The notes beneath the pieces are model-generated. The model saw only the letters and a list, made by a program, of their open reading frames with translations. It searched no databases and was not told the origin of the DNA. The position numbers and the translations under genes were made by a program. A stretch of 64,000 nt of DNA from Candidatus Binatia bacterium (GTDB taxonomy: Bacteria > Desulfobacterota > Binatia > UBA12015): the NCBI GenBank assembly GCA_029243485.1, contig JAQWRY010000001.1:186001-250000 (forward strand), read 5' to 3'. Below, piece after piece: positions 1 to 64,000 of this stretch (position 1 is its first letter; every line of letters begins with the position of its first letter).

Positions 1-1236
1 CACTTCAACCTCGACTACCACATTCGGCACACGAGTCTCCCGCGGCCGGGTGAGATGGATCAGCTCGCGCGGCTCTCGCAGCGCATCATGTCCCAGCCTC
101 TCGACCGCGGCCGCCCGCTTTGGGAAATCTGGGTCGTCGAGGGGATGCAGGACAATCGTTTCGCCGTCATCACGAAGATTCACCACTGCATGATCGACGG
201 CGCGTCCGGGGTCGACCTCAGCATGATCCTCATGTCGCCGACCCCCGACCGACAGGTCGACGAGCCGGTTCCGTACATCCCGCGTCCCGTTCCCTCGACG
301 TACGAGCTCCTGCGCGACGAGATGCTCGACCGCGTGAAGGCACCGCTCGAACTGATCCGCGGCGTGCGCCGGTTCGCCACCGAAACCGAAGACCTGCGCA
401 CCGAGGTGGGGATCCGTCTGCGCGCTCTGCAGGAACTCGCCGGCTGGGCGATGCGCGGCGCCTCCGAAACTCCAATCAACGGACCCGTCGGACCGCATCG
501 TCGTTTCGATTGGATGACGATGCCTCTCAACGACATCAAGGCGGTCCGCCGCGCACTCGGCTGCACGGTGAACGACATCGTCCTCGCCACCGTCTCGGGC
601 GCCGTGCGCAACTACCTGCTGCGCCGACGCGTCGACCCGGCTGAACTCGATTTTCGCACGTCCGCGCCGGTCAGCGTCCGAAAGGACGAAGACAAGGGCA
701 AGATGGGCAACAACGTCTCATCGTGGATCATCCGTTTGCCCATCGGCGAACCGGATCCGATCCGGCGAATCGAGGCAATCCACGAGACGACCCAGGAGCT
801 CAAGCGCTCCAAGCAGGCGCTCGGCGTCGAGATGATGATGGCCGCCGCCGAGTGGGCCCCGTCGAGCCTCCTCTCCCTCGGCGCCCAGGCCGCGTCCGGC
901 CCGATCAACATGATCGTGACCAACGTCCCGGGGCCCCAGTTCCCGCTCTACATGCTGGGCGCGAAGCTCGAAGCGATGTTCCCGGTCGTCCCGCTCCTCG
1001 ACAACATGGGCCTCGGCGTCGCTCTCATGAGCTACGACGGCAAGGTCTGCTGGGGCTTCAACGCGGACTACGAGATGATCCCCGACCTGTCTTCCTTCGT
1101 AAGGCTCATCGGGGAGTCCTTCGCGGAGATCCAGAACGGGGTCCGCCTGCGAGACGTCAAGGCTCCGGACGCCAACGCGCCCGTCGCCGCGGGCGGGAGC
1201 ACCCCGGATGCGAAGGGAGCCACGACCAGCGGCTGA
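1..1236 (+). CDS. Wax ester synthase / diacylglycerol acyltransferase (WS/DGAT), 5' end cut off by the window
   Basis: The frame is open from base 1, so the gene starts outside the window; about 411 codons are visible of a family usually 450-500 aa long. The acyltransferase motif HHxxxDG is seen as HHCMIDG, encoded at 181-201. The catalytic second His of this motif transfers an acyl group from acyl-CoA to a fatty alcohol or diacylglycerol. Downstream blocks typical of the family are present: NDIVLATVSGAVR, then a PVSVR segment, then a NVPGP block near base 930. The C-terminal tail is Ala/Gly-rich and probably disordered. Storage of wax ester or triacylglycerol is the expected role. Family assignment is firm; the preferred substrate cannot be told. 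Confidence 0.93.
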   Translation, partial: HFNLDYHIRHTSLPRPGEMDQLARLSQRIMSQPLDRGRPLWEIWVVEGMQDNRFAVITKIHHCMIDGASGVDLSMILMSPTPDRQVDEPVPYIPRPVPSTYELLRDEMLDRVKAPLELIRGVRRFATETEDLRTEVGIRLRALQELAGWAMRGASETPINGPVGPHRRFDWMTMPLNDIKAVRRALGCTVNDIVLATVSGAVRNYLLRRRVDPAELDFRTSAPVSVRKDEDKGKMGNNVSSWIIRLPIGEPDPIRRIEAIHETTQELKRSKQALGVEMMMAAAEWAPSSLLSLGAQAASGPINMIVTNVPGPQFPLYMLGAKLEAMFPVVPLLDNMGLGVALMSYDGKVCWGFNADYEMIPDLSSFVRLIGESFAEIQNGVRLRDVKAPDANAPVAAGGSTPDAKGATTSG

Positions 1237-1274
1237 AGTGGAGAATCCAACTGCCCTTTGGCTAGACCAATGGC

Positions 1275-3581
1275 ATGAACATCCTGAAGTGGCTCGTCGG
1301 TACCCTCCTCGTCATCTGCCTCTTTCTCTACGCAGCCGGAAGAGGCTGGATCACCGAGCAGTGGCACGCGGGCTCTCCCCAGTCTCCGGCCATCCCGGCA
1401 GAGCTCGTCGAGAAGCGGGAAAACGCGATCGAGAAGGCCGCGACCGACGTCGGCGTCCAGGACCCAAAGCAGATCCTGTTCGGTGATCTGCACGTCCACA
1501 CGACGTTCTCCTTCGACGCGTTTCAGATGAGCCTACCCATGGCGGGCGGCGACGGCGCTCATCCGGTCGCGGACGCCTGCGACTTCGCGCGCCACTGCGC
1601 CGGGCTCGACTTCTGGTCCATCAACGATCACGCCGTCACGCTGACGCCGCGCCGGTGGGAAGAGACAGTCGAATCCGTCCGGCAGTGCAACAACGTGGCG
1701 GGCGACGGGTCGAACCCCGATCTCGTCTCCTACCTGGGCTGGGAATGGACGCAGGTCGGCACCACACCCGAGACGCACTGGGGACACAAGAACGTGATCC
1801 TGCGCGACCTCGCCGACGACCAGATCCCCTCACGCCCCATCAGTGCCGGCATCCCGCCGGGCCTGCCCGAGGCCGCAGAGATAGCTCCGAACCCGGTCCT
1901 CCTCGGCGGCTTCGCCGTCTATGAAGCCGAGACCGGCGGTCCCGACTTCGCGACCTACATGGCCGAGACCCTCGAGCTCCAAGATTGCCCGCAGGGCGTC
2001 CCCGTCCGAGACATGCCGATGGATTGCCGCGAGATCGCGCCGACGCCCGCCGACCTCTTCGCCAAGCTCGACGACTGGGACAAGGAAGCCATGGTCATCC
2101 CCCATGGGACGACGTGGGGCTTCTACACGCCACTCGGCTCGTCGTGGGACAAGCAGCTCACCCCGGACCAGCACGACCCCAAGTGGCAGAGCGTCGTGGA
2201 AGTCTTCTCGGGTCACGGCAATTCCGAGGAGTACCGTCCCTTGCGGGAAGCCATCCTGGCGCCCGACGGCAGCTGGAGCTGTCCGGCCCCGGCGAAGAAC
2301 TTCATGCCGTCGTGCTGGCGCGCCGGCCAGATCATCCAGGAGCGCTGCGTCGCCGAGAAGATTCCCGCCGGCGAATGCGCCGAGCGGGCGGCGGAGGCAC
2401 GTCAGAACTTCATCGACGCGGCCTTCAACGGCGGGTTCTCGACGGTACCGGGAACCAAGCTCTCTGACTGGGGGGACGCGGGCCAGTGCCGCGACTGCTT
2501 CCAACCCTCCTTCAACTACCGCCCCAAGAGCTCCGTGCAGTACATGATGGCGCTTGGACGCCCCGACCAGGAGAACGACCGCTTCCGCTTCGGCTTCATC
2601 GCGGCGAGCGACAACCACTCCGCGCGCCCGGGCACCGGCTACAAGGAATTCTCACGCAAGGAGTTCACCGAGGCGCGCTTCGGCAACTTCGTCGACACAC
2701 AGCTCGGCCAGCGCGACACGCGCGACCCGCTGCCAAAGTCCGAACGCGTCGAGCTATCGAACATCATCACGCCGTTCGCGAACTTCGAGACCGAACGTGG
2801 GGCATCATTCTTCCTGACCGGAGGCCTCGCCGCCGTGCACGCGGACGGCCGCGACCGCAAAGCGATCTGGGACGCGATGCAGCGCCGCGAGATCTACGGA
2901 ACGAGCGGGCCACGCATCCTTCTGTGGTTCGACCTCATGAACGGCCCGAACGGCGAGACGACGCCGATGGGGAGTGCGGTCGAGATGACGGACACCCCGC
3001 TGTTCCGCGCTCGCGCCGTAGGCTCTTTCGAGCCGAAGGCGGGCTGCCCGATCGAGTCCCGCGAATCGATGAACGAGGCGCGCCTCGCCCGACTCTGCCA
3101 GGGCGAGTGCTACTACCCCTCCGACGTGCGCCGCCCAATCACCCGGATCGAGGTCGTGCGCATCCAGCCGCAGACGAGTCCGAACGAGAACGTCGACGAC
3201 CTCATCGAGGATCCGTGGAAGGTTCTCCCATGCACCGGCGGAGCCGACGGCTGCGAGGTCACATTCACCGACGATGAGTTCCGCTCGTCCGGTCGCGACA
3301 CCCTGTACTACGTTCGCGCGATCGAGGCGCCGAGTCAGGTCGTCGATGCCGACCCACTGGGCTGCACCCGCGACGCGAAGGGCAGGTGCGTGGAAGTGAG
3401 TCCGTGCTTCAGCAAGCCGTGGACGGACGACTGTCTCTCGGAGAGCGAAGAGCGCGCCTGGTCCTCACCGATCTTCGTCGATCAGGGGCCGGCGGCCGCG
3501 CCGGCGCACGTAACCGATGCTCTACCGATCCCAGACAGAGACCAGATCATCGGTGTTCGTCAGGGTAGCGACGGCGCGTAG
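1275..3581 (+). CDS. DUF3604 family protein, PHP-like, membrane-anchored or exported
   Basis: 768 aa. The N-terminus has one hydrophobic segment (about residues 4-21) that acts as a signal anchor or signal peptide. Residues 70-80 carry GDLHVHTTFSF, the PHP-type HxH metal-binding motif (H73, H75) that opens DUF3604 proteins. Further family blocks are NDH near residue 116, a GHGNSEEY segment and an ASDNHSARPG segment. The family is widespread in Binatota-like, myxobacterial and marine proteobacterial genomes and has no established substrate; a metal-dependent phosphoesterase or amidohydrolase role is inferred from the fold. It follows the WS/DGAT gene by 38 bp and may be cotranscribed. Its last 60 bp overlap the 3' end of the convergent isochorismatase-like gene. 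Confidence 0.9.
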   Translation: MNILKWLVGTLLVICLFLYAAGRGWITEQWHAGSPQSPAIPAELVEKRENAIEKAATDVGVQDPKQILFGDLHVHTTFSFDAFQMSLPMAGGDGAHPVADACDFARHCAGLDFWSINDHAVTLTPRRWEETVESVRQCNNVAGDGSNPDLVSYLGWEWTQVGTTPETHWGHKNVILRDLADDQIPSRPISAGIPPGLPEAAEIAPNPVLLGGFAVYEAETGGPDFATYMAETLELQDCPQGVPVRDMPMDCREIAPTPADLFAKLDDWDKEAMVIPHGTTWGFYTPLGSSWDKQLTPDQHDPKWQSVVEVFSGHGNSEEYRPLREAILAPDGSWSCPAPAKNFMPSCWRAGQIIQERCVAEKIPAGECAERAAEARQNFIDAAFNGGFSTVPGTKLSDWGDAGQCRDCFQPSFNYRPKSSVQYMMALGRPDQENDRFRFGFIAASDNHSARPGTGYKEFSRKEFTEARFGNFVDTQLGQRDTRDPLPKSERVELSNIITPFANFETERGASFFLTGGLAAVHADGRDRKAIWDAMQRREIYGTSGPRILLWFDLMNGPNGETTPMGSAVEMTDTPLFRARAVGSFEPKAGCPIESRESMNEARLARLCQGECYYPSDVRRPITRIEVVRIQPQTSPNENVDDLIEDPWKVLPCTGGADGCEVTFTDDEFRSSGRDTLYYVRAIEAPSQVVDADPLGCTRDAKGRCVEVSPCFSKPWTDDCLSESEERAWSSPIFVDQGPAAAPAHVTDALPIPDRDQIIGVRQGSDGA

Positions 3582-4142
3582 CGTGTTGTCCAGAACGGCC
3601 TGGCCGTACTCCGCCGGAACCCCCGCTACCGCATCCCGCGGGATCACGACGGAGTACCCGGCCGAGACCGCCTCGAACGTGAGTGCGAGAATCGCGACGT
3701 TGAGCGAGACTCCACACGCGATGATCGTCCGGATGCCTTCGTTCCGCAGCGTGGGGTCGAGTTCCGAGTAGCCGAACGGCGTGAGCCCCTGCATGCGCTT
3801 CACCACGAGGTCGTCGGGCCCGACTTCGATCCCCTGCGCCACCTCGACGCCCGGCGAGCCCTCGGCCAAACGGTTCTCCGAGCGATGCGTGGCCAGGAAC
3901 AACGGCGCGTTCCGGTGCCGCCCCCACCCGTCCTCGCGCGGCACCGCGAGGCAGTGCACGACACGGACTCCCACGGCCCGTGCGGCGGTCGTGAGCTTGC
4001 CGACACTCGGAAGGAGTCCCTCCTGCGCCGACTTCGCGAGCTCCGGCAGGACGGACTGCGGTCCGATCACGCCTTCCTGGCACTCCTGAAGGAGCACGAC
4101 CGTGTGCTCCGGGCGAACGAGGGCTCCAAGATCGATCGGCAT
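3522..4142 (-). CDS. Isochorismatase-like (cysteine hydrolase fold) protein with altered catalytic residues
   Basis: 206 aa, the normal length for the isochorismatase/nicotinamidase fold. The first strand reads VVLLQECQEG where active members have (V/I)DMQ, so the catalytic Asp position is Glu. The Lys of the triad is probably K in VVKRMQG. The nucleophile strand reads GVSLNVAILAL where hydrolases have GV.T..CV, so Cys is replaced by Ala. The fold is clear but classic amide hydrolysis is unlikely, so this may be a ligand-binding or repurposed member. It is last in a minus-strand operon, 8 bp after the DUF35 gene. Its 3' end overlaps the convergent DUF3604 gene by 60 bp. Confidence 0.82.
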   Translation of the reverse strand: MPIDLGALVRPEHTVVLLQECQEGVIGPQSVLPELAKSAQEGLLPSVGKLTTAARAVGVRVVHCLAVPREDGWGRHRNAPLFLATHRSENRLAEGSPGVEVAQGIEVGPDDLVVKRMQGLTPFGYSELDPTLRNEGIRTIIACGVSLNVAILALTFEAVSAGYSVVIPRDAVAGVPAEYGQAVLDNTLRAVATLTNTDDLVSVWDR

Positions 4143-4150
4143 GCCCCGTC

Positions 4151-4558
4151 CTACTCGATCCGACGGAACTTGACGAGAGTGATGTCCTCATTCACCGATT
4201 CGAACACCGCGCGGACAGGGAGACCCGCCCGGATCTCTTCCGGCGCGCAGTCCAGGACCTCACTCACAAAGTGGACGTTCTCTTCCAGCAACACGTCCAC
4301 GACGTTGTAGGGGAGCTTCGCCTCGAAGGCTGGCAGCGTCGGCCCGTGCACGATGGTCCACGTGTAGATCACACCGCGGCCCGTCGAGAGCTCCCACGCG
4401 AAGTCGCGGGACAGGCACGCGGAACAGACCGGTCGCGGATAGTGGCGGAACTGCCCGCACGCCCCACACCGCTGAAAACGAAGCTCGCCCGCGCGCGCCG
4501 CCTCGTAAAAGCCTGCGTTATCTGCGCTGATCACGGGAAGCGGCCACGGCACACTCAT
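4151..4558 (-). CDS. DUF35 / OB-fold zinc-ribbon acyl-CoA-binding protein
   Basis: 135 aa. The N-terminal rubredoxin-like zinc ribbon is visible as CGACG and CSAC pairs, followed by an OB-fold domain with the family segment GRGVIYTWTIVH. DUF35 proteins pair with thiolase-fold partners; in steroid side-chain degradation, ChsH2's DUF35 domain binds the Ltp2 aldolase. Here the start codon overlaps the stop of the thiolase-fold gene (ATGA), which indicates translational coupling and a stoichiometric complex. The role as a substrate-presenting subunit is inferred from the pairing. The natural substrate is unknown. Confidence 0.9.
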   Translation of the reverse strand: MSVPWPLPVISADNAGFYEAARAGELRFQRCGACGQFRHYPRPVCSACLSRDFAWELSTGRGVIYTWTIVHGPTLPAFEAKLPYNVVDVLLEENVHFVSEVLDCAPEEIRAGLPVRAVFESVNEDITLVKFRRIE

Positions 4559-5745
4559 CGGTCCCTCCGCAGAACGACCGCGCCGGTCGGGTCCGTATTC
4601 CCTCCGGCGACGAAGGCGAGCTCACAGTCCTTCACCTGAGACGTCGACGTGCCGCGAATCTGACGGACGGCCTCCACCGTGTTGTTGAAGCCGTGGATGA
4701 ACGCTTCGGAGAGCTGCCCACCGTTTGTGTTGCAGACCAGGCGTCCGTTCGGCCACGCAAGGCCGCCGTTTTCGACGAACCGACCGCCTTCTCCGCGAGG
4801 GGCGAAGCCGTACTGCTCGAGACCGAGAATCACGAGGGAGGTGAAGAAATCGTAAAAGAACGCGACATCGATGTCGCCCGGCTCGCACTCGGCCATCTCG
4901 AAGAGTCGTCGCCCCACGCGCGAGGCCGATTCCTCGTCCGGCGCCCGACCGAAAAGGGTCGACAGCCGGATGTGATGCGACCCGGCCGCCATCGCCCCCG
5001 CCCGGATCACTGCGGGCGGTTGTCTCAGGTCCCGGGCGCGCTGCACCGAGGTCACGATCATGGCGACCGCGCCATCCGTCTCGATGTTGCAGTCGAAGAG
5101 CCGCAACGGCTCCGCGATCATCCGAGAGGCGTGGTGATCCGCCCGCGTCATCGCCGTCCGCATCACGGCGGCCGGGTTCCGAATCGCGTGCTCCCGAAAG
5201 GCGATGGCAACATCGGCGTACTGGTCATCTGTCGTGCCGTACTCGATCCGATGCCGCTGACTGATCATCGCCATTTCCTGAAAGGCGCTGACCAGGCCCT
5301 GCGGCACATGCCACTGATTCAACCCCGCCAGATCGGCACCGAGCTTTTCCCAGTAGCGCCCGCCTTGGTGTCGGCCCCTACCGTAGCTCGACGCCTTCCC
5401 GCGAGCGCGCGACCGGAAGACGAGCACGTGGCGTGCCAGGCCCGCCGCGATCGCCGAGGCGGCGAGAACCAACACCGAAGCCGACCCGCCACCACCGAAG
5501 GGGGTCCCTGCGAAGTAGCCGATGTCCGGATTCCCCAGCAGGCCGAGCAGCTGCTCCTCGTCCGTCTGCTCGATGTCGTACCGTACGAGACCATCGACCT
5601 CCGAGGGCGAGATCCCCGCGTCTTCGCACGCACGCCAGATCGCCTCGACGGCCATCTCCGTCTCGGAAAAGCCGAGCGACTTCGCAAACCGGGTCTGCCC
5701 GATCCCCACGACGGCCGCTCTATCCCTAATGCTAGCTTCGGACAT
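4555..5745 (-). CDS. Thiolase-fold lipid-transfer protein (Ltp2/SCP-X type), probable retro-aldolase subunit
   Basis: 396 aa from the ATG at 5745, 7 bp after the upstream SDR stop; the longer open frame to 5871 only overlaps the SDR. The N-terminus RAAVVGIGQTRF and the C-terminal CNTNGGQLSEAFIHG block are typical of the SCP-X/Ltp branch. At the position of the thiolase nucleophile Cys the protein reads GGGGSASV, so it lacks the Cys, as in Ltp2, where the fold works as a retro-aldolase on beta-hydroxyacyl-CoA rather than as a thiolase. Coupling by ATGA to the DUF35 gene supports an Ltp2/DUF35-type complex. The reaction is inferred from family and context. Confidence 0.87.
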   Translation of the reverse strand: MSEASIRDRAAVVGIGQTRFAKSLGFSETEMAVEAIWRACEDAGISPSEVDGLVRYDIEQTDEEQLLGLLGNPDIGYFAGTPFGGGGSASVLVLAASAIAAGLARHVLVFRSRARGKASSYGRGRHQGGRYWEKLGADLAGLNQWHVPQGLVSAFQEMAMISQRHRIEYGTTDDQYADVAIAFREHAIRNPAAVMRTAMTRADHHASRMIAEPLRLFDCNIETDGAVAMIVTSVQRARDLRQPPAVIRAGAMAAGSHHIRLSTLFGRAPDEESASRVGRRLFEMAECEPGDIDVAFFYDFFTSLVILGLEQYGFAPRGEGGRFVENGGLAWPNGRLVCNTNGGQLSEAFIHGFNNTVEAVRQIRGTSTSQVKDCELAFVAGGNTDPTGAVVLRRDR

Positions 5746-5752
5746 CCGTCGC

Positions 5753-6538
5753 CTACCGGGCTGTCCAGCCCCCGTCGACCAGGAACGTGGTTCCGGTGAC
5801 GTAGCTGCTGGCATCGCTCGCCAGGAAGAGAAGCGCCCCGTCGAGCTCGTGGATCTCACCGGGACGCCCAAGCGGCGTGTTGCGCTGGATCCAACTCAGA
5901 GAGCGTTCATCCGCGAACATGTCCGCGGTGATCTCGGTTTCGAAATAGCCGGGCGCGATCGCGTTCACCCGCACGCCCTTCTTCGCCCATTGCAGCGCCA
6001 GCTCCTTCGTGAGCGCCACCACAGCGCCCTTGGAGGCAACGTAGGCAGCCTGCGTGTTGGGCGCGCTCGCGACGAAGCCGTGCACCGAGGCCACGTTCAC
6101 GACGACTCCGCGGCCGCGTTCGATCATCGACGGCGCGAGCAGGCGAGAGAGGTGGAACACCGCGTTGAGGTTGATGTCCACGACGCGGCGAAACTCGTCC
6201 AGGCTTTCGGACTGCGCCCGGGCGGGGCCATCAGTGGCTCCGGCGTTGTTGATCAAGACGTCCACGTGCCCGTGAAGAGCCAGTGCCTCCTGCGCGAGCC
6301 GTTCCGCTTCGGACGGCACGGTGAGATCACAAGGAATCGCGGTCGCACCGTCGATCTCGCTCACGAGCTGCTCGAGGCGATCGGCCCGGCGGGCCGTCAC
6401 GATCACCTTGGCACCCGCCGCCGCCAGAATGCGGGCGAACCGCGCACCGAAGCCGCTCGAGGCGCCGGTGACGACCGCCACTCGGTCATCGAGTCGAAAC
6501 GCCGCGAGAGGATCCAGCCCCGGAGCGCTCACGACCAA
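5753..6538 (-). CDS. Short-chain dehydrogenase/reductase (SDR)
   Basis: 261 aa classical SDR. The Rossmann motif TGASSGFG (Gly-rich, third Gly present) lies near residue 25, NNAG near residue 95, the catalytic Ser in NVASVHGF and YxxxK in YVASKGAV. The C-terminus ends in the usual VTGTTFLVDGGWT block. It sits second in a minus-strand operon: its start overlaps the stop of the TIM-barrel isomerase gene by 10 bp and the thiolase-fold gene follows after 7 bp. A role as NAD(P)-dependent hydroxyacyl/alcohol dehydrogenase feeding the thiolase-fold enzyme fits, but the substrate is not readable from the sequence. Confidence 0.92.
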   Translation of the reverse strand: MVVSAPGLDPLAAFRLDDRVAVVTGASSGFGARFARILAAAGAKVIVTARRADRLEQLVSEIDGATAIPCDLTVPSEAERLAQEALALHGHVDVLINNAGATDGPARAQSESLDEFRRVVDINLNAVFHLSRLLAPSMIERGRGVVVNVASVHGFVASAPNTQAAYVASKGAVVALTKELALQWAKKGVRVNAIAPGYFETEITADMFADERSLSWIQRNTPLGRPGEIHELDGALLFLASDASSYVTGTTFLVDGGWTAR

Positions 6539-7380
6539 CCCGCCTTCGTGAGAACCGTGCGCGTCGCGTCGGCGACCTGACGGGCCATCTCATCCGCGCC
6601 GAGGGCGAAGAGGTCTTGGCTGAACACCTCCGGAGCCATGATCGGCTTTGCGCCAATCTCCCGAATGATCTCGAGAGCGCCGACGATGTTCACGACTCCG
6701 TCTCCCGGCAACCGGCGCGCGCGGAGAGTCTCCTGCATCAGATCGGCTTCCGGCTCGGGGCCGGCATCGTCGATCTGCACGATGTGGATGCGGTCCCCCG
6801 GGATCTTCCGAAGCGTGTCGTGGTCCTCCCCCTTCGGGTCGCGCCCCCAGTGCCAGGTGTCAAAGACGATGCCGCCGTTGTCCGCTCCGGCCGCCTGAAC
6901 GACCTCCCACACCGTCGAGATGTCCGGGATGCCGCCCCAGGGAAAGAACTCGATGGCCGCCTTGAGTCCCCGATCCGCCGCGAACTTGCAGACTCGCGCG
7001 AATCCCTGGGCCGCGACGTCGACCGATGGGATCGTCGCCTCCATGGAGATCGCGACGACGGTCTCGGCCCCGGCGCGCGACGCCACGTCGAGGACCGCTT
7101 TCGCTTGCGCCGCGATCTCGTCCTCGCCCTGCCCCTGCCCCCAGCCCGAGATCGCGTCCACGACCGGAGTCGAGAGACCACGCTCCTCGAACTGCGCGAG
7201 GAACTCGTCGAGGGAGATTCCGGCCGCCTCGGCGGTGCCGGTATCGATCAGCCCCAGACTGACGCCGCTGTAGCCGCGCTTCACCGCTACATCGAGCAAC
7301 CCCCGGTACTGCTCGGCGCTGCACTCGAAGAGATCACGTCGAAGCGTGAGCGGACAGAGGATGAGTTCAGTCGATTCCAT
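6529..7380 (-). CDS. Sugar phosphate isomerase/epimerase family protein (xylose-isomerase-like TIM barrel)
   Basis: 283 aa. The protein has the AP-endonuclease-2/xylose-isomerase-like TIM-barrel pattern with metal ligands spread over strands: AIEFFPWGG (Glu), FDTWHWGRDP (Asp and His), a VQIDDAG segment and APEVFS. Members act as epimerases or isomerases on sugars, inositols or other polyols, and also as dehydratases. It is the first gene of the five-gene minus-strand operon and its stop overlaps the start of the SDR by 10 bp. A divergent SDR gene lies upstream, with a shared intergenic region that contains a palindrome. Confidence 0.85.
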   Translation of the reverse strand: MESTELILCPLTLRRDLFECSAEQYRGLLDVAVKRGYSGVSLGLIDTGTAEAAGISLDEFLAQFEERGLSTPVVDAISGWGQGQGEDEIAAQAKAVLDVASRAGAETVVAISMEATIPSVDVAAQGFARVCKFAADRGLKAAIEFFPWGGIPDISTVWEVVQAAGADNGGIVFDTWHWGRDPKGEDHDTLRKIPGDRIHIVQIDDAGPEPEADLMQETLRARRLPGDGVVNIVGALEIIREIGAKPIMAPEVFSQDLFALGADEMARQVADATRTVLTKAGWS

Positions 7381-7400
7381 GCGGTCTCCGGGCGAGTCGG

Positions 7401-7443
7401 CTTGACGATAGGCCGACGAGGTTCGAGACTCGATTTAGTCAAG
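7401..7443. promoter_or_regulatory. Palindromic element between divergent operons (possible operator)
   Basis: In the 102-bp gap between the isomerase operon (minus) and the SDR gene (plus) there is a perfect 11-nt palindrome TCGAGACTCGA at 7423-7433. It is flanked by the matching arms CTTGAC (7401-7406) and GTCAAG (7438-7443). The arms can pair to give one interrupted inverted repeat. Its placement suits a shared operator for both transcripts. No regulator gene is adjacent, so its binding partner is unknown and the call is tentative. Confidence 0.35.
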
Positions 7444-7482
7444 CCCAGTGCGCGGGGCAACGACAGCCAAGGAGAACGATCG

Positions 7483-8334
7483 ATGCGGGAACTCGAGGGC
7501 AAACAAGCGGTGGTCATCGGCGGAGGCAGTGGAATCGGCCGCGGGATCGCGCTTGGCTTCGCCGCTGCGGGCATGGATGTCGTGGTCGGGGACATCGAAG
7601 AGGCAAATGCCGAGGCCGTCGCGACAGAAGTGCTGGCCTGCGGGGTTCGGGGGCTCGCGCATCGGGTCGACGGCACGCAACCCGAGTCCTTGGCGGCCCT
7701 CGCCGGGGCCTCGGTACAAGCGCACGGGGCCGTCCACGTGCTGTCGAACAACGTGGGCGTCGTAATCGACCGACCCCTCACGGAGTGTAGCGACCGCGAT
7801 TGGGCCTGGGGAATCGAATTCAACTTCCTCAGCATCGTGCGCGGCGTGACGGCGTTCCTTCCCCACCTCCGCGCCCATGGTGCTGAAACACACATCGTCA
7901 ACACGGCGTCGCTGGCCGGCGTCCTGGCGCTCCCGGCCGGGTCATTGATGCCGGCACATCTCGGGGTCTACACGGCCACCAAGCACGCGATCGTCGCCTA
8001 CAGCGAGATGCTCCGCGGTGAACTCGAGTCGGAACGCATCGGCGTGTCGGTCCTTTGCCCCGGCATGGTGAAGTCGAACCTCGGAGCGACGACGGCGCGC
8101 AACCGACCCGAGCGCTTCGGCGGGCCCATGAACGAACCCGGCGGCCCCCCCCCGGAGATCGAGGCGATGATGATGCCCCAGGAGCAGGTAGGGCCGATCG
8201 TCGTGGCGGCCATCCGCGCGAACCGGCTCCACATCTTCACACACCCGGAGGCTCGACCCCTGGTGGAAGCACGGCAGGCCTCCATGCTCGACGACTTCAC
8301 GTTCGCCGCGACACCCGAAGGTCGCGGCAAATAG
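7483..8334 (+). CDS. Short-chain dehydrogenase/reductase
   Basis: 283 aa starting at the ATG at 7483, chosen because AAGGAG (7469-7474) sits 8 nt upstream; the frame is open far upstream but that part is non-coding in composition. The cofactor loop is GGGSGIG, followed by SNNVGV, the catalytic Ser in NTASLAG and YTATK (YxxxK). The long C-terminal part (MMMPQEQVG... ) is typical of SDRs related to oxidoreductases of the classical family found in mycobacteria and proteobacteria. It is transcribed away from the isomerase operon and stands alone. The substrate is unknown. Confidence 0.9.
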   Translation: MRELEGKQAVVIGGGSGIGRGIALGFAAAGMDVVVGDIEEANAEAVATEVLACGVRGLAHRVDGTQPESLAALAGASVQAHGAVHVLSNNVGVVIDRPLTECSDRDWAWGIEFNFLSIVRGVTAFLPHLRAHGAETHIVNTASLAGVLALPAGSLMPAHLGVYTATKHAIVAYSEMLRGELESERIGVSVLCPGMVKSNLGATTARNRPERFGGPMNEPGGPPPEIEAMMMPQEQVGPIVVAAIRANRLHIFTHPEARPLVEARQASMLDDFTFAATPEGRGK

Positions 8335-8532
8335 ACAGACATCGGGTGCCAGATCGACGCTGCAGTGCCGGCCCCGAACTGCAGTACCTATGCGCCACCC
8401 CGCAGGCCCCACGGGCGAGCGGTGCGCGCGGGGCACCGGAAATCGCAGGAGTCTTCGTCTAGCGCCCCAATCCACGGGTCGCCCTCCGTTTGGCATCGGT
8501 CGTGCTTCCTCTACGAGCCAGGAGGGTTCGTA

Positions 8533-8781
8533 ATGTTGGATTGGAAGACGATCGTAGAAACCTTGGCCTTCGACACCACGCTCGGAGAGGCCTTCGGACC
8601 GTACGCGGCCCTGGCCTTCCTCGGACTGGCCGCGACTCTCATCGGCGTCACGCTCGGGGTCATGGTGCGGAACGCGTTCGAACAAGTGCGCGGTCCTGAG
8701 ACTCGGGAACGCGCAGCCGCCGTCCCGTATCCGCTGACCGAAGACGACACGGCTCGCCCGCCCGCGGCCGGCGTGGGGTGA
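8533..8781 (+). CDS. Small single-pass membrane protein, unknown function
   Basis: 82 aa from the ATG at 8533, which has GGAGGG at 8521-8526. One strong transmembrane helix (about residues 20-42, ALAFLGLAATLIGVTLGVMV) separates a short acidic N-terminal part from a charged C-terminal tail ending in a Pro/Ala-rich stretch. I do not recognise a family. The strong ribosome-binding site and coding-like composition support a real gene. It stands alone, with the 3' end 4 bp from the convergent NTF2-like gene. Confidence 0.6.
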   Translation: MLDWKTIVETLAFDTTLGEAFGPYAALAFLGLAATLIGVTLGVMVRNAFEQVRGPETRERAAAVPYPLTEDDTARPPAAGVG

Positions 8782-8785
8782 ACCC

Positions 8786-9178
8786 TCAGGCCCAGAATTC
8801 GTCGACCGCGTACTGGTCCCGCGCGACGGACCAGAGCTCGGCGATGCGGTTGTCCTCGAACCGCATCAGGAGCACGAAGCTCGTTTCCAGCAGGCGTTCG
8901 CCCCGGCGGCCGGAGACCCGAAACAGGATCGCCGTGCGCTCGTCCCCGACCAACACGTCGTCAAGCTCGGACTCGAACTCGTCGGAGTCGTCGCCGATCC
9001 CGGCCAGGTAATCGAGAATCGCGTCTCGGCCGCGAAAATCGCCGGCTCGAGCGCCCCGACCGGAGGCGTGCCAGACCACATCGTCTGCAACCAGGCGTCG
9101 GAGGGCGTCCACGTCGGCCTCCGAAACCGCCCGCCAGGCCGCCCGCGCAAGATCGCCAATCGTGCCGTCGTCCACGAC
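8786..9178 (-). CDS. NTF2-like (SnoaL/ketosteroid-isomerase-like) protein
   Basis: About 130 aa if translation starts at the GTG at 9178; an ATG at 9250 would add 24 unstructured-looking residues and nearly touch the divergent acyltransferase gene. The core follows the NTF2-like cone fold: an N-terminal helix (ARAAWRAVSEADVDALRRLV), then DDVVWH, GRDAILDYL and a C-terminal sheet FEDNRIAELWSV. Such proteins act as small isomerases, cyclases or hydrolases, or only bind ligands. No catalytic assignment is possible. A TATACT box just upstream of the GTG may serve as a -10 element for a nearly leaderless transcript. Confidence 0.75.
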   Translation of the reverse strand, partial: VVDDGTIGDLARAAWRAVSEADVDALRRLVADDVVWHASGRGARAGDFRGRDAILDYLAGIGDDSDEFESELDDVLVGDERTAILFRVSGRRGERLLETSFVLLMRFEDNRIAELWSVARDQYAVDEFWA

Positions 9179-9259
9179 CTGAGTATACCGGAACACGGCC
9201 GAACTGCGAGCACCGCGGGTCTGCTGGCACCTTGGCGCTCGGTCTGGCAAGCAAGGCTA

Positions 9260-10012
9260 ATGCGGCGGGCGGTGGACTGGGGCGGGACGATTCTGTTCGG
9301 GCTATTCTTCGGCCTGACCCTGATCGGCTTCGACATCCTCCTTCGCCTCGCCACCCCGCTCGGCCGGCGGCCCCTGGAACACGTCGCGATCTGGCTTCAG
9401 ATCGCCTTGGTCCGGGTCTACGGGTTCGCGGGAATCTTCCCGAATCTCGAGATGTCCGAAAAGATCGAACCGGGCGTCGCCTGCATCATGTTGTCGAACC
9501 ACCAGAGCATGTTCGACATCCCGCTGTTCGCGTGGGCCCTCCCCCGGAATTTCCCGAAGTACATCTCGAAAAGATCACTCGCGAAGTGGATTCCCGGCAT
9601 CTCGTACAATCTGCGTCACGGTGGACACGCACTGATCGATCGCAACGATCGCAACTCGTCTGTGAAGGCGATCCGGAAGCTGGCTCGTGCCGTCGTCGCC
9701 GACGGCGCGTCCGTGATCATCTTCCCCGAAGGCACCCGCGGCCGCGACGGCACTCTTAGCGCCTTCAAGCACGCGGGCTCGCTCGCGCTCCTCGACGAGG
9801 CGCCTGATGCCCCGATCGTGCCGGTGTGCATCCACAACTCGTGGCAGATCATGAAGAACGACTTCAAGCCGGTGCCCTTCGGCATTCGGGTGCGGGTCTG
9901 GTTCGGCGATCCCATCGAACGCCGGCCCGACGAAGACCGCAAAGCACTTCTCGATCGAGTCGAAGGCCAGGTGGCCGCGACCCTCAAACGCTTCCGCGAA
10001 GAAGACGCCTAG
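9260..10012 (+). CDS. plsC: 1-acyl-sn-glycerol-3-phosphate acyltransferase (PlsC family)
   Basis: 250 aa from the ATG at 9260 (AAGG at 9253-9256). A hydrophobic N-terminal segment (GTILFGLFFGLTLIGFDILL) anchors the protein in the inner membrane. The acyltransferase boxes are clear: NHQSMFDIP (the HxxxxD box in the variant HQSMFD) and FPEGTRGRDG. PlsC acylates lysophosphatidic acid to phosphatidic acid in phospholipid and TAG synthesis, which fits the nearby WS/DGAT gene. The 3' end shares CTAG with the convergent phosphotransferase gene. Family is firm; this could be a paralogue rather than the housekeeping plsC. Confidence 0.9.
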   Translation: MRRAVDWGGTILFGLFFGLTLIGFDILLRLATPLGRRPLEHVAIWLQIALVRVYGFAGIFPNLEMSEKIEPGVACIMLSNHQSMFDIPLFAWALPRNFPKYISKRSLAKWIPGISYNLRHGGHALIDRNDRNSSVKAIRKLARAVVADGASVIIFPEGTRGRDGTLSAFKHAGSLALLDEAPDAPIVPVCIHNSWQIMKNDFKPVPFGIRVRVWFGDPIERRPDEDRKALLDRVEGQVAATLKRFREEDA

Positions 10013-11055
10013 AGCGACGTCGTCCGTGTGAGTGCGGCCGCCTTGCTCGCCATGTCCAGCACGACGTCGCCGAAAGCCGCCATTTTCGGGTTGTCCGCTC
10101 CACCCTTTACGAACCGGGCGTAGCCGCCCTCCAGAACCACCGCCATCTTGAAGCGGGCGAGGATCACATAATAGTCGATCTCATCGACCGGCAGTCCGCT
10201 CGTGCTCGTGTACCGTTCGAGGAGTTCCTCACGTGAGGGCATCCCCGCGTAGTCGACGTACGCCGTTGCGGACCGATCCTCGTCCGGGTTCGGCCAGCCC
10301 ATCACGACCCACGCAAGATCAAGAAGCGGATCACCGACCGTCGCCATCTCCCAGTCGACGACCGCGGCCATCTTGGCGGGGCCCCCGTGCCGGTACATCA
10401 CGTTCGCGAACTGATAGTCGCCGTGAATGATGCCAGGCTTGTAGCTCTTCGGCTTGTGATCGCGTAACCACTGTCCCGCCTTGTCGAGCCCCGGGATCTC
10501 GCGAAACTGGAAGGCCTTCAGATGGGCATACCAGCGATCGACCTGACGCTCGTGGAAGCCGTCGGGCTTTCCGAACCCTTCGAGCCCTTTCGCTTTCCAG
10601 TCCACCTGGCCGAGCTTCGCAATCGCGTCGATAAGTTCCCACGCGAGGCCCTTCCGCGCTTCGAGATCCTGATCGAACGGGTCCGGCCAGCCGTCGAGAT
10701 TCATGCAGGACCAGCCGTCGACGAACTCCATCAAGTAAAAGCAGGCCCCGAACAACGACGGATCGTCGCAGACCCCGAGGACCCGCGAGTGCGGGACATC
10801 GGTGTCCTTCAGCGCGTCGAGAACCCGATACTCGCGGAGCATCGTCTCGTTGCGGCCCTTGGGGACCTTGCGAGGCGGGCGCCGGAGCGCCAGCCTCGCT
10901 TCCCCACGACGGATCTCGAAGATCTCGTTCGACGCGCCTCCGCTGATGAAGTTTATCTCGAGCGGCGAGCCCTTCCCGGGCAGGTCCCGCTCGTCCATCC
11001 AGCGGGCGAGTTTCTCAGGGTCGACCAGCCCCCGGGTGCGCTCCTCCTCACTCAC
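10009..11055 (-). CDS. APH-family phosphotransferase (ACAD10/11-type aminoglycoside-phosphotransferase-like kinase)
   Basis: 348 aa from a GTG at 11055 that overlaps the stop of the acyl-CoA dehydrogenase gene (GTGA), so the two are translationally coupled; the longer open frame to 11523 lies inside that gene. The kinase core shows the catalytic loop IIHGDYQFANVM (HGDxxxxN) and the metal-binding VVDWEMATVGDP (D in the DFG-like position). In animals the same kinase domain is fused to an acyl-CoA dehydrogenase in ACAD10/11, where it phosphorylates 4-hydroxyacyl-CoAs. The same role is inferred here: 4-hydroxy acid catabolism with the dehydrogenase partner. Confidence 0.9.
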   Translation of the reverse strand: MSEEERTRGLVDPEKLARWMDERDLPGKGSPLEINFISGGASNEIFEIRRGEARLALRRPPRKVPKGRNETMLREYRVLDALKDTDVPHSRVLGVCDDPSLFGACFYLMEFVDGWSCMNLDGWPDPFDQDLEARKGLAWELIDAIAKLGQVDWKAKGLEGFGKPDGFHERQVDRWYAHLKAFQFREIPGLDKAGQWLRDHKPKSYKPGIIHGDYQFANVMYRHGGPAKMAAVVDWEMATVGDPLLDLAWVVMGWPNPDEDRSATAYVDYAGMPSREELLERYTSTSGLPVDEIDYYVILARFKMAVVLEGGYARFVKGGADNPKMAAFGDVVLDMASKAAALTRTTSL

Positions 11056-12356
11056 TGATTGCCGACCTCGTGCTCGAGGAACTCCGCGAACTGCGCCCGC
11101 GCCTCTTCGACGCGCGTCGGGAGAAAGTCGTTCGGCCACAGCCCGTCGTAGGGCTCGTACTCCTTCAGAACCGCCTTCGCGACCGTCACCTTGTGCACCT
11201 CGGTCGGCCCGTCCGCGATCCCCATGATCGGAACACCCGCCCACATCCTCATGAGCGGCATCTCGTTCGAGCAGCCCAGGGCCCCATGCAGATGGAGTGC
11301 ACGCTGCACGACGTCGTGCAGGACCTTCGCCATCTGAACCTTCACCATAGCGATGTAGGTTCGTGCCTCCTTCTTGTTGCCCTGATCGATGTGCCACGCC
11401 GCGTACATCACGAGCAGGCGGAACTGCTCCAGCTCGATGAATGAGTCCGCGATCCGCTCCTGCACCATCTGCTTGCGGGCGAGTTGCTCGCCTTGCGTCC
11501 GCCGGCTGAGCGCACGCTCGCACATCATCCGGAGCGCACTCTTCACCTGGGCGACGGTCCGCATCGCGTGATGTATTCGGCCTCCGCCGAGGCGCGTCTG
11601 TGCGATCGCGAAGGCTTGACCCGGGCCGCCGAGGATATTCTCCGCCGGCACGCGGACGTTGTTGTAGCGAAGGTGCGGATGATGCCCCTCTCCCAGCGGC
11701 TCACCCATGACACCCACGTTCCGGACGATCTCGACGCCCGGCGTTCCGGCGGGGATCAACACCATCGACGCTCCCTGATAGACAGGTACGTCCGGGTCCG
11801 TAATGACCATCGCGATGATGAAGTCGGCGAAGTCCGCGTGCGACGAGAAGTACTTCTCGCCGTTGATCACCCATTCATCGCCCTGCTGCTCCGCCCGACA
11901 CTTGAACTCTTTCGGATCGGCACCGGCATGGGGCTCGGTCATCGAGAAACACGAGACGATCTCGCCATCAAGCAGTGGTTGGAGGTACTGCTTCTTCTGC
12001 GCCTCGGTCCCGTAGTGCGCGAGAATCTCGGCATTGCCGGAGTCCGGCGCCTGGCACCCGAACACATTCGGCGCCCAGCCCGAACGTCCCAGAATCTCGT
12101 TCATCAAACCGAGTTTCACCTGGCCGTATCCGGGGCCGCCGAGGTCCGCACCGAGATGACAAGCCCAGAGCTTCTGCTCGCGCACCTCGGCCTTCAGCGG
12201 GTCGGTGATCTTCTTGTAAGTGGGGTTCTTGCGGTCGAACGGCGCGACGCTTCCCGGGAAGGCGAGGTCGATCGGCTCGACCTTCTCCCGTACGAACGTG
12301 TCCATCCAATCGAGTTTCGCTTGAAACTCGGGGTCGGTCTCGAAATCCCAGGCCAT
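11052..12356 (-). CDS. Acyl-CoA dehydrogenase (ACAD11-like)
   Basis: 434 aa. FAD and substrate blocks of the family are present: CFSMTEPHAGADP (the SMTEP signature), INGEKYFSSHADFADF, and RTQGEQLARKQMVQERIAD in the C-terminal helical domain. The C-terminal ALHLHGALGCSNEMPL block corresponds to the flavin-proximal helix seen in ACAD10/11-type enzymes. It is followed directly by the APH-type kinase gene with GTGA overlap. The pair probably processes 4-hydroxyacyl-CoA: the kinase phosphorylates and the dehydrogenase eliminates phosphate and isomerises. The exact chain-length preference is unknown. Confidence 0.94.
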   Translation of the reverse strand: MAWDFETDPEFQAKLDWMDTFVREKVEPIDLAFPGSVAPFDRKNPTYKKITDPLKAEVREQKLWACHLGADLGGPGYGQVKLGLMNEILGRSGWAPNVFGCQAPDSGNAEILAHYGTEAQKKQYLQPLLDGEIVSCFSMTEPHAGADPKEFKCRAEQQGDEWVINGEKYFSSHADFADFIIAMVITDPDVPVYQGASMVLIPAGTPGVEIVRNVGVMGEPLGEGHHPHLRYNNVRVPAENILGGPGQAFAIAQTRLGGGRIHHAMRTVAQVKSALRMMCERALSRRTQGEQLARKQMVQERIADSFIELEQFRLLVMYAAWHIDQGNKKEARTYIAMVKVQMAKVLHDVVQRALHLHGALGCSNEMPLMRMWAGVPIMGIADGPTEVHKVTVAKAVLKEYEPYDGLWPNDFLPTRVEEARAQFAEFLEHEVGNQ

Positions 12357-12436
12357 CCGTCCTCCGAAAAAAGAGCTGTGGTTACGAACGCGAGAACTGC
12401 GTTCTCACGCAGGCTTTCACGGCCCCCCGCGGACAG

Positions 12437-13000
12437 TCAAGGGAGGTCGCGATCCATCACCGTCTTCCGGCCAGCCTCGTGAGCGCGGGCGATGGCATCG
12501 TCGGCGAGGTCACGCAGGAGCCGGGAGAACTCGGGCAAGACACCATCCGAGGTGTTCATGCCCGACCGGGCGCGAATGTAGGCCTTGAGCTTGGACGCAA
12601 CGACAAGGATGTCTTCGGGGATTTCACTGCGGTCGTGCAGCTCCAGCGGCGGCAACTCGTCGCCCGCCAATGCGGCCGGAGGAGGCGGACTCGCCTGCAG
12701 AGATCTCGGTGGCGCCGGCGTGGCCACGGCCGGAGCCGGGGGCGCCGTCTGCGGCGCCGCAGGCACGGCCGCCGCGGGTCCGCCGCGACCCGCGCTCGTT
12801 CGGTCCGGCGACCGCCGCTCTTCCGCCCAGGAATCCCGGTGCCGGAAGAGCGGCACGTGGGCCTCCCAGCACTCGACCGTGCAGAACGTGAAGTCCGTAC
12901 CCTTGCGGTGGCAAGTCGAGACGCTGCAGACGTAGTAGTCGGCCGAGAAGCCGATGTCGTTCTTGCAGGTGTTGCAGCGCTTCCAGGAACTGCCTTCCAC
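12437..13000 (-). CDS. N-terminal zinc-finger protein with C-terminal histone-fold-like domain
   Basis: 187 aa from a GTG at 13000; AAGGAG lies 6 nt upstream and decides this start. Residues 1-55 hold a Cys/His cluster (Cys 9, 12, 25, 30, 40, 44, His 31 and 48), suggesting two zinc sites. Residues 66-120 are a Pro/Ala-rich linker. Residues 128-187 read like a histone fold: a helix with LVVASKLKAYIRARSGM, a long middle helix LPEFSRLLRDLADDAIARAHEAG, and the hallmark AGRKTV followed by DRDLP. Archaeal histones and bacterial histone-fold proteins carry the same helix-RKTV-xxxD ending. DNA binding is inferred. It diverges from the DUF502 gene. Confidence 0.72.
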   Translation of the reverse strand: MEGSSWKRCNTCKNDIGFSADYYVCSVSTCHRKGTDFTFCTVECWEAHVPLFRHRDSWAEERRSPDRTSAGRGGPAAAVPAAPQTAPPAPAVATPAPPRSLQASPPPPAALAGDELPPLELHDRSEIPEDILVVASKLKAYIRARSGMNTSDGVLPEFSRLLRDLADDAIARAHEAGRKTVMDRDLP

Positions 13001-13101
13001 GGGCTCTCCTTCTGCGGTGTCAGTACCGCTTGAATCCAGGACGCTTGCACGCAGGCCAGCCCGCTTGCAAGGTTCCGAAGCGCCACGGGAGATCCGGACA
13101 C

Positions 13102-13722
13102 ATGAGAAACCTTTTGGAATTCGTGAAGACGACAGTGATCGGCGGCTTCTTCGGCCTGGTCCCCGTGGTGGGCGTCATCTTCATCGTCGCCGAATCGCTC
13201 AATGCCGTCGGTGTCGTGATCACGCCGATTGCGGAGAACCTGCCGGTCGAGACCATCGGCGGGATCGAACTCGCGCACGTCCTCGCTCTGGTCCTCGTCC
13301 TTGGGTTCTGCTTTGGGGTCGGCGCCCTTCTCCAGACCCAGATCGGCGCGCGAGGAACCCGGTGGCTCGACGAGCGCGTGCTCGACCGAATCCCCGGCTA
13401 CAACGTTCTGCGCGGACTGTCCGCGAGCTTCGCGGGCGACGACGACACCACCCGATTCGCGCCGGCCGCAGTCGATCTCCACGGCTCGGGCGTGTTCGCG
13501 TTCGCCTTCATCGTGGAAGAACTGGCCGACGGGGCCTTCACGGTGCTCGTGCCGATCAGCCCCACCCCGAGCCTTGGCACCCTGTACTACGCGCCCGCCG
13601 AGCGGGTCCGCCGCCTGGAGGTCCCCCTCGGAACGGCGGTGAACTGCATCATGCGCTGGGGAATCGGCTCGAGCGCGCTGGTCGACAGCGCCGGCCCGCC
13701 GCTCCATTCGCCCCCGAAGTGA
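13102..13722 (+). CDS. DUF502 family inner-membrane protein
   Basis: 206 aa from the ATG at 13102 with GGGAG at 13087-13091. Two transmembrane helices are visible, TVIGGFFGLVPVVGVIFIVA and a second around residues 50-78 (ELAHVLALVLVLGFCFGVGALL). After them comes a soluble part with the IPGYNVLRGL block, which matches the family's conserved P-x-Y-xx-(I/L)+(G/Q) region, and a late PSLGTLYYAP segment. The family is widespread in Gram-negative bacteria and has no defined biochemical role. The 101-bp upstream gap, shared with the zinc-finger/histone-fold gene, contains CGCTTGCA twice, 20 bp apart (13042 and 13062). Confidence 0.85.
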   Translation: MRNLLEFVKTTVIGGFFGLVPVVGVIFIVAESLNAVGVVITPIAENLPVETIGGIELAHVLALVLVLGFCFGVGALLQTQIGARGTRWLDERVLDRIPGYNVLRGLSASFAGDDDTTRFAPAAVDLHGSGVFAFAFIVEELADGAFTVLVPISPTPSLGTLYYAPAERVRRLEVPLGTAVNCIMRWGIGSSALVDSAGPPLHSPPK

Positions 13723-13771
13723 GCATCTCTTGAACGCCGACGGCCGAAGGCGTTAGGTCTGATCCACCCTC

Positions 13772-14431
13772 ATGGCCGACATCGATCTTTACGAGGCAAT
13801 GCGCACGCTGCGCGCGGTACGCCGCCTGCGGCCCGATCCGGTCCCCGACGACGTCCTGGGTCGTGTTCTCGACGCCGCCCGGTTCGCTCCCACCGGGGGC
13901 AACCGACAGCCCTGGCGGATGATCGTGGTGCGAAAACCCGCCGCCAAGCAGAGGCTCGCCGAGTTGTATGCCCCTACCTGGTCGGCGTACGCGAAGTTCC
14001 ACCGAAGCCTCCTCACCGACATCCCCGAAGCCGCGAAGGCAAAGCAGGAGAAGATGATCTCCGCCGGAGATTATCTGGCCGATCACTTCGCCGCGACGCC
14101 CGTGTTCGTCGTGTTCTGCTTCAACCCACAGGACATGGCGATCACCGATGCCAAGCTCGACCGTCCGTCGGTCGTGGGTGGGGCATCTGTCTATCCGTCC
14201 GTTGAGAACCTGCTGCTCGCCTGCCGAGCAGAAGGCCTCGGCTGTGTCCTGACCACCCTGCTCTGCAGCTGCGAGGACGAGGTCCGCGAACTGCTGAAGA
14301 TCCCCGAACCCTGGGGCACCGCCGCGGTGATCCCGATCGGCTATCCAGTGCTCCGCGGCCACGGGCCGGTCTCGCGGCGGCCGGTCGCGAAGCTCGCGTT
14401 CGCCGACGAATGGGGCAACGCCTTCGAGTAG
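13772..14431 (+). CDS. Nitroreductase family protein (FMN)
   Basis: 219 aa. The nitroreductase pattern is clear: N-terminal RAVRRLRPDPVP, then ARFAPTGGNRQPWRMIVV (FMN-binding SxxNxQPW-type motif), a central helical part, and a C-terminal PIGYPVLRGHGPVSRRPV segment. Members reduce nitro groups, quinones or enones with NAD(P)H, or act as dehalogenases. It precedes the LLM oxidoreductase gene by 22 bp and both probably share one transcript. The natural substrate is unknown. Confidence 0.92.
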   Translation: MADIDLYEAMRTLRAVRRLRPDPVPDDVLGRVLDAARFAPTGGNRQPWRMIVVRKPAAKQRLAELYAPTWSAYAKFHRSLLTDIPEAAKAKQEKMISAGDYLADHFAATPVFVVFCFNPQDMAITDAKLDRPSVVGGASVYPSVENLLLACRAEGLGCVLTTLLCSCEDEVRELLKIPEPWGTAAVIPIGYPVLRGHGPVSRRPVAKLAFADEWGNAFE

Positions 14432-14453
14432 GCGGTCCCACTCGGAGTTCTCC

Positions 14454-15353
14454 ATGGAATTCGGCGTCGCCCTTCCCCACTTCGGCCCGCAGGCCCGCGC
14501 TCCCGGCGTCGCCGAACGCTTGCGCGACGTCGCTCAGGCAGCGGACCGACTCGGTTACGACATCGTATGGACGGCGGAGCACGTGATCTTCCCGCGCTCC
14601 GTCGAAACACCGTACCCTTATGGCGACAGCTTCCCGTACGACATCAATGATCCCGTGCTCGATCCGGTCGCTACGCTCTCGTGGGTGGCCGCCGCGACCA
14701 CGCACGTTCGGCTCGGTTCGGCCGTGCTCGTCCTGCCGTACCATCACCCCGTCACGCTGGCGAAGTCGCTCGCGACGCTCGACGTCCTCTCCGGCGGACG
14801 CGTTCTCCTCGGCGTTGCCGGCGGATGGCTGCGCGAAGAGTTCGAACTCCTCGGCGTCCCGTTCAAAGAGCGCGGCGCGCGAACGGACGAGGCGATTGAC
14901 CTGATGAAGCACCTCTGGACGACAGAGACAGCTGACTTCGAAGGGCGCTTCCACCAGGTTCGGGATGCCGCGTTCTTTCCGAAACCAATCCAGGCGCCGC
15001 ACCCGCCCATCTGGATCGGCGGCGACAGCGCGGCCGCACTCCGCCGCGCAGCGACGCGCGGTGACGGCTGGCTCGCCGCGCCGCGCGATCTGCCCACACT
15101 CGAGAAAAAGATCGAACAGATCCGGCGGCTCGCGGAGGACGCCGGCCGCGACCCGGCCACCATCGGCGTCGCAACGAGCGGCGGCGCGCGCACCCTCGAC
15201 GAGATGATCGACTTCGTGCCCAAGCTCGAGAAGATCGGTGTAACCGTGATGAACATGGCGTCGCGCTTCTGGGCCTCGACTCCGGACGAAGCGATCGACC
15301 TCCTCGAGTCGTTCGCCTCCCGCGCCGGACTCACCCCGCGGACCGTGACGTAA
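14454..15353 (+). CDS. LLM-class oxidoreductase, probably F420-dependent
   Basis: 299 aa luciferase-like TIM barrel. The N-terminus MEFGVALPHFGP, the segment DIVWTAEHVIFP and the block GGRVLLGVAGGWLREEFELLG are characteristic of the F420-dependent LLM subgroup (TIGR03619-like). PPIWIGGDSAAALRRAA contributes to the phosphate-binding site of the cofactor. Use of coenzyme F420 is a family-level expectation; flavin cannot be ruled out. If it is F420, the organism must make or import this cofactor. Located 22 bp after the nitroreductase gene. Confidence 0.9.
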   Translation: MEFGVALPHFGPQARAPGVAERLRDVAQAADRLGYDIVWTAEHVIFPRSVETPYPYGDSFPYDINDPVLDPVATLSWVAAATTHVRLGSAVLVLPYHHPVTLAKSLATLDVLSGGRVLLGVAGGWLREEFELLGVPFKERGARTDEAIDLMKHLWTTETADFEGRFHQVRDAAFFPKPIQAPHPPIWIGGDSAAALRRAATRGDGWLAAPRDLPTLEKKIEQIRRLAEDAGRDPATIGVATSGGARTLDEMIDFVPKLEKIGVTVMNMASRFWASTPDEAIDLLESFASRAGLTPRTVT

Positions 15354-15501
15354 CCGGTCAAGACCTCCACCGGTTAACGGGTGCCTTGCGTGGCTCGCGC
15401 GACGTCGTCTCGTCCCGAGACGACCGAACCATCCGATCGGCGCTCCGCGCGGCCGCAGCACCGGATTGACCAGAATCGCCGGAGCGAGTTACGAAGATCC
15501 C

Positions 15502-15927
15502 ATGCGCTCCCACAAGGTTACACTCGCTGTCCTCGCTACCCTGACCGCCTTCGGCTGCTCGGTGCCCCGCCCGGTCGTCTACCCGAACGAGCACCTACAA
15601 GTCGTGGGTCAGAAAACGGCGAAGAGAGACATCGACGTCTGCATCAAAAAGGCCGAGGGCTACGTCGAAGGGGTCACCGCCGGCCAGGTCGCGAAGGAGA
15701 CGGCGATCGGCGGCGGCGCGGGTGCGGCCATCGGCGCCGCCGCCGGCGCGGCAGGCGGTGCAGCATTCGGAAATGCGGGCGGTGGTGCCGCCGCGGGTGC
15801 TGCGGGTGGTGCGGTCACCGCGCTTCTTCGGTCCGCCTTCAAGAGCACGCAACTCACTCCCGCGCAGCAGGGATTCGTGAACCGCTGCCTCACCGACGAA
15901 GGTTATCAGGTCATCGGCTGGCAGTAG
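15502..15927 (+). CDS. Glycine-zipper lipoprotein
   Basis: 141 aa from the ATG at 15502. The signal peptide ends in a lipobox LTAFGC, so the mature protein begins with a lipidated Cys, probably at the outer membrane. Residues about 75-110 form a long Gly/Ala run with GxxxG spacing (glycine zipper, as in SlyB/OsmB-like proteins), bounded by charged parts. An RxxxxGF block, then CLTDEGYQVIGW, closes the protein. Such proteins associate with membranes or pack against others; the function is unknown. The last 17 bp overlap the convergent DUF4136 gene. Confidence 0.8.
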   Translation: MRSHKVTLAVLATLTAFGCSVPRPVVYPNEHLQVVGQKTAKRDIDVCIKKAEGYVEGVTAGQVAKETAIGGGAGAAIGAAAGAAGGAAFGNAGGGAAAGAAGGAVTALLRSAFKSTQLTPAQQGFVNRCLTDEGYQVIGWQ

Positions 15928-16480
15928 GCGGGAAGTTCTTCAGGATCTCCTGAACGGCTTTCGTCATGTCCTTGTCGCGCTCCGCCGAGGTGCGGGTGTC
16001 CTGCTTCTGCATTTTGGCCTGCCCTGAGCCACGCCAGACCAGGTCGTCGCGTTCGCGATCGACGATGTCGATGATCAGGGTGCCCAGCTCGTACTGATGC
16101 ACGGTCGTCTGGGTGCCCATCATCGAGGGGCCCCACCAGCCATTGTAGCCGTAGTGCGTCGGCGTCGAACGTACGCTGAGCTTGTCGTCGACGGCCGCTT
16201 GGTACGCGACGTAAAAGTCCGGCTGGGCCGTCGGAAGAACTTCCTTGAAGCCCTTCCCCTTCAGATCGGCGATCGTCGCACGCCGGACTCGACCCGCGAG
16301 GATCGAACTGTCGGCCCGCCGATCACCAGTGGGCGCCGGCATGATCGGGAGCCACGCAAAGCTGCGAAGCTTCGAGAAGTCCACCTCGGGGTTGAAGTCC
16401 GATTGGATGGTGATGCTCGGCGAACAGGCCGCCATCGTGAGCAAGACCGCCAGCGCGGTCGCGAATGAACGAAGCTTCAT
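15911..16480 (-). CDS. DUF4136 lipoprotein
   Basis: 189 aa from the ATG at 16480, preceded by AGAGGAG at a suitable distance; an ATG two codons upstream lies too close to the same Shine-Dalgarno. The signal peptide ends in MAACS (lipobox Cys). The mature part begins with the DUF4136 pattern SDFNPEVDFSKLRSFAWLP and includes ADLKGKGFKEV, PDFYVAYQAAV and LIIDIVDRERDDLVWRG, typical of this periplasmic/outer-membrane family. Function is unknown. It is convergent with the glycine-zipper lipoprotein gene, with a 17-bp overlap. Confidence 0.88.
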   Translation of the reverse strand: MKLRSFATALAVLLTMAACSPSITIQSDFNPEVDFSKLRSFAWLPIMPAPTGDRRADSSILAGRVRRATIADLKGKGFKEVLPTAQPDFYVAYQAAVDDKLSVRSTPTHYGYNGWWGPSMMGTQTTVHQYELGTLIIDIVDRERDDLVWRGSGQAKMQKQDTRTSAERDKDMTKAVQEILKNFPPTASR

Positions 16481-16780
16481 ACCCATCACTCCTCTTTGGA
16501 CCACGCCGCGGGCCCTCGCGCGAGGCCTCTCGGCTTCGTCGTCGCCCTGCTTAGCGGAGGCGGCCGGCGATAGGAAGCTCCCGTCCGGTTCGGCCGCACT
16601 AGGGGCGGTTCCCGCCCCCGGACGCACGGACAGCGGCGGAAAAGCCGGGCGAGCGATCATTGCGAGAGAGCACATGCCATCAGGTCCAGTATCGGTAGCC
16701 TGGCTCAGGCGGCGCTGCGAAAGGTTCAAATCCGGTTCAATTCCAGGCCGCATCGCGCCAAAATGCAACGGGAGAGACCC

Positions 16781-16992
16781 ATGCCAGTCCAGATCCGCTT
16801 TCCTCCGTTCCACCTCGACGCATGGGCGCTCGGACAGTTCGAGGAAGGCCGTACGCGTGCCGACGAGGGATGGGCGATCGCACAATTGATGGGCCCTCGG
16901 CGAAGGGCGAACGGGCAGAGGTCTTCGAGCGATACCGAGAAGGCCTCGACACGCTCGACCTCGTAGTCGCCCGAGTCCTTCTGGACGCCTAG
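16781..16992 (+). pseudogene. Possible small gene broken by a frameshift
   Basis: A start at 16781 has a good ribosome-binding site (GGGAGA at 16770-16775) and reads MPVQIRFPPFHLDAWALGQF before losing protein-like character near 16890. In the next frame the sequence becomes protein-like (KGERAEVFERYREGLDTLDL) up to a TAG at 16990-16992. A single-base shift near 16885-16900 would join them into about 70 aa. I recognise no family. It could be a frameshifted gene, a sequencing error, or chance. Confidence 0.3.
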
Positions 16993-17017
16993 AGCTTTTC
17001 GCAGTAGGGAAAGCTCC

Positions 17018-17653
17018 GTGATCGAGCTCTATACGTGGACGACCCCCAACGGCCAACAGGCCTCGATCTTCCTCGAAGAAACGGGACTCGACTACAAGGT
17101 GATCCCGGTCGACCTCCAAAACGGCGATCAGCGAGGCGACGAGTTCACGGCCTTGAACCCGAACCAGAAGATCCCGGCGATCGTCGACCCCGATGTGAAG
17201 GGAGACCCGGTCCGGCTGTTCGAATCCGGCGCGATCCTAATCTACCTCGCCGAGAAGACGGGGACGTTCCTCCCGCAGGAAGGCGCCGAGCGCGCCGAAG
17301 TGCTGCAGTGGCTGATGTACCAAATGAGCCACGTGGGTCCGATCCTTGGACAGGCGAACCACTTCGCCACGCACTCCGAGCCGATCCAGTATGCGATTGA
17401 TCGCTTCATAAACGAAGGCGTACGCATCGTCGGCGTACTCAACACCGGCCTCGAGGGCCACGAGTACCTCGCCGGCCAGTATTCCATCGCCGACATCGCC
17501 ACCTATCCGTGGGTGTCGGCCGCGTGGGGACCGTTCGTCACGATGATGCCTGAGAAGGCCGGAGCGATGACGAACGTGAAGGCATGGCTCGATCGCCTGG
17601 GCGCGCGCGAGGCCGTGCAGCGCGGCATGGCCGTGCCCACAGCGCCTGCGTAG
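17018..17653 (+). CDS. Glutathione S-transferase (YfcG/YghU-like)
   Basis: 211 aa from a GTG at 17018. The thioredoxin-fold N-terminal domain begins MIELYTWTTPNGQQASIFLEE; the Thr-Pro-Asn motif (TTPNGQ) in place of a catalytic Tyr/Cys is the signature of the YfcG/YghU disulfide-bond-reductase-like class. The QKIPAIVDP (cis-Pro) and ESGAILIYLAEK blocks bind glutathione. The C-terminal helical domain holds the ADIATYPWV motif. Thiol-disulfide exchange with glutathione is the known activity of this class. It stands alone, before the C-rich gap. Confidence 0.92.
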   Translation: MIELYTWTTPNGQQASIFLEETGLDYKVIPVDLQNGDQRGDEFTALNPNQKIPAIVDPDVKGDPVRLFESGAILIYLAEKTGTFLPQEGAERAEVLQWLMYQMSHVGPILGQANHFATHSEPIQYAIDRFINEGVRIVGVLNTGLEGHEYLAGQYSIADIATYPWVSAAWGPFVTMMPEKAGAMTNVKAWLDRLGAREAVQRGMAVPTAPA

Positions 17654-18150
17654 GCCGTTCCAGATCGGGAATGGCAGCCTGTTCCGGCCGTTCCCTTCTG
17701 AAACACCCCCTCGCGCGACGCCTGCGGAAACCGTCCGAAATCCGGGCCTCGGCCCATCCGCAGCCCCTGGCACGGTTCATGGAGTAGTGGGTCAGCGCAA
17801 CCACGGACGCACCCACGAACCTCCAAGAGACCTCCGCACGCACCTCCGAACGACACGCGACACCCCAAACCAGAACGTCCCCCCAACCCGCCGCAACCTC
17901 TTGGGGAAGGCCCCCGCCTTCCCAACCTGACGACGGACTCACAGCACCGCCTCTTCCACCCCACACCGACGACACCAAGCTCCTCCCCCGGCCCACCACA
18001 CCTCCCCCGGACCCCGCACCCACCTCTTGAGGGACTACCCGCTCAACCTCCCCCGCGTCAGCTGCTCCCCACCCGCCCACAACGGAGCCGATGACTTCCG
18101 CCGACGACGCGCCCCCCCCCCCGCCGTCGGCAAACCCCCTCCTCTGATCG
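17654..18150. other. Gene-free, strongly C-rich tract
   Basis: No credible gene is present on either strand. From about 17780 the plus strand is C-rich and G-poor, with many short C runs and a run of 11 C at 18112-18122, unlike the balanced GC of neighbouring genes. The minus strand therefore carries clustered G runs that could form quadruplexes. At 17654-17675, GCCGTTCC and GGAATGGC can form a short hairpin after the GST gene. Open frames across it on the minus strand are Gly/Val-rich artefacts of composition. Confidence 0.6.
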
Positions 18151-18184
18151 CTACCGGCGGCGTCCTTCCTGGACGCCGCCGTAG
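18151..18184. terminator. Strong GC hairpin downstream of the sulfatase-like gene
   Basis: CTACCGGCGGCGTCC (18151-18165) and GGACGCCGCCGTAG (18171-18184) pair over 14 bp with one bulged C and a TTCCT loop. It lies 18 bp beyond the stop of the minus-strand sulfatase-like gene. There is no T tract on either side, so intrinsic termination is uncertain; it could also stabilise the 3' end of the mRNA. Confidence 0.5.
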
Positions 18185-18202
18185 TCGTATTCGGGGCCCG
18201 GG

Positions 18203-19576
18203 TTACTCCAGGTAACCGAGTGCGCGCAGCTCCTCGGCAACGGCAGGATCCTTTACCTGCCCCGAGTGATCGCGTCGGCCGACATGGTACGCCTCGGCGA
18301 GAGCTTCGAGTTCCGCGACCCGTTGGGGCCGGCTCTCTGCGGGAAGCGGCGATTGCGCCAGCGGATCCGCTGCGAGATCGAACGCGCGCGACCCTTTGCG
18401 GTCGTGCACCGCCTTTACGTCGCCTTCGTACACAGCGACGTCACGGCGACGGATCTCCGTCGGGTCCTTGTCCCACAAGGGCTCGTTCATCTCGGCGAAG
18501 TACAGGCGATCTTCGAGCGGCTCGCCTCTCAGCGCGCCCGCGAGCGAGCGCCCATCGATGTCCTCGGGAGCTGATTGCCCGACGAGTTCGAGAAGCGTCG
18601 GTGCGAGATCGACGACGCCGACCCGGCCCTCGACCCGCCGCGGCGCGTCCGTGTTCCGCGGGTCCCGGATAATGAGCGGAACACGCAGGACGATCTCATC
18701 GAGCGAGAGGCCATGGCCGACAACGCCGTTCTCTCCAAGCGCCTGGCCATGATCCGCCGTCAGGACGACGATCGTTTCGTCAGCGAGACCAGTCGCCGCC
18801 AACTCCTCCAATACCGGAGCGATGAGCCGATCGAGTTCGCGCACCTCCCCGTCGTAGAGCACCCGAACCGCGAGCCGTTCTTCCGCGGACCAGGGGATTT
18901 TCTTCCCGAGCGAGTAGAAGACGTTCACGTCCGCCCCCTCGGCAAGAGGGCCAGCGTAGTCCGCGAGCCGCTCCCGTGCGTAGGGGGTTACCCGGTACGG
19001 CGCGTGCGCCTCGAAATAGTGCAGCCAAAGAAAGAACGGGCGCTCGCGCGGGCCAGCCAACCACTCGACCGCGAGCTTGGTGATCTCGTCCCCATCTCGG
19101 ATGCCACCGGTCGACCCACCGGTCGCCGGATCACTCAGGTCGTCGAAGCCCTGATGCAGTCCGCCCCGGCTGACCATCGACCCGAAGCTCACAAAGGCCG
19201 CCGTGTCGTAGCCCGCGGTGCGGAGCGTCTCGGCGAGGGTTACCGTGCCTTCCTGCAGCTTGTCGTGATTCGCGCGAACCCCGTGCTGGCGTGGATTGAG
19301 GCCCGTCAGCATCGACGCATGCGAAGGGAACGTCGCGCCCATCGGCGCGATCACGTTCTCGAAGACCGTCCCCGCCCGGGCCACCTCATCCATGGTCGGC
19401 GTGTGACCGCCGTCGCTCCCGTACACGCCCAAGGCATCGGGCCGTGTCGTGTCGAAGCTAACGAGGAGAACGCTGGGCGGCGCCGCGGCCGCAGGGGCAA
19501 CCGCGGGGACATCATTCGACGCCGGACGTTCGCAACCCAGGCACAACGCGAGCGTGACGAGCACGATCCTTCTCAT
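18203..19576 (-). CDS. Sulfatase-family lipoprotein with Thr in place of the formylglycine Cys
   Basis: 457 aa. The N-terminus has a lipobox LALCLGC, so it is probably an outer-membrane or periplasmic lipoprotein. The alkaline-phosphatase-superfamily fold is clear: LLVSFDTTRPDALGVYG (metal-binding Asp), the nucleophile segment GATFPSHASMLTG, VVLTADHGQALGE and a late DIDGRSLAGAL. At the CxPSR position it reads TFPSH, so formylglycine cannot form and the nucleophile is probably Thr, as in phosphoesterases and phosphotransferases of this superfamily. Its start overlaps the SGNH hydrolase stop (ATGA). Substrate unknown; an extracellular phospho- or sulfo-ester is likely. Confidence 0.88.
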   Translation of the reverse strand: MRRIVLVTLALCLGCERPASNDVPAVAPAAAAPPSVLLVSFDTTRPDALGVYGSDGGHTPTMDEVARAGTVFENVIAPMGATFPSHASMLTGLNPRQHGVRANHDKLQEGTVTLAETLRTAGYDTAAFVSFGSMVSRGGLHQGFDDLSDPATGGSTGGIRDGDEITKLAVEWLAGPRERPFFLWLHYFEAHAPYRVTPYARERLADYAGPLAEGADVNVFYSLGKKIPWSAEERLAVRVLYDGEVRELDRLIAPVLEELAATGLADETIVVLTADHGQALGENGVVGHGLSLDEIVLRVPLIIRDPRNTDAPRRVEGRVGVVDLAPTLLELVGQSAPEDIDGRSLAGALRGEPLEDRLYFAEMNEPLWDKDPTEIRRRDVAVYEGDVKAVHDRKGSRAFDLAADPLAQSPLPAESRPQRVAELEALAEAYHVGRRDHSGQVKDPAVAEELRALGYLE

Positions 19577-20763
19577 CGAACCACCTCACCCAAAACGAGG
19601 AGATCACTCAACCGCACCGGATGCACCTCGCCTTCCACGGGGACCACCCGAATCGAGACCCGTTGAACGGTTTCGGGGTCGAACGGATGCCGTACGTGCA
19701 GGACCCGAAGCGGCGGGCCGGCATTGGGCGCGCGATACGACTTCGGCTCCAGAACCTCATCGCCGATTCTGATCTCGAGGCCCCCGACCTCGGCGTTGCG
19801 CAGCTCGTAGATCTTGAGGATCTCGCCTTTGAAACCGAACTCCACCGTGGCCCCTGCCTCGGCCGACTCCCACACCGTAATACCCCGGCGCGTGGCCCCC
19901 TCGGGAGTCACGCGCCGCCACTCCCCGCTCATCATCCATTCCGCAAGAGGCACCTTGCGCGCCGCCTGCCAGTGGTTCCGCACGATCGGACGGTCCAGCT
20001 CGCCCGCGTGGTCCCGCGCCCCCGGTCCCGCCAGGATCGAGTCCAACCCCTGGGAGACGGCGCGCGCGTAGATGCGATGCCCGCGCGCGTACGGGTGAAT
20101 CCCGTCGCGAGCGAACGCCGGAGGCGCGCCCGCCTCCGGCTTCCGCGGCCCCTTCAAACGAAGGGCCCCGGCGCGGTGCAGCTGGTTGATGACGACCCCC
20201 GCATCGATCGAAGGAATGCCGTGAAATGCCGCCACCTTTTCGTGGGAGCGCACGGGACGCGGCCGTTTGCCCCGCCCGTACGCCGCCTCGAAGCTCGGCT
20301 CGAAGAGGTACACGAACAAGATGTCCGTCCGGGGATCCGCCGACCAGATCTTGCGGACGATGCCTTCGACGGCCCGGATCGTCTTCTTGGGCGTCGTCCC
20401 GGCGTCGTTCACGGCGAACTCGATCACGACGAGATCCGGTTCGTGAGGAAGGATCTCGCGATCCAGCCGGAACGCCGCCACGCCACTCCCCGTCGCCGAC
20501 AGCCCGGCATTGACCGAGAAGATCGCCTCTTTACCGTAGCGCTCCTGCAGGCGTCCAACGACACCATCGCCCCAGCCCCCGAGCGCCGTGATCGACCCCC
20601 CCACGAACGCGATCGTGACCGGCTCGCCCGCATCGAGCTTCGCGCGGACGTTCCCCAACCCGGCGCGCACCTCGACCCGGGGCGCAGGCGCGGGCGCCGG
20701 CGCCGCGAAAGAAGCCGACGCGAGGAGAAGCGCGGTACACGCGCCCGAAAGCCACGACTTCAC
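19573..20763 (-). CDS. Exported SGNH/GDSL hydrolase
   Basis: 396 aa with a signal peptide (LSGACTALLLASASFAAPAPA). SGNH blocks are present: block I IAFVGGSITALGGWG (GGS in place of GDS), the Gly of block II in VNAGLSATGS, Asn in EFAVNDAG, and the catalytic Asp/His pair in DGIHPYARGH. The second half forms a carbohydrate-binding-like beta region. Such enzymes deacetylate polysaccharides or act on lipids. Translationally coupled on both sides: ATGA overlap with the diguanylate cyclase gene upstream and with the sulfatase-like gene downstream. Confidence 0.87.
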   Translation of the reverse strand: MKSWLSGACTALLLASASFAAPAPAPAPRVEVRAGLGNVRAKLDAGEPVTIAFVGGSITALGGWGDGVVGRLQERYGKEAIFSVNAGLSATGSGVAAFRLDREILPHEPDLVVIEFAVNDAGTTPKKTIRAVEGIVRKIWSADPRTDILFVYLFEPSFEAAYGRGKRPRPVRSHEKVAAFHGIPSIDAGVVINQLHRAGALRLKGPRKPEAGAPPAFARDGIHPYARGHRIYARAVSQGLDSILAGPGARDHAGELDRPIVRNHWQAARKVPLAEWMMSGEWRRVTPEGATRRGITVWESAEAGATVEFGFKGEILKIYELRNAEVGGLEIRIGDEVLEPKSYRAPNAGPPLRVLHVRHPFDPETVQRVSIRVVPVEGEVHPVRLSDLLVLGEVVR

Positions 20764-21584
20764 GAGGACACCTCACGGCCGCGCCGCGACGATCGCTTGG
20801 CCTCGTACATGCGCGTGTCCGCCAGGCGCAGAAGAGCATCCGCCTCTTGCGCATCCGTCGGAAGCGCCACCCATCCGAACGACACATCGAGGCGGGCGGC
20901 GATCCCCCGGTCCTCTAGGAACACACGACCACGAATCGTGGCTGCGAGCTCCGCGCTGCGGCTGGCGGCGGGCGGACCGTCCGCTTCGGGCGGAAGGAAA
21001 GCGGCCTCGTCGCCCCCGAAACGACATCCGATCTCCTCTGCGGTGAGCGTCTCGCGCAGAACCTCGCCGACCTCGGCGAGGACCTCGCTTCCACTGAGGT
21101 GACCATGCTCATCCACCAACGTCTTGAACCGGTCCAGGTCGAAGAAGGCTAGCGCGAACCGTTTCCCGCGCCGCACCGCGCCCTCCACGCACGACGGGAA
21201 GTAGCGGGAGTTCCGAAGTCCGGAGAGCGGATCGTTTCCACTCGATTCGAGAAAGATCCCATGCGCCTTGGCGTTGCGAATCGCGATGGCCGCGAAGTCG
21301 GCGTGCGCCTCCAGGATGCGAAAGTCCTCGCCCGAGAACTCGCGTTCGTCGAGCTCGTTCACCAGTTCGATGACGCCGAGCACCTGGCCCTCGGCACTCA
21401 CCAACCGCAAGACGAGCGCGTTTCCCGCATCCTCCCCCAGCAAAAGAGACCAGTTCGTGGGCTGAAGAAGCCGGTCGAGGCCGCTCAGGATCTCGCCGAG
21501 CACCACGTAGAGATCGAGCGACGAGCGCAGCAGCCACGCCAGCCGAACGAAGGTTGCGAAATCGGGGCGTCGGCGGTCACTCAT
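20760..21584 (-). CDS. GAF-GGDEF diguanylate cyclase (GGDEA variant)
   Basis: 274 aa from the ATG at 21584, chosen for GAAGG just upstream; an earlier ATG at 21623 is possible. The N-terminal half resembles a GAF domain. The GGDEF domain starts at DPLSGLRNSRYF, has FFDLDRFKTLVDEHGH for Mg-GTP binding, and the active-site loop CRFGGDEAAF. The usual Phe of GGDEF is Ala, and the inhibitory RxxD site is absent, so activity may continue without product feedback, or may be reduced. It makes c-di-GMP if active. The 3' end is coupled to the SGNH hydrolase gene, which links c-di-GMP to exported hydrolases. Confidence 0.87.
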   Translation of the reverse strand: MSDRRRPDFATFVRLAWLLRSSLDLYVVLGEILSGLDRLLQPTNWSLLLGEDAGNALVLRLVSAEGQVLGVIELVNELDEREFSGEDFRILEAHADFAAIAIRNAKAHGIFLESSGNDPLSGLRNSRYFPSCVEGAVRRGKRFALAFFDLDRFKTLVDEHGHLSGSEVLAEVGEVLRETLTAEEIGCRFGGDEAAFLPPEADGPPAASRSAELAATIRGRVFLEDRGIAARLDVSFGWVALPTDAQEADALLRLADTRMYEAKRSSRRGREVSS

Positions 21585-21632
21585 CGCGCCTTCGATCATC
21601 GCAGATTGCGCCGAGAGCCGCATACGACGGGG

Positions 21633-22964
21633 TCAGTCGTGAACGACCTCGGTCGCCACCGCCCCGTCGACGGGCTGCCCCGGCTCGATCCCGAGCAGGT
21701 GCGTCACCGTGGGATGGATGTCGATCGCGTCGACGTGGTCGACCGGTGCCTGCGCGACCCCGTCGCCCCAGGCATAGAAGACGCCGTGGACTTCCGGGTG
21801 ATGCGGCGGATGGCCGTGCGATGCATGAAGCGCACCGGACGCATCGATGGCCATGGGACCCGTCCACGCGAGCCACCGCAACCACCAGGGGAACTGCCCG
21901 CGGTCCTCCATGGCGAAGCCCGGCTTCGCCGACAAGATGAGGTCGCCGACACGAGGGCCTTGTCCCAGATGCGAGTACGGCGGCGGCCGGTCGCGCCGCA
22001 GGACCTCGAACTCCTCGTGCCCGGACAGCTTCCGAGCGGCCTCGTCGATCTGCGACGGGTCGTCCAGATAGACAAAGGCGGTCGACCCCGTCGCGAGCAT
22101 GCGCGCCTCGACACCCGCCTCCCGCAAAATGAACTCCGGGCTCAGAATGTGGCTGACCGGCATCATGCCGTGGTCTGTCGTGACGACGAGCGCGGTCTCC
22201 TCTGCGATCCCCGCCGACTCGATCGCCTCGACGACCGTGCCGACCGCGGCGTCCGTCACGCGCACCTCCGCGAGGGTCTCGGGATCTTCCATGCCGAGAA
22301 AGTGCGCCTTCCCGTCGGGACCCTTGAAGTAGGCGAGGATCAGCTGGGGCCGCTCGTCCTCGGGAAGCCGCAGGAGCGCGGCAACCTGCTCCGCTCGGCC
22401 CGCGTCGTCGGGATAGTCTTTGAAGTCATCGACCCAATCCACGATTCGAGCAAGCTTGCCGAACTCGTTGGAAACCTGGCCGTACCAGCCCAGAGTGGCC
22501 GTACGAACACCCTGGCGCTCCGCCGCCTCGTGAAGCTGCTCGCACTCGAGCACCCAATCCGCATCGGCGGAGTGATCGTAGAAACCGAGATCGGGATCGA
22601 AGAACCGATTCGTCACGATCCCATGACGCTCCGGCCAGCAGCCGGTGCTGATGGTGAAGCCCCCGATGAGCGAGATGCTCGGGAACGGCGGGATCATCGA
22701 GTGGGTCCAGGCGCCCTCTCGCTCGAGCCGATCCAGGGTCGGGGTCTCTGTGGCCCGCACCAGCGCCGGCGCAAGGCCGTCGAACAACAATACGACGACG
22801 GTCCGCTTCGCGGTCGAACCTCTCGCCTCGGTCACGAGCTCCGCCGGGACCTTCCCGTGCGGCGGCCACTGCTCCACTCCTGGATGTTCCGGGCTCGTGA
22901 CGAGCAGGACGGCCGCGAGGACGACGACCAAACCGAGAACCACACATCCAATGGCGCGGAGCAT
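21633..22964 (-). CDS. Membrane-anchored alkaline-phosphatase-superfamily phosphodiesterase (NPP-like)
   Basis: 443 aa from the ATG at 22964; the open frame to 23129 crosses into the divergent htpX gene. An N-terminal transmembrane anchor (MLRAIGCVVLGLVVVLAAVLLV) is followed by VVVLLFDGLAPAL (metal Asp), a nucleophile region PPFPSISLIGGFTISTG (Ser or Thr), FDPDLGFYDHSADA, TTDHGMMPVSH and HASHGHPPHHPEVHG. These are the metal and substrate blocks of type I phosphodiesterase/nucleotide pyrophosphatases. It lies 48 bp upstream of the diguanylate cyclase gene in the same direction. Confidence 0.87.
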   Translation of the reverse strand: MLRAIGCVVLGLVVVLAAVLLVTSPEHPGVEQWPPHGKVPAELVTEARGSTAKRTVVVLLFDGLAPALVRATETPTLDRLEREGAWTHSMIPPFPSISLIGGFTISTGCWPERHGIVTNRFFDPDLGFYDHSADADWVLECEQLHEAAERQGVRTATLGWYGQVSNEFGKLARIVDWVDDFKDYPDDAGRAEQVAALLRLPEDERPQLILAYFKGPDGKAHFLGMEDPETLAEVRVTDAAVGTVVEAIESAGIAEETALVVTTDHGMMPVSHILSPEFILREAGVEARMLATGSTAFVYLDDPSQIDEAARKLSGHEEFEVLRRDRPPPYSHLGQGPRVGDLILSAKPGFAMEDRGQFPWWLRWLAWTGPMAIDASGALHASHGHPPHHPEVHGVFYAWGDGVAQAPVDHVDAIDIHPTVTHLLGIEPGQPVDGAVATEVVHD

Positions 22965-23101
22965 GGCCGGATTAGTCGCCCAATCCACAGCGGGACTCAA
23001 GGCCGCGCGCGTCGTCTCCGGGGCACCGGCTTTCCACGACCGACGAGGGACCTGCCGGGACCCGCTCGCACGAAATCTCCGAACCAGGTAAATTTGCGTG
23101 C

Positions 23102-23980
23102 ATGACGCGAATCTTCCTCTTCCTTGCAACGAACATCGCGATCCTCGTGGTCTTAAGCACCGTGCTGAGCCTGTTCGGCTTCGAGGGCTACCTTGCGCAG
23201 AACGGCCTCGACATGGGCCAACTCCTGCTCTTCTGTGCCGTCTTCGGCATGGGTGGATCGTTCATCTCGCTCGCCATGTCGAAGTGGATCGCCAAGCGCT
23301 CCGTCGGGGCGCAGGTCATCACCGACCCGAAGGACCAGAGCTCGCAGTGGCTCATCGCCACCGTTCAGACGCTCGCACGCCAGGCCAACATCGGCATGCC
23401 CGAGGTCGCGGTGTTCAACTCCCCCGAGCCCAATGCCTTCGCCACGGGCGCCAGCAAGAATAACGCACTCGTGGCCGTGAGCACCGGACTTCTGCAAAAC
23501 ATGAACAAAGAGGAGATCACGGCCGTCCTCGGCCACGAGATCTCGCACGTCTCCAACGGCGACATGGTGACGCTCACCCTGATCCAGGGCGTGCTCAACA
23601 CGTTCGTGATGTTCCTCGCGCGCGTCGTCGGTTACGCGATCGACAAGGCGGTGTTTCGCAACGAACGCGACGGTGTCGGAATCGGCTACTTCGTCACGGT
23701 CATCGTCGCGCAGATCCTCTTCGGGATCCTCGCGAGCATCATCGTCCGGTGGTTCTCGCGCAGGCGCGAGTTCCGCGCCGACGCCGGCGGAGCCAGTCTC
23801 GCCGGGCGCGACAGCATGATCGGCGCACTCGAAGCCTTGAAGGGGCCATCCGAGCCCGTAGGGCTCCCGGAACAGATGGCGGCCTTCGGCGTTGCGGGCG
23901 GTGCCTCGAAGTGGAGCGACCTGTTTCGCACCCACCCGCCGCTCGACGATCGAATCGCCGCCCTGCGCAACGCCTCCTGA
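23102..23980 (+). CDS. htpX: Zinc metalloprotease HtpX (M48)
   Basis: 292 aa, the normal length. Two N-terminal transmembrane helices (about residues 4-24 and 38-58) precede the cytosolic protease domain; two further helices follow (about 155-175 and 190-214). The catalytic HEISH motif (residues 145-149) lies in AVLGHEISHVSNGDM, and the third zinc ligand Glu is in RREFRADAGGA. FNSPEPNAFATG is also typical of HtpX. HtpX degrades misfolded membrane proteins together with FtsH. It diverges from the phosphodiesterase gene across a 137-bp gap. Confidence 0.97.
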   Translation: MTRIFLFLATNIAILVVLSTVLSLFGFEGYLAQNGLDMGQLLLFCAVFGMGGSFISLAMSKWIAKRSVGAQVITDPKDQSSQWLIATVQTLARQANIGMPEVAVFNSPEPNAFATGASKNNALVAVSTGLLQNMNKEEITAVLGHEISHVSNGDMVTLTLIQGVLNTFVMFLARVVGYAIDKAVFRNERDGVGIGYFVTVIVAQILFGILASIIVRWFSRRREFRADAGGASLAGRDSMIGALEALKGPSEPVGLPEQMAAFGVAGGASKWSDLFRTHPPLDDRIAALRNAS

Positions 23981-23989
23981 GATCGGGCT

Positions 23990-24412
23990 TCAGGCCTTGT
24001 GGTCGAGGTGCCCCCGGCCCTGCACGAAATTCACTTCGAGTCGGATGCCGTCCGGGTCCTCGAAGAGGATCGAGTAGTATCCCGGTGCGAACGCATCCGC
24101 CTGCGGCGGATGAACGATCTTTGCGCCGAGACCCACGACGAAGCGGTGCACCTCATCGACATCTTCCTGCTCTCACGCGCGAAAGCAGATGTGGTCCAGT
24201 CCGGGACGACGCTGGTGGAATTCTTCCCCGGCGTGCTCCGCGGCCGCCGGGGTGATCGCGAGTCCCGTGCGACTGCCGATGCCGTAGTAGAAGTCGTCCC
24301 CGTCGATGAGGGTCATCATCTCGAAAAGACCGAGTAGCGGCTGATACAAGGCCTTGGACCGCCCCATGTCGGACACGATGAGCTCGACGTGCGCGATGCC
24401 GTTGAGCTTCAG
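23990..24412 (-). pseudogene. VOC (glyoxalase/dioxygenase-fold) gene with in-frame TGA
   Basis: The frame reads NGIAHVELIVSDMGRSKALY, then FYYGIGSRTGLAIT and GLDHICFRA up to a TGA at 24173-24175. It continues in the same frame as EDVDEVHRFVVGLGA and ILFEDPDGIRLEVNFVQG before its true stop at 23990-23992. The second half supplies the C-terminal betaalphabetabetabeta unit with the DPDGxxLE metal-ligand motif, so one nonsense change (CGA to TGA) cuts an otherwise intact VOC protein. The N-terminus has no ATG; a CTG at 24412 after AGGGGGG or a GTG at 24376 are the only options. It follows the DapB-like gene by 27 bp. Confidence 0.8.
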
Positions 24413-24439
24413 GTCCCCCCTTTTCTTCGTAGGCGCGAG

Positions 24440-25504
24440 TCAGCGCAGCAGGCCCCGGCCGACCTGTAGCGGAACCGAGAGCGCGTCGAGCAGGCCGGGC
24501 GCCGCCTCGCAGACGAACGGGATCGCGTTCACCACGCGGGCCGCGGCCGTCGTATTCCCGCCCGCCGCACGGTCGTGATTCTCGTCTTCCGATTCGATCT
24601 CGAGATGGATGTTGGGTCGGCCGGTGATCTTGATTCCGTGCGCGCCGGAGCCCTCGTGCGGCTTCGGCCAGTGCGGCGCCATCGCATCGTCGATGCGGGT
24701 CGTGTGATCGACGACGATTTTGGGCTTTCCGCCGACCAATCCCTGCACCTCGAACCGGAAAGCCCCCTGCGTTCCCTTCTCGAAGACGCCCAACTGGTTT
24801 TCGACCGTGCGATCGAGCGGCAGGCGCTCGACCTCTTCGCGAATGTCGTCGAGTTCGACACCCAGACCGCGCGCCACCAGCCGAATCACACCACCCCACA
24901 CCATCGTGGGTACGCCGGGCAGGATCATGGGCGGTGTCTGCTCCATTGGCATACCGAAGCCGACGAGGTTCCGGACCGCGTCGGGCTGGTCGTAATAGGC
25001 GTAATTGAAGATCTCGTAAGCACGAATCTCGTGGATCTCCTCGCATAGCCCCGAGAGCGCGAGCGGGAGCACGTCGTTGATGAAGCCCGGATCGATCCCC
25101 GAAACGAAGCACGACGCCCCCCCCTCGGTGCAGGCCGCTTCCATGCGAGAGCGAATCTGCTCGGGCGCCGAGGTCGGATCGTACAGCGGGTACACCGACG
25201 TCGACACGACGTTGAGCCCCGCGCGCAGGCAGCGCTCGAAGTCGGCTAGCGCCTCATCCGGCCGGAAGTCGCCGGAGGCACAATACGCAACCGCATCGGC
25301 GCCGGAACCAAGGACCGCCTCGATGTCATCGGTCGCCCGAATGCCCAACGGCGGCAGGCCCACGAGCTCACCGGCATCCCGGCCCACCTTCTCGGGATTC
25401 GAGACCAGCACGGCCACCAGTTCCAATGCCGGATTCGACACCACCGTTCGCAACGCCGGCACGCCGACGTTTCCCGTCCCCCAGACCACTACCTTGTGTG
25501 ACAT
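24440..25504 (-). CDS. DapB-like/amine-dehydrogenase-like NAD(P)-binding protein, paralogue A
   Basis: 354 aa from the ATG at 25504. The Rossmann fold opens HKVVVWGTGNVGVPALRTVV, followed by GRDAGELVGLPPLGIRATDD. This layout is typical of dihydrodipicolinate-reductase-like proteins, including 2,4-diaminopentanoate dehydrogenase, that occur in actinobacteria and proteobacteria. The second domain holds SGIDPGFINDVLPLALSG and late EGSGAHGIKITGRPNI. It has the same length and layout as the protein encoded at 32305-33369. The substrate is unknown; reduction of an imine or oxo group or oxidation of an amine is likely. Confidence 0.82.
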   Translation of the reverse strand: MSHKVVVWGTGNVGVPALRTVVSNPALELVAVLVSNPEKVGRDAGELVGLPPLGIRATDDIEAVLGSGADAVAYCASGDFRPDEALADFERCLRAGLNVVSTSVYPLYDPTSAPEQIRSRMEAACTEGGASCFVSGIDPGFINDVLPLALSGLCEEIHEIRAYEIFNYAYYDQPDAVRNLVGFGMPMEQTPPMILPGVPTMVWGGVIRLVARGLGVELDDIREEVERLPLDRTVENQLGVFEKGTQGAFRFEVQGLVGGKPKIVVDHTTRIDDAMAPHWPKPHEGSGAHGIKITGRPNIHLEIESEDENHDRAAGGNTTAAARVVNAIPFVCEAAPGLLDALSVPLQVGRGLLR

Positions 25505-25575
25505 GACCGGACGATAGGTCGGTGAGCCCGCGAGCTCAAGACGGGCCCGCTCAACCCAGCGGTGCTCATCTGTGA

Positions 25576-25871
25576 CCATCGGAGGCGACGAAGACGCCTA
25601 CCCAGCTCGGGGAGCTCACTCTGGATTGGTTCACGACGGGATTGCGGAAAGGCGGACGACTCCGGAATGCCGCCGTGGCGGGCATCGAGGTCAACCCCAT
25701 CGGTGCCGACCACGGCTTTTGGTCCACGGTCGGTCGGGTCGAGTTGAGCTACGATCGTTCCGAGCCTCGATGCCCGAGACGAACGGCCGAGCGATGGAGG
25801 TCATCCAGACCATGTACCGCCGGCTCTTCTACTTCGCTGCCGAGATGGATGCGGGCGCCGTTCTCCCGTGA
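25576..25871 (+). pseudogene. N-terminal relic of a phosphotransferase/kinase-fold gene
   Basis: From 25594 one frame reads TPTQLGELTLDWFTTGLRKG and VNPIGADHGFWSTVGRVELS, the usual opening of ecdysteroid-kinase-like/APH phosphotransferases. About 25750 the homology moves to another frame (NGRAMEVIQTMYRRLFYFAA) and stops at a TGA near 25869-25871. The whole catalytic half is missing and there is no good start codon. It meets the truncated 3' end of the EamA gene tail to tail. Confidence 0.6.
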
Positions 25872-26538
25872 ACTCAATCGGCGTCGGACGGACCGGCGCA
25901 GACAGCGGGAAGAAGAGCACCGCGCAGCCGACGTAGATGCAAAACATGATCTGCTCGGACGCCAGCGAACGAAGAAGCTGCTTCTGCACCAGACCATAGA
26001 AGGCCCAGAACGTCGCCGCCCCCACCATCAGAAGATTCCCGACGAGGTACTGATCGTGCCCCGCCAGATCGGCTGCGACGGCGCCGAGTTGGCTGCGAAA
26101 AAAGACTCCGAGCCCGGCGAGGAGGGTCGCGAAGCCCACCCACTGACCAAGCCCGAACTTCTCGCGGAAGAACAGAAGCCCTCCCATCGCCAGGAGCAGC
26201 GGCCCGAGCTGAATCAGGACCTGCGCATCCGCCGGCGTCGTCCGATCGAGGGACATCAAGTACAGCAGATAATCGACGCAGAGAAACGTCCCGGCCGCCA
26301 GGAGCATCCACCGCACCGGCCGATCGAGCGTTCGCAGCGACGGCAGCCGGCCCCGCACACCGAGAACCGCACCCACCACGAAGGCCGAACCGAGGAACCG
26401 GTAGAACGTGATCGTGCTCGGGGCCATCTCTGCGAGGATGACCTTGAGTGCGATCGGCAGGGCGCCCCACAGAAGCATCGTGGTGCACGCGAGGCCGAAG
26501 CCCATTCCGACACGCCCGGTCGTCTGATGCCGCTCCAC
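25801..26538 (-). pseudogene. EamA/DMT transporter gene truncated at its 3' end
   Basis: Starts at a GTG at 26538 with AGAGAGG just upstream, 11 bp after the spermidine-synthase-like gene stop. The first EamA domain is complete (MLLWGALPIALKVILAEMAP, FYRFLGSAFVVG, DYLLYLMSLDRTTPADAQVL). The second begins (LLMVGAATFWAFYGLVQKQL) and breaks off after VGCAVLFFPLSAPVRPTP. The remaining codons down to 25801 are Arg-rich and antisense to the kinase relic. About 220 of the usual 290-300 residues remain, so about three helices are missing and transport is unlikely. It was probably a drug/metabolite exporter. Confidence 0.75.
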
Positions 26539-26549
26539 CTGCGCCTCTC

Positions 26550-27356
26550 TTAGCCGTCCGCCCAGGAGCGACGATCCCGCAGAAACGGCACCAACTCGAA
26601 CGGGAGGTTTCCGGCGGCATCGATCTCTCGCGCGCGCGCGAGCATTCGGCGCGCGGTCGGCATTCGATCTACAACTCCGACGGCGATGCGGTTGTCCTCT
26701 TCGGGAACCGACAACTCGAAGCACCCGCCGGCAAACCCGGCCGCGAAGCGACGGATCACGCGATCCTCCGCCCACCGCTCGGGCAACCCGATGTTGGCAA
26801 CCGCGACGCCGCCGTCGGTCAAGAGGCTGGCAGCGTCGCGAAAGAAGGACTGGCGAGCGAGCGGAGCCGGGATCTTCTGGCCGTGATACGCGTCGAGGAA
26901 CACGAAGTCGTACCGCCACGCCTCGTCTGCCGCCGCGTCGCGAACGAACTCACACGCGTCCTCGACGAAGACCCGCAGGTCCGCCGTCTCGCGAAAACCG
27001 AAGTAGTCGCAAGCGAGCTGAAGGACGATCGGATCGATCTCCACGACGTCGACGGTCGCGCGAGGGAAGTGGCGGCGCAGGAAGCGTGCGTACGCGCCTC
27101 CACCGAGACCCACCAGAAGGATGCGTTCGAGCCGCGCGGCAAGCACCGGACCAACGGTAGCGACCCGAAGGTACACGGTCGGGAGCACGGCCGGCCTCCT
27201 GCGCTCGATCACAGTTTGATCGACGCCTTGCATGCCCCCGAATCGCAAATGTCGACGCGGCCCGTCGTCGATGACCAGAAGTTCGCCGAAGGCCCCATGC
27301 GCACGGTGGACGATCGTCCCCGAGAGGCCCTCCCCTTGGTCTGCGGCAACACGCAC
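26550..27356 (-). CDS. Spermidine-synthase-like methyltransferase-fold protein
   Basis: 268 aa from a GTG at 27356. The class I Rossmann core is visible: ILLVGLGGGAYARFLRRHFP (GxGxG), VDVVEIDPIVLQLA (acidic residue after beta 2), then DACEFV and YDFVFLDAYHG. The order matches spermidine/spermine synthase-like proteins, in which the Asp of FLDAY is catalytic. The polyamine-binding features are weak, so it may be a methyltransferase or a non-polyamine aminopropyltransferase. It is followed after 11 bp by the broken EamA gene, so they were probably cotranscribed. The divergent FG-GAP gene starts 70 bp away. Confidence 0.8.
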   Translation of the reverse strand: MRVAADQGEGLSGTIVHRAHGAFGELLVIDDGPRRHLRFGGMQGVDQTVIERRRPAVLPTVYLRVATVGPVLAARLERILLVGLGGGAYARFLRRHFPRATVDVVEIDPIVLQLACDYFGFRETADLRVFVEDACEFVRDAAADEAWRYDFVFLDAYHGQKIPAPLARQSFFRDAASLLTDGGVAVANIGLPERWAEDRVIRRFAAGFAGGCFELSVPEEDNRIAVGVVDRMPTARRMLARAREIDAAGNLPFELVPFLRDRRSWADG

Positions 27357-27426
27357 TCGCTCGGAGCTACCACCTCCGCGACGGAGTCGCAGCCCGCCGC
27401 CGATCGCGGTACAAATCGGTCACCTC

Positions 27427-28890
27427 ATGCCCTTCGTTTCCGCCTTCCTCCTCGCACTGCTGCTCATCGGCCGTCCCGCGCTGGCGGAGACCGAGCCTCC
27501 CTTCGAGCGAACCGAACTGCGCACGGAACATCCGATCGTGCAGGACACCGTTGCTCTCCGCCTGGGTGAAGGAAACGGGCGCCACCTTCTCGTGGTCACG
27601 AGCCCCGACGACGAGAGCGTCCGGGTCGAGCTTTTCCCGCCCAGCAAGGGCGGTGCGCCGGGCATGACTCCGGCGCGGCTCGAGCTTCCGGCGGACGTCG
27701 TCGCCTTCGACACCGCCGACCTCGGCCCAGACGGTCCGCAGGCCCTGTACTTCCTCACACCCCGCGCAGTATTGCGCTTCGAACCCGCGGACGGATCGCT
27801 CCGCGAAATCACGCAGGTGCAATCGATCTACCGGCGGCCGGTTCCGGGCCGCCTCCTGCCTGTCGACTTCATGCGAGACGGCGGGGATCGAAAGCCGCCG
27901 CTTCTCCTCCTCCCCGATTTCGACGCCATGCGCGCCGGCACGAGCCGCCTTCCGATCGCGCCGCGAACGTCGCACGAAGCTGGCCCCGCCTATCGCCCCG
28001 CCGATGTGCGGCTCGCGGATCTCGACCTCGACGGCACCGAAGACGTCTTCCTGATCTCAGACGACGCGTTGCACATCTTCCACGGCACCGGAACCGGCTT
28101 TTCGGGCGTAGCCGTGGTCCGCCCCCTCGGTTTGGGAGTGGGCCCCGAGCTACGAGAAGACCAGCTTGGCAACCTGGACCAGTCCGACCTCACCACGCGG
28201 CGGGTCATCGCGATCGAGGACTTCGACGCAGACGGCCTCGTCGATCTTCTGATCGAGTCCACCCGTCGCACTGGTGTCTTGGAGCGCGAGACTGCCCACG
28301 AGCTTCACCTCGGCCGGCGGGGTCCGCAGGGCCTCACCTACCCGACGAAACCGACAACGGTCATCCGCGGCGACGCTCCTCTGGGCGGTGTGCGCGCCCT
28401 GGACATCGACGGCGACGACCGGCTCGATCTCACGGCGGGGAGCATCGATGTTGGCATCGGGACGATCGTCTCCGCGCTTCTGACGGGCACCGTCGACTTC
28501 GACGTTCGGTTTTTCCGTCTCACAGAGAACGGGTATGCCGAGGAACCCGACGAAACCCGCGATGCTCGCATCGAGTTCGATCTGTCCGAGGGCAGCGCAA
28601 GCATCCCGGTCCTCGTGCTTGCCGATGTCAACGGCGATGGAGGCAAGGACCTCATCGTCCGCGAAGACGAGGACGTGCTGCAGGTCTATCGCTACGACGG
28701 CAGCCCGACGCTGTTCTCGGACGACGCGCAGGAGGTCGAGGTGCGCCTCCCAAAGGATGGCCAGCTCGTGCGGCGCGCCGATCTGAACGGCGACGACGCC
28801 GACGACCTCATCCTTCGCTACGAGGGGCTCGACGGCGAGGGAGCGCGCCACCGACTCACGCTCCTCCTCGGCCGGCCGGCGCGGCGCTAG
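27427..28890 (+). CDS. Exported FG-GAP/VCBS-repeat protein
   Basis: 487 aa from the ATG at 27427, with a cleavable signal peptide ending in GRPALAE. At least five calcium-binding FG-GAP motifs of DxDxDGxxD type occur: DLDLDGTEDV, DFDADGLVDL, DIDGDDRLDL, DVNGDGGKDL and DLNGDDADDL. This predicts a seven-bladed beta-propeller on the cell surface or in the periplasm. No catalytic domain is attached. It probably works in adhesion or as a binding platform. The last 4 bp overlap the convergent SDR gene. Confidence 0.85.
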   Translation: MPFVSAFLLALLLIGRPALAETEPPFERTELRTEHPIVQDTVALRLGEGNGRHLLVVTSPDDESVRVELFPPSKGGAPGMTPARLELPADVVAFDTADLGPDGPQALYFLTPRAVLRFEPADGSLREITQVQSIYRRPVPGRLLPVDFMRDGGDRKPPLLLLPDFDAMRAGTSRLPIAPRTSHEAGPAYRPADVRLADLDLDGTEDVFLISDDALHIFHGTGTGFSGVAVVRPLGLGVGPELREDQLGNLDQSDLTTRRVIAIEDFDADGLVDLLIESTRRTGVLERETAHELHLGRRGPQGLTYPTKPTTVIRGDAPLGGVRALDIDGDDRLDLTAGSIDVGIGTIVSALLTGTVDFDVRFFRLTENGYAEEPDETRDARIEFDLSEGSASIPVLVLADVNGDGGKDLIVREDEDVLQVYRYDGSPTLFSDDAQEVEVRLPKDGQLVRRADLNGDDADDLILRYEGLDGEGARHRLTLLLGRPARR

Positions 28891-29729
28891 AGACCCACCA
28901 TTCGCCCAAAGATCGCATCCCGCGCGCGATCGCCGAGAAAAGGCCCGATCCAAGCCAGAAGATGCGCCTCCGCCGAGACCGGGTAGCGCGTCTTCGGACG
29001 CCGCGCGCTTAGTGCCTTCGCGATCGTCCGCGCGACGCGGGCGGCCGGGACCCCCTGCTTCGCCATCGACTCGTTCATCCTGCGGAGCCTGGCCAGCGCC
29101 GGCTCGTAGCGCGCCCGCCCTTGCGCCGGTAACGCCTCCAGCATTCCTTGAAGCTGCGCGTCGTTCTTCTCGTGGATGGGTGTATCGATCGCACCCGGCT
29201 CGACAACCGAAACGAAGAGGCCTTGTCCGCGGATCTCGATTCGCAGCGCGTCGGACATCGCTTCCAGAGCATACTTCGAAGCGCAGTACGGACCGATCAA
29301 TGGCGAGACGATCTTCCCCGCTCCCGAACTCACGTTGACCACGCGTCCATCCGGCCGTTCGAGCAGCGGCAGGAAGGCCTTCGTCACCGCGGCGACCCCG
29401 AACACGTTCACCTCGAACTGGCGGCGCAAGGCGTCGAGATCGACGAACTCGAGCGGCGCCGTGATCGTCATCCCCGCGTTGTTCACGAGGCCCTGAAGAC
29501 GTCCCTCGCCCAGCGCCTCGCGTATCTGGACCGACGCCGCCGAAATCGAGGCCGCGTCGGTGACGTCGAGGTGTACGGGGCAGAGATCTCCCGTCGTCGC
29601 GCTGCGTAATGCCTTTGCGGCGGCGTCACTGCGAACGCCCGCGAACACCCGCTGCCCATGTTCCGCGAGGAGCAGCGCCGTCTCCCGCCCAATGCCCGAT
29701 GACGCCCCGGTGATCAGTACATTCCGCAT
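28887..29729 (-). CDS. Short-chain dehydrogenase/reductase
   Basis: 280 aa classical SDR: NVLITGASSGIGRETALLL at the N-terminus, LVNNAGM, NVSSGAGKIV with the catalytic Ser, and YCASKYALEAMSD (YxxxK). C-terminal features resemble retinol-dehydrogenase-like or 17-beta-hydroxysteroid-type SDRs. A TetR fragment lies 9 bp upstream in the same direction, so the gene may once have been in a regulator-dehydrogenase unit. Substrate unknown. Confidence 0.92.
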   Translation of the reverse strand: MRNVLITGASSGIGRETALLLAEHGQRVFAGVRSDAAAKALRSATTGDLCPVHLDVTDAASISAASVQIREALGEGRLQGLVNNAGMTITAPLEFVDLDALRRQFEVNVFGVAAVTKAFLPLLERPDGRVVNVSSGAGKIVSPLIGPYCASKYALEAMSDALRIEIRGQGLFVSVVEPGAIDTPIHEKNDAQLQGMLEALPAQGRARYEPALARLRRMNESMAKQGVPAARVARTIAKALSARRPKTRYPVSAEAHLLAWIGPFLGDRARDAIFGRMVGL

Positions 29730-29738
29730 CGGCGTTGC

Positions 29739-30013
29739 CTATCCCGTCGGGATCGCTCCGGCCACCGAATTCACAAGGCCGGCTAGGTTCCGACGGAACA
29801 GCTTCGGAGCCGGCGCGTCGCCCTGAAGACCGTGGACCGACAGCAGGACCATCTCGGCCGCACGTGGTGCGGTGAGTCCCGCACGGGCGAGATCGATCTC
29901 GCCCGCACGGTCCGCGCGACAAAGCGCAACGGCAATGAAGGCTCGCATGGCGTCGATGGCACCGGATGAAACGTCGGCGGCGACGGCACGGGTGGTCTCG
30001 CGGATCTCCTGTC
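29739..30013 (-). pseudogene. C-terminal fragment of a TetR regulator
   Basis: The frame encodes a TetR-type ligand-binding C-terminus: IDAMRAFIAVALCRADRAGE, then APRAAEMVLLSVHGLQGD and PKLFRRNLAGLVNSV, ending at 29739. The helix-turn-helix that should lie on the upstream side (beyond 30013) is gone. There the minus frame loses TetR character and meets the plus-strand fragment. It cannot bind DNA in this state. It precedes the SDR gene by 9 bp. Confidence 0.62.
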
Positions 30014-30026
30014 CACCGGGCGATTC

Positions 30027-30323
30027 ATGGAGAAGGGCCACGAGGTTCGCTTCACGGATGCCCTCACAGACATTTCCGGACGCGCGGCCCTCGGAAACGA
30101 GATGGCCCGTAACCAGGACCTCTTCGGCGGCTACGAAGTCCTGCTCGCCGACCAGGTCTATCGCTACGCCACCCCTTCCGGCGTGACGTACGTCCGCCAC
30201 ACGGTCAACCTCCTGTTCTCCAACGGCAGCCAATCGATATTCACAAACTACGTGCGGATCCGGGACGGCAGAATCGAGCGATTGGCAGGCTTCCTCGGGC
30301 GCCGGTTGGCCGAGATGCAGTGA
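30027..30323 (+). pseudogene. Fragment, possibly the C-terminal part of an NTF2-like protein
   Basis: About 98 codons read well in one frame: ALTDISGRAALGNEMARNQD, YEVLLADQVYRYATPSG, VNLLFSNGSQSIFTNYVRIR and GRIERLAGFLGRRLAEM. The last segment, with beta strands and a GRI-type turn, resembles the end of SnoaL/NTF2-like domains. No ribosome-binding site precedes the ATG at 30027, and protein-like sequence continues somewhat upstream before meeting the TetR relic. I interpret it as a truncated gene rather than a complete small protein; a real 98-aa protein is possible. Confidence 0.4.
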
Positions 30324-30387
30324 CGGGTCGGCAGCGGCGGCCACCGCGATTGCCTCCGGTCTGGTTTAGCGACATGGCTACGAGCCG

Positions 30388-31827
30388 ATGAGCGATTCCG
30401 GCAGACTCCAAGGGGAAGACCTCGACGCGGTACGCGCCGGTCTCCGGCTGGCCCATCCGCCCGACCCCGCGCAACTCGAAAACGAGCGCGCCCGCCTCGC
30501 GGCCGCCGACGCGGCGCCCCTCGGCCAGCGCCTGCGTGTCTACGGTTCCATGGTGGGGCCCGGTTACATGCAGAGCGCGATGACCCTGGGCGGCGGCACG
30601 GCGACCGCGGCACTCTTCTCGGGAGCCGTGTTCGGCTACGCACTCCTGTGGGTCGCGCCCGTGGCAATGCTCTTCGGTGTGGTGATGCTCTCGGCGGTCG
30701 CTCACCAGACCCTCTCGACCGGGATGCGGCCCCTCGAGGCCATGCGGCGATACGCCGGGACGCCGTTTGCTGCGGTGTGGGCCCTCGGCGCCCTCTTCTC
30801 TTCGGTCATCTGGCACTTCTCCCACTACGCGCTCGCCTCCGCGGTGGTCGTGGACCTGGCCGACGTCGCCGGCGTCTCCGGCGTCCGACCACTCTGCGCC
30901 GGCGTGTTGATCCTCGTCTGGGCGATCGGCCTCAGTCTGATGTACGGCACGTCGTACCGACTCGTCCGCATCTACGAGCGAATCCTCAAGTACATCGTGT
31001 GGGGCGTCATCCTCTCGTTCGGCCTGGTCGTCGCGCGAACGGGCATCTCCGACGTCGGCGCGCTCGTGCGCGGATTCACGGCCTTCGAGTTTCCTGCGGA
31101 CCGCAACGGCGTCGCCGCGGCCACGCTCGTGGCGAGTACATTCGCGGCCGCGGTCGGCATCAACATGCTCTTCCTCTATCCCTACAGCCTGCTCGCACGC
31201 GGCTGGACGCGGGAACATCGCGGACTCGCGCGGTTCGACCTCGGGGCCGGGATGTTGGTTCCGTACACGATCGCCGCGAGCCTCATCACGATCGCCGCCG
31301 CGAACACGATCCTCCTCGATCCGGGCTACGACGGCACCCGCCTTTCGCCCGTGCAGGCCGCGCAGACGCTGGGCGCGGTCATCGGCCCCGAGATTGGCCG
31401 CGTCGTGTTCGGTCTCGGCATCCTCGGGATGGCGCTCAGCAGCATGACCCTACACATGCTCGTTTCGGGATTCGTGTGCGCCGAGGTCTTTGGCTGGGAG
31501 TTCGGCGGAACGAAGTACAAGCTCGCGACACTCATCCCGGCGCCGGGCATCCTCGGATGCCTTTACTGGAGTGACATCGCCGTGTGGGTCGCTGTGCCGA
31601 CCAACATCGTCTGCGGCCTCTTCCTCCCCCTGGCGTACCTCGGCTTCATCCGCTTGCAGCGGAACCGCAACTACCTGGGGAACGACACGCCGAGCGGGAC
31701 CACGGCCAACTTGTGGCTCGCGGCCATGTCTCTCACCACGCTGTTCCTCGCGGCCTTCTACGGCTGGTACCTCGTCTCGAAGGGCCCCGGCTATCTCCAG
31801 ACGCTGCTCGGCGGCCCAGGCGCCTGA
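30388..31827 (+). CDS. Nramp-like transporter lacking the metal-binding DPGN motif
   Basis: 479 aa with about 11 transmembrane helices, matching the Nramp (divalent metal) fold. The N-terminal block GPGYMQSAMTLGGGTATAAL and FGYALLWVAPVAMLFGVVM aligns with the Nramp TM1-2 region, which normally reads DPGN(A/W)xT followed by GYxLLW. At the metal site DPGN is replaced by LGGGT, and the TM6 MPH motif is replaced in GINMLFLYPYSLLAR. A metal-ion path as in MntH is therefore doubtful; other substrates, as for Nramp-related Mg or amino-acid carriers, are conceivable. Its stop overlaps the ATG of an aldo/keto reductase relic (TGATG). Confidence 0.75.
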   Translation: MSDSGRLQGEDLDAVRAGLRLAHPPDPAQLENERARLAAADAAPLGQRLRVYGSMVGPGYMQSAMTLGGGTATAALFSGAVFGYALLWVAPVAMLFGVVMLSAVAHQTLSTGMRPLEAMRRYAGTPFAAVWALGALFSSVIWHFSHYALASAVVVDLADVAGVSGVRPLCAGVLILVWAIGLSLMYGTSYRLVRIYERILKYIVWGVILSFGLVVARTGISDVGALVRGFTAFEFPADRNGVAAATLVASTFAAAVGINMLFLYPYSLLARGWTREHRGLARFDLGAGMLVPYTIAASLITIAAANTILLDPGYDGTRLSPVQAAQTLGAVIGPEIGRVVFGLGILGMALSSMTLHMLVSGFVCAEVFGWEFGGTKYKLATLIPAPGILGCLYWSDIAVWVAVPTNIVCGLFLPLAYLGFIRLQRNRNYLGNDTPSGTTANLWLAAMSLTTLFLAAFYGWYLVSKGPGYLQTLLGGPGA

Positions 31828-32014
31828 TGACCAAGGGCGGACCGACGGAGTCCTGCGTCGACTGTGTTCTCCTGGCCAGCCGCTACACGCTACTCGAAGA
31901 GACGGCCCTCGGCGGACCCCTCCCCGCCTGCGCGGAACGCGGCGTCTCCGTCATCGCCGCGGGAGTGTTCAACAGCGGGCCCCTCGCCGGTCCTGACGGC
32001 GCACGACTCGAATG
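31827..32014 (+). pseudogene. C-terminal relic of an aldo/keto reductase gene
   Basis: Starts at an ATG overlapping the Nramp-like stop. It encodes DCVLLASRYTLLEETALGG, then LPACAERGVSVIAAGVFNSG, a well-conserved stretch of the D-threo-aldose/L-fucose dehydrogenase-type aldo/keto reductases. The N-terminal barrel with the catalytic Tyr/Lys/Asp is absent and the sequence becomes unrelated after about 32000. It is a decayed fragment brought next to the transporter gene. Confidence 0.65.
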
Positions 32015-32304
32015 CGGACAACGGCGGCGCGTGCGCACACGTCGAGACGTTCGCCAACGTCACACCGATCGACGAAACCGATCGCCGGCGGCTCGCCCTC
32101 ACACGCGATGCCGTCCTCGCCTCGAGGTCTGAACGGAAGTGACTCGCGTTGATCCCTTGCTCGCGCGGCGCCAAGGTCGGCACGGACGACAGGTTCAATG
32201 CATGGAGACCCCAAGCTTCGCGTCGTGGCAGCAGTCTGGAACCACGCGCTGCCGAAGACTGTCGAGCGTCGCTTCGAACGGCGCGGGCACGGCTCCTTCT
32301 CCGG
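32015..32304. other. Gap with no recognisable gene
   Basis: Both strands give only short or Arg/Ser-rich frames here. A frame near 32203-32365 (DPKLRVVAAVWNHALPKTVE) looks mildly protein-like but has no start signal and runs into the antisense end of the next gene. I see no hairpin or repeat that I would defend. Confidence 0.5.
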
Positions 32305-33369
32305 TCAGAGCCTGCGGGACAAGCCGGGCGCTGCCTTGCCCGAGACGAGCGGAAGATCGAGATAGCTCTTGATACCGGGCTCCGCGCGACACACCGCCGG
32401 AATCGCGCTGATCCCGTGCGTCGCCGTCGCGACGATGCCCGGGTTGCGCTCGAGCCCCTCCTCGGGGGTTTCGGGATGCCAGCCGTGGAACGTCGCCTTG
32501 CCCGAGGGGTCGCCCGTGACCTCGACCTCGAACCGCTCACCCTCGGGACCGAACGTCCAGCCGGTATCGAAGCCCTCCTCGCCCATGAACCAGTTCGTGC
32601 GCACCGTGATCACCGGCTCCCCGCGAACGGACGCCTGCCACGTGAAGCGCTGCGCGGCGACGAGCCCCGGCTCGATCACGCCGATCGGCGAATCGAGCGG
32701 CTTCGTCGCGATACCGATCTCGTGGGACGTCGTCTTCTCTGCATCGAGATCGAAACCCAGCGCGTCGGCGACCATGTCCATCGATTGAATGAAGCCGTCT
32801 GCGAGCATTGCCGGCATCGAGCTCTTACGGGCTTCTTCCGGCGTCTTGCCGAAAAGCATGATCTCGCCCACGACGAACGGAGCACCGTACGACCGCAGGT
32901 CCGACCACTCCTCGGCGCGCACGTGAGTGATCGCGCGCGACAACGCGGAGACCATGAGCGGAAAGCGCTCCGTGATGCCGCCGGGGTGAATCCCCGTGCC
33001 GTGAAGCGTGACGCCGCCCTTCTGACAGGCGGACTCGACGTCCGACCAATCGCGCTCGCCGCGGTAGAACCAGTTCAGCGGCGTCACGATGTTCTTGCCG
33101 GACTCGAGGATGCGCAGAACCGTCTTCTTCTCGCCCATGATCGGCGAGTAGAAAACGCAGTCCGCATCCGTCGCGAGCAAGGCGTCGATGTCGTTCGTGG
33201 CGGCCACGCCGACCGGAGCCTCGCCCGCGAGTTCTCCCGCGTCCCGACCGACCTTCGCGTCGCTATGCACCCAGGCCCCGACCAGATCGAGCTCGGGATG
33301 TGAGAGGATACCCTGAATTCCGGCGCAGCCTACGCCGCCGGTCGCCCACTGGATTACCTTGAACGTCAC
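32305..33369 (-). CDS. DapB-like/amine-dehydrogenase-like NAD(P)-binding protein, paralogue B
   Basis: 354 aa from a GTG at 33369 (the ATG at 33396 is an alternative). Layout matches the protein encoded at 24440-25504: FKVIQWATGGVGCAGIQGIL, GRDAGELAGEAPVGVAATND, GIHPGGITERFPLMVSALS and a late ATATHGISAIPAVCRAEPG. Such proteins occur in mycobacteria and uncultured proteobacteria near lipid and steroid genes; the reaction is unknown. The equal length and near-identical GRDAGEL block show that the two genes in this window are paralogues. Confidence 0.82.
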   Translation of the reverse strand: MTFKVIQWATGGVGCAGIQGILSHPELDLVGAWVHSDAKVGRDAGELAGEAPVGVAATNDIDALLATDADCVFYSPIMGEKKTVLRILESGKNIVTPLNWFYRGERDWSDVESACQKGGVTLHGTGIHPGGITERFPLMVSALSRAITHVRAEEWSDLRSYGAPFVVGEIMLFGKTPEEARKSSMPAMLADGFIQSMDMVADALGFDLDAEKTTSHEIGIATKPLDSPIGVIEPGLVAAQRFTWQASVRGEPVITVRTNWFMGEEGFDTGWTFGPEGERFEVEVTGDPSGKATFHGWHPETPEEGLERNPGIVATATHGISAIPAVCRAEPGIKSYLDLPLVSGKAAPGLSRRL

Positions 33370-33793
33370 AGGAACCCGTCTACCGCAGGAGGCCAACGGC
33401 GTCGATGCCGAGCCGCGTCATCCTCCGTTGCGCGACGGATAGCTCCCACAGACGCAGAGGATGTAGTGCAGACCGAGGTCCGGTGCATGCTGTTGTGGGC
33501 GATGCTTCCGCTCTCGGGCCCGACGGTCCCCGGCCCCATCTTCGGAGGGTTCGGTTGCCAGGTGACTCTTGCGGTTAGGGGAAGATGCATCGCGGCGTTT
33601 GCAGGGGGGACACGGGAGCTTCCCCTGATCTCGGCCGGGCGCGGGTCTGGGCCAGGGGCCTCCGCATCGTATCTTTCTTGGGCCGGTGCTCCCGTCCCCG
33701 ATCGTGCACATCAGCCCACGCCTCGGCGTCGGGCCGGCCGAGCTACAGGGAGTTCGCTCTCGAGCGAGCCGGGCCCCTCAGAGAACGACCCGG
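33370..33793. other. Gap with no recognisable gene
   Basis: 424 bp between two minus-strand genes. Open frames exist but are Arg/Pro/Ser-rich and mutually antisense. No ribosome-binding site, repeat or hairpin stands out. Part of it must hold the promoter of paralogue B. Confidence 0.5.
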
Positions 33794-35530
33794 CTACTCG
33801 ACGTAGTACGCTCCCATCAGCAGCAACATCTCATCCTCGGTACTCACGCCACCGCCCAGGACACAGGCGTCACAAACGCCGTCGCCCGCGCCCGGAGAGC
33901 TGTCGCACGAGGCACCGTCGGCCGAGCCGGAGCAACTGGCACCGACGTCACCCGCCGTACACGCCACCGGCTGGCAGATGCCTGCCGCGTTTGCCGGCGT
34001 ATTCGAGCGGCGCTTCACGCCGATCGGATCCATCTCGCCGTCCGCGTCGAGACCGTTCTCATAGTACGCGCAGAACGTGATCTCCCGGTCCGCCGCATCC
34101 GGAGAGTCGAATGCGAGGGCCGGTTTGTAGTACTGGTTGGTCGGATCGTTGTAGACGAAGTTCTCGTAGATCTGAGTCCCGTCGGCCATCTCTACCCAGA
34201 ATCGCTTCCCGCGCTTGTGGGTGTGCGAGATCAAATTGAACAACCGCGCCCCTTCCGGGAGCGTGATCGTCTGGCACAACGTCTCGGTGCCGTACGGCGG
34301 CGTGCTCTGCCCGAAGATGTTTTGTGCGGCGAATAGGCGGCTGATCGGGACACGCTGCTCGGTCGCGTACGTGTAGTTCAGGCGGGCATGCATCATCGTA
34401 GACTGGGTCGTCACGTTGAACGCGTGCGAGTTCCACAGCCAATATCCCTTGAGCGGGATCTCGGCGAAGACACCATCGGCCAGCTCCTGAACCTCGTTGG
34501 ATTGCTGGGCGACCATCAACTGCTCGCGCCGACTGGCATCGAACTCGCCGACCCCGATGCACGCAACCGTATTGACCGGCGCGCTCGCGCACGCCGCGCC
34601 TTCACCGCAACCGCCGATGTCCGTCGCCTCACAGGGCTCTCCGTGGCGTTCGCCGCCGGCGCAGAAGAACTCCCCGAAGCTGCTCGAGTGGGCAGCTGCG
34701 AGCCCGTAGAGGATCAAATGGTGCGACTGCGGGTCCTGCCGAAGATCAGACGCGGAGATGCGGAAGTGGCTACCGGCTGCGTTCTGGAACTCCGCGGGAA
34801 CCTCATCCGTCAGGTCGTAGTACTGCGCCAAGCAGATCTCACGCTCGGTACCGGCTCCGAGCTCATACTGCGGCATGACCAGCTGTAGCCCCTCTTCGGC
34901 CGACGGCGGATCGAGCGGCCGGATGATGATGGGCTCGGGGTCGGGCAAGCAGCCGTCGACGAGATCCTGCGTCTCGTCGACCGTGCCGTCCACCGGAGCA
35001 CCGGCCTTGATCCACACACGGACCAACTCCAACTCGTTCATGGAGAGAGCCGTGCTCCCAATAGGCATCGTTGAGCCACCGACCGCTACGGCCTCGGGCG
35101 TCGTCTTCGCGGCGAGCTTCAGCCAGAGGTAGCTCCGGTCGTTGTCGCCGGGCCTGATGCGCGGGAAGGCGCTGCCGGTCGAACTAACTTCGAGGAGATT
35201 CGCGTATGAGACGTCCGCGGAGAGATCGAGACCACCCGACGCAGCACTCCCGTGACACGCCTCGGCCGTACAACCGTGCGGCTCGAAGATGGTCTGCTGA
35301 ATCGCGTCGAACGTACCCGTGAACGTCGTGTCGCAACCGTCGACGGGCGGCTCGGGATCGGTCGGGCCGGGCGGCTCGGGTTCCGAATCCGGCGGCATCT
35401 CGACCGGCGTCGACGTGGCTCCCCGGCCGTCGGAAGACGAGCCACTGCTGCCACACCCCGCGCCGATCAGGGCGACGACGGCGAGCGAAACGACCGAGAG
35501 ATTGTAGGTCCAGAAGCGAGCCCTCACCAT
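33794..35530 (-). CDS. Lipoprotein with cytochrome-c-like N-terminal module and copper type II monooxygenase-like domain
   Basis: 578 aa. The signal peptide ends LIGAGC (lipidated C26), followed by a Pro/Glu-rich linker. Residues about 75-180 resemble the PSCyt-like modules of planctomycetes and myxobacteria (GCTAEACHG, GGLDLSADVSYANL, RIRPGDNDRSYLWLKL, then WIKAGAP), but the usual CxxCH is not present. Residues about 215-578 follow peptidylglycine-monooxygenase-like copper enzymes: QSHHLILYGLAAAH (H270/H271), NLISHTHKRGKRFWVEM (H436/H438), EITFCAYYENG, and a final STEDEMLLLMGAYY with the Met ligand. Hydroxylation of an unknown extracellular substrate is inferred. Confidence 0.72.
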   Translation of the reverse strand: MVRARFWTYNLSVVSLAVVALIGAGCGSSGSSSDGRGATSTPVEMPPDSEPEPPGPTDPEPPVDGCDTTFTGTFDAIQQTIFEPHGCTAEACHGSAASGGLDLSADVSYANLLEVSSTGSAFPRIRPGDNDRSYLWLKLAAKTTPEAVAVGGSTMPIGSTALSMNELELVRVWIKAGAPVDGTVDETQDLVDGCLPDPEPIIIRPLDPPSAEEGLQLVMPQYELGAGTEREICLAQYYDLTDEVPAEFQNAAGSHFRISASDLRQDPQSHHLILYGLAAAHSSSFGEFFCAGGERHGEPCEATDIGGCGEGAACASAPVNTVACIGVGEFDASRREQLMVAQQSNEVQELADGVFAEIPLKGYWLWNSHAFNVTTQSTMMHARLNYTYATEQRVPISRLFAAQNIFGQSTPPYGTETLCQTITLPEGARLFNLISHTHKRGKRFWVEMADGTQIYENFVYNDPTNQYYKPALAFDSPDAADREITFCAYYENGLDADGEMDPIGVKRRSNTPANAAGICQPVACTAGDVGASCSGSADGASCDSSPGAGDGVCDACVLGGGVSTEDEMLLLMGAYYVE

Positions 35531-35757
35531 CTAAGATTTAGCACAGATGACGCGTGGGACACATTGGGAAATTAACCGAACAGACGCTCGGAGCGCCCAG
35601 TGGCGCCGCGCCGCGAAAGACAGAGAAGGCCGCAGGCGCAGCTCGAATCTTGCGGTTACTTCAGCGGATTCAGGTCGCGATCGTCCCGGGCGGCACCAAG
35701 CCCCGCGACAACGTCATCGCGTCGGCTCCCGTCGGGCGACACCAGCGTGGGCAATCC

Positions 35758-36036
35758 CTGCGCGTCGTGAGCTGGGGCTGGCACTACCTGTCGATCGTGC
35801 TCGACGAGGACTCGCGCTACCTCCTGGTGTGGACAATCGGCACGACGATGAAGGCATCGGACGTGATCCAAAGGCTGGACCTGGCGCGAGCGAAGGGGGG
35901 CGTCGACGAAGTGGCGGTCGTGCATCGACTTCGACTGCTGAGCGACAACAGCCCCTGTTACGTCTCCGGTGAGCTGGCGACCTACCTCGGTCGCCACGGG
36001 ATGGAGCACACACGAGGAGCGCGGTACCATCCGCCG
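35758..36036 (+). mobile_element. Relic of an IS3-family transposase (orfB integrase core)
   Basis: The frame at 35758-36036 reads WGWHYLSIVLDEDSRYLLVW, then TTMKASDVIQRLDLARAKGG, VVHRLRLLSDNSPCYVSGEL and GMEHTRGARYHP. This is the middle of an IS3-type integrase core, with the second catalytic Asp in LLSDN. The preceding WQTDFTY block (first Asp), the final Glu region, orfA and the inverted terminal repeats are absent or unrecognisable. It is inactive. It sits between the copper lipoprotein and the GST gene. Confidence 0.75.
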
Positions 36037-36142
36037 CAAGCCTACTCTACCGCCGAGGAATCAGTGGGGCGCCTGATACGGCTGCATTCCCGCGGCCCCA
36101 TCCGCTGGACGGTCGGACTCCCAACTGCGAGAAACCCGCGAC

Positions 36143-37141
36143 ATGGCAGACACGTACCGCATCTTCGGCGCAGAGCTCTCCCCCTACTCCGTCAAAACCC
36201 GGTCGTACTACCGCTACAAGGGCATCCCACATGAGTGGATCGTCCGAAGTGGGAACACGATGGCGGAGTACCAGAAGTATGCGCGACTGCCGATCATCCC
36301 CGCCGTCGCGACCCCCGAAGACGAAGGCTTGCAAGACTCGACCCCGATTCTCGAGGCGATGGAGGCGAAGTTCCCGGAACCGTCCACGCACCCGCCCGGG
36401 GCCGCCCTCAAGTTCCTGTCGGAGCTGCTCGAGGAATTCGGCGACGAGTGGGGCAACAAGTGGATGTTCCACTACCGCTGGGCCGATGAAGCGGACCAGC
36501 GGTCGGCCGCGACACGCCTCGTCGACGCGATGATGCCCGACGCGCCCGAAGCCGACCGGGCCGCCATGGCCGGCCAGATTCAGGAGCGCATGGTCGGTCG
36601 CGTGGGCGTCGTCGGCTCGAACGAGCACACGGCGCCCATCATCGAAGCGTCCTTCACAAACGGCGCCGAACTGCTCGAGAAGCATCTCGTGGGTCGGCCC
36701 TACCTCTTCGGCGGCCGACCGTCCTTCGCCGACTTCGGACTGTGGGGCCAGGTCTACAATGCGTGGACAGACCCGACGTGCGGCAAGATCCTGAACCAAA
36801 AACCGGCGGTCCGCGCCTGGATCGATCGCATGCTCGACCCGAAAGCCGAGGGGGACTTCGAGAGTTGGGACACTCTCGCTCCGACGCTCGAACCGATTCT
36901 GCAACAAGAGGTGCGGATCTTCCTCGTCTGGGCCTCCGCGATCGCCGAGGCGATCGGCTCCGGCGCCGACGACATGACGGTCGATCTCGACGGCAAGAAG
37001 TGGTCGCAGACCGTCGGCGGCCCGCAGAAGTACCACGCGAAGTCGCTCAAGGAGATGCGGCGGAAGTACGCGGAAGTCAACGGCGATGACGAGCTGCGCG
37101 CGATCCTCGAGCGCTCCGGCTGCCTCGGCTCCCTCGCCTGA
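36143..37141 (+). CDS. Glutathione S-transferase-like protein
   Basis: 332 aa, longer than a standard GST. The thioredoxin-like N-terminus reads YRIFGAELSPYSVKTRSYYR with SPYS at the active-site position, followed by PIIPAVATPED (cis-Pro) and DSTPILEAMEAKFP. The helical C-terminal domain contains YLFGGRPSFADFGLWGQ. The final 100 residues extend beyond the GST core. This long GST form is common in alphaproteobacteria and uncultured lineages. It is followed by an aquaporin-type gene after 3 bp, so the two are cotranscribed. Confidence 0.87.
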   Translation: MADTYRIFGAELSPYSVKTRSYYRYKGIPHEWIVRSGNTMAEYQKYARLPIIPAVATPEDEGLQDSTPILEAMEAKFPEPSTHPPGAALKFLSELLEEFGDEWGNKWMFHYRWADEADQRSAATRLVDAMMPDAPEADRAAMAGQIQERMVGRVGVVGSNEHTAPIIEASFTNGAELLEKHLVGRPYLFGGRPSFADFGLWGQVYNAWTDPTCGKILNQKPAVRAWIDRMLDPKAEGDFESWDTLAPTLEPILQQEVRIFLVWASAIAEAIGSGADDMTVDLDGKKWSQTVGGPQKYHAKSLKEMRRKYAEVNGDDELRAILERSGCLGSLA

Positions 37142-37144
37142 CGC

Positions 37145-37858
37145 ATGCGCACTTTCGATCTTTCACGGCGCCTCGTCGCCGAAGGCGTCGGCACCGGCTT
37201 CCTTCTCTGCGCGATCGTCGGCTCTGGGATCATGGCCGAGCGACTGGCGGGCGGGAACGAAGCCCTGGCGTTGCTGGCGAACACGGTGTCCACGGGCGCC
37301 GTGCTCGTGACCCTCATCCTCACGTTCGGCCCGATCTCCGGCGCGCACCTAAACCCGGCCGTGACGCTCGCCGCCGGGATCGAGGGCGGACTGCCCGCGA
37401 GCGAGATGGGCGCGTACGTGCTCGTCCAGATCGTGGGCGGCGTGCTGGGTGTGCTCGTCGCGAACGCGATGTTCGAGCTTCCGATCGTGACGTTCGCGAG
37501 CAAGATCCGTGCGGGGCCGCATCAGCTGCTGAGTGAGTTCGTCGCGACCTTCGGTCTGCTGTCGATCATCTGGGGCTGTTCGCGACTTCGGTCGACGGCG
37601 GTACCGTTCGCCGTCGGCGCCTACATCACCGCCGCTTTCTGGTTCACGTCGTCGACGTCGTTCGCCAACCCGGCCGTCACACTCGCCCGTTCTCTTTCGG
37701 ACAGCTTCGCCGGGATCCGCCTCACCGACACGCCGTCCTTCATCGGCGCGCAGCTCCTCGGCGCGGTCGCAGCGACACTGCTCTTCCGCTGGCTCGTGCC
37801 CGACCTGGAAACCGTCGCCCCACGAGTGATCGGCCGCGCAATGGACGACGGGAGCTAG
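37145..37858 (+). CDS. MIP-family channel (aquaporin/glycerol facilitator-like)
   Basis: 237 aa with six predicted transmembrane helices. Both pore motifs are present: GAHLNPAVTLA in the first half and FANPAVTLARS in the second (NPA twice). The TM1 segment EGVGTGFLLCAIVGSG also matches. The helix-5 side contains FVATFGLLSIIWG. The residues around the second NPA are those of small water/neutral-solute channels, but selectivity cannot be decided from sequence. It starts 3 bp after the GST gene. Confidence 0.92.
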   Translation: MRTFDLSRRLVAEGVGTGFLLCAIVGSGIMAERLAGGNEALALLANTVSTGAVLVTLILTFGPISGAHLNPAVTLAAGIEGGLPASEMGAYVLVQIVGGVLGVLVANAMFELPIVTFASKIRAGPHQLLSEFVATFGLLSIIWGCSRLRSTAVPFAVGAYITAAFWFTSSTSFANPAVTLARSLSDSFAGIRLTDTPSFIGAQLLGAVAATLLFRWLVPDLETVAPRVIGRAMDDGS

Positions 37859-37918
37859 CCCCGCCCGCCGCTCGATCGCGGATCTCGGCGCGACATCGAG
37901 GACCAGCGACCTCGCCGC

Positions 37919-38332
37919 TCAGGCCACGCCGAGGTTCTCTTTGATCCAGCCAATCATCGCGTCGTAGAGCCCCTCGAACTGCGCGCCGACTTCCGCTTCG
38001 CTCGCGCCATCGGGCTCGTAGGTGCAGCTCCACACCAGCTGGGCGCTCTCCGCTCCGGCGGCCGAGACGACCATCGTGGCGTGGTAGTCCTTCGCGGGAA
38101 CCGGCAGACCCTCATCGATCGTGTAGCCGATCTGCTTCCCGCCTTCGTCGATGCTCTCGAGACGCTCTCGCAACGCGCCGCCCATGAGGACGCGCACCAT
38201 GCCGACGCCCTCCCCTTCGACGGTCGCCTCGTCCCCACCCGGAATCCAGGGGACGTTGCCGAAGTCGCGCACGAGCGCCCAAAGCTTGTCTGCCGAAACC
38301 GCGATCTCTGCCTTGACGGTGGTCTGTGCCAT
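37919..38332 (-). CDS. SRPBCC (START/Bet v1-like) family protein
   Basis: 137 aa. The SRPBCC helix-grip fold opens VKAEIAVSADKLWALVRDFG, followed by GMVRVLMGGALRERLESIDE and ends with YDAMIGWIKENLG. Proteins of this fold bind hydrophobic ligands or act as polyketide cyclases. It follows the hydroxyacid dehydrogenase gene by 17 bp in the same direction, so they probably form one transcript. Function unknown. Confidence 0.87.
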   Translation of the reverse strand: MAQTTVKAEIAVSADKLWALVRDFGNVPWIPGGDEATVEGEGVGMVRVLMGGALRERLESIDEGGKQIGYTIDEGLPVPAKDYHATMVVSAAGAESAQLVWSCTYEPDGASEAEVGAQFEGLYDAMIGWIKENLGVA

Positions 38333-38349
38333 GAGGACTCCCTAGCGAT

Positions 38350-39423
38350 TCATGCCCCCCGGCGGAAGCCGAGGGCATCCATGTCCACGCGGTTCCTCAT
38401 CGGCTCGCCGGTCGCGTACCGCCGCAGATTCTCCGCAAAGAGCTCGAAAAGGTCCTCCATGTACCGATCGACCGCCACCGCCCCGTGCGGAGAGACGTAC
38501 GTGTTGGGAAGGTCCCAGAATGGACTCGACGCGGGCAGCGGCTCCTCGTCGAAGACGTCGAGAACCGCGGCGCCCAGGTGACCGCTGCGCATCGCCTCCA
38601 GCAACGCCGCCGAATCGACCAGAGGTCCTCGCGCGACGTTGACGAGCACGGAGCCCTGAGGCATCGCCGCGAGTGCCTCCGCATCGATCAGGCCCTCGGT
38701 CTCAGGCGTGTGCGGTGCCGCGACGACGACCGTGTCGCAGCGCGCGACCATCGCGTGCAGGTCTCCCGGGCCGAACAATTCGTCGGCGACAGGTGACGTC
38801 ATGCCGGGTCGATACGATCGCTTCAGCGCGAGCACGCGGACCCCGAACGCACGCGCACGGATCGCCACCTCCTCCCCGATCGCACCGAGGCCGACGATTC
38901 CCATTGTCGTACCGCCGAAGGTCCTACCATGGGCGCCGACCCACTCGTGCTCGCGCTGCGCGGCCTCCAGGCCCCGCAGGTTCTTCCAGATTTGAAGCAG
39001 CCGACCGAGAACGAACTCGGCGATCGACCGCGCCCCGAGCCCGGACGAGTTCGTGACGAAGACCCGATCGGCCGAAACCCCCGCCGCGACCCACCCGTCG
39101 ACACCCGCACCGACCGAGTGAATCCATTTCAGTCGCGGCGCGCGGCGCATGAGATCGCTCGGCGTGTGCAGCCCGATCAGCACCTCAGCTCGCGCGAGAG
39201 CTTCCGCCCTCTCGACCGCGACGGTCGCGCCCCACGCAGGGGGCTCGTCGTGCGGCTCGGCGGGTGGCGGCGAGATCCAGTCCGATGCAGGGTCGACCGG
39301 AAGCGGCACGGGTTCGATGCGCGGGTCGATCGCACGTAGCGCATCGAGTTGGGCGGGGTCGTGCATCGCAGGGAAGCCGAGACAGACGACGATGGGCTCT
39401 TCCTTTGCTGGGGCCATCCGCAT
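38350..39423 (-). CDS. D-2-hydroxyacid dehydrogenase (NAD-dependent)
   Basis: 357 aa. The NAD-binding site GIVGLGAIGEEVAIRARAFG (GxGxxG) and the catalytic triad of the family are visible: Arg in VNVARGPLVDSAAL, Glu in FDEEPLPASSPFWDLP and His in YVSPHGAVA. Family members reduce 2-oxo acids such as glyoxylate or hydroxypyruvate. The N-terminal domain is longer than in lactate dehydrogenases. It heads a two-gene unit with the SRPBCC gene. Substrate unknown. Confidence 0.92.
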   Translation of the reverse strand: MRMAPAKEEPIVVCLGFPAMHDPAQLDALRAIDPRIEPVPLPVDPASDWISPPPAEPHDEPPAWGATVAVERAEALARAEVLIGLHTPSDLMRRAPRLKWIHSVGAGVDGWVAAGVSADRVFVTNSSGLGARSIAEFVLGRLLQIWKNLRGLEAAQREHEWVGAHGRTFGGTTMGIVGLGAIGEEVAIRARAFGVRVLALKRSYRPGMTSPVADELFGPGDLHAMVARCDTVVVAAPHTPETEGLIDAEALAAMPQGSVLVNVARGPLVDSAALLEAMRSGHLGAAVLDVFDEEPLPASSPFWDLPNTYVSPHGAVAVDRYMEDLFELFAENLRRYATGEPMRNRVDMDALGFRRGA

Positions 39424-39488
39424 TTCGTAGTGCGCCGCGACGCGCTTGTCATGCCCGGGTGGGTCTGATCGTATCGGCCTCGAACCCC

Positions 39489-40169
39489 ATGGCGATCTAC
39501 GTCTTCGAGACCATCGACATCACCGGCGCCGGCCGCGGCGCACTGATCGATCGACTCCAAACCGGCTGGGCGCCTCATCTCGAAGACGAGTTCGGCATTC
39601 GGATGGTTGGTGTCTGGGCAACTGCCGGCAGCACCGCCAGTTGGCCCGAAGCAAATGTCCTGTGGGAGATGGACGACTGGGAGCAGTTCGGCCGCGCCCA
39701 GGCTGCGCGCTTCCCGCTCGAGGAAAACGACCCCTACGGGTGCGAACTCGAACGCCACTCGCTGCCGCTGCGCGCCGGTGGTCGACACGACCTGCTCATC
39801 GGCGCCGATTTCTCGCCCACCCGGGCACAGATCCGCGCCGAAGACCGCGCCGGCTCCGTCGTCCTGCGCGAGAACGTGCGCAGCCGCCCCGGAGCCTTCC
39901 ACGAATACCAGGCGGCGCTGGCCTCCGAATACCTGCCAGTCGCCACGGCCCGCGGCATCTCGCTCCTCGGCGCGTACGCACATTCCTTGCGCCCGAATCT
40001 CGGTATGAACCTCTGGTCGTTCCGCGACTGGGCACACGTCTGCGAAACCATGGAGACCCTCGACACCGACCCCGAGCGCGCGGCATGGGCGAGGCGCGAA
40101 CGCGAACTGCTCGACGACAGCGAGGCCTGGCTTCTCGCCGCACCACCGGCCGAAGCTCTCGGGACCTGA
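39489..40169 (+). CDS. NIPSNAP-family protein, two domains
   Basis: 226 aa from the ATG at 39489; the longer frame to 39264 overlaps the divergent dehydrogenase. It consists of two dimeric alpha/beta-barrel (NIPSNAP-type) repeats, the second beginning near SVVLRENVRSRPGAFHEYQA, with aromatic-rich turns such as LWSFRDWAHVCE. The family has no settled enzymatic role. It is followed after 2 bp by a related gene and then by an SDR gene, forming an operon. Confidence 0.75.
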   Translation: MAIYVFETIDITGAGRGALIDRLQTGWAPHLEDEFGIRMVGVWATAGSTASWPEANVLWEMDDWEQFGRAQAARFPLEENDPYGCELERHSLPLRAGGRHDLLIGADFSPTRAQIRAEDRAGSVVLRENVRSRPGAFHEYQAALASEYLPVATARGISLLGAYAHSLRPNLGMNLWSFRDWAHVCETMETLDTDPERAAWARRERELLDDSEAWLLAAPPAEALGT

Positions 40170-40171
40170 CC

Positions 40172-40864
40172 GTGGCGATCTATCTGCACGAGATCATTCG
40201 CGTCGTCCCGGGCCGCGAAGACGAGTACATGGCGAGCGTGCTGTCCCTCGGGTTCATTCCCGCCCGTCGTCGCGCGGGCGTGAAGCACTCGGAGGCCTTG
40301 GGCCTGTTTCGCACCGCCGAGCACTCGGGGCCGGCGCCCAAGGTGGTCAACATCTGGCAACACGAGGGCTGGAACACTCTCACCGGAGCGCTCGCGCGCC
40401 AGTTCCAGGACCACCAGCGCGACAGCAAGATGGAAGCATGGTGGAAGGCGAACACGGACCTGAGACGCGGCGGACACGATCGCGTGCTCCTCCCTACCGC
40501 GTACACGCGTGACCGCGAAGGCCTCGCTCAGGACGCGGTTCGGGGACGGGTCTTCGTTCACGAGATCGTCACCCTCCCGATGGGAGAGCCCGCCGCCTAC
40601 CTCGAGCGACTTGGCCGGCTGCAGCCCGTCTTCGGCCAGCTCGGTTGGGAGATCGTCGGCGCGTACCGCGTCGCGTGGCGCCCCCGAGAAGCGCTCGTGC
40701 TGTGGGCCCTGCCCGACTGGGAAACCCTCGGAGCGCTCCACCAAGCCGCGCCAGCCGACCCCGAGTTCCGCACCTGGCTCGAGTACAGGGAACACGTCGT
40801 GCAGGACCTGGACGAGATGGTCCTGCTCCCCGGGCGCATGAACCCGCTCAGGCTTCGGGATTGA
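40172..40864 (+). CDS. NIPSNAP-like protein, second copy
   Basis: 230 aa from a GTG at 40172, 2 bp after the first NIPSNAP gene. It opens VAIYLHEIIRVVPGREDEYM and repeats the motif at VFVHEIVTLPMGEPAAYLER, each half with the WxxxxL(W)xLPDW-type end (ALVLWALPDWETLGALHQ). The two genes probably arose by duplication. It is followed after 22 bp by the SDR gene. Function unknown. Confidence 0.75.
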   Translation: MAIYLHEIIRVVPGREDEYMASVLSLGFIPARRRAGVKHSEALGLFRTAEHSGPAPKVVNIWQHEGWNTLTGALARQFQDHQRDSKMEAWWKANTDLRRGGHDRVLLPTAYTRDREGLAQDAVRGRVFVHEIVTLPMGEPAAYLERLGRLQPVFGQLGWEIVGAYRVAWRPREALVLWALPDWETLGALHQAAPADPEFRTWLEYREHVVQDLDEMVLLPGRMNPLRLRD

Positions 40865-40886
40865 GCGCCCCAAGGAACACCGCCAA

Positions 40887-41681
40887 ATGAGGCTCGAAGG
40901 CAAAGTCGCAATCGTCGTCGGCGCGGGACAAACGCCCGGCGAAACCATCGGCAACGGACGGGCCACCGCCCTTCTCTACGCGCGCGAGGGCGCACGCGTG
41001 TTGCTCGTTGACCGGCGGATCGACTCGGCCGAGGAGACCCGTGCGCTCATCACCGAAGAAGGGGGTGAGGCGATCGCCCTCGCCGCGGACGCAACGAACG
41101 GAGACGATTGTGCTCACCTCGCGCAGGCCTGCGTCGAGAAGTTCGGGCGGATCGACATCTTGCAGAACAACGTCGGCATCGGACACGGCGACGCGAGCGT
41201 CATGCGTCTCGCCGAGGCCGACTGGGACCACATCTTCGACGTGAACCTGAAGACGGTGTTCCTCGCGAGCAAGCACGTGCTGCCGATCATGCGCGCGCAC
41301 AAGAGCGGCTCGATCGTGAACATCTCTTCCGTCGCTGCCGTCGCCGCGATGCCGCTCGCCGCCTACAAGACGTCCAAGGCCGCCGTGAACGCGCTCACCC
41401 AGCAGATGGCCATCGCCAACGCCAAGCACGGGATCCGCGTGAACGCGATCATGCCTGGACTCATGAACACCCCGATGGCGATCGAGACCATCTCCAAAGC
41501 CACCGGCATCCCGCGCGACACGCTCATCGAGCAGCGCGACGCGCAGGTGCCGCTGCGGGGCAAGATGGGTACGGCCTGGGACGTCGCCTACGCCTCGCTG
41601 TTCCTCGCTTCGGACGAAGCCGCGTTCGTCACGGGCGCGATCCTGCCCGTCGACGGCGGGCAGTCCGTGAAGGTCGGCTAG
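40887..41681 (+). CDS. Short-chain dehydrogenase/reductase
   Basis: 264 aa. VAIVVGAGQTPGETIGNGRA is a longer than usual cofactor loop (GxxxxxxxGNG). Further motifs are LQNNVGIG, catalytic Ser in NISSVAAV and YKTSKAAVNAL (YxxxK), and a closing FVTGAILPVDGGQSV. Third in the NIPSNAP operon and convergent with the Rieske dioxygenase beta gene (7 bp apart). It could serve as a dihydrodiol or hydroxyacyl dehydrogenase; the context does not decide. Confidence 0.93.
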   Translation: MRLEGKVAIVVGAGQTPGETIGNGRATALLYAREGARVLLVDRRIDSAEETRALITEEGGEAIALAADATNGDDCAHLAQACVEKFGRIDILQNNVGIGHGDASVMRLAEADWDHIFDVNLKTVFLASKHVLPIMRAHKSGSIVNISSVAAVAAMPLAAYKTSKAAVNALTQQMAIANAKHGIRVNAIMPGLMNTPMAIETISKATGIPRDTLIEQRDAQVPLRGKMGTAWDVAYASLFLASDEAAFVTGAILPVDGGQSVKVG

Positions 41682-41688
41682 AAGTTCT

Positions 41689-42243
41689 TCAGAAAAAGAG
41701 CCCGAGCGTCGGATACTCGATGTTCGCGAGGTCCATCACGATCTCCCGACTCGCGAGCTTGAAGCCGTCGCCCTCGCGCAGCAGCACGTCGCGACGCTGG
41801 CCCGAATAGAGGAAGCTCTCACTCGAGGGCCGCGCGTAGTACAGGTGAAAATTGCTGAGCGCGGACAACCGGCTCTCCGAAACCTCCACGATCTCCACGT
41901 TGCCGATGATCCGACGCGTGCGGGCCGGCGGGTTTTCTGACCAGGAATTCGGTTTGAAGGCCCGATCGACGCGCATCGAAAGATGCAGGTAGCTCTCCTC
42001 GCGGTAGGGTGCGCCGCCCGATTCGACTCCCTCGAGCTCGCGGTCGATACTGATCATCTCTTCCTGACCGCGCATCGTGTTGTCGACTTGAGGATTGCCC
42101 CGCGCCGGCATGACGTAGCGCACCTCCTCGCTGCAAGACGAAAGCCAGGTTCGATATTGGCGACCGTCGAGGAGACGCGCCTCGCAGTAGTAGAACTGCT
42201 CGACCTGGAACTGCAGCTCAGGGGTCACGGCCGGTTCCGGCAT
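41689..42243 (-). CDS. Aromatic-ring-hydroxylating dioxygenase, beta subunit
   Basis: 184 aa with the NTF2-like fold of dioxygenase small subunits. The N-terminal VEQFYYCEARLLDGRQYRTW block and the ARTRRIIGNVEIVEVSE and QRRDVLLREGDGFKLASREI segments are typical. It has structural, not catalytic, roles in the alpha3beta3 enzyme. It follows the alpha-subunit gene with 1 bp between stop and start, indicating coupled expression. Confidence 0.93.
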   Translation of the reverse strand: MPEPAVTPELQFQVEQFYYCEARLLDGRQYRTWLSSCSEEVRYVMPARGNPQVDNTMRGQEEMISIDRELEGVESGGAPYREESYLHLSMRVDRAFKPNSWSENPPARTRRIIGNVEIVEVSESRLSALSNFHLYYARPSSESFLYSGQRRDVLLREGDGFKLASREIVMDLANIEYPTLGLFF

Positions 42244-42244
42244 C

Positions 42245-43525
42245 TCAGCTCTCCACCGCGCGGAGGTCGTCGCGCCAGCGCTGGAAGAAGCTGCGCGCGT
42301 AGAACTCGTTCGCCGTCACGCTCACGAGGCCTGGAAGATCCGCGTGGGGTGCCTCCTCGTTCAGGCCGAGCCCGTAGTAGAAAGGGCGATCCTCGACGAA
42401 GTCGATCTTGGTGCCCTTGAACTGCTGGGACCACGCCTCCGAGTCTTCTTGCTCGATGATTCCCCCGGGACCGAACAACGCAGTGTGGTTCCCGCGCAGC
42501 GCCTTCTTCACGGAATCAGGAGCGTCGGCCGGAACCACGGCCCACGACCAGTACTCCACCTTCCCCGGTCCCCGCGGATGCGAGACCTTGAAGGCCGTGC
42601 TCGACCACAGGAACGAGAAGTTCGGATAGATGCCGTACGTGAGCCCCTTCATCCGCGACCGGAGCGGCCCGACCCGCTCCGCGGCGTGCGCCTGAAGCTC
42701 GTTCAGGTACTCCTGCACTTCCGGCCCACCCACGAAGGCGGCCATGCCCTCGAAGCCCCACGCGACCTGATCGACGGCGGTGCCCTCCGGCATCAACCGG
42801 AACGTGGCCCCGTGCCCGGGCTTCGGCACGACACTCACTCCATGCGCGATGATCTCGTTGTTCGCCTCGGGCGGAAGCACGTTCGAGTGCAGGAACGGAC
42901 CATGGTTCACGTCCCCGAGCTGATTCTCGACCGGGAGTTTCCAGTTGGCGTTGATGACCCAACGCTGCGCCTCGCCCATGAACTCGATGCCGGCCGGGAA
43001 ACGATCGAAGAACGCTTCGAGGTAGAACTTCATGTCACCGAGGTATTTGTCGAGGGACTCGATCTCCTCGTTGAAGCTGCCGAAGATCAGGCCGTTCCAT
43101 ATCTCGACCCGCGGAACTGCCTTGAGACCGAGACGACTCTTGTCTGCCCCGTTTCGCAGCTGCTTCTCCTGCGGAATCGAGAGCAGGTTCCCGCCGAGGT
43201 CGTACGTCCAGTTGTGGTACGGGCACACGAACTTCGTCGCCGTGCCGCGACTCGCGCGGCAGACCGCAAGACCACGGTGACTACAGCTGTTCACGTTCGC
43301 ATGAACGCCACCCTCGGTGCCGCGCGCGAGGATGATCGGCGTTTCGCACATGAACGCCTGAACAAAGTCCCCCGGGTTCGGGATCTGCGATTCATGCCCC
43401 AGAAAGAGCCAGGCCTTCCCGAAGATGCCTCGCTTCTCCAACTCGTAGATCGCCGGATCGCTCCACGCTCGCCTGCTGATGAGCGTCGCGTCGTCGTTCA
43501 CCACGTTGCCGATTCCGTCTGTCAT
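42245..43525 (-). CDS. Aromatic-ring-hydroxylating (Rieske) dioxygenase, alpha subunit
   Basis: 426 aa from the ATG at 43525 (an in-frame GTG four codons upstream is less likely). The Rieske [2Fe-2S] ligands are C81-H83 and C101-H104 in NSCSHRG and CPYHNW. The mononuclear iron site is in GDVNHGPFLHSN (two His), with the bridging Asp expected near it. The enzyme inserts O2 into an aromatic or other hydrophobic substrate; a reductase and ferredoxin are not in this window. Its promoter faces a TetR gene that probably regulates it. The substrate is unknown. Confidence 0.95.
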   Translation of the reverse strand: MTDGIGNVVNDDATLISRRAWSDPAIYELEKRGIFGKAWLFLGHESQIPNPGDFVQAFMCETPIILARGTEGGVHANVNSCSHRGLAVCRASRGTATKFVCPYHNWTYDLGGNLLSIPQEKQLRNGADKSRLGLKAVPRVEIWNGLIFGSFNEEIESLDKYLGDMKFYLEAFFDRFPAGIEFMGEAQRWVINANWKLPVENQLGDVNHGPFLHSNVLPPEANNEIIAHGVSVVPKPGHGATFRLMPEGTAVDQVAWGFEGMAAFVGGPEVQEYLNELQAHAAERVGPLRSRMKGLTYGIYPNFSFLWSSTAFKVSHPRGPGKVEYWSWAVVPADAPDSVKKALRGNHTALFGPGGIIEQEDSEAWSQQFKGTKIDFVEDRPFYYGLGLNEEAPHADLPGLVSVTANEFYARSFFQRWRDDLRAVES

Positions 43526-43552
43526 TCGTCGCACCACCGGTCGTTGAAGGGG

Positions 43553-43589
43553 TTGAATGAAAACTATCAGTCGATAATATCGGTATCAA
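43553..43589. promoter_or_regulatory. Overlapping divergent promoters with palindromic TetR operator candidate
   Basis: The 75-bp gap between the dioxygenase and TetR genes carries two sigma70-like promoters. Plus strand: TTGAAT (43553-43558), 16 bp, TAATAT (43575-43580). Minus strand: TTGATA (revcomp of 43584-43589), 17 bp, TAGTTT (revcomp of 43561-43566). The palindrome CGATAATATCG (43572-43582) covers the plus -10 and the minus spacer, so one bound dimer would block both. AAGGAGG (43588-43594) is the TetR gene's ribosome-binding site. Confidence 0.6.
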
Positions 43590-43600
43590 GGAGGCACCGG

Positions 43601-44218
43601 ATGCCTGACGGAGCGATGAAAACCAAGGGAGAGCGAACCTCAGAGCGGATTCTCGACGTCGCGGAGGCCCTGTTCGCCACGAATGGGTATGAGGGGGCCT
43701 CCCTGCGCGCGATCTGCCGCGAGGCCGGCATCCAGCAGCCCGGCATCTACAACCACTTCGAGAGCAAGCAGCACCTCTACGCTGCCGTTCTCGACCGGGC
43801 ACTCTCCCCAATGGCAGCGGCACTCGAGAACCGCCTGAGCCATCACGATCCCGCGCGCGCTCAGGCCGAACTCCCCGGTGTCATGACGGATCTCCTCCTC
43901 GAGCACCCGTCGATGGCCGCCCTCTTCCAGCAGGCGCTGCAGGGCGACCCGTCGTCCGTCGGCAATCAGATGCTCCAAACGTGGCTCGATCGACTCTTCG
44001 CCCAGGGCATCGAAGCCCTCGAGCCGGTCGCCGTGGGTCTCGATCGAGTCGACCTCGCCCTGCGCATCATCGCGCTGTTCAACCTGACGACGGGCTACTT
44101 CCTGTCGCAGCGCGCGTTTGAATCCATGGGCGGCGGAGACATCACCAACCCCGACAACGTCGCGCGCCAGAAGCAGCTGTTGGAACGACTCGCCCGCGCA
44201 GTGATGCCCTCCTCATGA
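43601..44218 (+). CDS. TetR/AcrR-family transcriptional regulator
   Basis: 205 aa from the ATG at 43601, set by AAGGAGG 6 nt upstream; the open frame extends far upstream only because the antisense of the dioxygenase gene is open. The N-terminal helix-turn-helix reads RILDVAEALFATNGYEGASL and ICREAGIQQPGIYNHFESKQ. The C-terminal ligand-binding domain is helical and hydrophobic. It lies opposite the dioxygenase operon with a shared palindromic gap, so it is probably the local regulator (repressor type by family). Confidence 0.92.
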   Translation: MPDGAMKTKGERTSERILDVAEALFATNGYEGASLRAICREAGIQQPGIYNHFESKQHLYAAVLDRALSPMAAALENRLSHHDPARAQAELPGVMTDLLLEHPSMAALFQQALQGDPSSVGNQMLQTWLDRLFAQGIEALEPVAVGLDRVDLALRIIALFNLTTGYFLSQRAFESMGGGDITNPDNVARQKQLLERLARAVMPSS

Positions 44219-44244
44219 CCCACGCCCCCGGAACAGCGCCCCTG

Positions 44245-44310
44245 GACCGCAACTCGGCTGGTCCTCTGCGCAGACGCGGGGTGATGTGCACGACCGGGGC
44301 ACGACAAGAG
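44245..44310. repeat. Dispersed intergenic repeat, copy A
   Basis: This stretch, just after the TetR gene, is similar over about 65 bp to 58136-58200. The shared core is CCGCAACTCGGCYGGTCC (44247-44264), followed by an interrupted GCGCGGG-type part. In both copies the core is flanked by GACC and GGTC, which can pair to form a short hairpin. The two copies lie at 3' ends of plus-strand genes. Identity is judged by eye. Confidence 0.4.
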
Positions 44311-44341
44311 TGACGATTAAAGAACGTCCCTACCGATCCGG

Positions 44342-44686
44342 CTACGCGGCCGTGCGACGCAAGGCCACCGCGATCATCGCGGAGGCCGGCACCACGAGGA
44401 CACCGCAGAGGAGCGGCACCCGCAGCACCTCCTGCGGCATCGGTCCCAAGGACCTCAGCACGACGATTCCGAGCGCAAGCGGCGCGTTCTGGATTCCCGT
44501 TTCGAGCGCGATCGCCCGGCGCTGACGCGGTGCGAGTCCGAGCAGGCGAGTCCCCAGGTATCCGAGGGTGAACCCGATGGGCCCAAGCACCGCGGCCGCG
44601 CCGACGGGAACGAGCACCGCGACGAGGGTCGTCAGCAAGAGGAATCCCGCCACCGGGACCGGACCGAAGCCGGAGATGAGTGGTTC
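44342..44686 (-). pseudogene. C-terminal relic of a bile-acid:sodium symporter (BASS) family gene
   Basis: Right after the YhbY stop the minus frame reads VAGFLLLTTLVAVLVPVGAA, then GPIGFTLGYLGTRLLGL and RRAIALETGIQNAPLALGIV. The ETGIQNAPLA block is the signature of the late half of SBF/BASS transporters. The N-terminal helices are missing, and there is no ribosome-binding site or suitable start. It is a fragment; it could alternatively be a reduced 103-aa membrane protein starting at 44653. Confidence 0.7.
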
Positions 44687-44986
44687 CTAAGAGGGGACTT
44701 GGAGGCGTGGCTCTTCGGGGTGCGCTCGGTAGAGGAGAAGTGTGTGCCCCAGAGTCTGGATGACTTCCGCCCCGGTCCCGGATGCGAGCGCGGAGCCGAC
44801 TTCATCGCGATCGGACGGACACTCCGTACCCCGGCGCACCTTGATGAGCTCATGCGCCAGCAGCGCTTCGTCGGTTGCAGCGATCACGGACTCTGTGACG
44901 CCACCCTTACCCACCTGCAACACCGGCTCGAGGGAATGCCCCAGACCGCGCAGATGACGCCGCTGCTTTCCCGTGAGGGCATTCAT
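44687..44986 (-). CDS. yhbY: YhbY/CRM-domain RNA-binding protein
   Basis: 99 aa from the ATG at 44986, which overlaps the stop of the CaiB-fusion gene (ATGA) and has AAGGAG 7 nt upstream; an ATG at 44992 is too close to that site. The CRM domain is clear: LTGKQRRHLRGLGHSLEPVL, QVGKGGVTESVI (the GxxG loop in VGKGGVT) and a final LGHTLLLYR. YhbY associates with the 50S ribosome precursor. Its position after a CoA-transferase gene is unusual for this gene. Confidence 0.93.
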   Translation of the reverse strand: MNALTGKQRRHLRGLGHSLEPVLQVGKGGVTESVIAATDEALLAHELIKVRRGTECPSDRDEVGSALASGTGAEVIQTLGHTLLLYRAHPEEPRLQVPS

Positions 44987-47319
44987 CGACATACTCCTTC
45001 TTCCACCAACCGCTCGACCTCGGCCGCGCCGAGGCCCAGGGCCTCCGTGAGAACGTTCTCGGTATCCGCCCCGAGCAGAGGCGCGGCCGCCGCCGCGCGC
45101 AACGGGGTCTTCGACAGGCGCAGCGGATTTCCCACATGCCGCGCCGAGCCCACCTCCGGGTGCTCGAGCGTGACGAGTGCGCCGCGCGCCGCCAGATGGA
45201 GGTCCCGCCGGTGCTCATCGGGGCCCTGCACGAACATCGCCGACACGCCCGCCGCTTGCAGGATCTCGGTCACCTCTTCCGACGGGCGCGTCCGCGTCCA
45301 TTCGGTCAGCCTCGCGTCGATCTCTTCACGAGCCTCGACCCGCCCCTCGGCGCGCGCGAACCGCTCTTCGCTGTCCCAGCCAACGGCCGCGACGAGGCGC
45401 TCCCACGCCGCGTCGTCGGAGACTGCGATGGCACACCAACGATCTTCCCCCACACAGGGATAGACGTCGTGCGGCACCGCGGTCTCACTTCGGTTGCCAC
45501 GCGGCTCGGGTGCGCGCCCGGTGCATGCCTCTTCCAGGTACAGCTCGCCGAACAAGTAGGCGGCCGCTTCGGTCTGCGCCATCTCGACGAACTGACCTTC
45601 GCCCGACTTGTTCCGGTGATCGAGCGCCGCGAGGACCGCGAGCGCACCGATTTTGCCGGCGATGTGATCGGGGTGGTTCAGCGCAGTTCCGCAAGGATAC
45701 GGGACGTCGGCGTGATTCCAGAACGGATGGATTCCCGCGAACGCCGCATTCAGCGGCCCGAAGGCTTGCATCTGATCGAGCGGCCCCCCACGGCCGTAGC
45801 CCTGCGAGGAGAAGTAGACCACCTTCGGATTGCGCGCGGCGACGTCTTCGTAACCGAGGCCGAGACCTTCGAGCACGCCGCCGCGGTGGTTCTCCGCAAC
45901 GACATCGGCGGTCGCGCACAAGTCGAGCGCCAGCTTGCGCCCCTCTTCGGTCGATAGATCGAGGCAGACACTCTTGCGGCCACGACACTCGTCGTTGAAC
46001 GTCCAGGCTCGGTTCGGCTCCTCGTCCAGGGTCGCCAACCGCAGAACGTCGAGATGGGCACGCGACTCGATTTTGATGACTTCCGCTCCGAACTCCGACA
46101 GGACACCGACCAACTCGGGAACGACCGCGGCCACGCCGAACTCGATGACGCGGACGCCGTCGAGGAGCAGGCCAGCGCCCGCCACGTCTGTCTTGGCCGC
46201 GATCTTCCGGGGCGAAAAGCCCTCGAGATCGTCCTGACCCGCCAGCGGCGCGGGGCGGCGGACCGTCGCCGGGGTTTCCGAGAGGCTCCACACCGGGGCG
46301 CAGAACGGCGCGTCGCCCAGACCGGGAAACTCGGTCTCGACGAACGTCTCGCGCTCCTTGCTCTGCTCGCACGCAACGAATTCTTCGGGTCGATGCACCG
46401 GGCCCAGCGGAAGCCCTGTTTTGCGCGCCTCTTCGAATAGCTCCGCGCGCGTATGCTTCTGCGTGATCTCCGATGCCACGACGCGAATCACGTCGCTGTT
46501 CAGCATCCGGAAGACGATGTTCTCCCACTGCTCGCCTTGAAGCGCCTCGGGCTGCCCGAGCACTTCTAGGAGGCCGCGCCAGTGCTTGACGTTGCCCGGA
46601 ACGATGCGCACCCAACCGTCGGATGCTGGAAGAACGAGATAGTTCCCGTCCGCGCTGCGCGGCGGCGCAGAGGGCAGGATTGGGTACGTGCGTCCGTAAT
46701 CCTCGAGCGGAATCGCCCAGGGATTCAGACCGGCAATCCCCGCCTCCTGCACCGAGACCTCGACGTTCTGGCCTTGCCCGTGTCGGTCGCGGTCCATGAC
46801 GGCCGCGAGTGCACCAACGGCGCCGTACACCGAGGCGCAATCATGCGCAGCGAAACCCGGAAGCCAACACGGCGGTCGGTCCGGAAAGCCAGACGCGAAC
46901 AACGCGCCCGACGCCGCGAATGCGGGAAGGGGCTCCAAGTGCCAGTCGGCCTTCGGGCCCATGCTGCCGAAGTCCGACAGCGACACGTGCACGAGGTGCG
47001 GATAGCGCTCCGCCACTTGCTTCGGCGTGAGCCCGAGAGCCTCCTGACGCTCGCGACCGAGGTTCTCGATAAGAACATCCGTGCCGGTGCACAGCGATTC
47101 GAAGCGCTCTCGTCCCGACTCACCCTCGACGTCGAGGAAGGCACCGCGCTTGTTCGCGTTGCGGTACAAGTAGGCGACCGACTCCATGTCCGCGTGCGGA
47201 TCGGGAGCCTCGATCTTGACAACGTCGGCGCCGAGGTCCGCGAGGAGCCGGCCGGCGAGTGCACCACGGAGATCGGTCAGATCGACGACGCGCAGGTGTC
47301 CGAGGGGGGAGTTGAACAT
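44983..47319 (-). CDS. Tandem CaiB/BaiF CoA-transferase fusion
   Basis: 778 aa, twice the usual size. The first CaiB domain starts LRVVDLTDLRGALAGRLLAD, with LGADVVKIEAPDP, and the second at LLDGVRVIEFGVAAVVPELV with FGAEVIKIESRAH; each has its own RGRKSVCLDLS- or NKRGAFLDVE-type segment. The catalytic Asp usually found in the GPxxD...QAxSG region is not evident in the first half, where it reads LEPLPAFAASGA, or in the second (MQAFGPLNAAFAGIH). Family III CoA transfer between carboxylates is expected only if another residue serves. Coupled to yhbY by ATGA. Confidence 0.87.
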   Translation of the reverse strand: MFNSPLGHLRVVDLTDLRGALAGRLLADLGADVVKIEAPDPHADMESVAYLYRNANKRGAFLDVEGESGRERFESLCTGTDVLIENLGRERQEALGLTPKQVAERYPHLVHVSLSDFGSMGPKADWHLEPLPAFAASGALFASGFPDRPPCWLPGFAAHDCASVYGAVGALAAVMDRDRHGQGQNVEVSVQEAGIAGLNPWAIPLEDYGRTYPILPSAPPRSADGNYLVLPASDGWVRIVPGNVKHWRGLLEVLGQPEALQGEQWENIVFRMLNSDVIRVVASEITQKHTRAELFEEARKTGLPLGPVHRPEEFVACEQSKERETFVETEFPGLGDAPFCAPVWSLSETPATVRRPAPLAGQDDLEGFSPRKIAAKTDVAGAGLLLDGVRVIEFGVAAVVPELVGVLSEFGAEVIKIESRAHLDVLRLATLDEEPNRAWTFNDECRGRKSVCLDLSTEEGRKLALDLCATADVVAENHRGGVLEGLGLGYEDVAARNPKVVYFSSQGYGRGGPLDQMQAFGPLNAAFAGIHPFWNHADVPYPCGTALNHPDHIAGKIGALAVLAALDHRNKSGEGQFVEMAQTEAAAYLFGELYLEEACTGRAPEPRGNRSETAVPHDVYPCVGEDRWCAIAVSDDAAWERLVAAVGWDSEERFARAEGRVEAREEIDARLTEWTRTRPSEEVTEILQAAGVSAMFVQGPDEHRRDLHLAARGALVTLEHPEVGSARHVGNPLRLSKTPLRAAAAAPLLGADTENVLTEALGLGAAEVERLVEEGVCR

Positions 47320-47364
47320 GGGCAGACTCTACGGACCGCCCCCGTCCCGAACAAGATCGTGCGG

Positions 47365-47808
47365 TCAGCTCGCGGAGGGCAGCGCAAAGCGGCCCGTGCC
47401 GGATCGCCAGTCCACCAGGACGCTGCGATGGGACAGCAGCCACTCGCCCCCGACTTTGCGTAGCCGGTCTACGTAACGTCCCGAATGGTCCAGGCCCCGA
47501 TCCGTCACGACCAGGAAGTAGGTCCAGGCATCCGCCTCGGTCGCCGACCGGATCTCGGCTCGGTGGGTCGTCAGGTGGTGGCGCATGGTGGCCCCTTCGG
47601 CCCACGCACCGGTGTTCTCACGGACTGGGACGAGCCGCTCCAGGATCGCCTCGCGCCCCCGCGCCTCCCAATCCCCGCGGATCTCGAGCACCCCATCCTC
47701 GCAGAAACAGGCGGCCAACTCCTCGAGCCGGCCTCGATCCCCCGCGAGATTGTACCGCGCGACGGTATCGCGGATGGCCTCCCGGGCCAGGAGATGGTCA
47801 GCGGTCAT
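47365..47808 (-). CDS. NTF2-like (SnoaL_4) protein
   Basis: 147 aa from the ATG at 47808. Core: LAREAIRDTVARYNLAGDRG, then CFCEDGVLEIRGDWEARGRE, MRHHLTTHRAEI and YVDRLRKVGGEWLLSHR. The layout with the HHLTTH segment is that of SnoaL-like domains in steroid or polyketide pathways, which may act as isomerases or dehydratases. It lies 10 bp after the exported-protein gene in the same direction. No defined substrate. Confidence 0.83.
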   Translation of the reverse strand: MTADHLLAREAIRDTVARYNLAGDRGRLEELAACFCEDGVLEIRGDWEARGREAILERLVPVRENTGAWAEGATMRHHLTTHRAEIRSATEADAWTYFLVVTDRGLDHSGRYVDRLRKVGGEWLLSHRSVLVDWRSGTGRFALPSAS

Positions 47809-47818
47809 TCCGGAAACG

Positions 47819-48364
47819 TCAGTCCTCGATGTCGATCGAGGCGAGAAACCGGTCCACATCGGCCATCGAGTGGCCATGGGGAACGATGCCGGTGAAGCTC
47901 AGCATTTTGCCATCGACGATGAAGAACTCCGCACGGGCGTCTTCCTTGGCGGCGTCCTTGTGCATCGTGAAATCGAGCTTTTTGCCCTCGTAACCGTCTC
48001 GCTTCACGTCGACGTAGGTCTTCTCGGTCCCGTTTCCCTTCTCAAGAAAACTGTCGCGAATACTGTCGAGGAGAGACGAGTCCGACATGAAAAACGCTGC
48101 GATGCCGGGCAAGTCCACGCGCGTCGCCATGAAGGTCTCGCCGCCGCGCTTCGCGCGATAGCTCACGTCTTCCACCGTACCAGCGAACGTCGAGGTTTCC
48201 TTGACCGTTCGTTCAGGCAGCAACGGCATCTGGACGATGAAGCCCTCCGCAAGGGGCTCGACCTTCACCCAGGCAGCACCCTCTGCGGCGGCGAGGGCGA
48301 TCGGTACGAGACAGAGACAGGCGAGCGAAACGCCGGCGACGAAGAGAGCCCAAGAGTTGCGCAT
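47819..48364 (-). CDS. Exported protein, unknown function
   Basis: 181 aa from the ATG at 48364, chosen for GAAGG 6 nt upstream rather than the ATG six bases earlier. A signal peptide (ALFVAGVSLACLCLVPIALA) is followed by about 150 residues of alternating strands, with FIVQMPLLPERTVKET and MLSFTGIVPHGHSMADVDRF. The layout (amphipathic strand with P-x-x-P, then a late IxGIxP-type turn and short helix) resembles periplasmic PsbP/DUF1795-like domains, but this is a weak comparison. Same direction as the HAD gene upstream. Confidence 0.72.
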   Translation of the reverse strand: MRNSWALFVAGVSLACLCLVPIALAAAEGAAWVKVEPLAEGFIVQMPLLPERTVKETSTFAGTVEDVSYRAKRGGETFMATRVDLPGIAAFFMSDSSLLDSIRDSFLEKGNGTEKTYVDVKRDGYEGKKLDFTMHKDAAKEDARAEFFIVDGKMLSFTGIVPHGHSMADVDRFLASIDIED

Positions 48365-48409
48365 CGACATCCTTCGCTTCCGGGAACGCCGATGGCAACC
48401 TTCGCGTCG

Positions 48410-49048
48410 TCAGCGACCGAGGAGCCGATCGAGTTCCGCGAGCGCGCCCGTCGGGTCCTCCTCGACGAGAACGGCGACAAGGCCCGACTTCCGAGCCGCG
48501 TCGATGTTCCCCGGATGATCGTCGAGAAAGATGGAACGCGCGGGCTCGACCGAGAGTCTTTCACACGCGAGTGCGAAGATTCGAAGGTCGGGTTTTCGCA
48601 TCCCGACCTCGCTGGAATCGACGACGTCGTGGAAGAGCTCGTCCACCGGGATTGTGCCGCGCCAGTGTTCGCGAAACTCGGCGACGTTGTTCGTGAGCAG
48701 TCCGGTTCGGAATCCGTTGCGCCGCAGCCCGCGCGCGCAGTCGACCAGGGCTTCACGAATACCGCCCGACTCTGCCAAGGCCGCGAACAGCTTGTAGAGG
48801 TCGGCTTCGAACCCGTGCTCGGAGCCGATTCCGAGGATGGCCTCGCGCGCTTCTTCGATCGCGAGCTCGCCGCGCTCGAGTCGGTGCCACGGGTGGTCGG
48901 TGTCCGACGAGTAGGAGCCGAACACGACGTCGATCAGCCGATCCGGCGACGTACCGAGCTCTTTTGCCATACCGCCGACCGCCTGAAACGGAGATGCCGT
49001 GAACACCCCCCCGAAGTCGAAGAGAACCGCATCGAAATGTTGGCTCAT
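48410..49048 (-). CDS. HAD-superfamily hydrolase (HAD-IA)
   Basis: 212 aa from the ATG at 49048; the longer frame overlaps the divergent MFS gene. HAD motif I is VLFDFGGVF (nucleophile Asp), motif II TGLLTNNV, motif III Lys in VGMRKPDLRIF, and motif IV IFLDDHPGNIDAARKSG. This DFGGV/LDD form occurs in the YihX/epoxide-hydrolase N-domain group of phosphatases. It removes phosphate from small metabolites; the substrate is unknown. Confidence 0.92.
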   Translation of the reverse strand: MSQHFDAVLFDFGGVFTASPFQAVGGMAKELGTSPDRLIDVVFGSYSSDTDHPWHRLERGELAIEEAREAILGIGSEHGFEADLYKLFAALAESGGIREALVDCARGLRRNGFRTGLLTNNVAEFREHWRGTIPVDELFHDVVDSSEVGMRKPDLRIFALACERLSVEPARSIFLDDHPGNIDAARKSGLVAVLVEEDPTGALAELDRLLGR

Positions 49049-49112
49049 CCATCCCAGGATAGCCGACCACGCGCCGCCGCGCAGGCCGTTGTTGCCCGGG
49101 CCGGGGCGTTCT

Positions 49113-50405
49113 ATGGTCGGCATCCGCATGGACCCCGCGCCTCCGTATTCCACCGCCTACTCGCGCTACGTACTGGGGCTGCTCCTCCTCGTCACGGCCT
49201 TCAACGTCGTCGATCGCAGCATCGTCGCGCTCGTCGCGCAGGACATCCGCACGGAGATGGATCTCACGGACCGGCAGATGGGCCTGCTGATGGGATTCGC
49301 GTTCACCATCGTCCACCTCCTGGCCGGGCTCCCCATCGCCCGATTCGCCGATCGCGGGGGCGTGCGTCGCACGATCATCGCAATCAGCCTGTTCGCGTGG
49401 AGCGCGATGACCGTGGCCACCGGGATGGCTCGCACGTTCCCCCAGCTTCTCCTCGCCCGCATGGGCGTCGGCATCGGCGAGGCCGGCGGCGGGCCTCCCG
49501 CGCACTCCCTCATCGCCGACTACGCACCGCGCTCCCTCGCGAGCGGGCTCTCCGTCCTACCCATGGGCGCCGTCGCCGGGCTCGGGCTCGGCTTCCTGGT
49601 CGGTGGCTGGATCCAACACGAATGGGGCTGGCGCGCGGCTCTGTATGCGATGGGCGTCCCCGGCCTGCTCCTCGCGATCGTCGTGCGTCTCACCGTCCGG
49701 GAACCGCCTCGCACGCTCCCGGTGCAAACGGAATCGATGTGGGACGCGGCGCGCGCCCTACTCGCCCTCCCCTCGTACCGATGGACTCTCGTCGCCATGT
49801 GCATCGCCGGCTTGTCCGTCTTCGGTCGGTCGAGCTGGGAGGTGTCGTTCCTACGGCGCACGTACGAGATGGACGCTCGGACCGCAGCGTCCTGGTACTT
49901 CCTGATCAGCCCCCTGCCGAGCTTCTTCGGCGCGTACGTATGCGCGCGGGTCACCGACCGCCTCGCTGCTCGCGACCCGCGTTGGTTCGCGTGGGCGTGC
50001 GCCCTGGGAAACGCCGCGTTCGTACCGACGTCAATGGCGTTCTATCTCTGGCCGAGAGATCAGACGCTCGGCATCATGCCCGTGGCATTCGCCTGGAGCG
50101 CCGTCGCCTCTCTTCTGGGAGCGGCTGCCGCACCGGCGACGTCGGCCATCGCGCAGAGGCTCGCGCCGCCGTCCCGGCGGGCGTTCTCCGCGGCCCTGTG
50201 GTCCATGGTCTTCAACTTCGTCGGCCTCGGCCTCGGCGCCTACCTCGTCGGCGACTGGAGCACACGACTCGAAGCGACGTACGGCACCGATGCGCTTCGC
50301 TATGCGCTTGCGACTATCAGCGTCACCCCGCTCTTCGCCGCCGCATTGAACCTGCTCGCGGCACGCAGCATTCGCAACGACATCCGCACCGTCGACGCCT
50401 CTTGA
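49113..50405 (+). CDS. MFS transporter (spinster-like)
   Basis: 430 aa from the ATG at 49113 (49128 is an alternative). Twelve transmembrane helices are predicted. FNVVDRSIVALVAQDIRTEM and the loop 2-3 motif GLPIARFADRGGVRRTIIAI (G-x-x-x-D-R-x-G-x-R-R), with GVGIGEAGGGPPAHSLIADY, match the spinster-like MFS group. In bacteria these carry organic anions or lipids; direction and substrate are unknown. It stands alone and faces the Cys-type sulfatase gene. Confidence 0.9.
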   Translation: MVGIRMDPAPPYSTAYSRYVLGLLLLVTAFNVVDRSIVALVAQDIRTEMDLTDRQMGLLMGFAFTIVHLLAGLPIARFADRGGVRRTIIAISLFAWSAMTVATGMARTFPQLLLARMGVGIGEAGGGPPAHSLIADYAPRSLASGLSVLPMGAVAGLGLGFLVGGWIQHEWGWRAALYAMGVPGLLLAIVVRLTVREPPRTLPVQTESMWDAARALLALPSYRWTLVAMCIAGLSVFGRSSWEVSFLRRTYEMDARTAASWYFLISPLPSFFGAYVCARVTDRLAARDPRWFAWACALGNAAFVPTSMAFYLWPRDQTLGIMPVAFAWSAVASLLGAAAAPATSAIAQRLAPPSRRAFSAALWSMVFNFVGLGLGAYLVGDWSTRLEATYGTDALRYALATISVTPLFAAALNLLAARSIRNDIRTVDAS

Positions 50406-50541
50406 ACTCCGGCCGTGCTCGGATCCAAGCGTCCGGCCGATGACCGCGGCAAGCAAGTACATCCGTCTTCAGACGACCCGGGCCGGCGGAGTCGGCCTCG
50501 TCACCGACACGGGGGTGCGGACCGACCGGCATCCTGGGACG

Positions 50542-52035
50542 CTAGCGCCAGCCGCGTGGGTTGGTCTCGACCTCGGCGCGCATCTCGTCCAGCGCTCCTG
50601 CGAGTCGTTTGCCCTCTTCCGGATGCCGGAGAATCAGGTTGTGATTCTCCGCATCCGTCGCGACCAGTGTCAGGGTCGGCTTCGACCGCCCAGGTTGCCC
50701 GGTCTCGGCCAGGTACTTGAACCGCGCATCACGAACCGCGTCGGGATCCTCGCTCATGACCGGGAAGTAGAAGAGGAACGGATGCGGGCTGGGTGCACCG
50801 CTCTCCCAGACGGAGGCGAGGTCCCGACCATCGATGACACGGTCGCTCGGCGCGGTGAGCCCGGCCAGGCCGAGCAGGGTCGGAAACAGATCGATGTTCA
50901 TTCCCATGGCGTCAGTCGTCTGGCCCGGTGGAATCGACCCGGGCCACCTCGCGATGAGCGGAACGCGCTGCCCTCCTTCGTACGTTTCGCCTTTGCGCCC
51001 TCGAAGGCCCCCGGGGCTACCGTCGTAGTCGGGACCGTTGTCGCTCGTCACGATCACCAGGGTTCGATCCGCAAGGCCCAACCGATCGATGGCGTCGACG
51101 ATCGCCCCGGTGCTTCGATCGAGATCCTCGACCACGTCTCCGTAGATCCCGCCCTCGGACTCACCGGCGTGTTCCGGGTCGGCGAAGTGCGGAACGTGCG
51201 GCGCCGTGTGCGCCAGATACAGGAAGAACGGCTCCTCGCGATGCTGCTCGATGAACTGGATCGCCTCCTCGGTGTAGAGCCGGGTGAGTTGCGTCTGATC
51301 GACCCCCTCGGTTCGTTCGAATTTGTCGTCTTCATCGCGGAACGCCCCGAGGGGGTTTGAGGTGTCCGTCGTGTCCTCGATCTCGATCTCCGCGTTCCGG
51401 TACACGTGCAGCGGCATCATGTCGTTGCTCCAGTGCACGCCGTAGTACGAGTCGAAACCGAAATCGTTCGGCCAGTAGTCGGGCAGCGCGCCGAGATGCC
51501 ACTTTCCGATCATTCCCGTCGCGTAACCGGCGGCGCCGAGCGCCTCCGCCACCGTGATCTCGTCCTTCGACAGTTCGTTCGGGTAGCCCCCCATCCTCCG
51601 AAGAGTGCCCAGCGGCATGCTGTCGGGAAAAAAGACATGCGCAGCGGTCCCCGAGCGCACCGGGTACCGCCCGGTGAGCAACGCGGCGCGCGCCGGCGTA
51701 CACACCGGCGACGCCGAGTAGAAGCTCGTCATCCGAACGCCCTCCTGCGCGAGCCGGTCGATGCGCGGCGTGTCGATGAGCTGGTTCCCGTAGCTCGAGA
51801 GATCACCGTACCCGAGATCGTCGAAGAAGATCACGACGAAATTCGGCGCCTGCTGCGGATCGACCGGCTCGAGACCGGCGAGGTACTCGGCCTTCTCCGC
51901 GCCGTGCACCACCTCGGGTGGGGCGGGGAACAGCTTCACCTGAACCCAGCGCCCTGCGAAGACGAGAACCGCGGCCGTGAGGGAAACAAGCACGGCCCAA
52001 CCCAGGCCCATGGCGAGCCAACGCGCGAATCGCAT
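50542..52035 (-). CDS. Sulfatase (Cys-type, formylglycine-dependent), membrane-anchored
   Basis: 497 aa with an N-terminal transmembrane segment (LGWAVLVSLTAAVLVFAG). Metal-binding VVIFFDDLGYGDLSSYG precedes the activation motif C112-T-P-A-R116 in ASPVCTPARAALLTGRY, which an anaerobic or FGE-type maturase converts to formylglycine. Further motifs are VTSDNGPDYDGSPGGLRGRK, with the K that binds sulfate, and MIGKWHLGALP. It hydrolyses sulfate esters outside the cytoplasm. Compare with the Thr-type relative at 18203-19576, which lacks this Cys. Confidence 0.94.
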   Translation of the reverse strand: MRFARWLAMGLGWAVLVSLTAAVLVFAGRWVQVKLFPAPPEVVHGAEKAEYLAGLEPVDPQQAPNFVVIFFDDLGYGDLSSYGNQLIDTPRIDRLAQEGVRMTSFYSASPVCTPARAALLTGRYPVRSGTAAHVFFPDSMPLGTLRRMGGYPNELSKDEITVAEALGAAGYATGMIGKWHLGALPDYWPNDFGFDSYYGVHWSNDMMPLHVYRNAEIEIEDTTDTSNPLGAFRDEDDKFERTEGVDQTQLTRLYTEEAIQFIEQHREEPFFLYLAHTAPHVPHFADPEHAGESEGGIYGDVVEDLDRSTGAIVDAIDRLGLADRTLVIVTSDNGPDYDGSPGGLRGRKGETYEGGQRVPLIARWPGSIPPGQTTDAMGMNIDLFPTLLGLAGLTAPSDRVIDGRDLASVWESGAPSPHPFLFYFPVMSEDPDAVRDARFKYLAETGQPGRSKPTLTLVATDAENHNLILRHPEEGKRLAGALDEMRAEVETNPRGWR

Positions 52036-52090
52036 CGCGCAATTTTACTCGAACGGACGGTTGGAGGGAAACCACCCGGCCGGCGCCCCT

Positions 52091-53263
52091 CTACTCGTTC
52101 AGACGGTAGGCCTCGATGACGTTCTCGCCGAGAAAACCGGGGCGTGCCGACGCCGGCAGCGAGTCCACGAGCCGCTCAACCTCGGGCACGTACTCGGGCG
52201 GATGGTCCGGATGCGGGAAGTCGGACGCCCAGAAGAAGCGATCCTCGCCGACCGTCGGAATGACGGCGGCGAGCGACTTCTCGTCCGGATCGCCCGCGAT
52301 CCAACACTGCTTGCGGAAGTAGTGGCTCGGCAGCTCCGGCAGGAGATCGCGCACCGGCTTGCCCTGATAGGTTCCGTAGACGGTGTCCATCCGGTCGAGC
52401 CAGTAGCCGATCCAACCACCGCCCGTTTCGAGGACGATCACCTTCAGGTCGGGGAACTTGCCGAAGACGCCGTACTGGAACATCGACGTGAACGCGTGGC
52501 GGACGGCGTCGCCCGCCGTCACGTTGTGGAAGAAGCCGAACGCCGCGCTCGTGTAGTCGCCGAAACGTCCGGGCGCACACCACTTGGGCTCGAACACCGG
52601 GTGGATGCCCAGCGGAAGACCGAGCTCCTGGCAAGCCGCGAAAACGCGATCGTGCGCCGAGTCACCGAGCGGCTTCCGCGTGGTCGTGAACGGGGGCACC
52701 CAGATACCTTTGACGCCGTCCGCGGCCGCGCGGCGCAGTTCCTTCTCCGCCGCCTCGGGATCGCCCAGCGACAGCTGTGCGACCGGCACCAGGCGGCCAC
52801 CGGAATCGGAACAGAAGTCGACGATCCAGCGGTTGTACGCAGTCAGGTTCGGCTGAATGATCGACTCGTCTTCCTGCTCGGCCACCCACAAGACGCCGAG
52901 GGTGGGATAGAGGATCGACTTCGCGATGTTCTCCATGTCGAGCCGCTCGACCCGCTCCTTCGGATCCATCGACCCGAGCGGTGCCATGTCGACGTAGGGC
53001 GAACCGGTCGACTCGCGCTCGTAGATGATGCCGCCGAGGCGATCCATCATCCCGAGACCCGCCGGGTAGCCCTTTCGGATGATCTTCGAGGAAACGCCGC
53101 CGCCGATGTCGAGGTACTCCAGCCCGGCGTCGTCCTTCTGGATCTTCATCGCGACGTCGCGGTGCCCCGGGTCGATGTACTTCTCCCAGATGTCGGGCGG
53201 CTCGAGAACGTGGCCGTCCGCGTCTACTGCACCATCGAACTTGAGCCTCGGGAGTGCCTTCAT
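52091..53263 (-). CDS. Amidohydrolase 2 family (TIM-barrel metal-dependent hydrolase)
   Basis: 390 aa from the ATG at 53263. The metal site opens VDADGHVLEPPDIWEKYID (DxH), with LGIHPVFEPKW in the middle, FPDLKVIVLETGGGWIGYWL and the late FFWASDFPHPDHP (Asp ligand). These are the landmarks of the amidohydrolase-2 group (decarboxylases and hydrolases such as ACMSD relatives). Such genes are abundant in xenobiotic- and steroid-degrading bacteria. Substrate unknown; decarboxylation or C-C hydrolysis is likely. Confidence 0.92.
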   Translation of the reverse strand: MKALPRLKFDGAVDADGHVLEPPDIWEKYIDPGHRDVAMKIQKDDAGLEYLDIGGGVSSKIIRKGYPAGLGMMDRLGGIIYERESTGSPYVDMAPLGSMDPKERVERLDMENIAKSILYPTLGVLWVAEQEDESIIQPNLTAYNRWIVDFCSDSGGRLVPVAQLSLGDPEAAEKELRRAAADGVKGIWVPPFTTTRKPLGDSAHDRVFAACQELGLPLGIHPVFEPKWCAPGRFGDYTSAAFGFFHNVTAGDAVRHAFTSMFQYGVFGKFPDLKVIVLETGGGWIGYWLDRMDTVYGTYQGKPVRDLLPELPSHYFRKQCWIAGDPDEKSLAAVIPTVGEDRFFWASDFPHPDHPPEYVPEVERLVDSLPASARPGFLGENVIEAYRLNE

Positions 53264-53446
53264 GCTCGGAACTTTCGAGAATAGGGGCGCCGCAAGCAAC
53301 TTGCACCGGCCCACTCCGGAGCCTACTTTGGCGCCGGCGGTTTAGCCTGCATTCCCTGTCGCCCGCGCCGCACCAACGGCGGCCTCCGCGGACGCAGTTC
53401 GGCGGTTATATAGTAGCCCGCTTCGATAGGCTTCGAGTGGACGGGG

Positions 53447-53720
53447 ATGTCCTACTCGGAGAAGAAGCTAGGCTCCGAGGCGATCCTCGTATTCGGCCGC
53501 GCCATCACGCTCGTCTTCCTCGTCCTCGCCGCGCAGCACGAGAGCTGGTACGCGCCGGTCTCCGTGATTCTCGTCGTTCCGCTCGCCCTGGTCGGGATCG
53601 TCCTCCTGATCGGCGGCATGACTTCCTCTACCGTGATGTCGCTGGTCTTCACACCAGTCTTCTTCGTCGTGATGCAGCGGATCAGTGATGGGTTCTCCCA
53701 AGGATGCGCCCAAGGAAAGC
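53447..53720 (+). pseudogene. RND efflux permease relic (C-terminal region with internal deletion)
   Basis: The frame encodes MSYSEKKLGSEAILVFGRAI, FLVLAAQHESWYAPVSVILV and VVPLALVGIVLLI, the TM10-11 part of AcrB/MexB-like pumps. It then jumps directly to GGMTSSTVMSLVFTPVFFVV, which belongs to the final helix. Roughly 100 or more residues between them are missing, and the first 800 residues of the pump are absent. No start signal is present. It is followed after 1 bp by the similarly damaged outer-membrane factor, so this was an efflux operon. Confidence 0.82.
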
Positions 53721-53721
53721 G

Positions 53722-54659
53722 ATGTCGATGCTTGAGCTGCGCCCCACCCTCGCCCTCGTCGCTCTACTCACCGTCGGCACGGGCTGCATGGTCGGGCCGG
53801 AGTATCAGAAGCCTCCGGTTTCGGTCGCCGACGCATGGATCGACACGAACCCGGGCGAGTTCCCGACGTCGCCCGACGTCGACTACGCAAAATGGTGGCG
53901 CGCGTTCGACGACCCTGCCCTGAACGAGCTGAGCAACCGCGCGTGCGCGCAGAATCTGACGCTCGAGATTGCGGGACTCCGCGTCGTTCAGTCGATCGCC
54001 CAACGCGGAATCGCCATTGGACAGTCCTACCCCCAACAACAGGAAGCGAGCCTTTCGTACATGCGACAGACGCTCAGCGAGAACTCCGCGCCGTTCAGCC
54101 CCTTCATCGACCCTACGTTCAATCAGTGGACGCTCACGCCGCCGGGCGCCGCCTGGGAAATCGATCTCTGGGGCCGCATCCGCCGGGACATCGAATCCGC
54201 CGACGCGGACTTGATGGGGTCCCTGTTCAACTATCGGAACACGTTGGCCAGCCTTCTCGCAGAGGTCACGACGACCTACGTTCACCCGCGCACGCTCCAG
54301 GAGCAGTTCGAGGTCGCACGTCACAACGTCGGCCTCCAGAAGCGCAGCGTCGGCATCGCGGCGTCGGACGTCTAGGCGCGGCTGCAGCTCGTGGGCGACC
54401 TCGGCATCCGGACGCAGGACTTCAGCAACCTGTTTCAGGGAAACTCGTTCGCCGCCTTCAGTGGCCCCGGCCTCCAATGGCCGATCCTCAACTACGGCCG
54501 CATCGTCAGCAACGTCCGCGGTGAGGATGCCGGCTACCAGCAGCAGATCCGCCGCTACGAGGACACGGTCTTGCAGACCCAGCAGGAAGTCCGTGGCGCG
54601 ATGGCCGGCCACCTCGGCGCGCAACGTCAGGTGGAGTTCCTCCGGGAACGCGCGAAGAG
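53722..54659 (+). pseudogene. Outer-membrane efflux protein (OprM/NodT family) relic with in-frame TAG and internal deletion
   Basis: Start at the ATG at 53722 with AAGGA at 53712-53716. The signal and lipobox LLTVGTGC and GPEYQKPPVSVADAW are typical of OprM lipoproteins. The frame runs to a TAG at 54373-54375. It resumes in the same frame with DLGIRTQDFSNLFQGNSF and GPGLQWPILNYGRIVSNVRG, a late block of the family. About 120 residues of the middle are missing at the break and the C-terminal hairpin is lost near 54660. From 54660 a separate acidic 38-codon frame follows (up to 54776) with no known relative. Confidence 0.82.
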
Positions 54660-54950
54660 ATGGCCGAGCGCGTCCACTGGGGCGACCTCCTCGACACCGA
54701 CGAGGAGTACGACGACATCGACGCCGCCGACGAGAGCGAGCAGGAGTCGTTCCGCTGGTGGTGCCCCGAGGGGTAGGCGCCGAAGCGAAGACCTAGGCCG
54801 AAACCCAGCAGAAGCCGCCCCGCAAGAAAACTGCCCACCCGCAATACATTTTTCCGGCGCCCCCCACTTGCTCCCGCCGTCGATCCGGGTCAGATACTGA
54901 CCGTACGCTCCGGTGCGATGCCGGCGAACAGAATGACCGCGGAGGTTGAA

Positions 54951-56855
<1,905 letters not shown>

Positions 56856-56866
56856 CGAGCACAACG

Positions 56867-58114
56867 ATGCGATCGGACAAACGACTGGCGGCAATTACCC
56901 ACTGCCATTCCGTCCAGTCGAACAACCGGGCCAGTCCCATGGACGATCTCATCCGTGGCGCCGTCGAGCGCGTCACGGGGGAGTCCGCCCATGCCTTCGA
57001 TTGGAGCGAATCGCTTACGACCGCCGAGGAGATCGCCGGCGAGCTCGAGGGCAAGGACGGCCGCCCCGGTGTCGACCTGATCTTCGTCACCGACCACGTG
57101 AACGAGACCGTGCGCGAGCTCGACCCGGGCCTGGTCGCGCTCGCAAGCTCGGAGCCCCGGGTGGCCCTGGGTGCCGAAGTTCAGACGGTTCTCGAGTCTC
57201 CGCTCGGAAGCGGAGAATACCTCGAAGCCCCCGAGGTCCTGATGTACGGGAGCCCGGAGAAGGTCCGCTCACCGGGCGGAACGCACTACGGCGTCTCGGC
57301 TGAGATCCTGGATGACATTCAGGCGACGTGCCGCCCCGGGGGCGCGCGACGCATCGAACTACACCGCGTGCTGGCGTACTGCCGCGAGAACAGAATCGCA
57401 CACGCGATCTCCCACCCCCTCGATGGCCACTTCGTCGAATTGCCCCAGGTGCTCCGGGCGATCTCGTCGTGCCGATTCATCGAAGCCGTGAACGGAGGCT
57501 ACGGCTCCGACAGCACCCGCCGCCTCCTGCGCTACATCGAGATCCACAACGCCGCGAGAGACCGTTCCGCGACACCGCAAGCGGGCGCGATCGTCGAGCC
57601 ACCCAACGACGACGCAGCGGCCATCACCGAATGGCTCGCCCTGCGACTCCTCGCCGCGAACGAGCACGTGTCCGATGGCATCGTGCCGTGGGGCGGCAGT
57701 GACGCACACCTCGGCCGCTACGACCGCGTATGCATGATGTACCGACCGCCCGCGAGCGCGAGCACGCCGGGGATCCCCGAGATGGTCCGCGACATGATCG
57801 AAACACCCGCGCATGAACTGCTCGCGGATCGCGTGTTCGAGATCGAAGGCCGCGGCAACAGTCTGGCTTCCGTGTTCGGCGAGGTGATGCAACTCATCGT
57901 CATCAACGCGCGCCGGAACGCGAAGACGTTCAGCGGAGTGCGGCGCTTCACGAGACTCCTCGCCCTCGCGCCGTATATCGCGGTCGAGGAGATCTTGCGC
58001 GGCCGCCGGGCCCAGACCCGACTCGGAACACTCCTCGACACCGTCCTCGACGGGTCCGCCGAAGCCCTGCAGACGAAAGAAGCCGTCGCCCGCACCAAAC
58101 AAGCCGCCGCCTGA
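56867..58114 (+). CDS. PHP-domain metal-dependent phosphoesterase, partner of the radical SAM gene
   Basis: 415 aa from the ATG at 56867, 11 bp after the radical SAM stop, so the two genes form a transcriptional unit. PHP metal ligands are visible: THCHSVQSN (HxH), IFVTDHVNE, LGAEVQT, AHAISHPLDGHF and WGGSDAHLGRYD. The remaining C-terminal ~100 residues are helical (RLLALAPYIAVEEILRGRRA) and could form a separate domain or membrane-peripheral helix. A phosphoesterase acting on a phospho-lipid or cofactor precursor of the radical SAM enzyme is the simplest hypothesis, not shown by sequence. Confidence 0.85.
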   Translation: MRSDKRLAAITHCHSVQSNNRASPMDDLIRGAVERVTGESAHAFDWSESLTTAEEIAGELEGKDGRPGVDLIFVTDHVNETVRELDPGLVALASSEPRVALGAEVQTVLESPLGSGEYLEAPEVLMYGSPEKVRSPGGTHYGVSAEILDDIQATCRPGGARRIELHRVLAYCRENRIAHAISHPLDGHFVELPQVLRAISSCRFIEAVNGGYGSDSTRRLLRYIEIHNAARDRSATPQAGAIVEPPNDDAAAITEWLALRLLAANEHVSDGIVPWGGSDAHLGRYDRVCMMYRPPASASTPGIPEMVRDMIETPAHELLADRVFEIEGRGNSLASVFGEVMQLIVINARRNAKTFSGVRRFTRLLALAPYIAVEEILRGRRAQTRLGTLLDTVLDGSAEALQTKEAVARTKQAAA

Positions 58115-58135
58115 TTCCGCAGCGGCGATTGCCTG

Positions 58136-58200
58136 ACCCGCAACTCGGCCGGTCCGCCGCCGAAGCGCGGGCTCGTGCGTCGGATCGGGGCGCGGGAGGA
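58136..58200. repeat. Dispersed intergenic repeat, copy B
   Basis: Just after the PHP gene. Shares CCGCAACTCGGCYGGTCC with the copy at 44245-44310 and is similar over about 65 bp by eye. The core sits between GACC and GGTC and may form a small hairpin. Confidence 0.4.
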
Positions 58201-58243
58201 AAACACGTGTCCGCCAACGAGCAACCAGCGAAGGCCCTTTGAG

Positions 58244-59563
58244 TCAGGTGTTCGGGATCCAGTTGCCGTGCGAGCCGTATGGGACGCGCTGCGGTATTCG
58301 CACGCGCGCCACCGGCGGGCCCTCGAAGTTCCGGCCGTCGATGATCTGGAGGTAGGAAACGTCGGTCCCCTCGTCATGCACGAGCGCGAGGATCCAGCCC
58401 TCGTCCTCGGCCGCATCCGGTGACGCCGGCACGAAGACGGGCTCTCCCCCGCGAACCGTCGCCCCCAGGTCGTGCTTCACGACGGCACCACTCTCGAGAT
58501 CGTAGCGCAGCAGCGAATGCGCGAAGGTCGGGCAATCCGCCTCCTCGTACTCGGCCGCGTAGCCGAAGCGGGCGCGCTCCCCGACGAGCCGATCATCCAC
58601 TCGGGGAAAGTCGCAGAACAGATCGTCGCGCTGCTCCTCTTTCACCCCCCCGGCAACGGTGTCGATGGTCCAGCGCCAGAGATTCGCCTGCTGATCGAGA
58701 TCTCCGAGACCGCCGCTCATGAGCGAGGGCTGGCGACAAACGTCGAGGATGATCTTTCCGTCGTCGGTCTCGTACGAGTTCATCGGATGGAAGACCGTGC
58801 ACGGCTCAATGTCGTGCCACTGAACGTCGGCATTGCCTCCGGTACGCGGCATCACGCCGAGCCGAGCCCCACACTCCGGCTTGAACTGAAACCCCGCTTC
58901 CAGCGAGAACACGATCGGGAGGTCCATGAACACGACGTGGTTTCGCGTGATGTTCAGGTCGTGGATCATCACGGGCCTCGGGAGGTCGATCTCCTCCGAT
59001 TGCACGAGCGCCCCGCTCGCATCCGCGCGATGGTAGCGCAGGTAGGGTGGGCCCATGACGTCGTAGCCGAAGAAGAGCATCTCGCCCGTCCTCGGACAGA
59101 ACTTCACGTGGGGCGTCATCGGCCCCTTCACCTTGCCGTCGTAGTCGAAGCATCCGATCGTCTCGAGGTCGGCGCTCATCTCCCACGCGGAGTGGAACTC
59201 CTCGAGCGCGAAGAAGCGTCCACCGTGACGGACGATGTTGGTGTTCGCCGGCGACGCGGTCGGGTCCATCACCGCCTCGGCAATGTGCATGTCCTTCTCA
59301 AAGTACGGCGTCCGCACGTACCGATTGCGAAATGAGAGGGCTCGGCCACCACCGAGCTGGATGCGGTTCACCATCCCATGACCGAAAAACCAGGTCGTCG
59401 AGTACCCCGACCGGGGATTCATCCCGTTGCGGTAGTAGCTGCCCTCGAGCGCCGCAGGGATCTCGCCCTCGACGGTCAGATCCGTCACGTCGATCTCGTC
59501 CTGGACCGGAGCCCAGTTTCCCTGGAGGTGCCAGGGGAGTGGCTTCGCGCCTGCCTGCGTCAT
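58244..59563 (-). CDS. Carotenoid/lignostilbene oxygenase family protein (RPE65-like)
   Basis: 439 aa. The four His ligands of the propeller iron centre fall in recognisable blocks: NIVRHGGRFFALEEFHSAWE, TPHVKFCPRTGE, MIHDLNITRNHVVFMD and GSHGNWI at the extreme C-terminus. EGSYYRNGMNPR and FFGHGMVNRIQLG near the N-terminus are family landmarks. The enzyme cleaves C=C bonds of carotenoids, apocarotenoids or stilbenes with O2. Its ATG overlaps the molybdopterin oxidoreductase stop (ATGA), so both are translated from one message. Confidence 0.94.
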   Translation of the reverse strand: MTQAGAKPLPWHLQGNWAPVQDEIDVTDLTVEGEIPAALEGSYYRNGMNPRSGYSTTWFFGHGMVNRIQLGGGRALSFRNRYVRTPYFEKDMHIAEAVMDPTASPANTNIVRHGGRFFALEEFHSAWEMSADLETIGCFDYDGKVKGPMTPHVKFCPRTGEMLFFGYDVMGPPYLRYHRADASGALVQSEEIDLPRPVMIHDLNITRNHVVFMDLPIVFSLEAGFQFKPECGARLGVMPRTGGNADVQWHDIEPCTVFHPMNSYETDDGKIILDVCRQPSLMSGGLGDLDQQANLWRWTIDTVAGGVKEEQRDDLFCDFPRVDDRLVGERARFGYAAEYEEADCPTFAHSLLRYDLESGAVVKHDLGATVRGGEPVFVPASPDAAEDEGWILALVHDEGTDVSYLQIIDGRNFEGPPVARVRIPQRVPYGSHGNWIPNT

Positions 59564-61788
59564 GGTTCGTTCTCCGTACCTTGGCCCGGTTCGGGTGTCG
59601 CCGGGCGAACGTTCACTGGGATCGTGCTCATTCGCGGGATGCCGCTGTAGCGATCGAAGTCACGGTCCGTGCTCGAGAGCCGACTCGTGTTGCCTCCGTG
59701 AACCCGCACGTCGTCGTCCTCGCCGGGAACGCCTCCCCAACAATGCGGCATCGATACGAGTCCGCGCCGCAGATCCGGCGCCGCCTCGACGACCCCCTGA
59801 ATCGTTGCAGCCGCGGACGAGATCTCCACGATCGAGCCCGACGTGACTCCGAGCCTCTCGAGATCATCGGGATGCATGAACGCCGGGTTCGAAGGATGTT
59901 TGCGACGCAGCGGCTCGTGGAGGTGCCACGAGGAGTTGTGCACATGCGGCAGCCGTCGGCTGATCAGGCGAAACGCGAACTCGGAATCTTCCGGCGAAGC
60001 GATCGGCTCGCCCCCGACTTCGTGCAACTCCGCGATCATCGGCGCGCTCCCGACATCGAGCCGCCCCGCCCAGCCGGCATCCTTGGCATCGACCGTCTTG
60101 TCGCGGGCGAACACGTGCCCCTCGGTGCACGGCTTCACCTCGGCCAGTGGAACCGGGGACCCACGTAGTAACATCTCCCACAACTCTTCGGAGGTCGGCG
60201 GCTCGTCGCCGTCGAGTGTGACCGCGTGCTCTTCCTGGAGCGTCGGATCGAGGTGGGTGATCGGCTTGACCCGCAGGGCGTGTCCGAGCCGGCGCGCGAG
60301 GCCGTGGAACAGCGTCCAATCATCGATTACGTCGGATCCCGCCGGCGGGTCCACGAGTTTCGGGGCCCAGTGACCGTAGGGCATCGAGTAGCCCCACCCG
60401 ACGTAACCGCCGAGAAGCTCCGACAGTGCGGAGCAGCCGGCGGTCTCGAAGGATAGCGTCGGTGCGATCACGTAGTCCGAGACCCGCGCCGTGGCCGAGA
60501 GCACGGGATCGATGCTGACCAGGAGATCCAGCCGACCGAGCGCATCGTGGGTCTTCTTCTGGTCCGGCCACGCTACCAGCGGATTGCCCCCGAGGTTGAG
60601 GAGCGCCCGGACCTGCCCCTCCCCCTCGAGGAGTATCTCATCAGCCGCAGCCGCAGTCGGCAGTCCCGCTGCCGTGTTGCCGAGGCCTCGGACGCGTAAC
60701 TTCTCCCCGAACCCCCACGCCGGCGACGGCTCCACCGCCTGCGCCTTGCGCGGAGGCCAATTGATCAGCACCCCGGGGTTCGCCACCGCGTCGCCCTCGC
60801 GCAACCAGTGACCGCACACCGTCATCAACGCCTTCGTCAAATACTCGGTCAGATTGCCGCGCCCCGACATGTTCGGCCCGGTTCCCACAACCGCGACACC
60901 ACGGCGGCCCGCAGCGTAGATCCGAGCGGCACGTTCGAGTTGCGAAGCGGGCACATCGGCTCGACGCTCGACGTATTGCGGCGTGAAGGCCTCGACGATC
61001 TCGCGCAAATTCTCCTGGCCGCGAACGTTGGCCGAGAGAAACTCGTCGTCCTGCAGACCTTCGCTGAAGATGACGCGGAGAAGACCGGCGAGCACCGTCG
61101 GATCTTCGCCCGGGCGCGCCTGGAGGTGCACGTCGGCCCGTCGCGCGAACTCCGTGCGCCGCGGATCGATCACGACGAGGCCGAGCCCCCGCTCGCGCGC
61201 AAGGCGAAAGGCACGTCCGGGATTCACCGGACCGAGCATGGAGTGAAGTGGGTTCGTCCCGGTCGCGAGCCAGACGTCGGACTGCTCCAAGCTGGGTGCG
61301 CCCGCGAGCCACGTTCCGTGGAGCGCCGTCGAGATCGCTTTGCCCGGCTGATCGATCGTCACGCTCGTGAACACCATCGGCGACTCGATGGCGTCCATGA
61401 ACGCGAGCGCCGTCTGCGCCGTGAGCAAGTTGTTGTACCCGTGCGTGCCGATGTAGATCGCGACGCTCCGCGGCCCGTGCTCGTCCAAGATCACGCGTAG
61501 TCGATCCCCGATCGCGTCCATGGCCTCGCCGCTGGCGAGCGGCCGATGCGAGCCGTCGGGGCCACGGGCCAGCGACCGCAGAAGCCGGTGCGGGCTCGTG
61601 TGGAACGCCGGCAACTCGCGCCCCTTCGTACACGTAAAGCCGTGGTACGCCTCGTTGTCGGGGATCCCGCGCAAACCGCGGACTCGACCGTCCACGACCT
61701 CGACGTGCGCGGCACACTGCGCGTGACAAAAGCGGCAGAGCGACCCTGCGATCGTCGCGGAGGCGTCCGGAGGGGAGCCCTGCACCAT
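59560..61788 (-). CDS. Molybdopterin-dependent oxidoreductase (DMSO-reductase family)
   Basis: 742 aa. The N-terminal [4Fe-4S] ligands are C18, C21, C25 and C53 (CRFCHAQC ... FTCTKG). Molybdopterin domains include GTNPLHSMLGPVNPGRAF, VVIDPRRTEFARRADVHLQA and MSGRGNLTEYLTKALMTVCG. The C-terminal barrel has HNSSWHLHEPLRR and SVVEISSAAA-type ends. Without a signal peptide it is probably cytoplasmic, as are formate- or nitrate-type and acetylene-hydratase-like members. First gene of a two-gene unit with the carotenoid oxygenase. Substrate unknown. Confidence 0.93.
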   Translation of the reverse strand: MVQGSPPDASATIAGSLCRFCHAQCAAHVEVVDGRVRGLRGIPDNEAYHGFTCTKGRELPAFHTSPHRLLRSLARGPDGSHRPLASGEAMDAIGDRLRVILDEHGPRSVAIYIGTHGYNNLLTAQTALAFMDAIESPMVFTSVTIDQPGKAISTALHGTWLAGAPSLEQSDVWLATGTNPLHSMLGPVNPGRAFRLARERGLGLVVIDPRRTEFARRADVHLQARPGEDPTVLAGLLRVIFSEGLQDDEFLSANVRGQENLREIVEAFTPQYVERRADVPASQLERAARIYAAGRRGVAVVGTGPNMSGRGNLTEYLTKALMTVCGHWLREGDAVANPGVLINWPPRKAQAVEPSPAWGFGEKLRVRGLGNTAAGLPTAAAADEILLEGEGQVRALLNLGGNPLVAWPDQKKTHDALGRLDLLVSIDPVLSATARVSDYVIAPTLSFETAGCSALSELLGGYVGWGYSMPYGHWAPKLVDPPAGSDVIDDWTLFHGLARRLGHALRVKPITHLDPTLQEEHAVTLDGDEPPTSEELWEMLLRGSPVPLAEVKPCTEGHVFARDKTVDAKDAGWAGRLDVGSAPMIAELHEVGGEPIASPEDSEFAFRLISRRLPHVHNSSWHLHEPLRRKHPSNPAFMHPDDLERLGVTSGSIVEISSAAATIQGVVEAAPDLRRGLVSMPHCWGGVPGEDDDVRVHGGNTSRLSSTDRDFDRYSGIPRMSTIPVNVRPATPEPGQGTENEP

Positions 61789-61850
61789 AGTGAACTCTCA
61801 CTACTCCGTCGAGGCCCGCGGCTCAACAGGAATCATGCTAACCGAAGGGC

Positions 61851-62285
61851 ATGAGCATCGAGACAGGGGTCATCTATCCTGAGCGTTTTGAGGGCACCGA
61901 CCGCACCGAGGCCGAAGAGCGCAACATCGCGATCGTGAAGGAGGTTTTCGAGGCCTACTCCCGGACCGACTTCGCCTTCCTCAACACCAAGACCATCCCC
62001 GACGCGGAGGTCGGAGTGGCCTGGCTCACGCCCGAGCGGATTCGCGCCCACACCGACGATCTCAACTTCGTGGCCAAGACGTTCACGAACGGCATGCGGT
62101 TCGAGATCCAGAACGTCGTCGTCGACGGCAACAAGATCTGCGTCCAATGGCACGACGAGGCGGAAACCGCCCACGGGAAGATCTACACCAACGACGGGCT
62201 GTCAATCTTTGTATTCGAGGACGACGGTCGGGTCCGAAGCTACCTCGAATACGTCGACTTAGACCGCGTCTTCGCCGCGATTTGA
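61851..62285 (+). CDS. NTF2-like (SnoaL/limonene-epoxide-hydrolase-like) protein
   Basis: 144 aa with AAGGGC just before the ATG at 61851. NIAIVKEVFEAYSRTDFAFL, RFEIQNVVVDGNKICVQWHD and GLSIFVFEDDGRVRSYLEYV trace the NTF2-like cone fold. This is the cluster most often annotated as nuclear transport factor 2 or steroid delta-isomerase-like. The diverging molybdopterin gene lies 62 bp away. Function unknown. Confidence 0.82.
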   Translation: MSIETGVIYPERFEGTDRTEAEERNIAIVKEVFEAYSRTDFAFLNTKTIPDAEVGVAWLTPERIRAHTDDLNFVAKTFTNGMRFEIQNVVVDGNKICVQWHDEAETAHGKIYTNDGLSIFVFEDDGRVRSYLEYVDLDRVFAAI

Positions 62286-62363
62286 GCTACTAGGGCGGGC
62301 CTCCCGCGGCCTGCAGCCCAAGGCCGCATGCATGCACGGCACCCTTGATAGCCAAAGCCTCTA

Positions 62364-62972
62364 ATGGCCTCAGCCATCGCTGCGTTGAACGCGGAACACC
62401 CCTGGATGTGCGCCTTGAAGAACTCGATCTTTCACTGCACTGCGAGCCTGACCGTAGCGCTCACGGTCGTCGCGGCTCCGTCCGCCTTCGCGGGCGGCGG
62501 CGACATCAACTGGGAGGAGCAGTTCAACCTCTCGGGCGGCACCGATGAGCTCACGAACATAGATCGGCGCGGACAGAAGATCCTGGTCGGCGTCGGCCCC
62601 TCGATCCCGGGTGGCATGAACGACACTTGGATCGTCCGGGCGTACGACGCCAAGACGAGCGCACTCTAATGGGAGGACAGCCCCGCCGGCGAGACCGACG
62701 TCCCCCGGGGTGCGACGCACTTATTCCTACAGGATTAGACTCTCGTCGTCGGAGACATTGCCGAAGACGTCGGAGGCGACACGGATCGGCGGCTGCGCCG
62801 CTACAAAACGAAGAACGCCAGCCTGCCCTGGGAAGACCAGTACGACAGCGACTTCGGCTACGACGAGATCACGCAGCTCATCGCGAAGGGGAACAACGTC
62901 TTCACGCTCGTCGAAGTCGACAAGGCCGGTCCCGACCAGGACTGGCTCGTCACGAACTACGACCGGCAGTAG
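62364..62972 (+). pseudogene. Exported repeat protein gene with two in-frame stops
   Basis: The frame opens at 62364 with a signal-like segment (SLTVALTVVAAPSAFAGGG) and one repeat unit (INWEEQFNLSGGTDELT ... NDTWIVRAYDAKTSAL). It meets TAA at 62667-62669 and TAG at 62736-62738. After both it still reads as the same repeat: WEDSPAGETDV, LVVGDIAEDVGGD, LPWEDQYDSDFGYDEITQLI and DQDWLVTNYDRQ, then TAG at 62970-62972. The spacing preserves the frame throughout (203 codons). I know of no named family; a beta-propeller/PQQ-like repeat is likely. It is a decayed gene. Confidence 0.7.
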
Positions 62973-62985
62973 CGACCGAGAGGGA

Positions 62986-63014
62986 GCGAGGGGCGCGCAC
63001 GGCGCGCCCCTCGC
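62986..63014. terminator. Perfect 13-bp GC hairpin between convergent genes
   Basis: GCGAGGGGCGCGC (62986-62998) pairs with GCGCGCCCCTCGC (63002-63014) around an ACG loop. It lies between the end of the repeat-protein relic and the end of the acyl-CoA synthetase gene, so it can serve both directions. No T tract follows on either strand. Confidence 0.65.
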
Positions 63015-63023
63015 CCGCTCGGA

Positions 63024-64000
63024 TCAGACGGCGTCGGCGGAGTCGAGGGTCTTGCGCAGCTCCGGCTTCATGAACTTGCCGCTCGCGTTGCGCGGCAGCG
63101 ACGTGTCGAGGAACCAAATGTAGCGCGGCACCTTGAACGCCGCGATCCGCTCCTTAACGAAAGCGCGCAGAGCATCCGCCTCGATCGAAGCACCCTCCGC
63201 GAGAACGACGGCGGCACCGACCTCCTCACCCAGGCGGTCATCGGCCACGCCGATCACCGCGCATTCCGCGACCGCGTCATGCTCGAAGATCGCCGCTTCA
63301 ACCTCGGCGCAGTACACATTCTCACCGCCGCGCAGCAGCATGTCCTTCGCGCGGTCGACGATGGCCACGAACCCGTCCTCATCGATCTTTGCGATGTCGC
63401 CGGTGTGGAGCCAACCGTTCGTGATGCTCTCCGCGGTCGCCTCGGGACGGTTCAGGTAGCCGCGGATCACCTGGGCGCCGCGGACGCAGAGTTCACCCAC
63501 CCCACCGTCGGTCACGGGCCTGCCGTCGGCCCCTTCGATCAGGGTCTCGAAGACCGGAAGGATCGGTCCCGCCGTTTCCGGCTTGTCGAGGAAGAAATCG
63601 GCGGAGTTCATCGTGATCACGCCACACGCCTCCGTCATGCCGTAGCCCGTGCCGGGGCGGGCGCTCGAGACCTTGGCTTCGATCTTCTCGACGAGGTCGG
63701 GCTGGATGGCCGCGCCACCGCCGCCGAGCGACTTCAGAGACGACGTGTCGGTCGTGATAAAGTTCTCGTGGGCGATCAGCTCGCGAGACATCACGGGCAC
63801 GCCGGAGATTGTCGTGACACGCTCCTTCTCGATGAGTTCGAGCGCCCGGCCTGCTTCCCACTTGTACATCAGAATGAGCTTGCCACCTGTAAGCGAGGCG
63901 CCATGCATCACGCAGTTGCAGGCGGTCACGTGGAACAGCGGCGTCACGACGAGGAAGCACGGCGGGTACGACGTGGCGTCGGCCGTCGGTTCGGCCTTCC
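63024..64000 (-). CDS. AMP-binding acyl-CoA synthetase, 5' end cut off by the window
   Basis: The frame is open to base 64000, giving about 325 C-terminal residues of a roughly 500-aa enzyme. Visible ANL-superfamily blocks: VTPLFHVTACN, the GGGAAIQPDLVEKI helix, PGTGYGMTEACGVITMN, WLHTGDIAKIDEDGFVAIVD (Asp that binds ribose) with DRAKDMLLRGGENVYCAEVE hinge, and the late catalytic Lys in PRNASGKFMKPELRK. Activates fatty or aromatic acids with ATP and CoA. The substrate cannot be told from this part. Confidence 0.93.
   Translation of the reverse strand, partial: KAEPTADATSYPPCFLVVTPLFHVTACNCVMHGASLTGGKLILMYKWEAGRALELIEKERVTTISGVPVMSRELIAHENFITTDTSSLKSLGGGGAAIQPDLVEKIEAKVSSARPGTGYGMTEACGVITMNSADFFLDKPETAGPILPVFETLIEGADGRPVTDGGVGELCVRGAQVIRGYLNRPEATAESITNGWLHTGDIAKIDEDGFVAIVDRAKDMLLRGGENVYCAEVEAAIFEHDAVAECAVIGVADDRLGEEVGAAVVLAEGASIEADALRAFVKERIAAFKVPRYIWFLDTSLPRNASGKFMKPELRKTLDSADAV

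Follow-up and report, generated by a model that had tools for sequence, protein, structure and literature searches.

The protein studied here is encoded in a stretch of 64,000 nucleotides from the genome of a Candidatus Binatia bacterium (called the window below, and meaning the whole stretch). It consists of an N-terminal finger with eight invariant ligands, a linker and a C-terminal bacterial histone fold. It is a ZZ histone, an architecture that was already published in 2024 (Schwab et al., PMC11390915), so that the kind is not new. By computation we find both folds, conserved ligands and DNA-contact residues, constraint on both domains and, in other genomes, a free-standing finger. We consider it fairly probable that the protein acts as a DNA-bending dimer with two finger docking modules, that is, as a low-abundance chromatin adaptor and not as a means of bulk packaging.

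Layout of the protein and its two domains

The open reading frame has exactly the boundaries that a preliminary description of the sequence had given it without naming a strand; it lies on the minus strand (Table 1). The protein ends in AGRKTVMDRDLP. The genome encodes it once; whatever matches next best has E values of 0.13 and 0.27. The AlphaFold2 model of the whole protein, calculated with 77 aligned homologues, has a mean pLDDT of 84.8 and a pTM of 0.46; the latter is expected, since two domains are joined by a floppy linker. The Pro/Ala-rich linker itself, noticed already in the preliminary description, is probably disordered.

Table 1. Features of the ZZ-histone gene, in positions of the window
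Feature	Position	Strand	Basis
ZZ-histone open reading frame, 187 aa, GTG start	12437..13000 (stop codon included)	-	ORF call and homologues
ZZ-like zinc finger, residues 6-60	12821..12985	-	ligands in 77/77; AF2 pLDDT 86.9; weak ZZ-domain structural matches
Pro/Ala-rich linker, residues 66-127	12620..12805	-	poor conservation; mean pLDDT 54-66 over residues 71-110
alpha3-type bacterial histone fold, residues 130-186	12443..12613	-	sequence, profile and structure matches
RKTVMDRD, residues 178-185: loop L2 and the short alpha3, with RD clamp R178-D185	12446..12469	-	
AAGGAGAG, candidate ribosome-binding site just 5' of the GTG start	13004..13011	-	inspection

A histone-fold tail had been proposed from the sequence, and the comparison with PDB chains supports it. 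With the single sequence, phmmer matched PDB chains of Bd0055/HBb (8cmp, E 2.3e-5; 8fvx, E 2.4e-5) and of the Leptospira histone HLp (9qt0, E 2.8e-5), always within residues 128-186. With a profile of 14 sequences, the E values were 3.2e-15 and 3.8e-15 for the HBb chains and 5.9e-11 for HLp, and the archaeal HTkC (9f2c) was matched as well (E 3.1e-7). From residue 121 on, the ten-residue mean pLDDT of the AlphaFold model lies between 90 and 97, and DSSP assigns the three helices of a histone fold (135-146, 154-175 and 183-185). The last of these is the truncated alpha3 helix of 3-4 residues by which alpha3 histones are recognised; the RKTxxxD motif and the RD clamp in loop 2, which are also characteristic of them, are present as R178, K179, T180, R184 and D185. 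Foldseek with the tail model returned HBb first (E 2.3e-4), and the best VIA-align match was DNA-bound HBb (Z 8.1, rmsd 1.7 A, 60 residues), with alpha3 histones at Z 7.3-8.1, above the nucleosomal histones at 6.0 and less. Profile, Foldseek and VIA-align all give the bacterial-dimer-like alpha3 fold that ZZ histones carry at their C-terminus. The Pfam family PF00808 (CBFD_NFYB_HMF) scores 13.3 bits on the tail alone, below its cut-off of 21.4, and is not listed for the whole protein. Over the whole genome it gives nothing above the cut-off and misses the ZZ histone too, hence it is uninformative on other histones. In a search with an alpha3-histone profile, the ZZ histone was the only match in the window's genome.

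The tail can be aligned to HBb without gaps, HBb residue n corresponding to residue n+127 of the window protein. In a simulation, the ten residues of HBb that rank as important for its contact with DNA are N22, R57, S9, T53, T8, S24, K10, K12, K52 and K16 (PMC11317129). Eight of these ten are identical in the window protein, K16 is conservatively replaced by R143 and T8 is different (A135); the RD clamp of HBb (R51, D58) is found in R178 and D185. The preliminary description had seen a bacterial histone-like DNA-binding protein here. The histone fold stands, and the conserved contact residues suggest that it binds DNA. The net charge is 0 for the histone domain and -2 for the whole protein, so that the affinity for DNA could be low; a histone domain with a net charge of 0 or less is found in 10 of 77 family members.

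Conservation was assessed in an alignment of 77 proteins, the window protein and 76 from the best 80 related loci. In all of them the eight ligands are unchanged, and so are R178, R184 and D185. The RKTV segment, on which the earlier reading of the tail had leaned, is conserved (K179 in 65/77, T180 in 76/77 and V181 in 76/77 in addition to R178), and so are the DNA-contact columns S136 (76/77), K139 (76/77), S151 (77/77) and N149 (64/77). The commonest residue accounts on average for a fraction of 0.71 in the finger, 0.71 in the histone and 0.17 in the linker. Changed codons show constraint on both domains as well, and therefore finger and histone are not chance reading frames: for finger, histone and linker in turn, the synonymous and non-synonymous changes are 16/5, 23/11 and 15/25 with respect to the congener L035, and 16/7, 24/9 and 15/27 with respect to L034. 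In the comparison with the more distant L037 the contrast is weaker (14/15, 17/18 and 15/30), and the excess of third-position changes persists in both domains, with hardly any in the linker.

The Cys- and His-rich N-terminus, also described before, holds six Cys and two His ligands within the first 54 residues (C9, C12, C25, C30, C40, C44, H48 and H54). Their spacing and the published pattern suggest that they pair as one C4 and one C2H2 site, which corresponds to the N-terminal two-site finger of ZZ histones and would bind zinc. The finger predicted alone gives a confident small model. In Foldseek, p62 ZZ domains fill the first five rows, with a best E value of only 0.21. VIA-align places the RSC chain 6tda_L on top (Z 5.0, rmsd 2.3, 49 residues), then a SAGA HAT-module chain (Z 4.9), the ribosomal chain 9fhl_a (Z 4.6), the ZZ domain of p62 (5yph, Z 4.6) and that of HERC2 (Z 4.0); the matched RSC and SAGA chains contain ZZ domains. 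The finger is therefore like eukaryotic ZZ domains, though with scores that are weak and tied, and these model-based scores and the ligand pattern fit the published ZZ assignment. By sequence, the finger has no significant match among PDB chains and the window finger reaches no Pfam cut-off. The ZZ family PF00569 is absent among the 25 listed of 32 Pfam families for the 77 fingers. Weakly, the fingers most often resemble zf-FLZ, C1_2 and VATC, and faint likenesses point to FCS-type, C1 and treble-clef fingers.

Several other names for the finger were considered. The zinc ribbon of the preliminary description was dropped, as there are eight invariant ligands instead of four and the model resembles ZZ domains; the zinc finger as such was borne out. 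A HIT or MYND finger was suggested by the C-x3-C and His spacing, and zf-HIT appears in 7 of 77 sequence scans (best E 1.5). MYND structures are found among the Foldseek matches, yet the first five rows are p62 ZZ domains, and we kept the ZZ name.

Distribution and neighbourhood of the gene

Relatives are encoded in 405 of 450 pattern-matched genome-contig stretches, and the titles of the best 80 of the 405 include Deltaproteobacteria, Myxococcales, Polyangiaceae, Myxococcota and Bdellovibrionales. In the window's phylum, at least ten of 394 sampled genomes have a match, a lower bound since eight candidates were scored per genome. Nine of them belong to the window's class, its own genome included, and the tenth is G298, a genome with 9% contamination. 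In G020, G025 and G298 the match is confined to the finger part. Among 58 related genomes, including the window's own, 29 have the finger and 25 the histone domain (20 of the 47 genomes with a completeness of at least 90% and a contamination of at most 5%). All 25 histone matches adjoin a finger, one per genome. A free alpha3 histone of the ZZ-histone type was found in none of the 58, and the Binatia ZZ histone is the only alpha3-type histone that we see in them.

A record titled Klebsiella pneumoniae (MAG; CAMBZJ010000041.1) also carries a ZZ histone. The protein equals that of locus L012 (G004:C41), from a 3.1 Mb genome of the window's family, and the title is probably a mislabel.

An anti-phage or phage origin was rejected: there is no PADLOC or PHROGs match at E values up to 1, and viral histone folds exist that are not close to the window protein. 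Four histone-only loci on viral contigs (IMG/VR; L114-L117) are 33-44% identical to the tail, to which the match is confined. A search of predicted viral proteins gave at best an unnamed protein (E 0.022, probability 1.00), whose 57 matched columns indicate the histone part.

The finger can be found without the histone. In family f8, four of six sampled members (G020, G025, G045 and G052) have a finger without a histone match, in genomes with completeness values of 100, 99, 99 and 82. A comparison of histone tails with the 2-3 kb around these genes gave nothing better than E 2.6. The eight ligands are complete in three of the four proteins, that of G052 being without two. In the 58 related genomes, histone-less fingers with all ligands occur in three (L024, L026 and L028). 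On inspection, the Binatia fingers without a histone have different genes around them.

We see the same in 237 sampled genomes of another phylum, that of a Polyangiaceae record (L058), presumably Myxococcota, where the counts are lower bounds for genomes with more candidates than the 25-26 scored. The finger is found at 90 places in 85 of the 237 genomes; at 78 places a histone follows within 1,200 bases, and at 12 it does not. One of the 12 (L118) is simply broken off by the contig end. The other 11 (L119-L129) have all eight ligands, and the protein ends 11-19 residues past the last one. Nine of these are compact open frames of 72-107 codons, and in L126 and L127 the frame extends upstream (196 and 409 codons), so that their N-termini are uncertain. 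In six of the 11 cases the genome has no fused copy; the other five are second copies. A free histone is also present in 20 of 78 genomes with the fused gene. In addition, two proteins of 237 and 249 aa (L130 in G537 and L131 in G555) have one ZZ-like finger that is followed by two tandem histone folds. In a tree of the finger, built on 68 columns and with several long branches, the 14 finger-only rows need four state changes, of which the well-supported branches force only one. Independent losses of the histone may thus have occurred.

As to the neighbourhood, the ZZ histone is followed on its own strand by an acyl-CoA dehydrogenase (window 11052-12356) and a phosphotransferase, as it is in the congeners L034, L035 and L037, across which the dehydrogenase is 75-88% identical. 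Beyond the genus, we found no gene in a constant place across clades in 80 related loci. Distant acyl-CoA dehydrogenases are found near the ZZ histones of L038, L059, L081 and L083 (in L059 just 13 bases downstream and on the same strand). Luciferase-like oxidoreductases occur in 9 of 81 loci, the window included, and 8 of 81 have a protein that by eye looks like an enoyl-CoA hydratase; most of these 8 belong to one Myxococcota clade. Genes of these three lipid-type enzyme families thus recur within 6 kb of ZZ histones in several clades, the loci L094, L101, L109, L111 and L056 and its kin included. All these tallies are raw counts, and some of the large neighbour clusters are antisense shadows. 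Directly upstream, a divergent gene (window 13102-13722, plus strand) encodes a DUF502 protein (PF04367) with no match in the 80 related loci at E 1e-6, congeners included. The stretch that separates the ZZ histone from the acyl-CoA dehydrogenase contains a perfect palindrome, GAGAACTGCGTTCTC, at window 12392-12406. The whole genome has only two GAGAACNNNGTTCTC sites, the second at G000:C1:358654, and zero control matches. Of the congeners, L034 and L037 keep the palindrome whole, and in L035 it has decayed. It is a candidate operator of the acyl-CoA dehydrogenase's own.

Possible roles of the finger and the histone fold

In the mechanism that we propose, the histone fold would very probably pair with a second copy, and the dimer would clamp the DNA backbone at the minor grooves, with no sequence preference, and bend the DNA as HBb does. 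Each dimer would carry two zinc-braced ZZ-like fingers on flexible linkers of about 60 residues. Most likely, these fingers would dock onto proteins and so hold either a partner on the DNA that the histone has bound or the histone on a partner. A DNA-bending dimer is likely because the contact residues and the fold are conserved. The finger probably has a job of its own, because it is as conserved as the histone and exists without it; most simply, this job would be the binding of a protein partner. Bacterial ZZ histones do not conserve the peptide pocket of eukaryotic ZZ domains (PMC11390915), and they would therefore have to dock in a way that is not just the familiar one. A partner was sought among the gene neighbours, and none is conserved in place beyond the genus. 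That no partner was found, the weak structural scores of the finger and the low charge of the histone domain count against the adaptor.

Alternatively, the protein could be a major nucleoid-packaging histone like HBb, with a finger that is merely a structural cap. HBb is indeed its closest structural relative, the DNA-contact residues are kept and no other alpha3-profile match exists in the genome. However, that genome has four HU/IHF-family genes, only 25 of the 58 related genomes have the histone domain, the domain has zero net charge, and B. bacteriovorus makes little transcript and little protein of its ZZ histone (PMC11390915). For these reasons we think that bulk packaging is unlikely and expect a low abundance in the Binatia host, too. 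The chances are similarly small that the finger binds nucleic acid and steers the histone to particular sites, which would make the protein a two-part transcription factor. Zinc fingers often do bind nucleic acid. The net charge of the finger (K+R minus D+E) is at least +1 in 66 of 77 family members, two ribosome-associated protein families are among its weak structural matches and FCS-type fingers among its weak Pfam likenesses. On the other hand, the window finger has a net charge of -1, and its structural matches include ZZ, MYND and LIM domains, which are mostly protein or peptide binders.

Even less probable, in our view, is that the histone fold is a pure dimerisation module without a role on DNA, as in TAFs or the SOS protein. 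The zero charge and the change from T8 to A135 would agree with it, and there are histone-fold proteins that have come to serve purposes other than packaging (PMC11390915); yet K139, S151, K179, T180 and R184, which lie outside the named dimer core of HBb, are kept in 65-77 of 77 proteins.

The chromatin adaptor that we favour might be part of something larger. Tentatively, and with more doubt than confidence, we suggest that bacteria use the finger as a docking module in its own right and that ZZ histones are one branch of an adaptor system. Free and DNA-bound fingers may there compete, or pair up, for a common partner. If true, this would be a bacterial reader-plus-histone arrangement that is not described in the literature searched. 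In any case, the finger-only and the finger-double-histone proteins are natural variants that separate the roles of the two halves, and with them the role of a zinc finger on a bacterial histone becomes directly testable.

Relation to known proteins

Schwab et al. (2024, PMC11390915) define ZZ histones by an N-terminal finger and a C-terminal alpha3 histone and find them mainly in Proteobacteria; in its available text, Binatia are not named as hosts. The preliminary description had expected, if the protein is conserved, a chromatin-type factor of a little-studied lineage. A member in Binatia is what we see, and most of the novelty falls away with the published class. The literature searched has nothing that joins Binatota with a histone, nor did we find histone-less ZZ-like fingers or proteins of a finger and a double histone in it; the available text of a review of double histones (PMC13088155) mentions neither zinc nor a ZZ type. 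The ZZ-histone survey, as far as its available text goes, began from the histone fold, so that finger-only proteins would lie outside it. In the available parts of the literature searched, ZZ histones are predicted and their expression is noted, and the binding of DNA or of a partner is not tested.

The closest published example is D0LYE7 of Haliangium ochraceum, with the same C4 and C2H2 finger and a bacterial-dimer-like alpha3 histone (PMC11390915). At a constant offset of 11, seven of its eight ligand positions fit the window protein. The sixth is different: C44 plus 11 gives 55, and the legend of Fig. 4 prints C53. This is possibly a slip for C55, as the family alignment puts the sixth ligand four residues after the fifth. 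In B. bacteriovorus, the ZZ histone would be Bd3044, the longer second histone of that species (Hocher et al. 2023, PMC10627809).

The eukaryotic ZZ domains of p62, HERC2 and p300 are among the best, if weak, structural matches of the finger, but differ from it in that there is no significant sequence match and in the pocket that bacteria have not kept. HLp of Leptospira perolatii shares the histone fold (Z 7.7, rmsd 1.0 A, 57 residues); it is, however, a face-to-face alpha3 histone of 63 residues without a finger, which forms a DNA-wrapping tetramer (PMC12701072). Finally, HBb (Bd0055) of Bdellovibrio bacteriovorus has the same fold, short alpha3, RKTV loop, RD clamp and eight of ten contact residues, but neither finger nor linker, and it is highly expressed, unlike the ZZ histone of the same species (PMC11390915).
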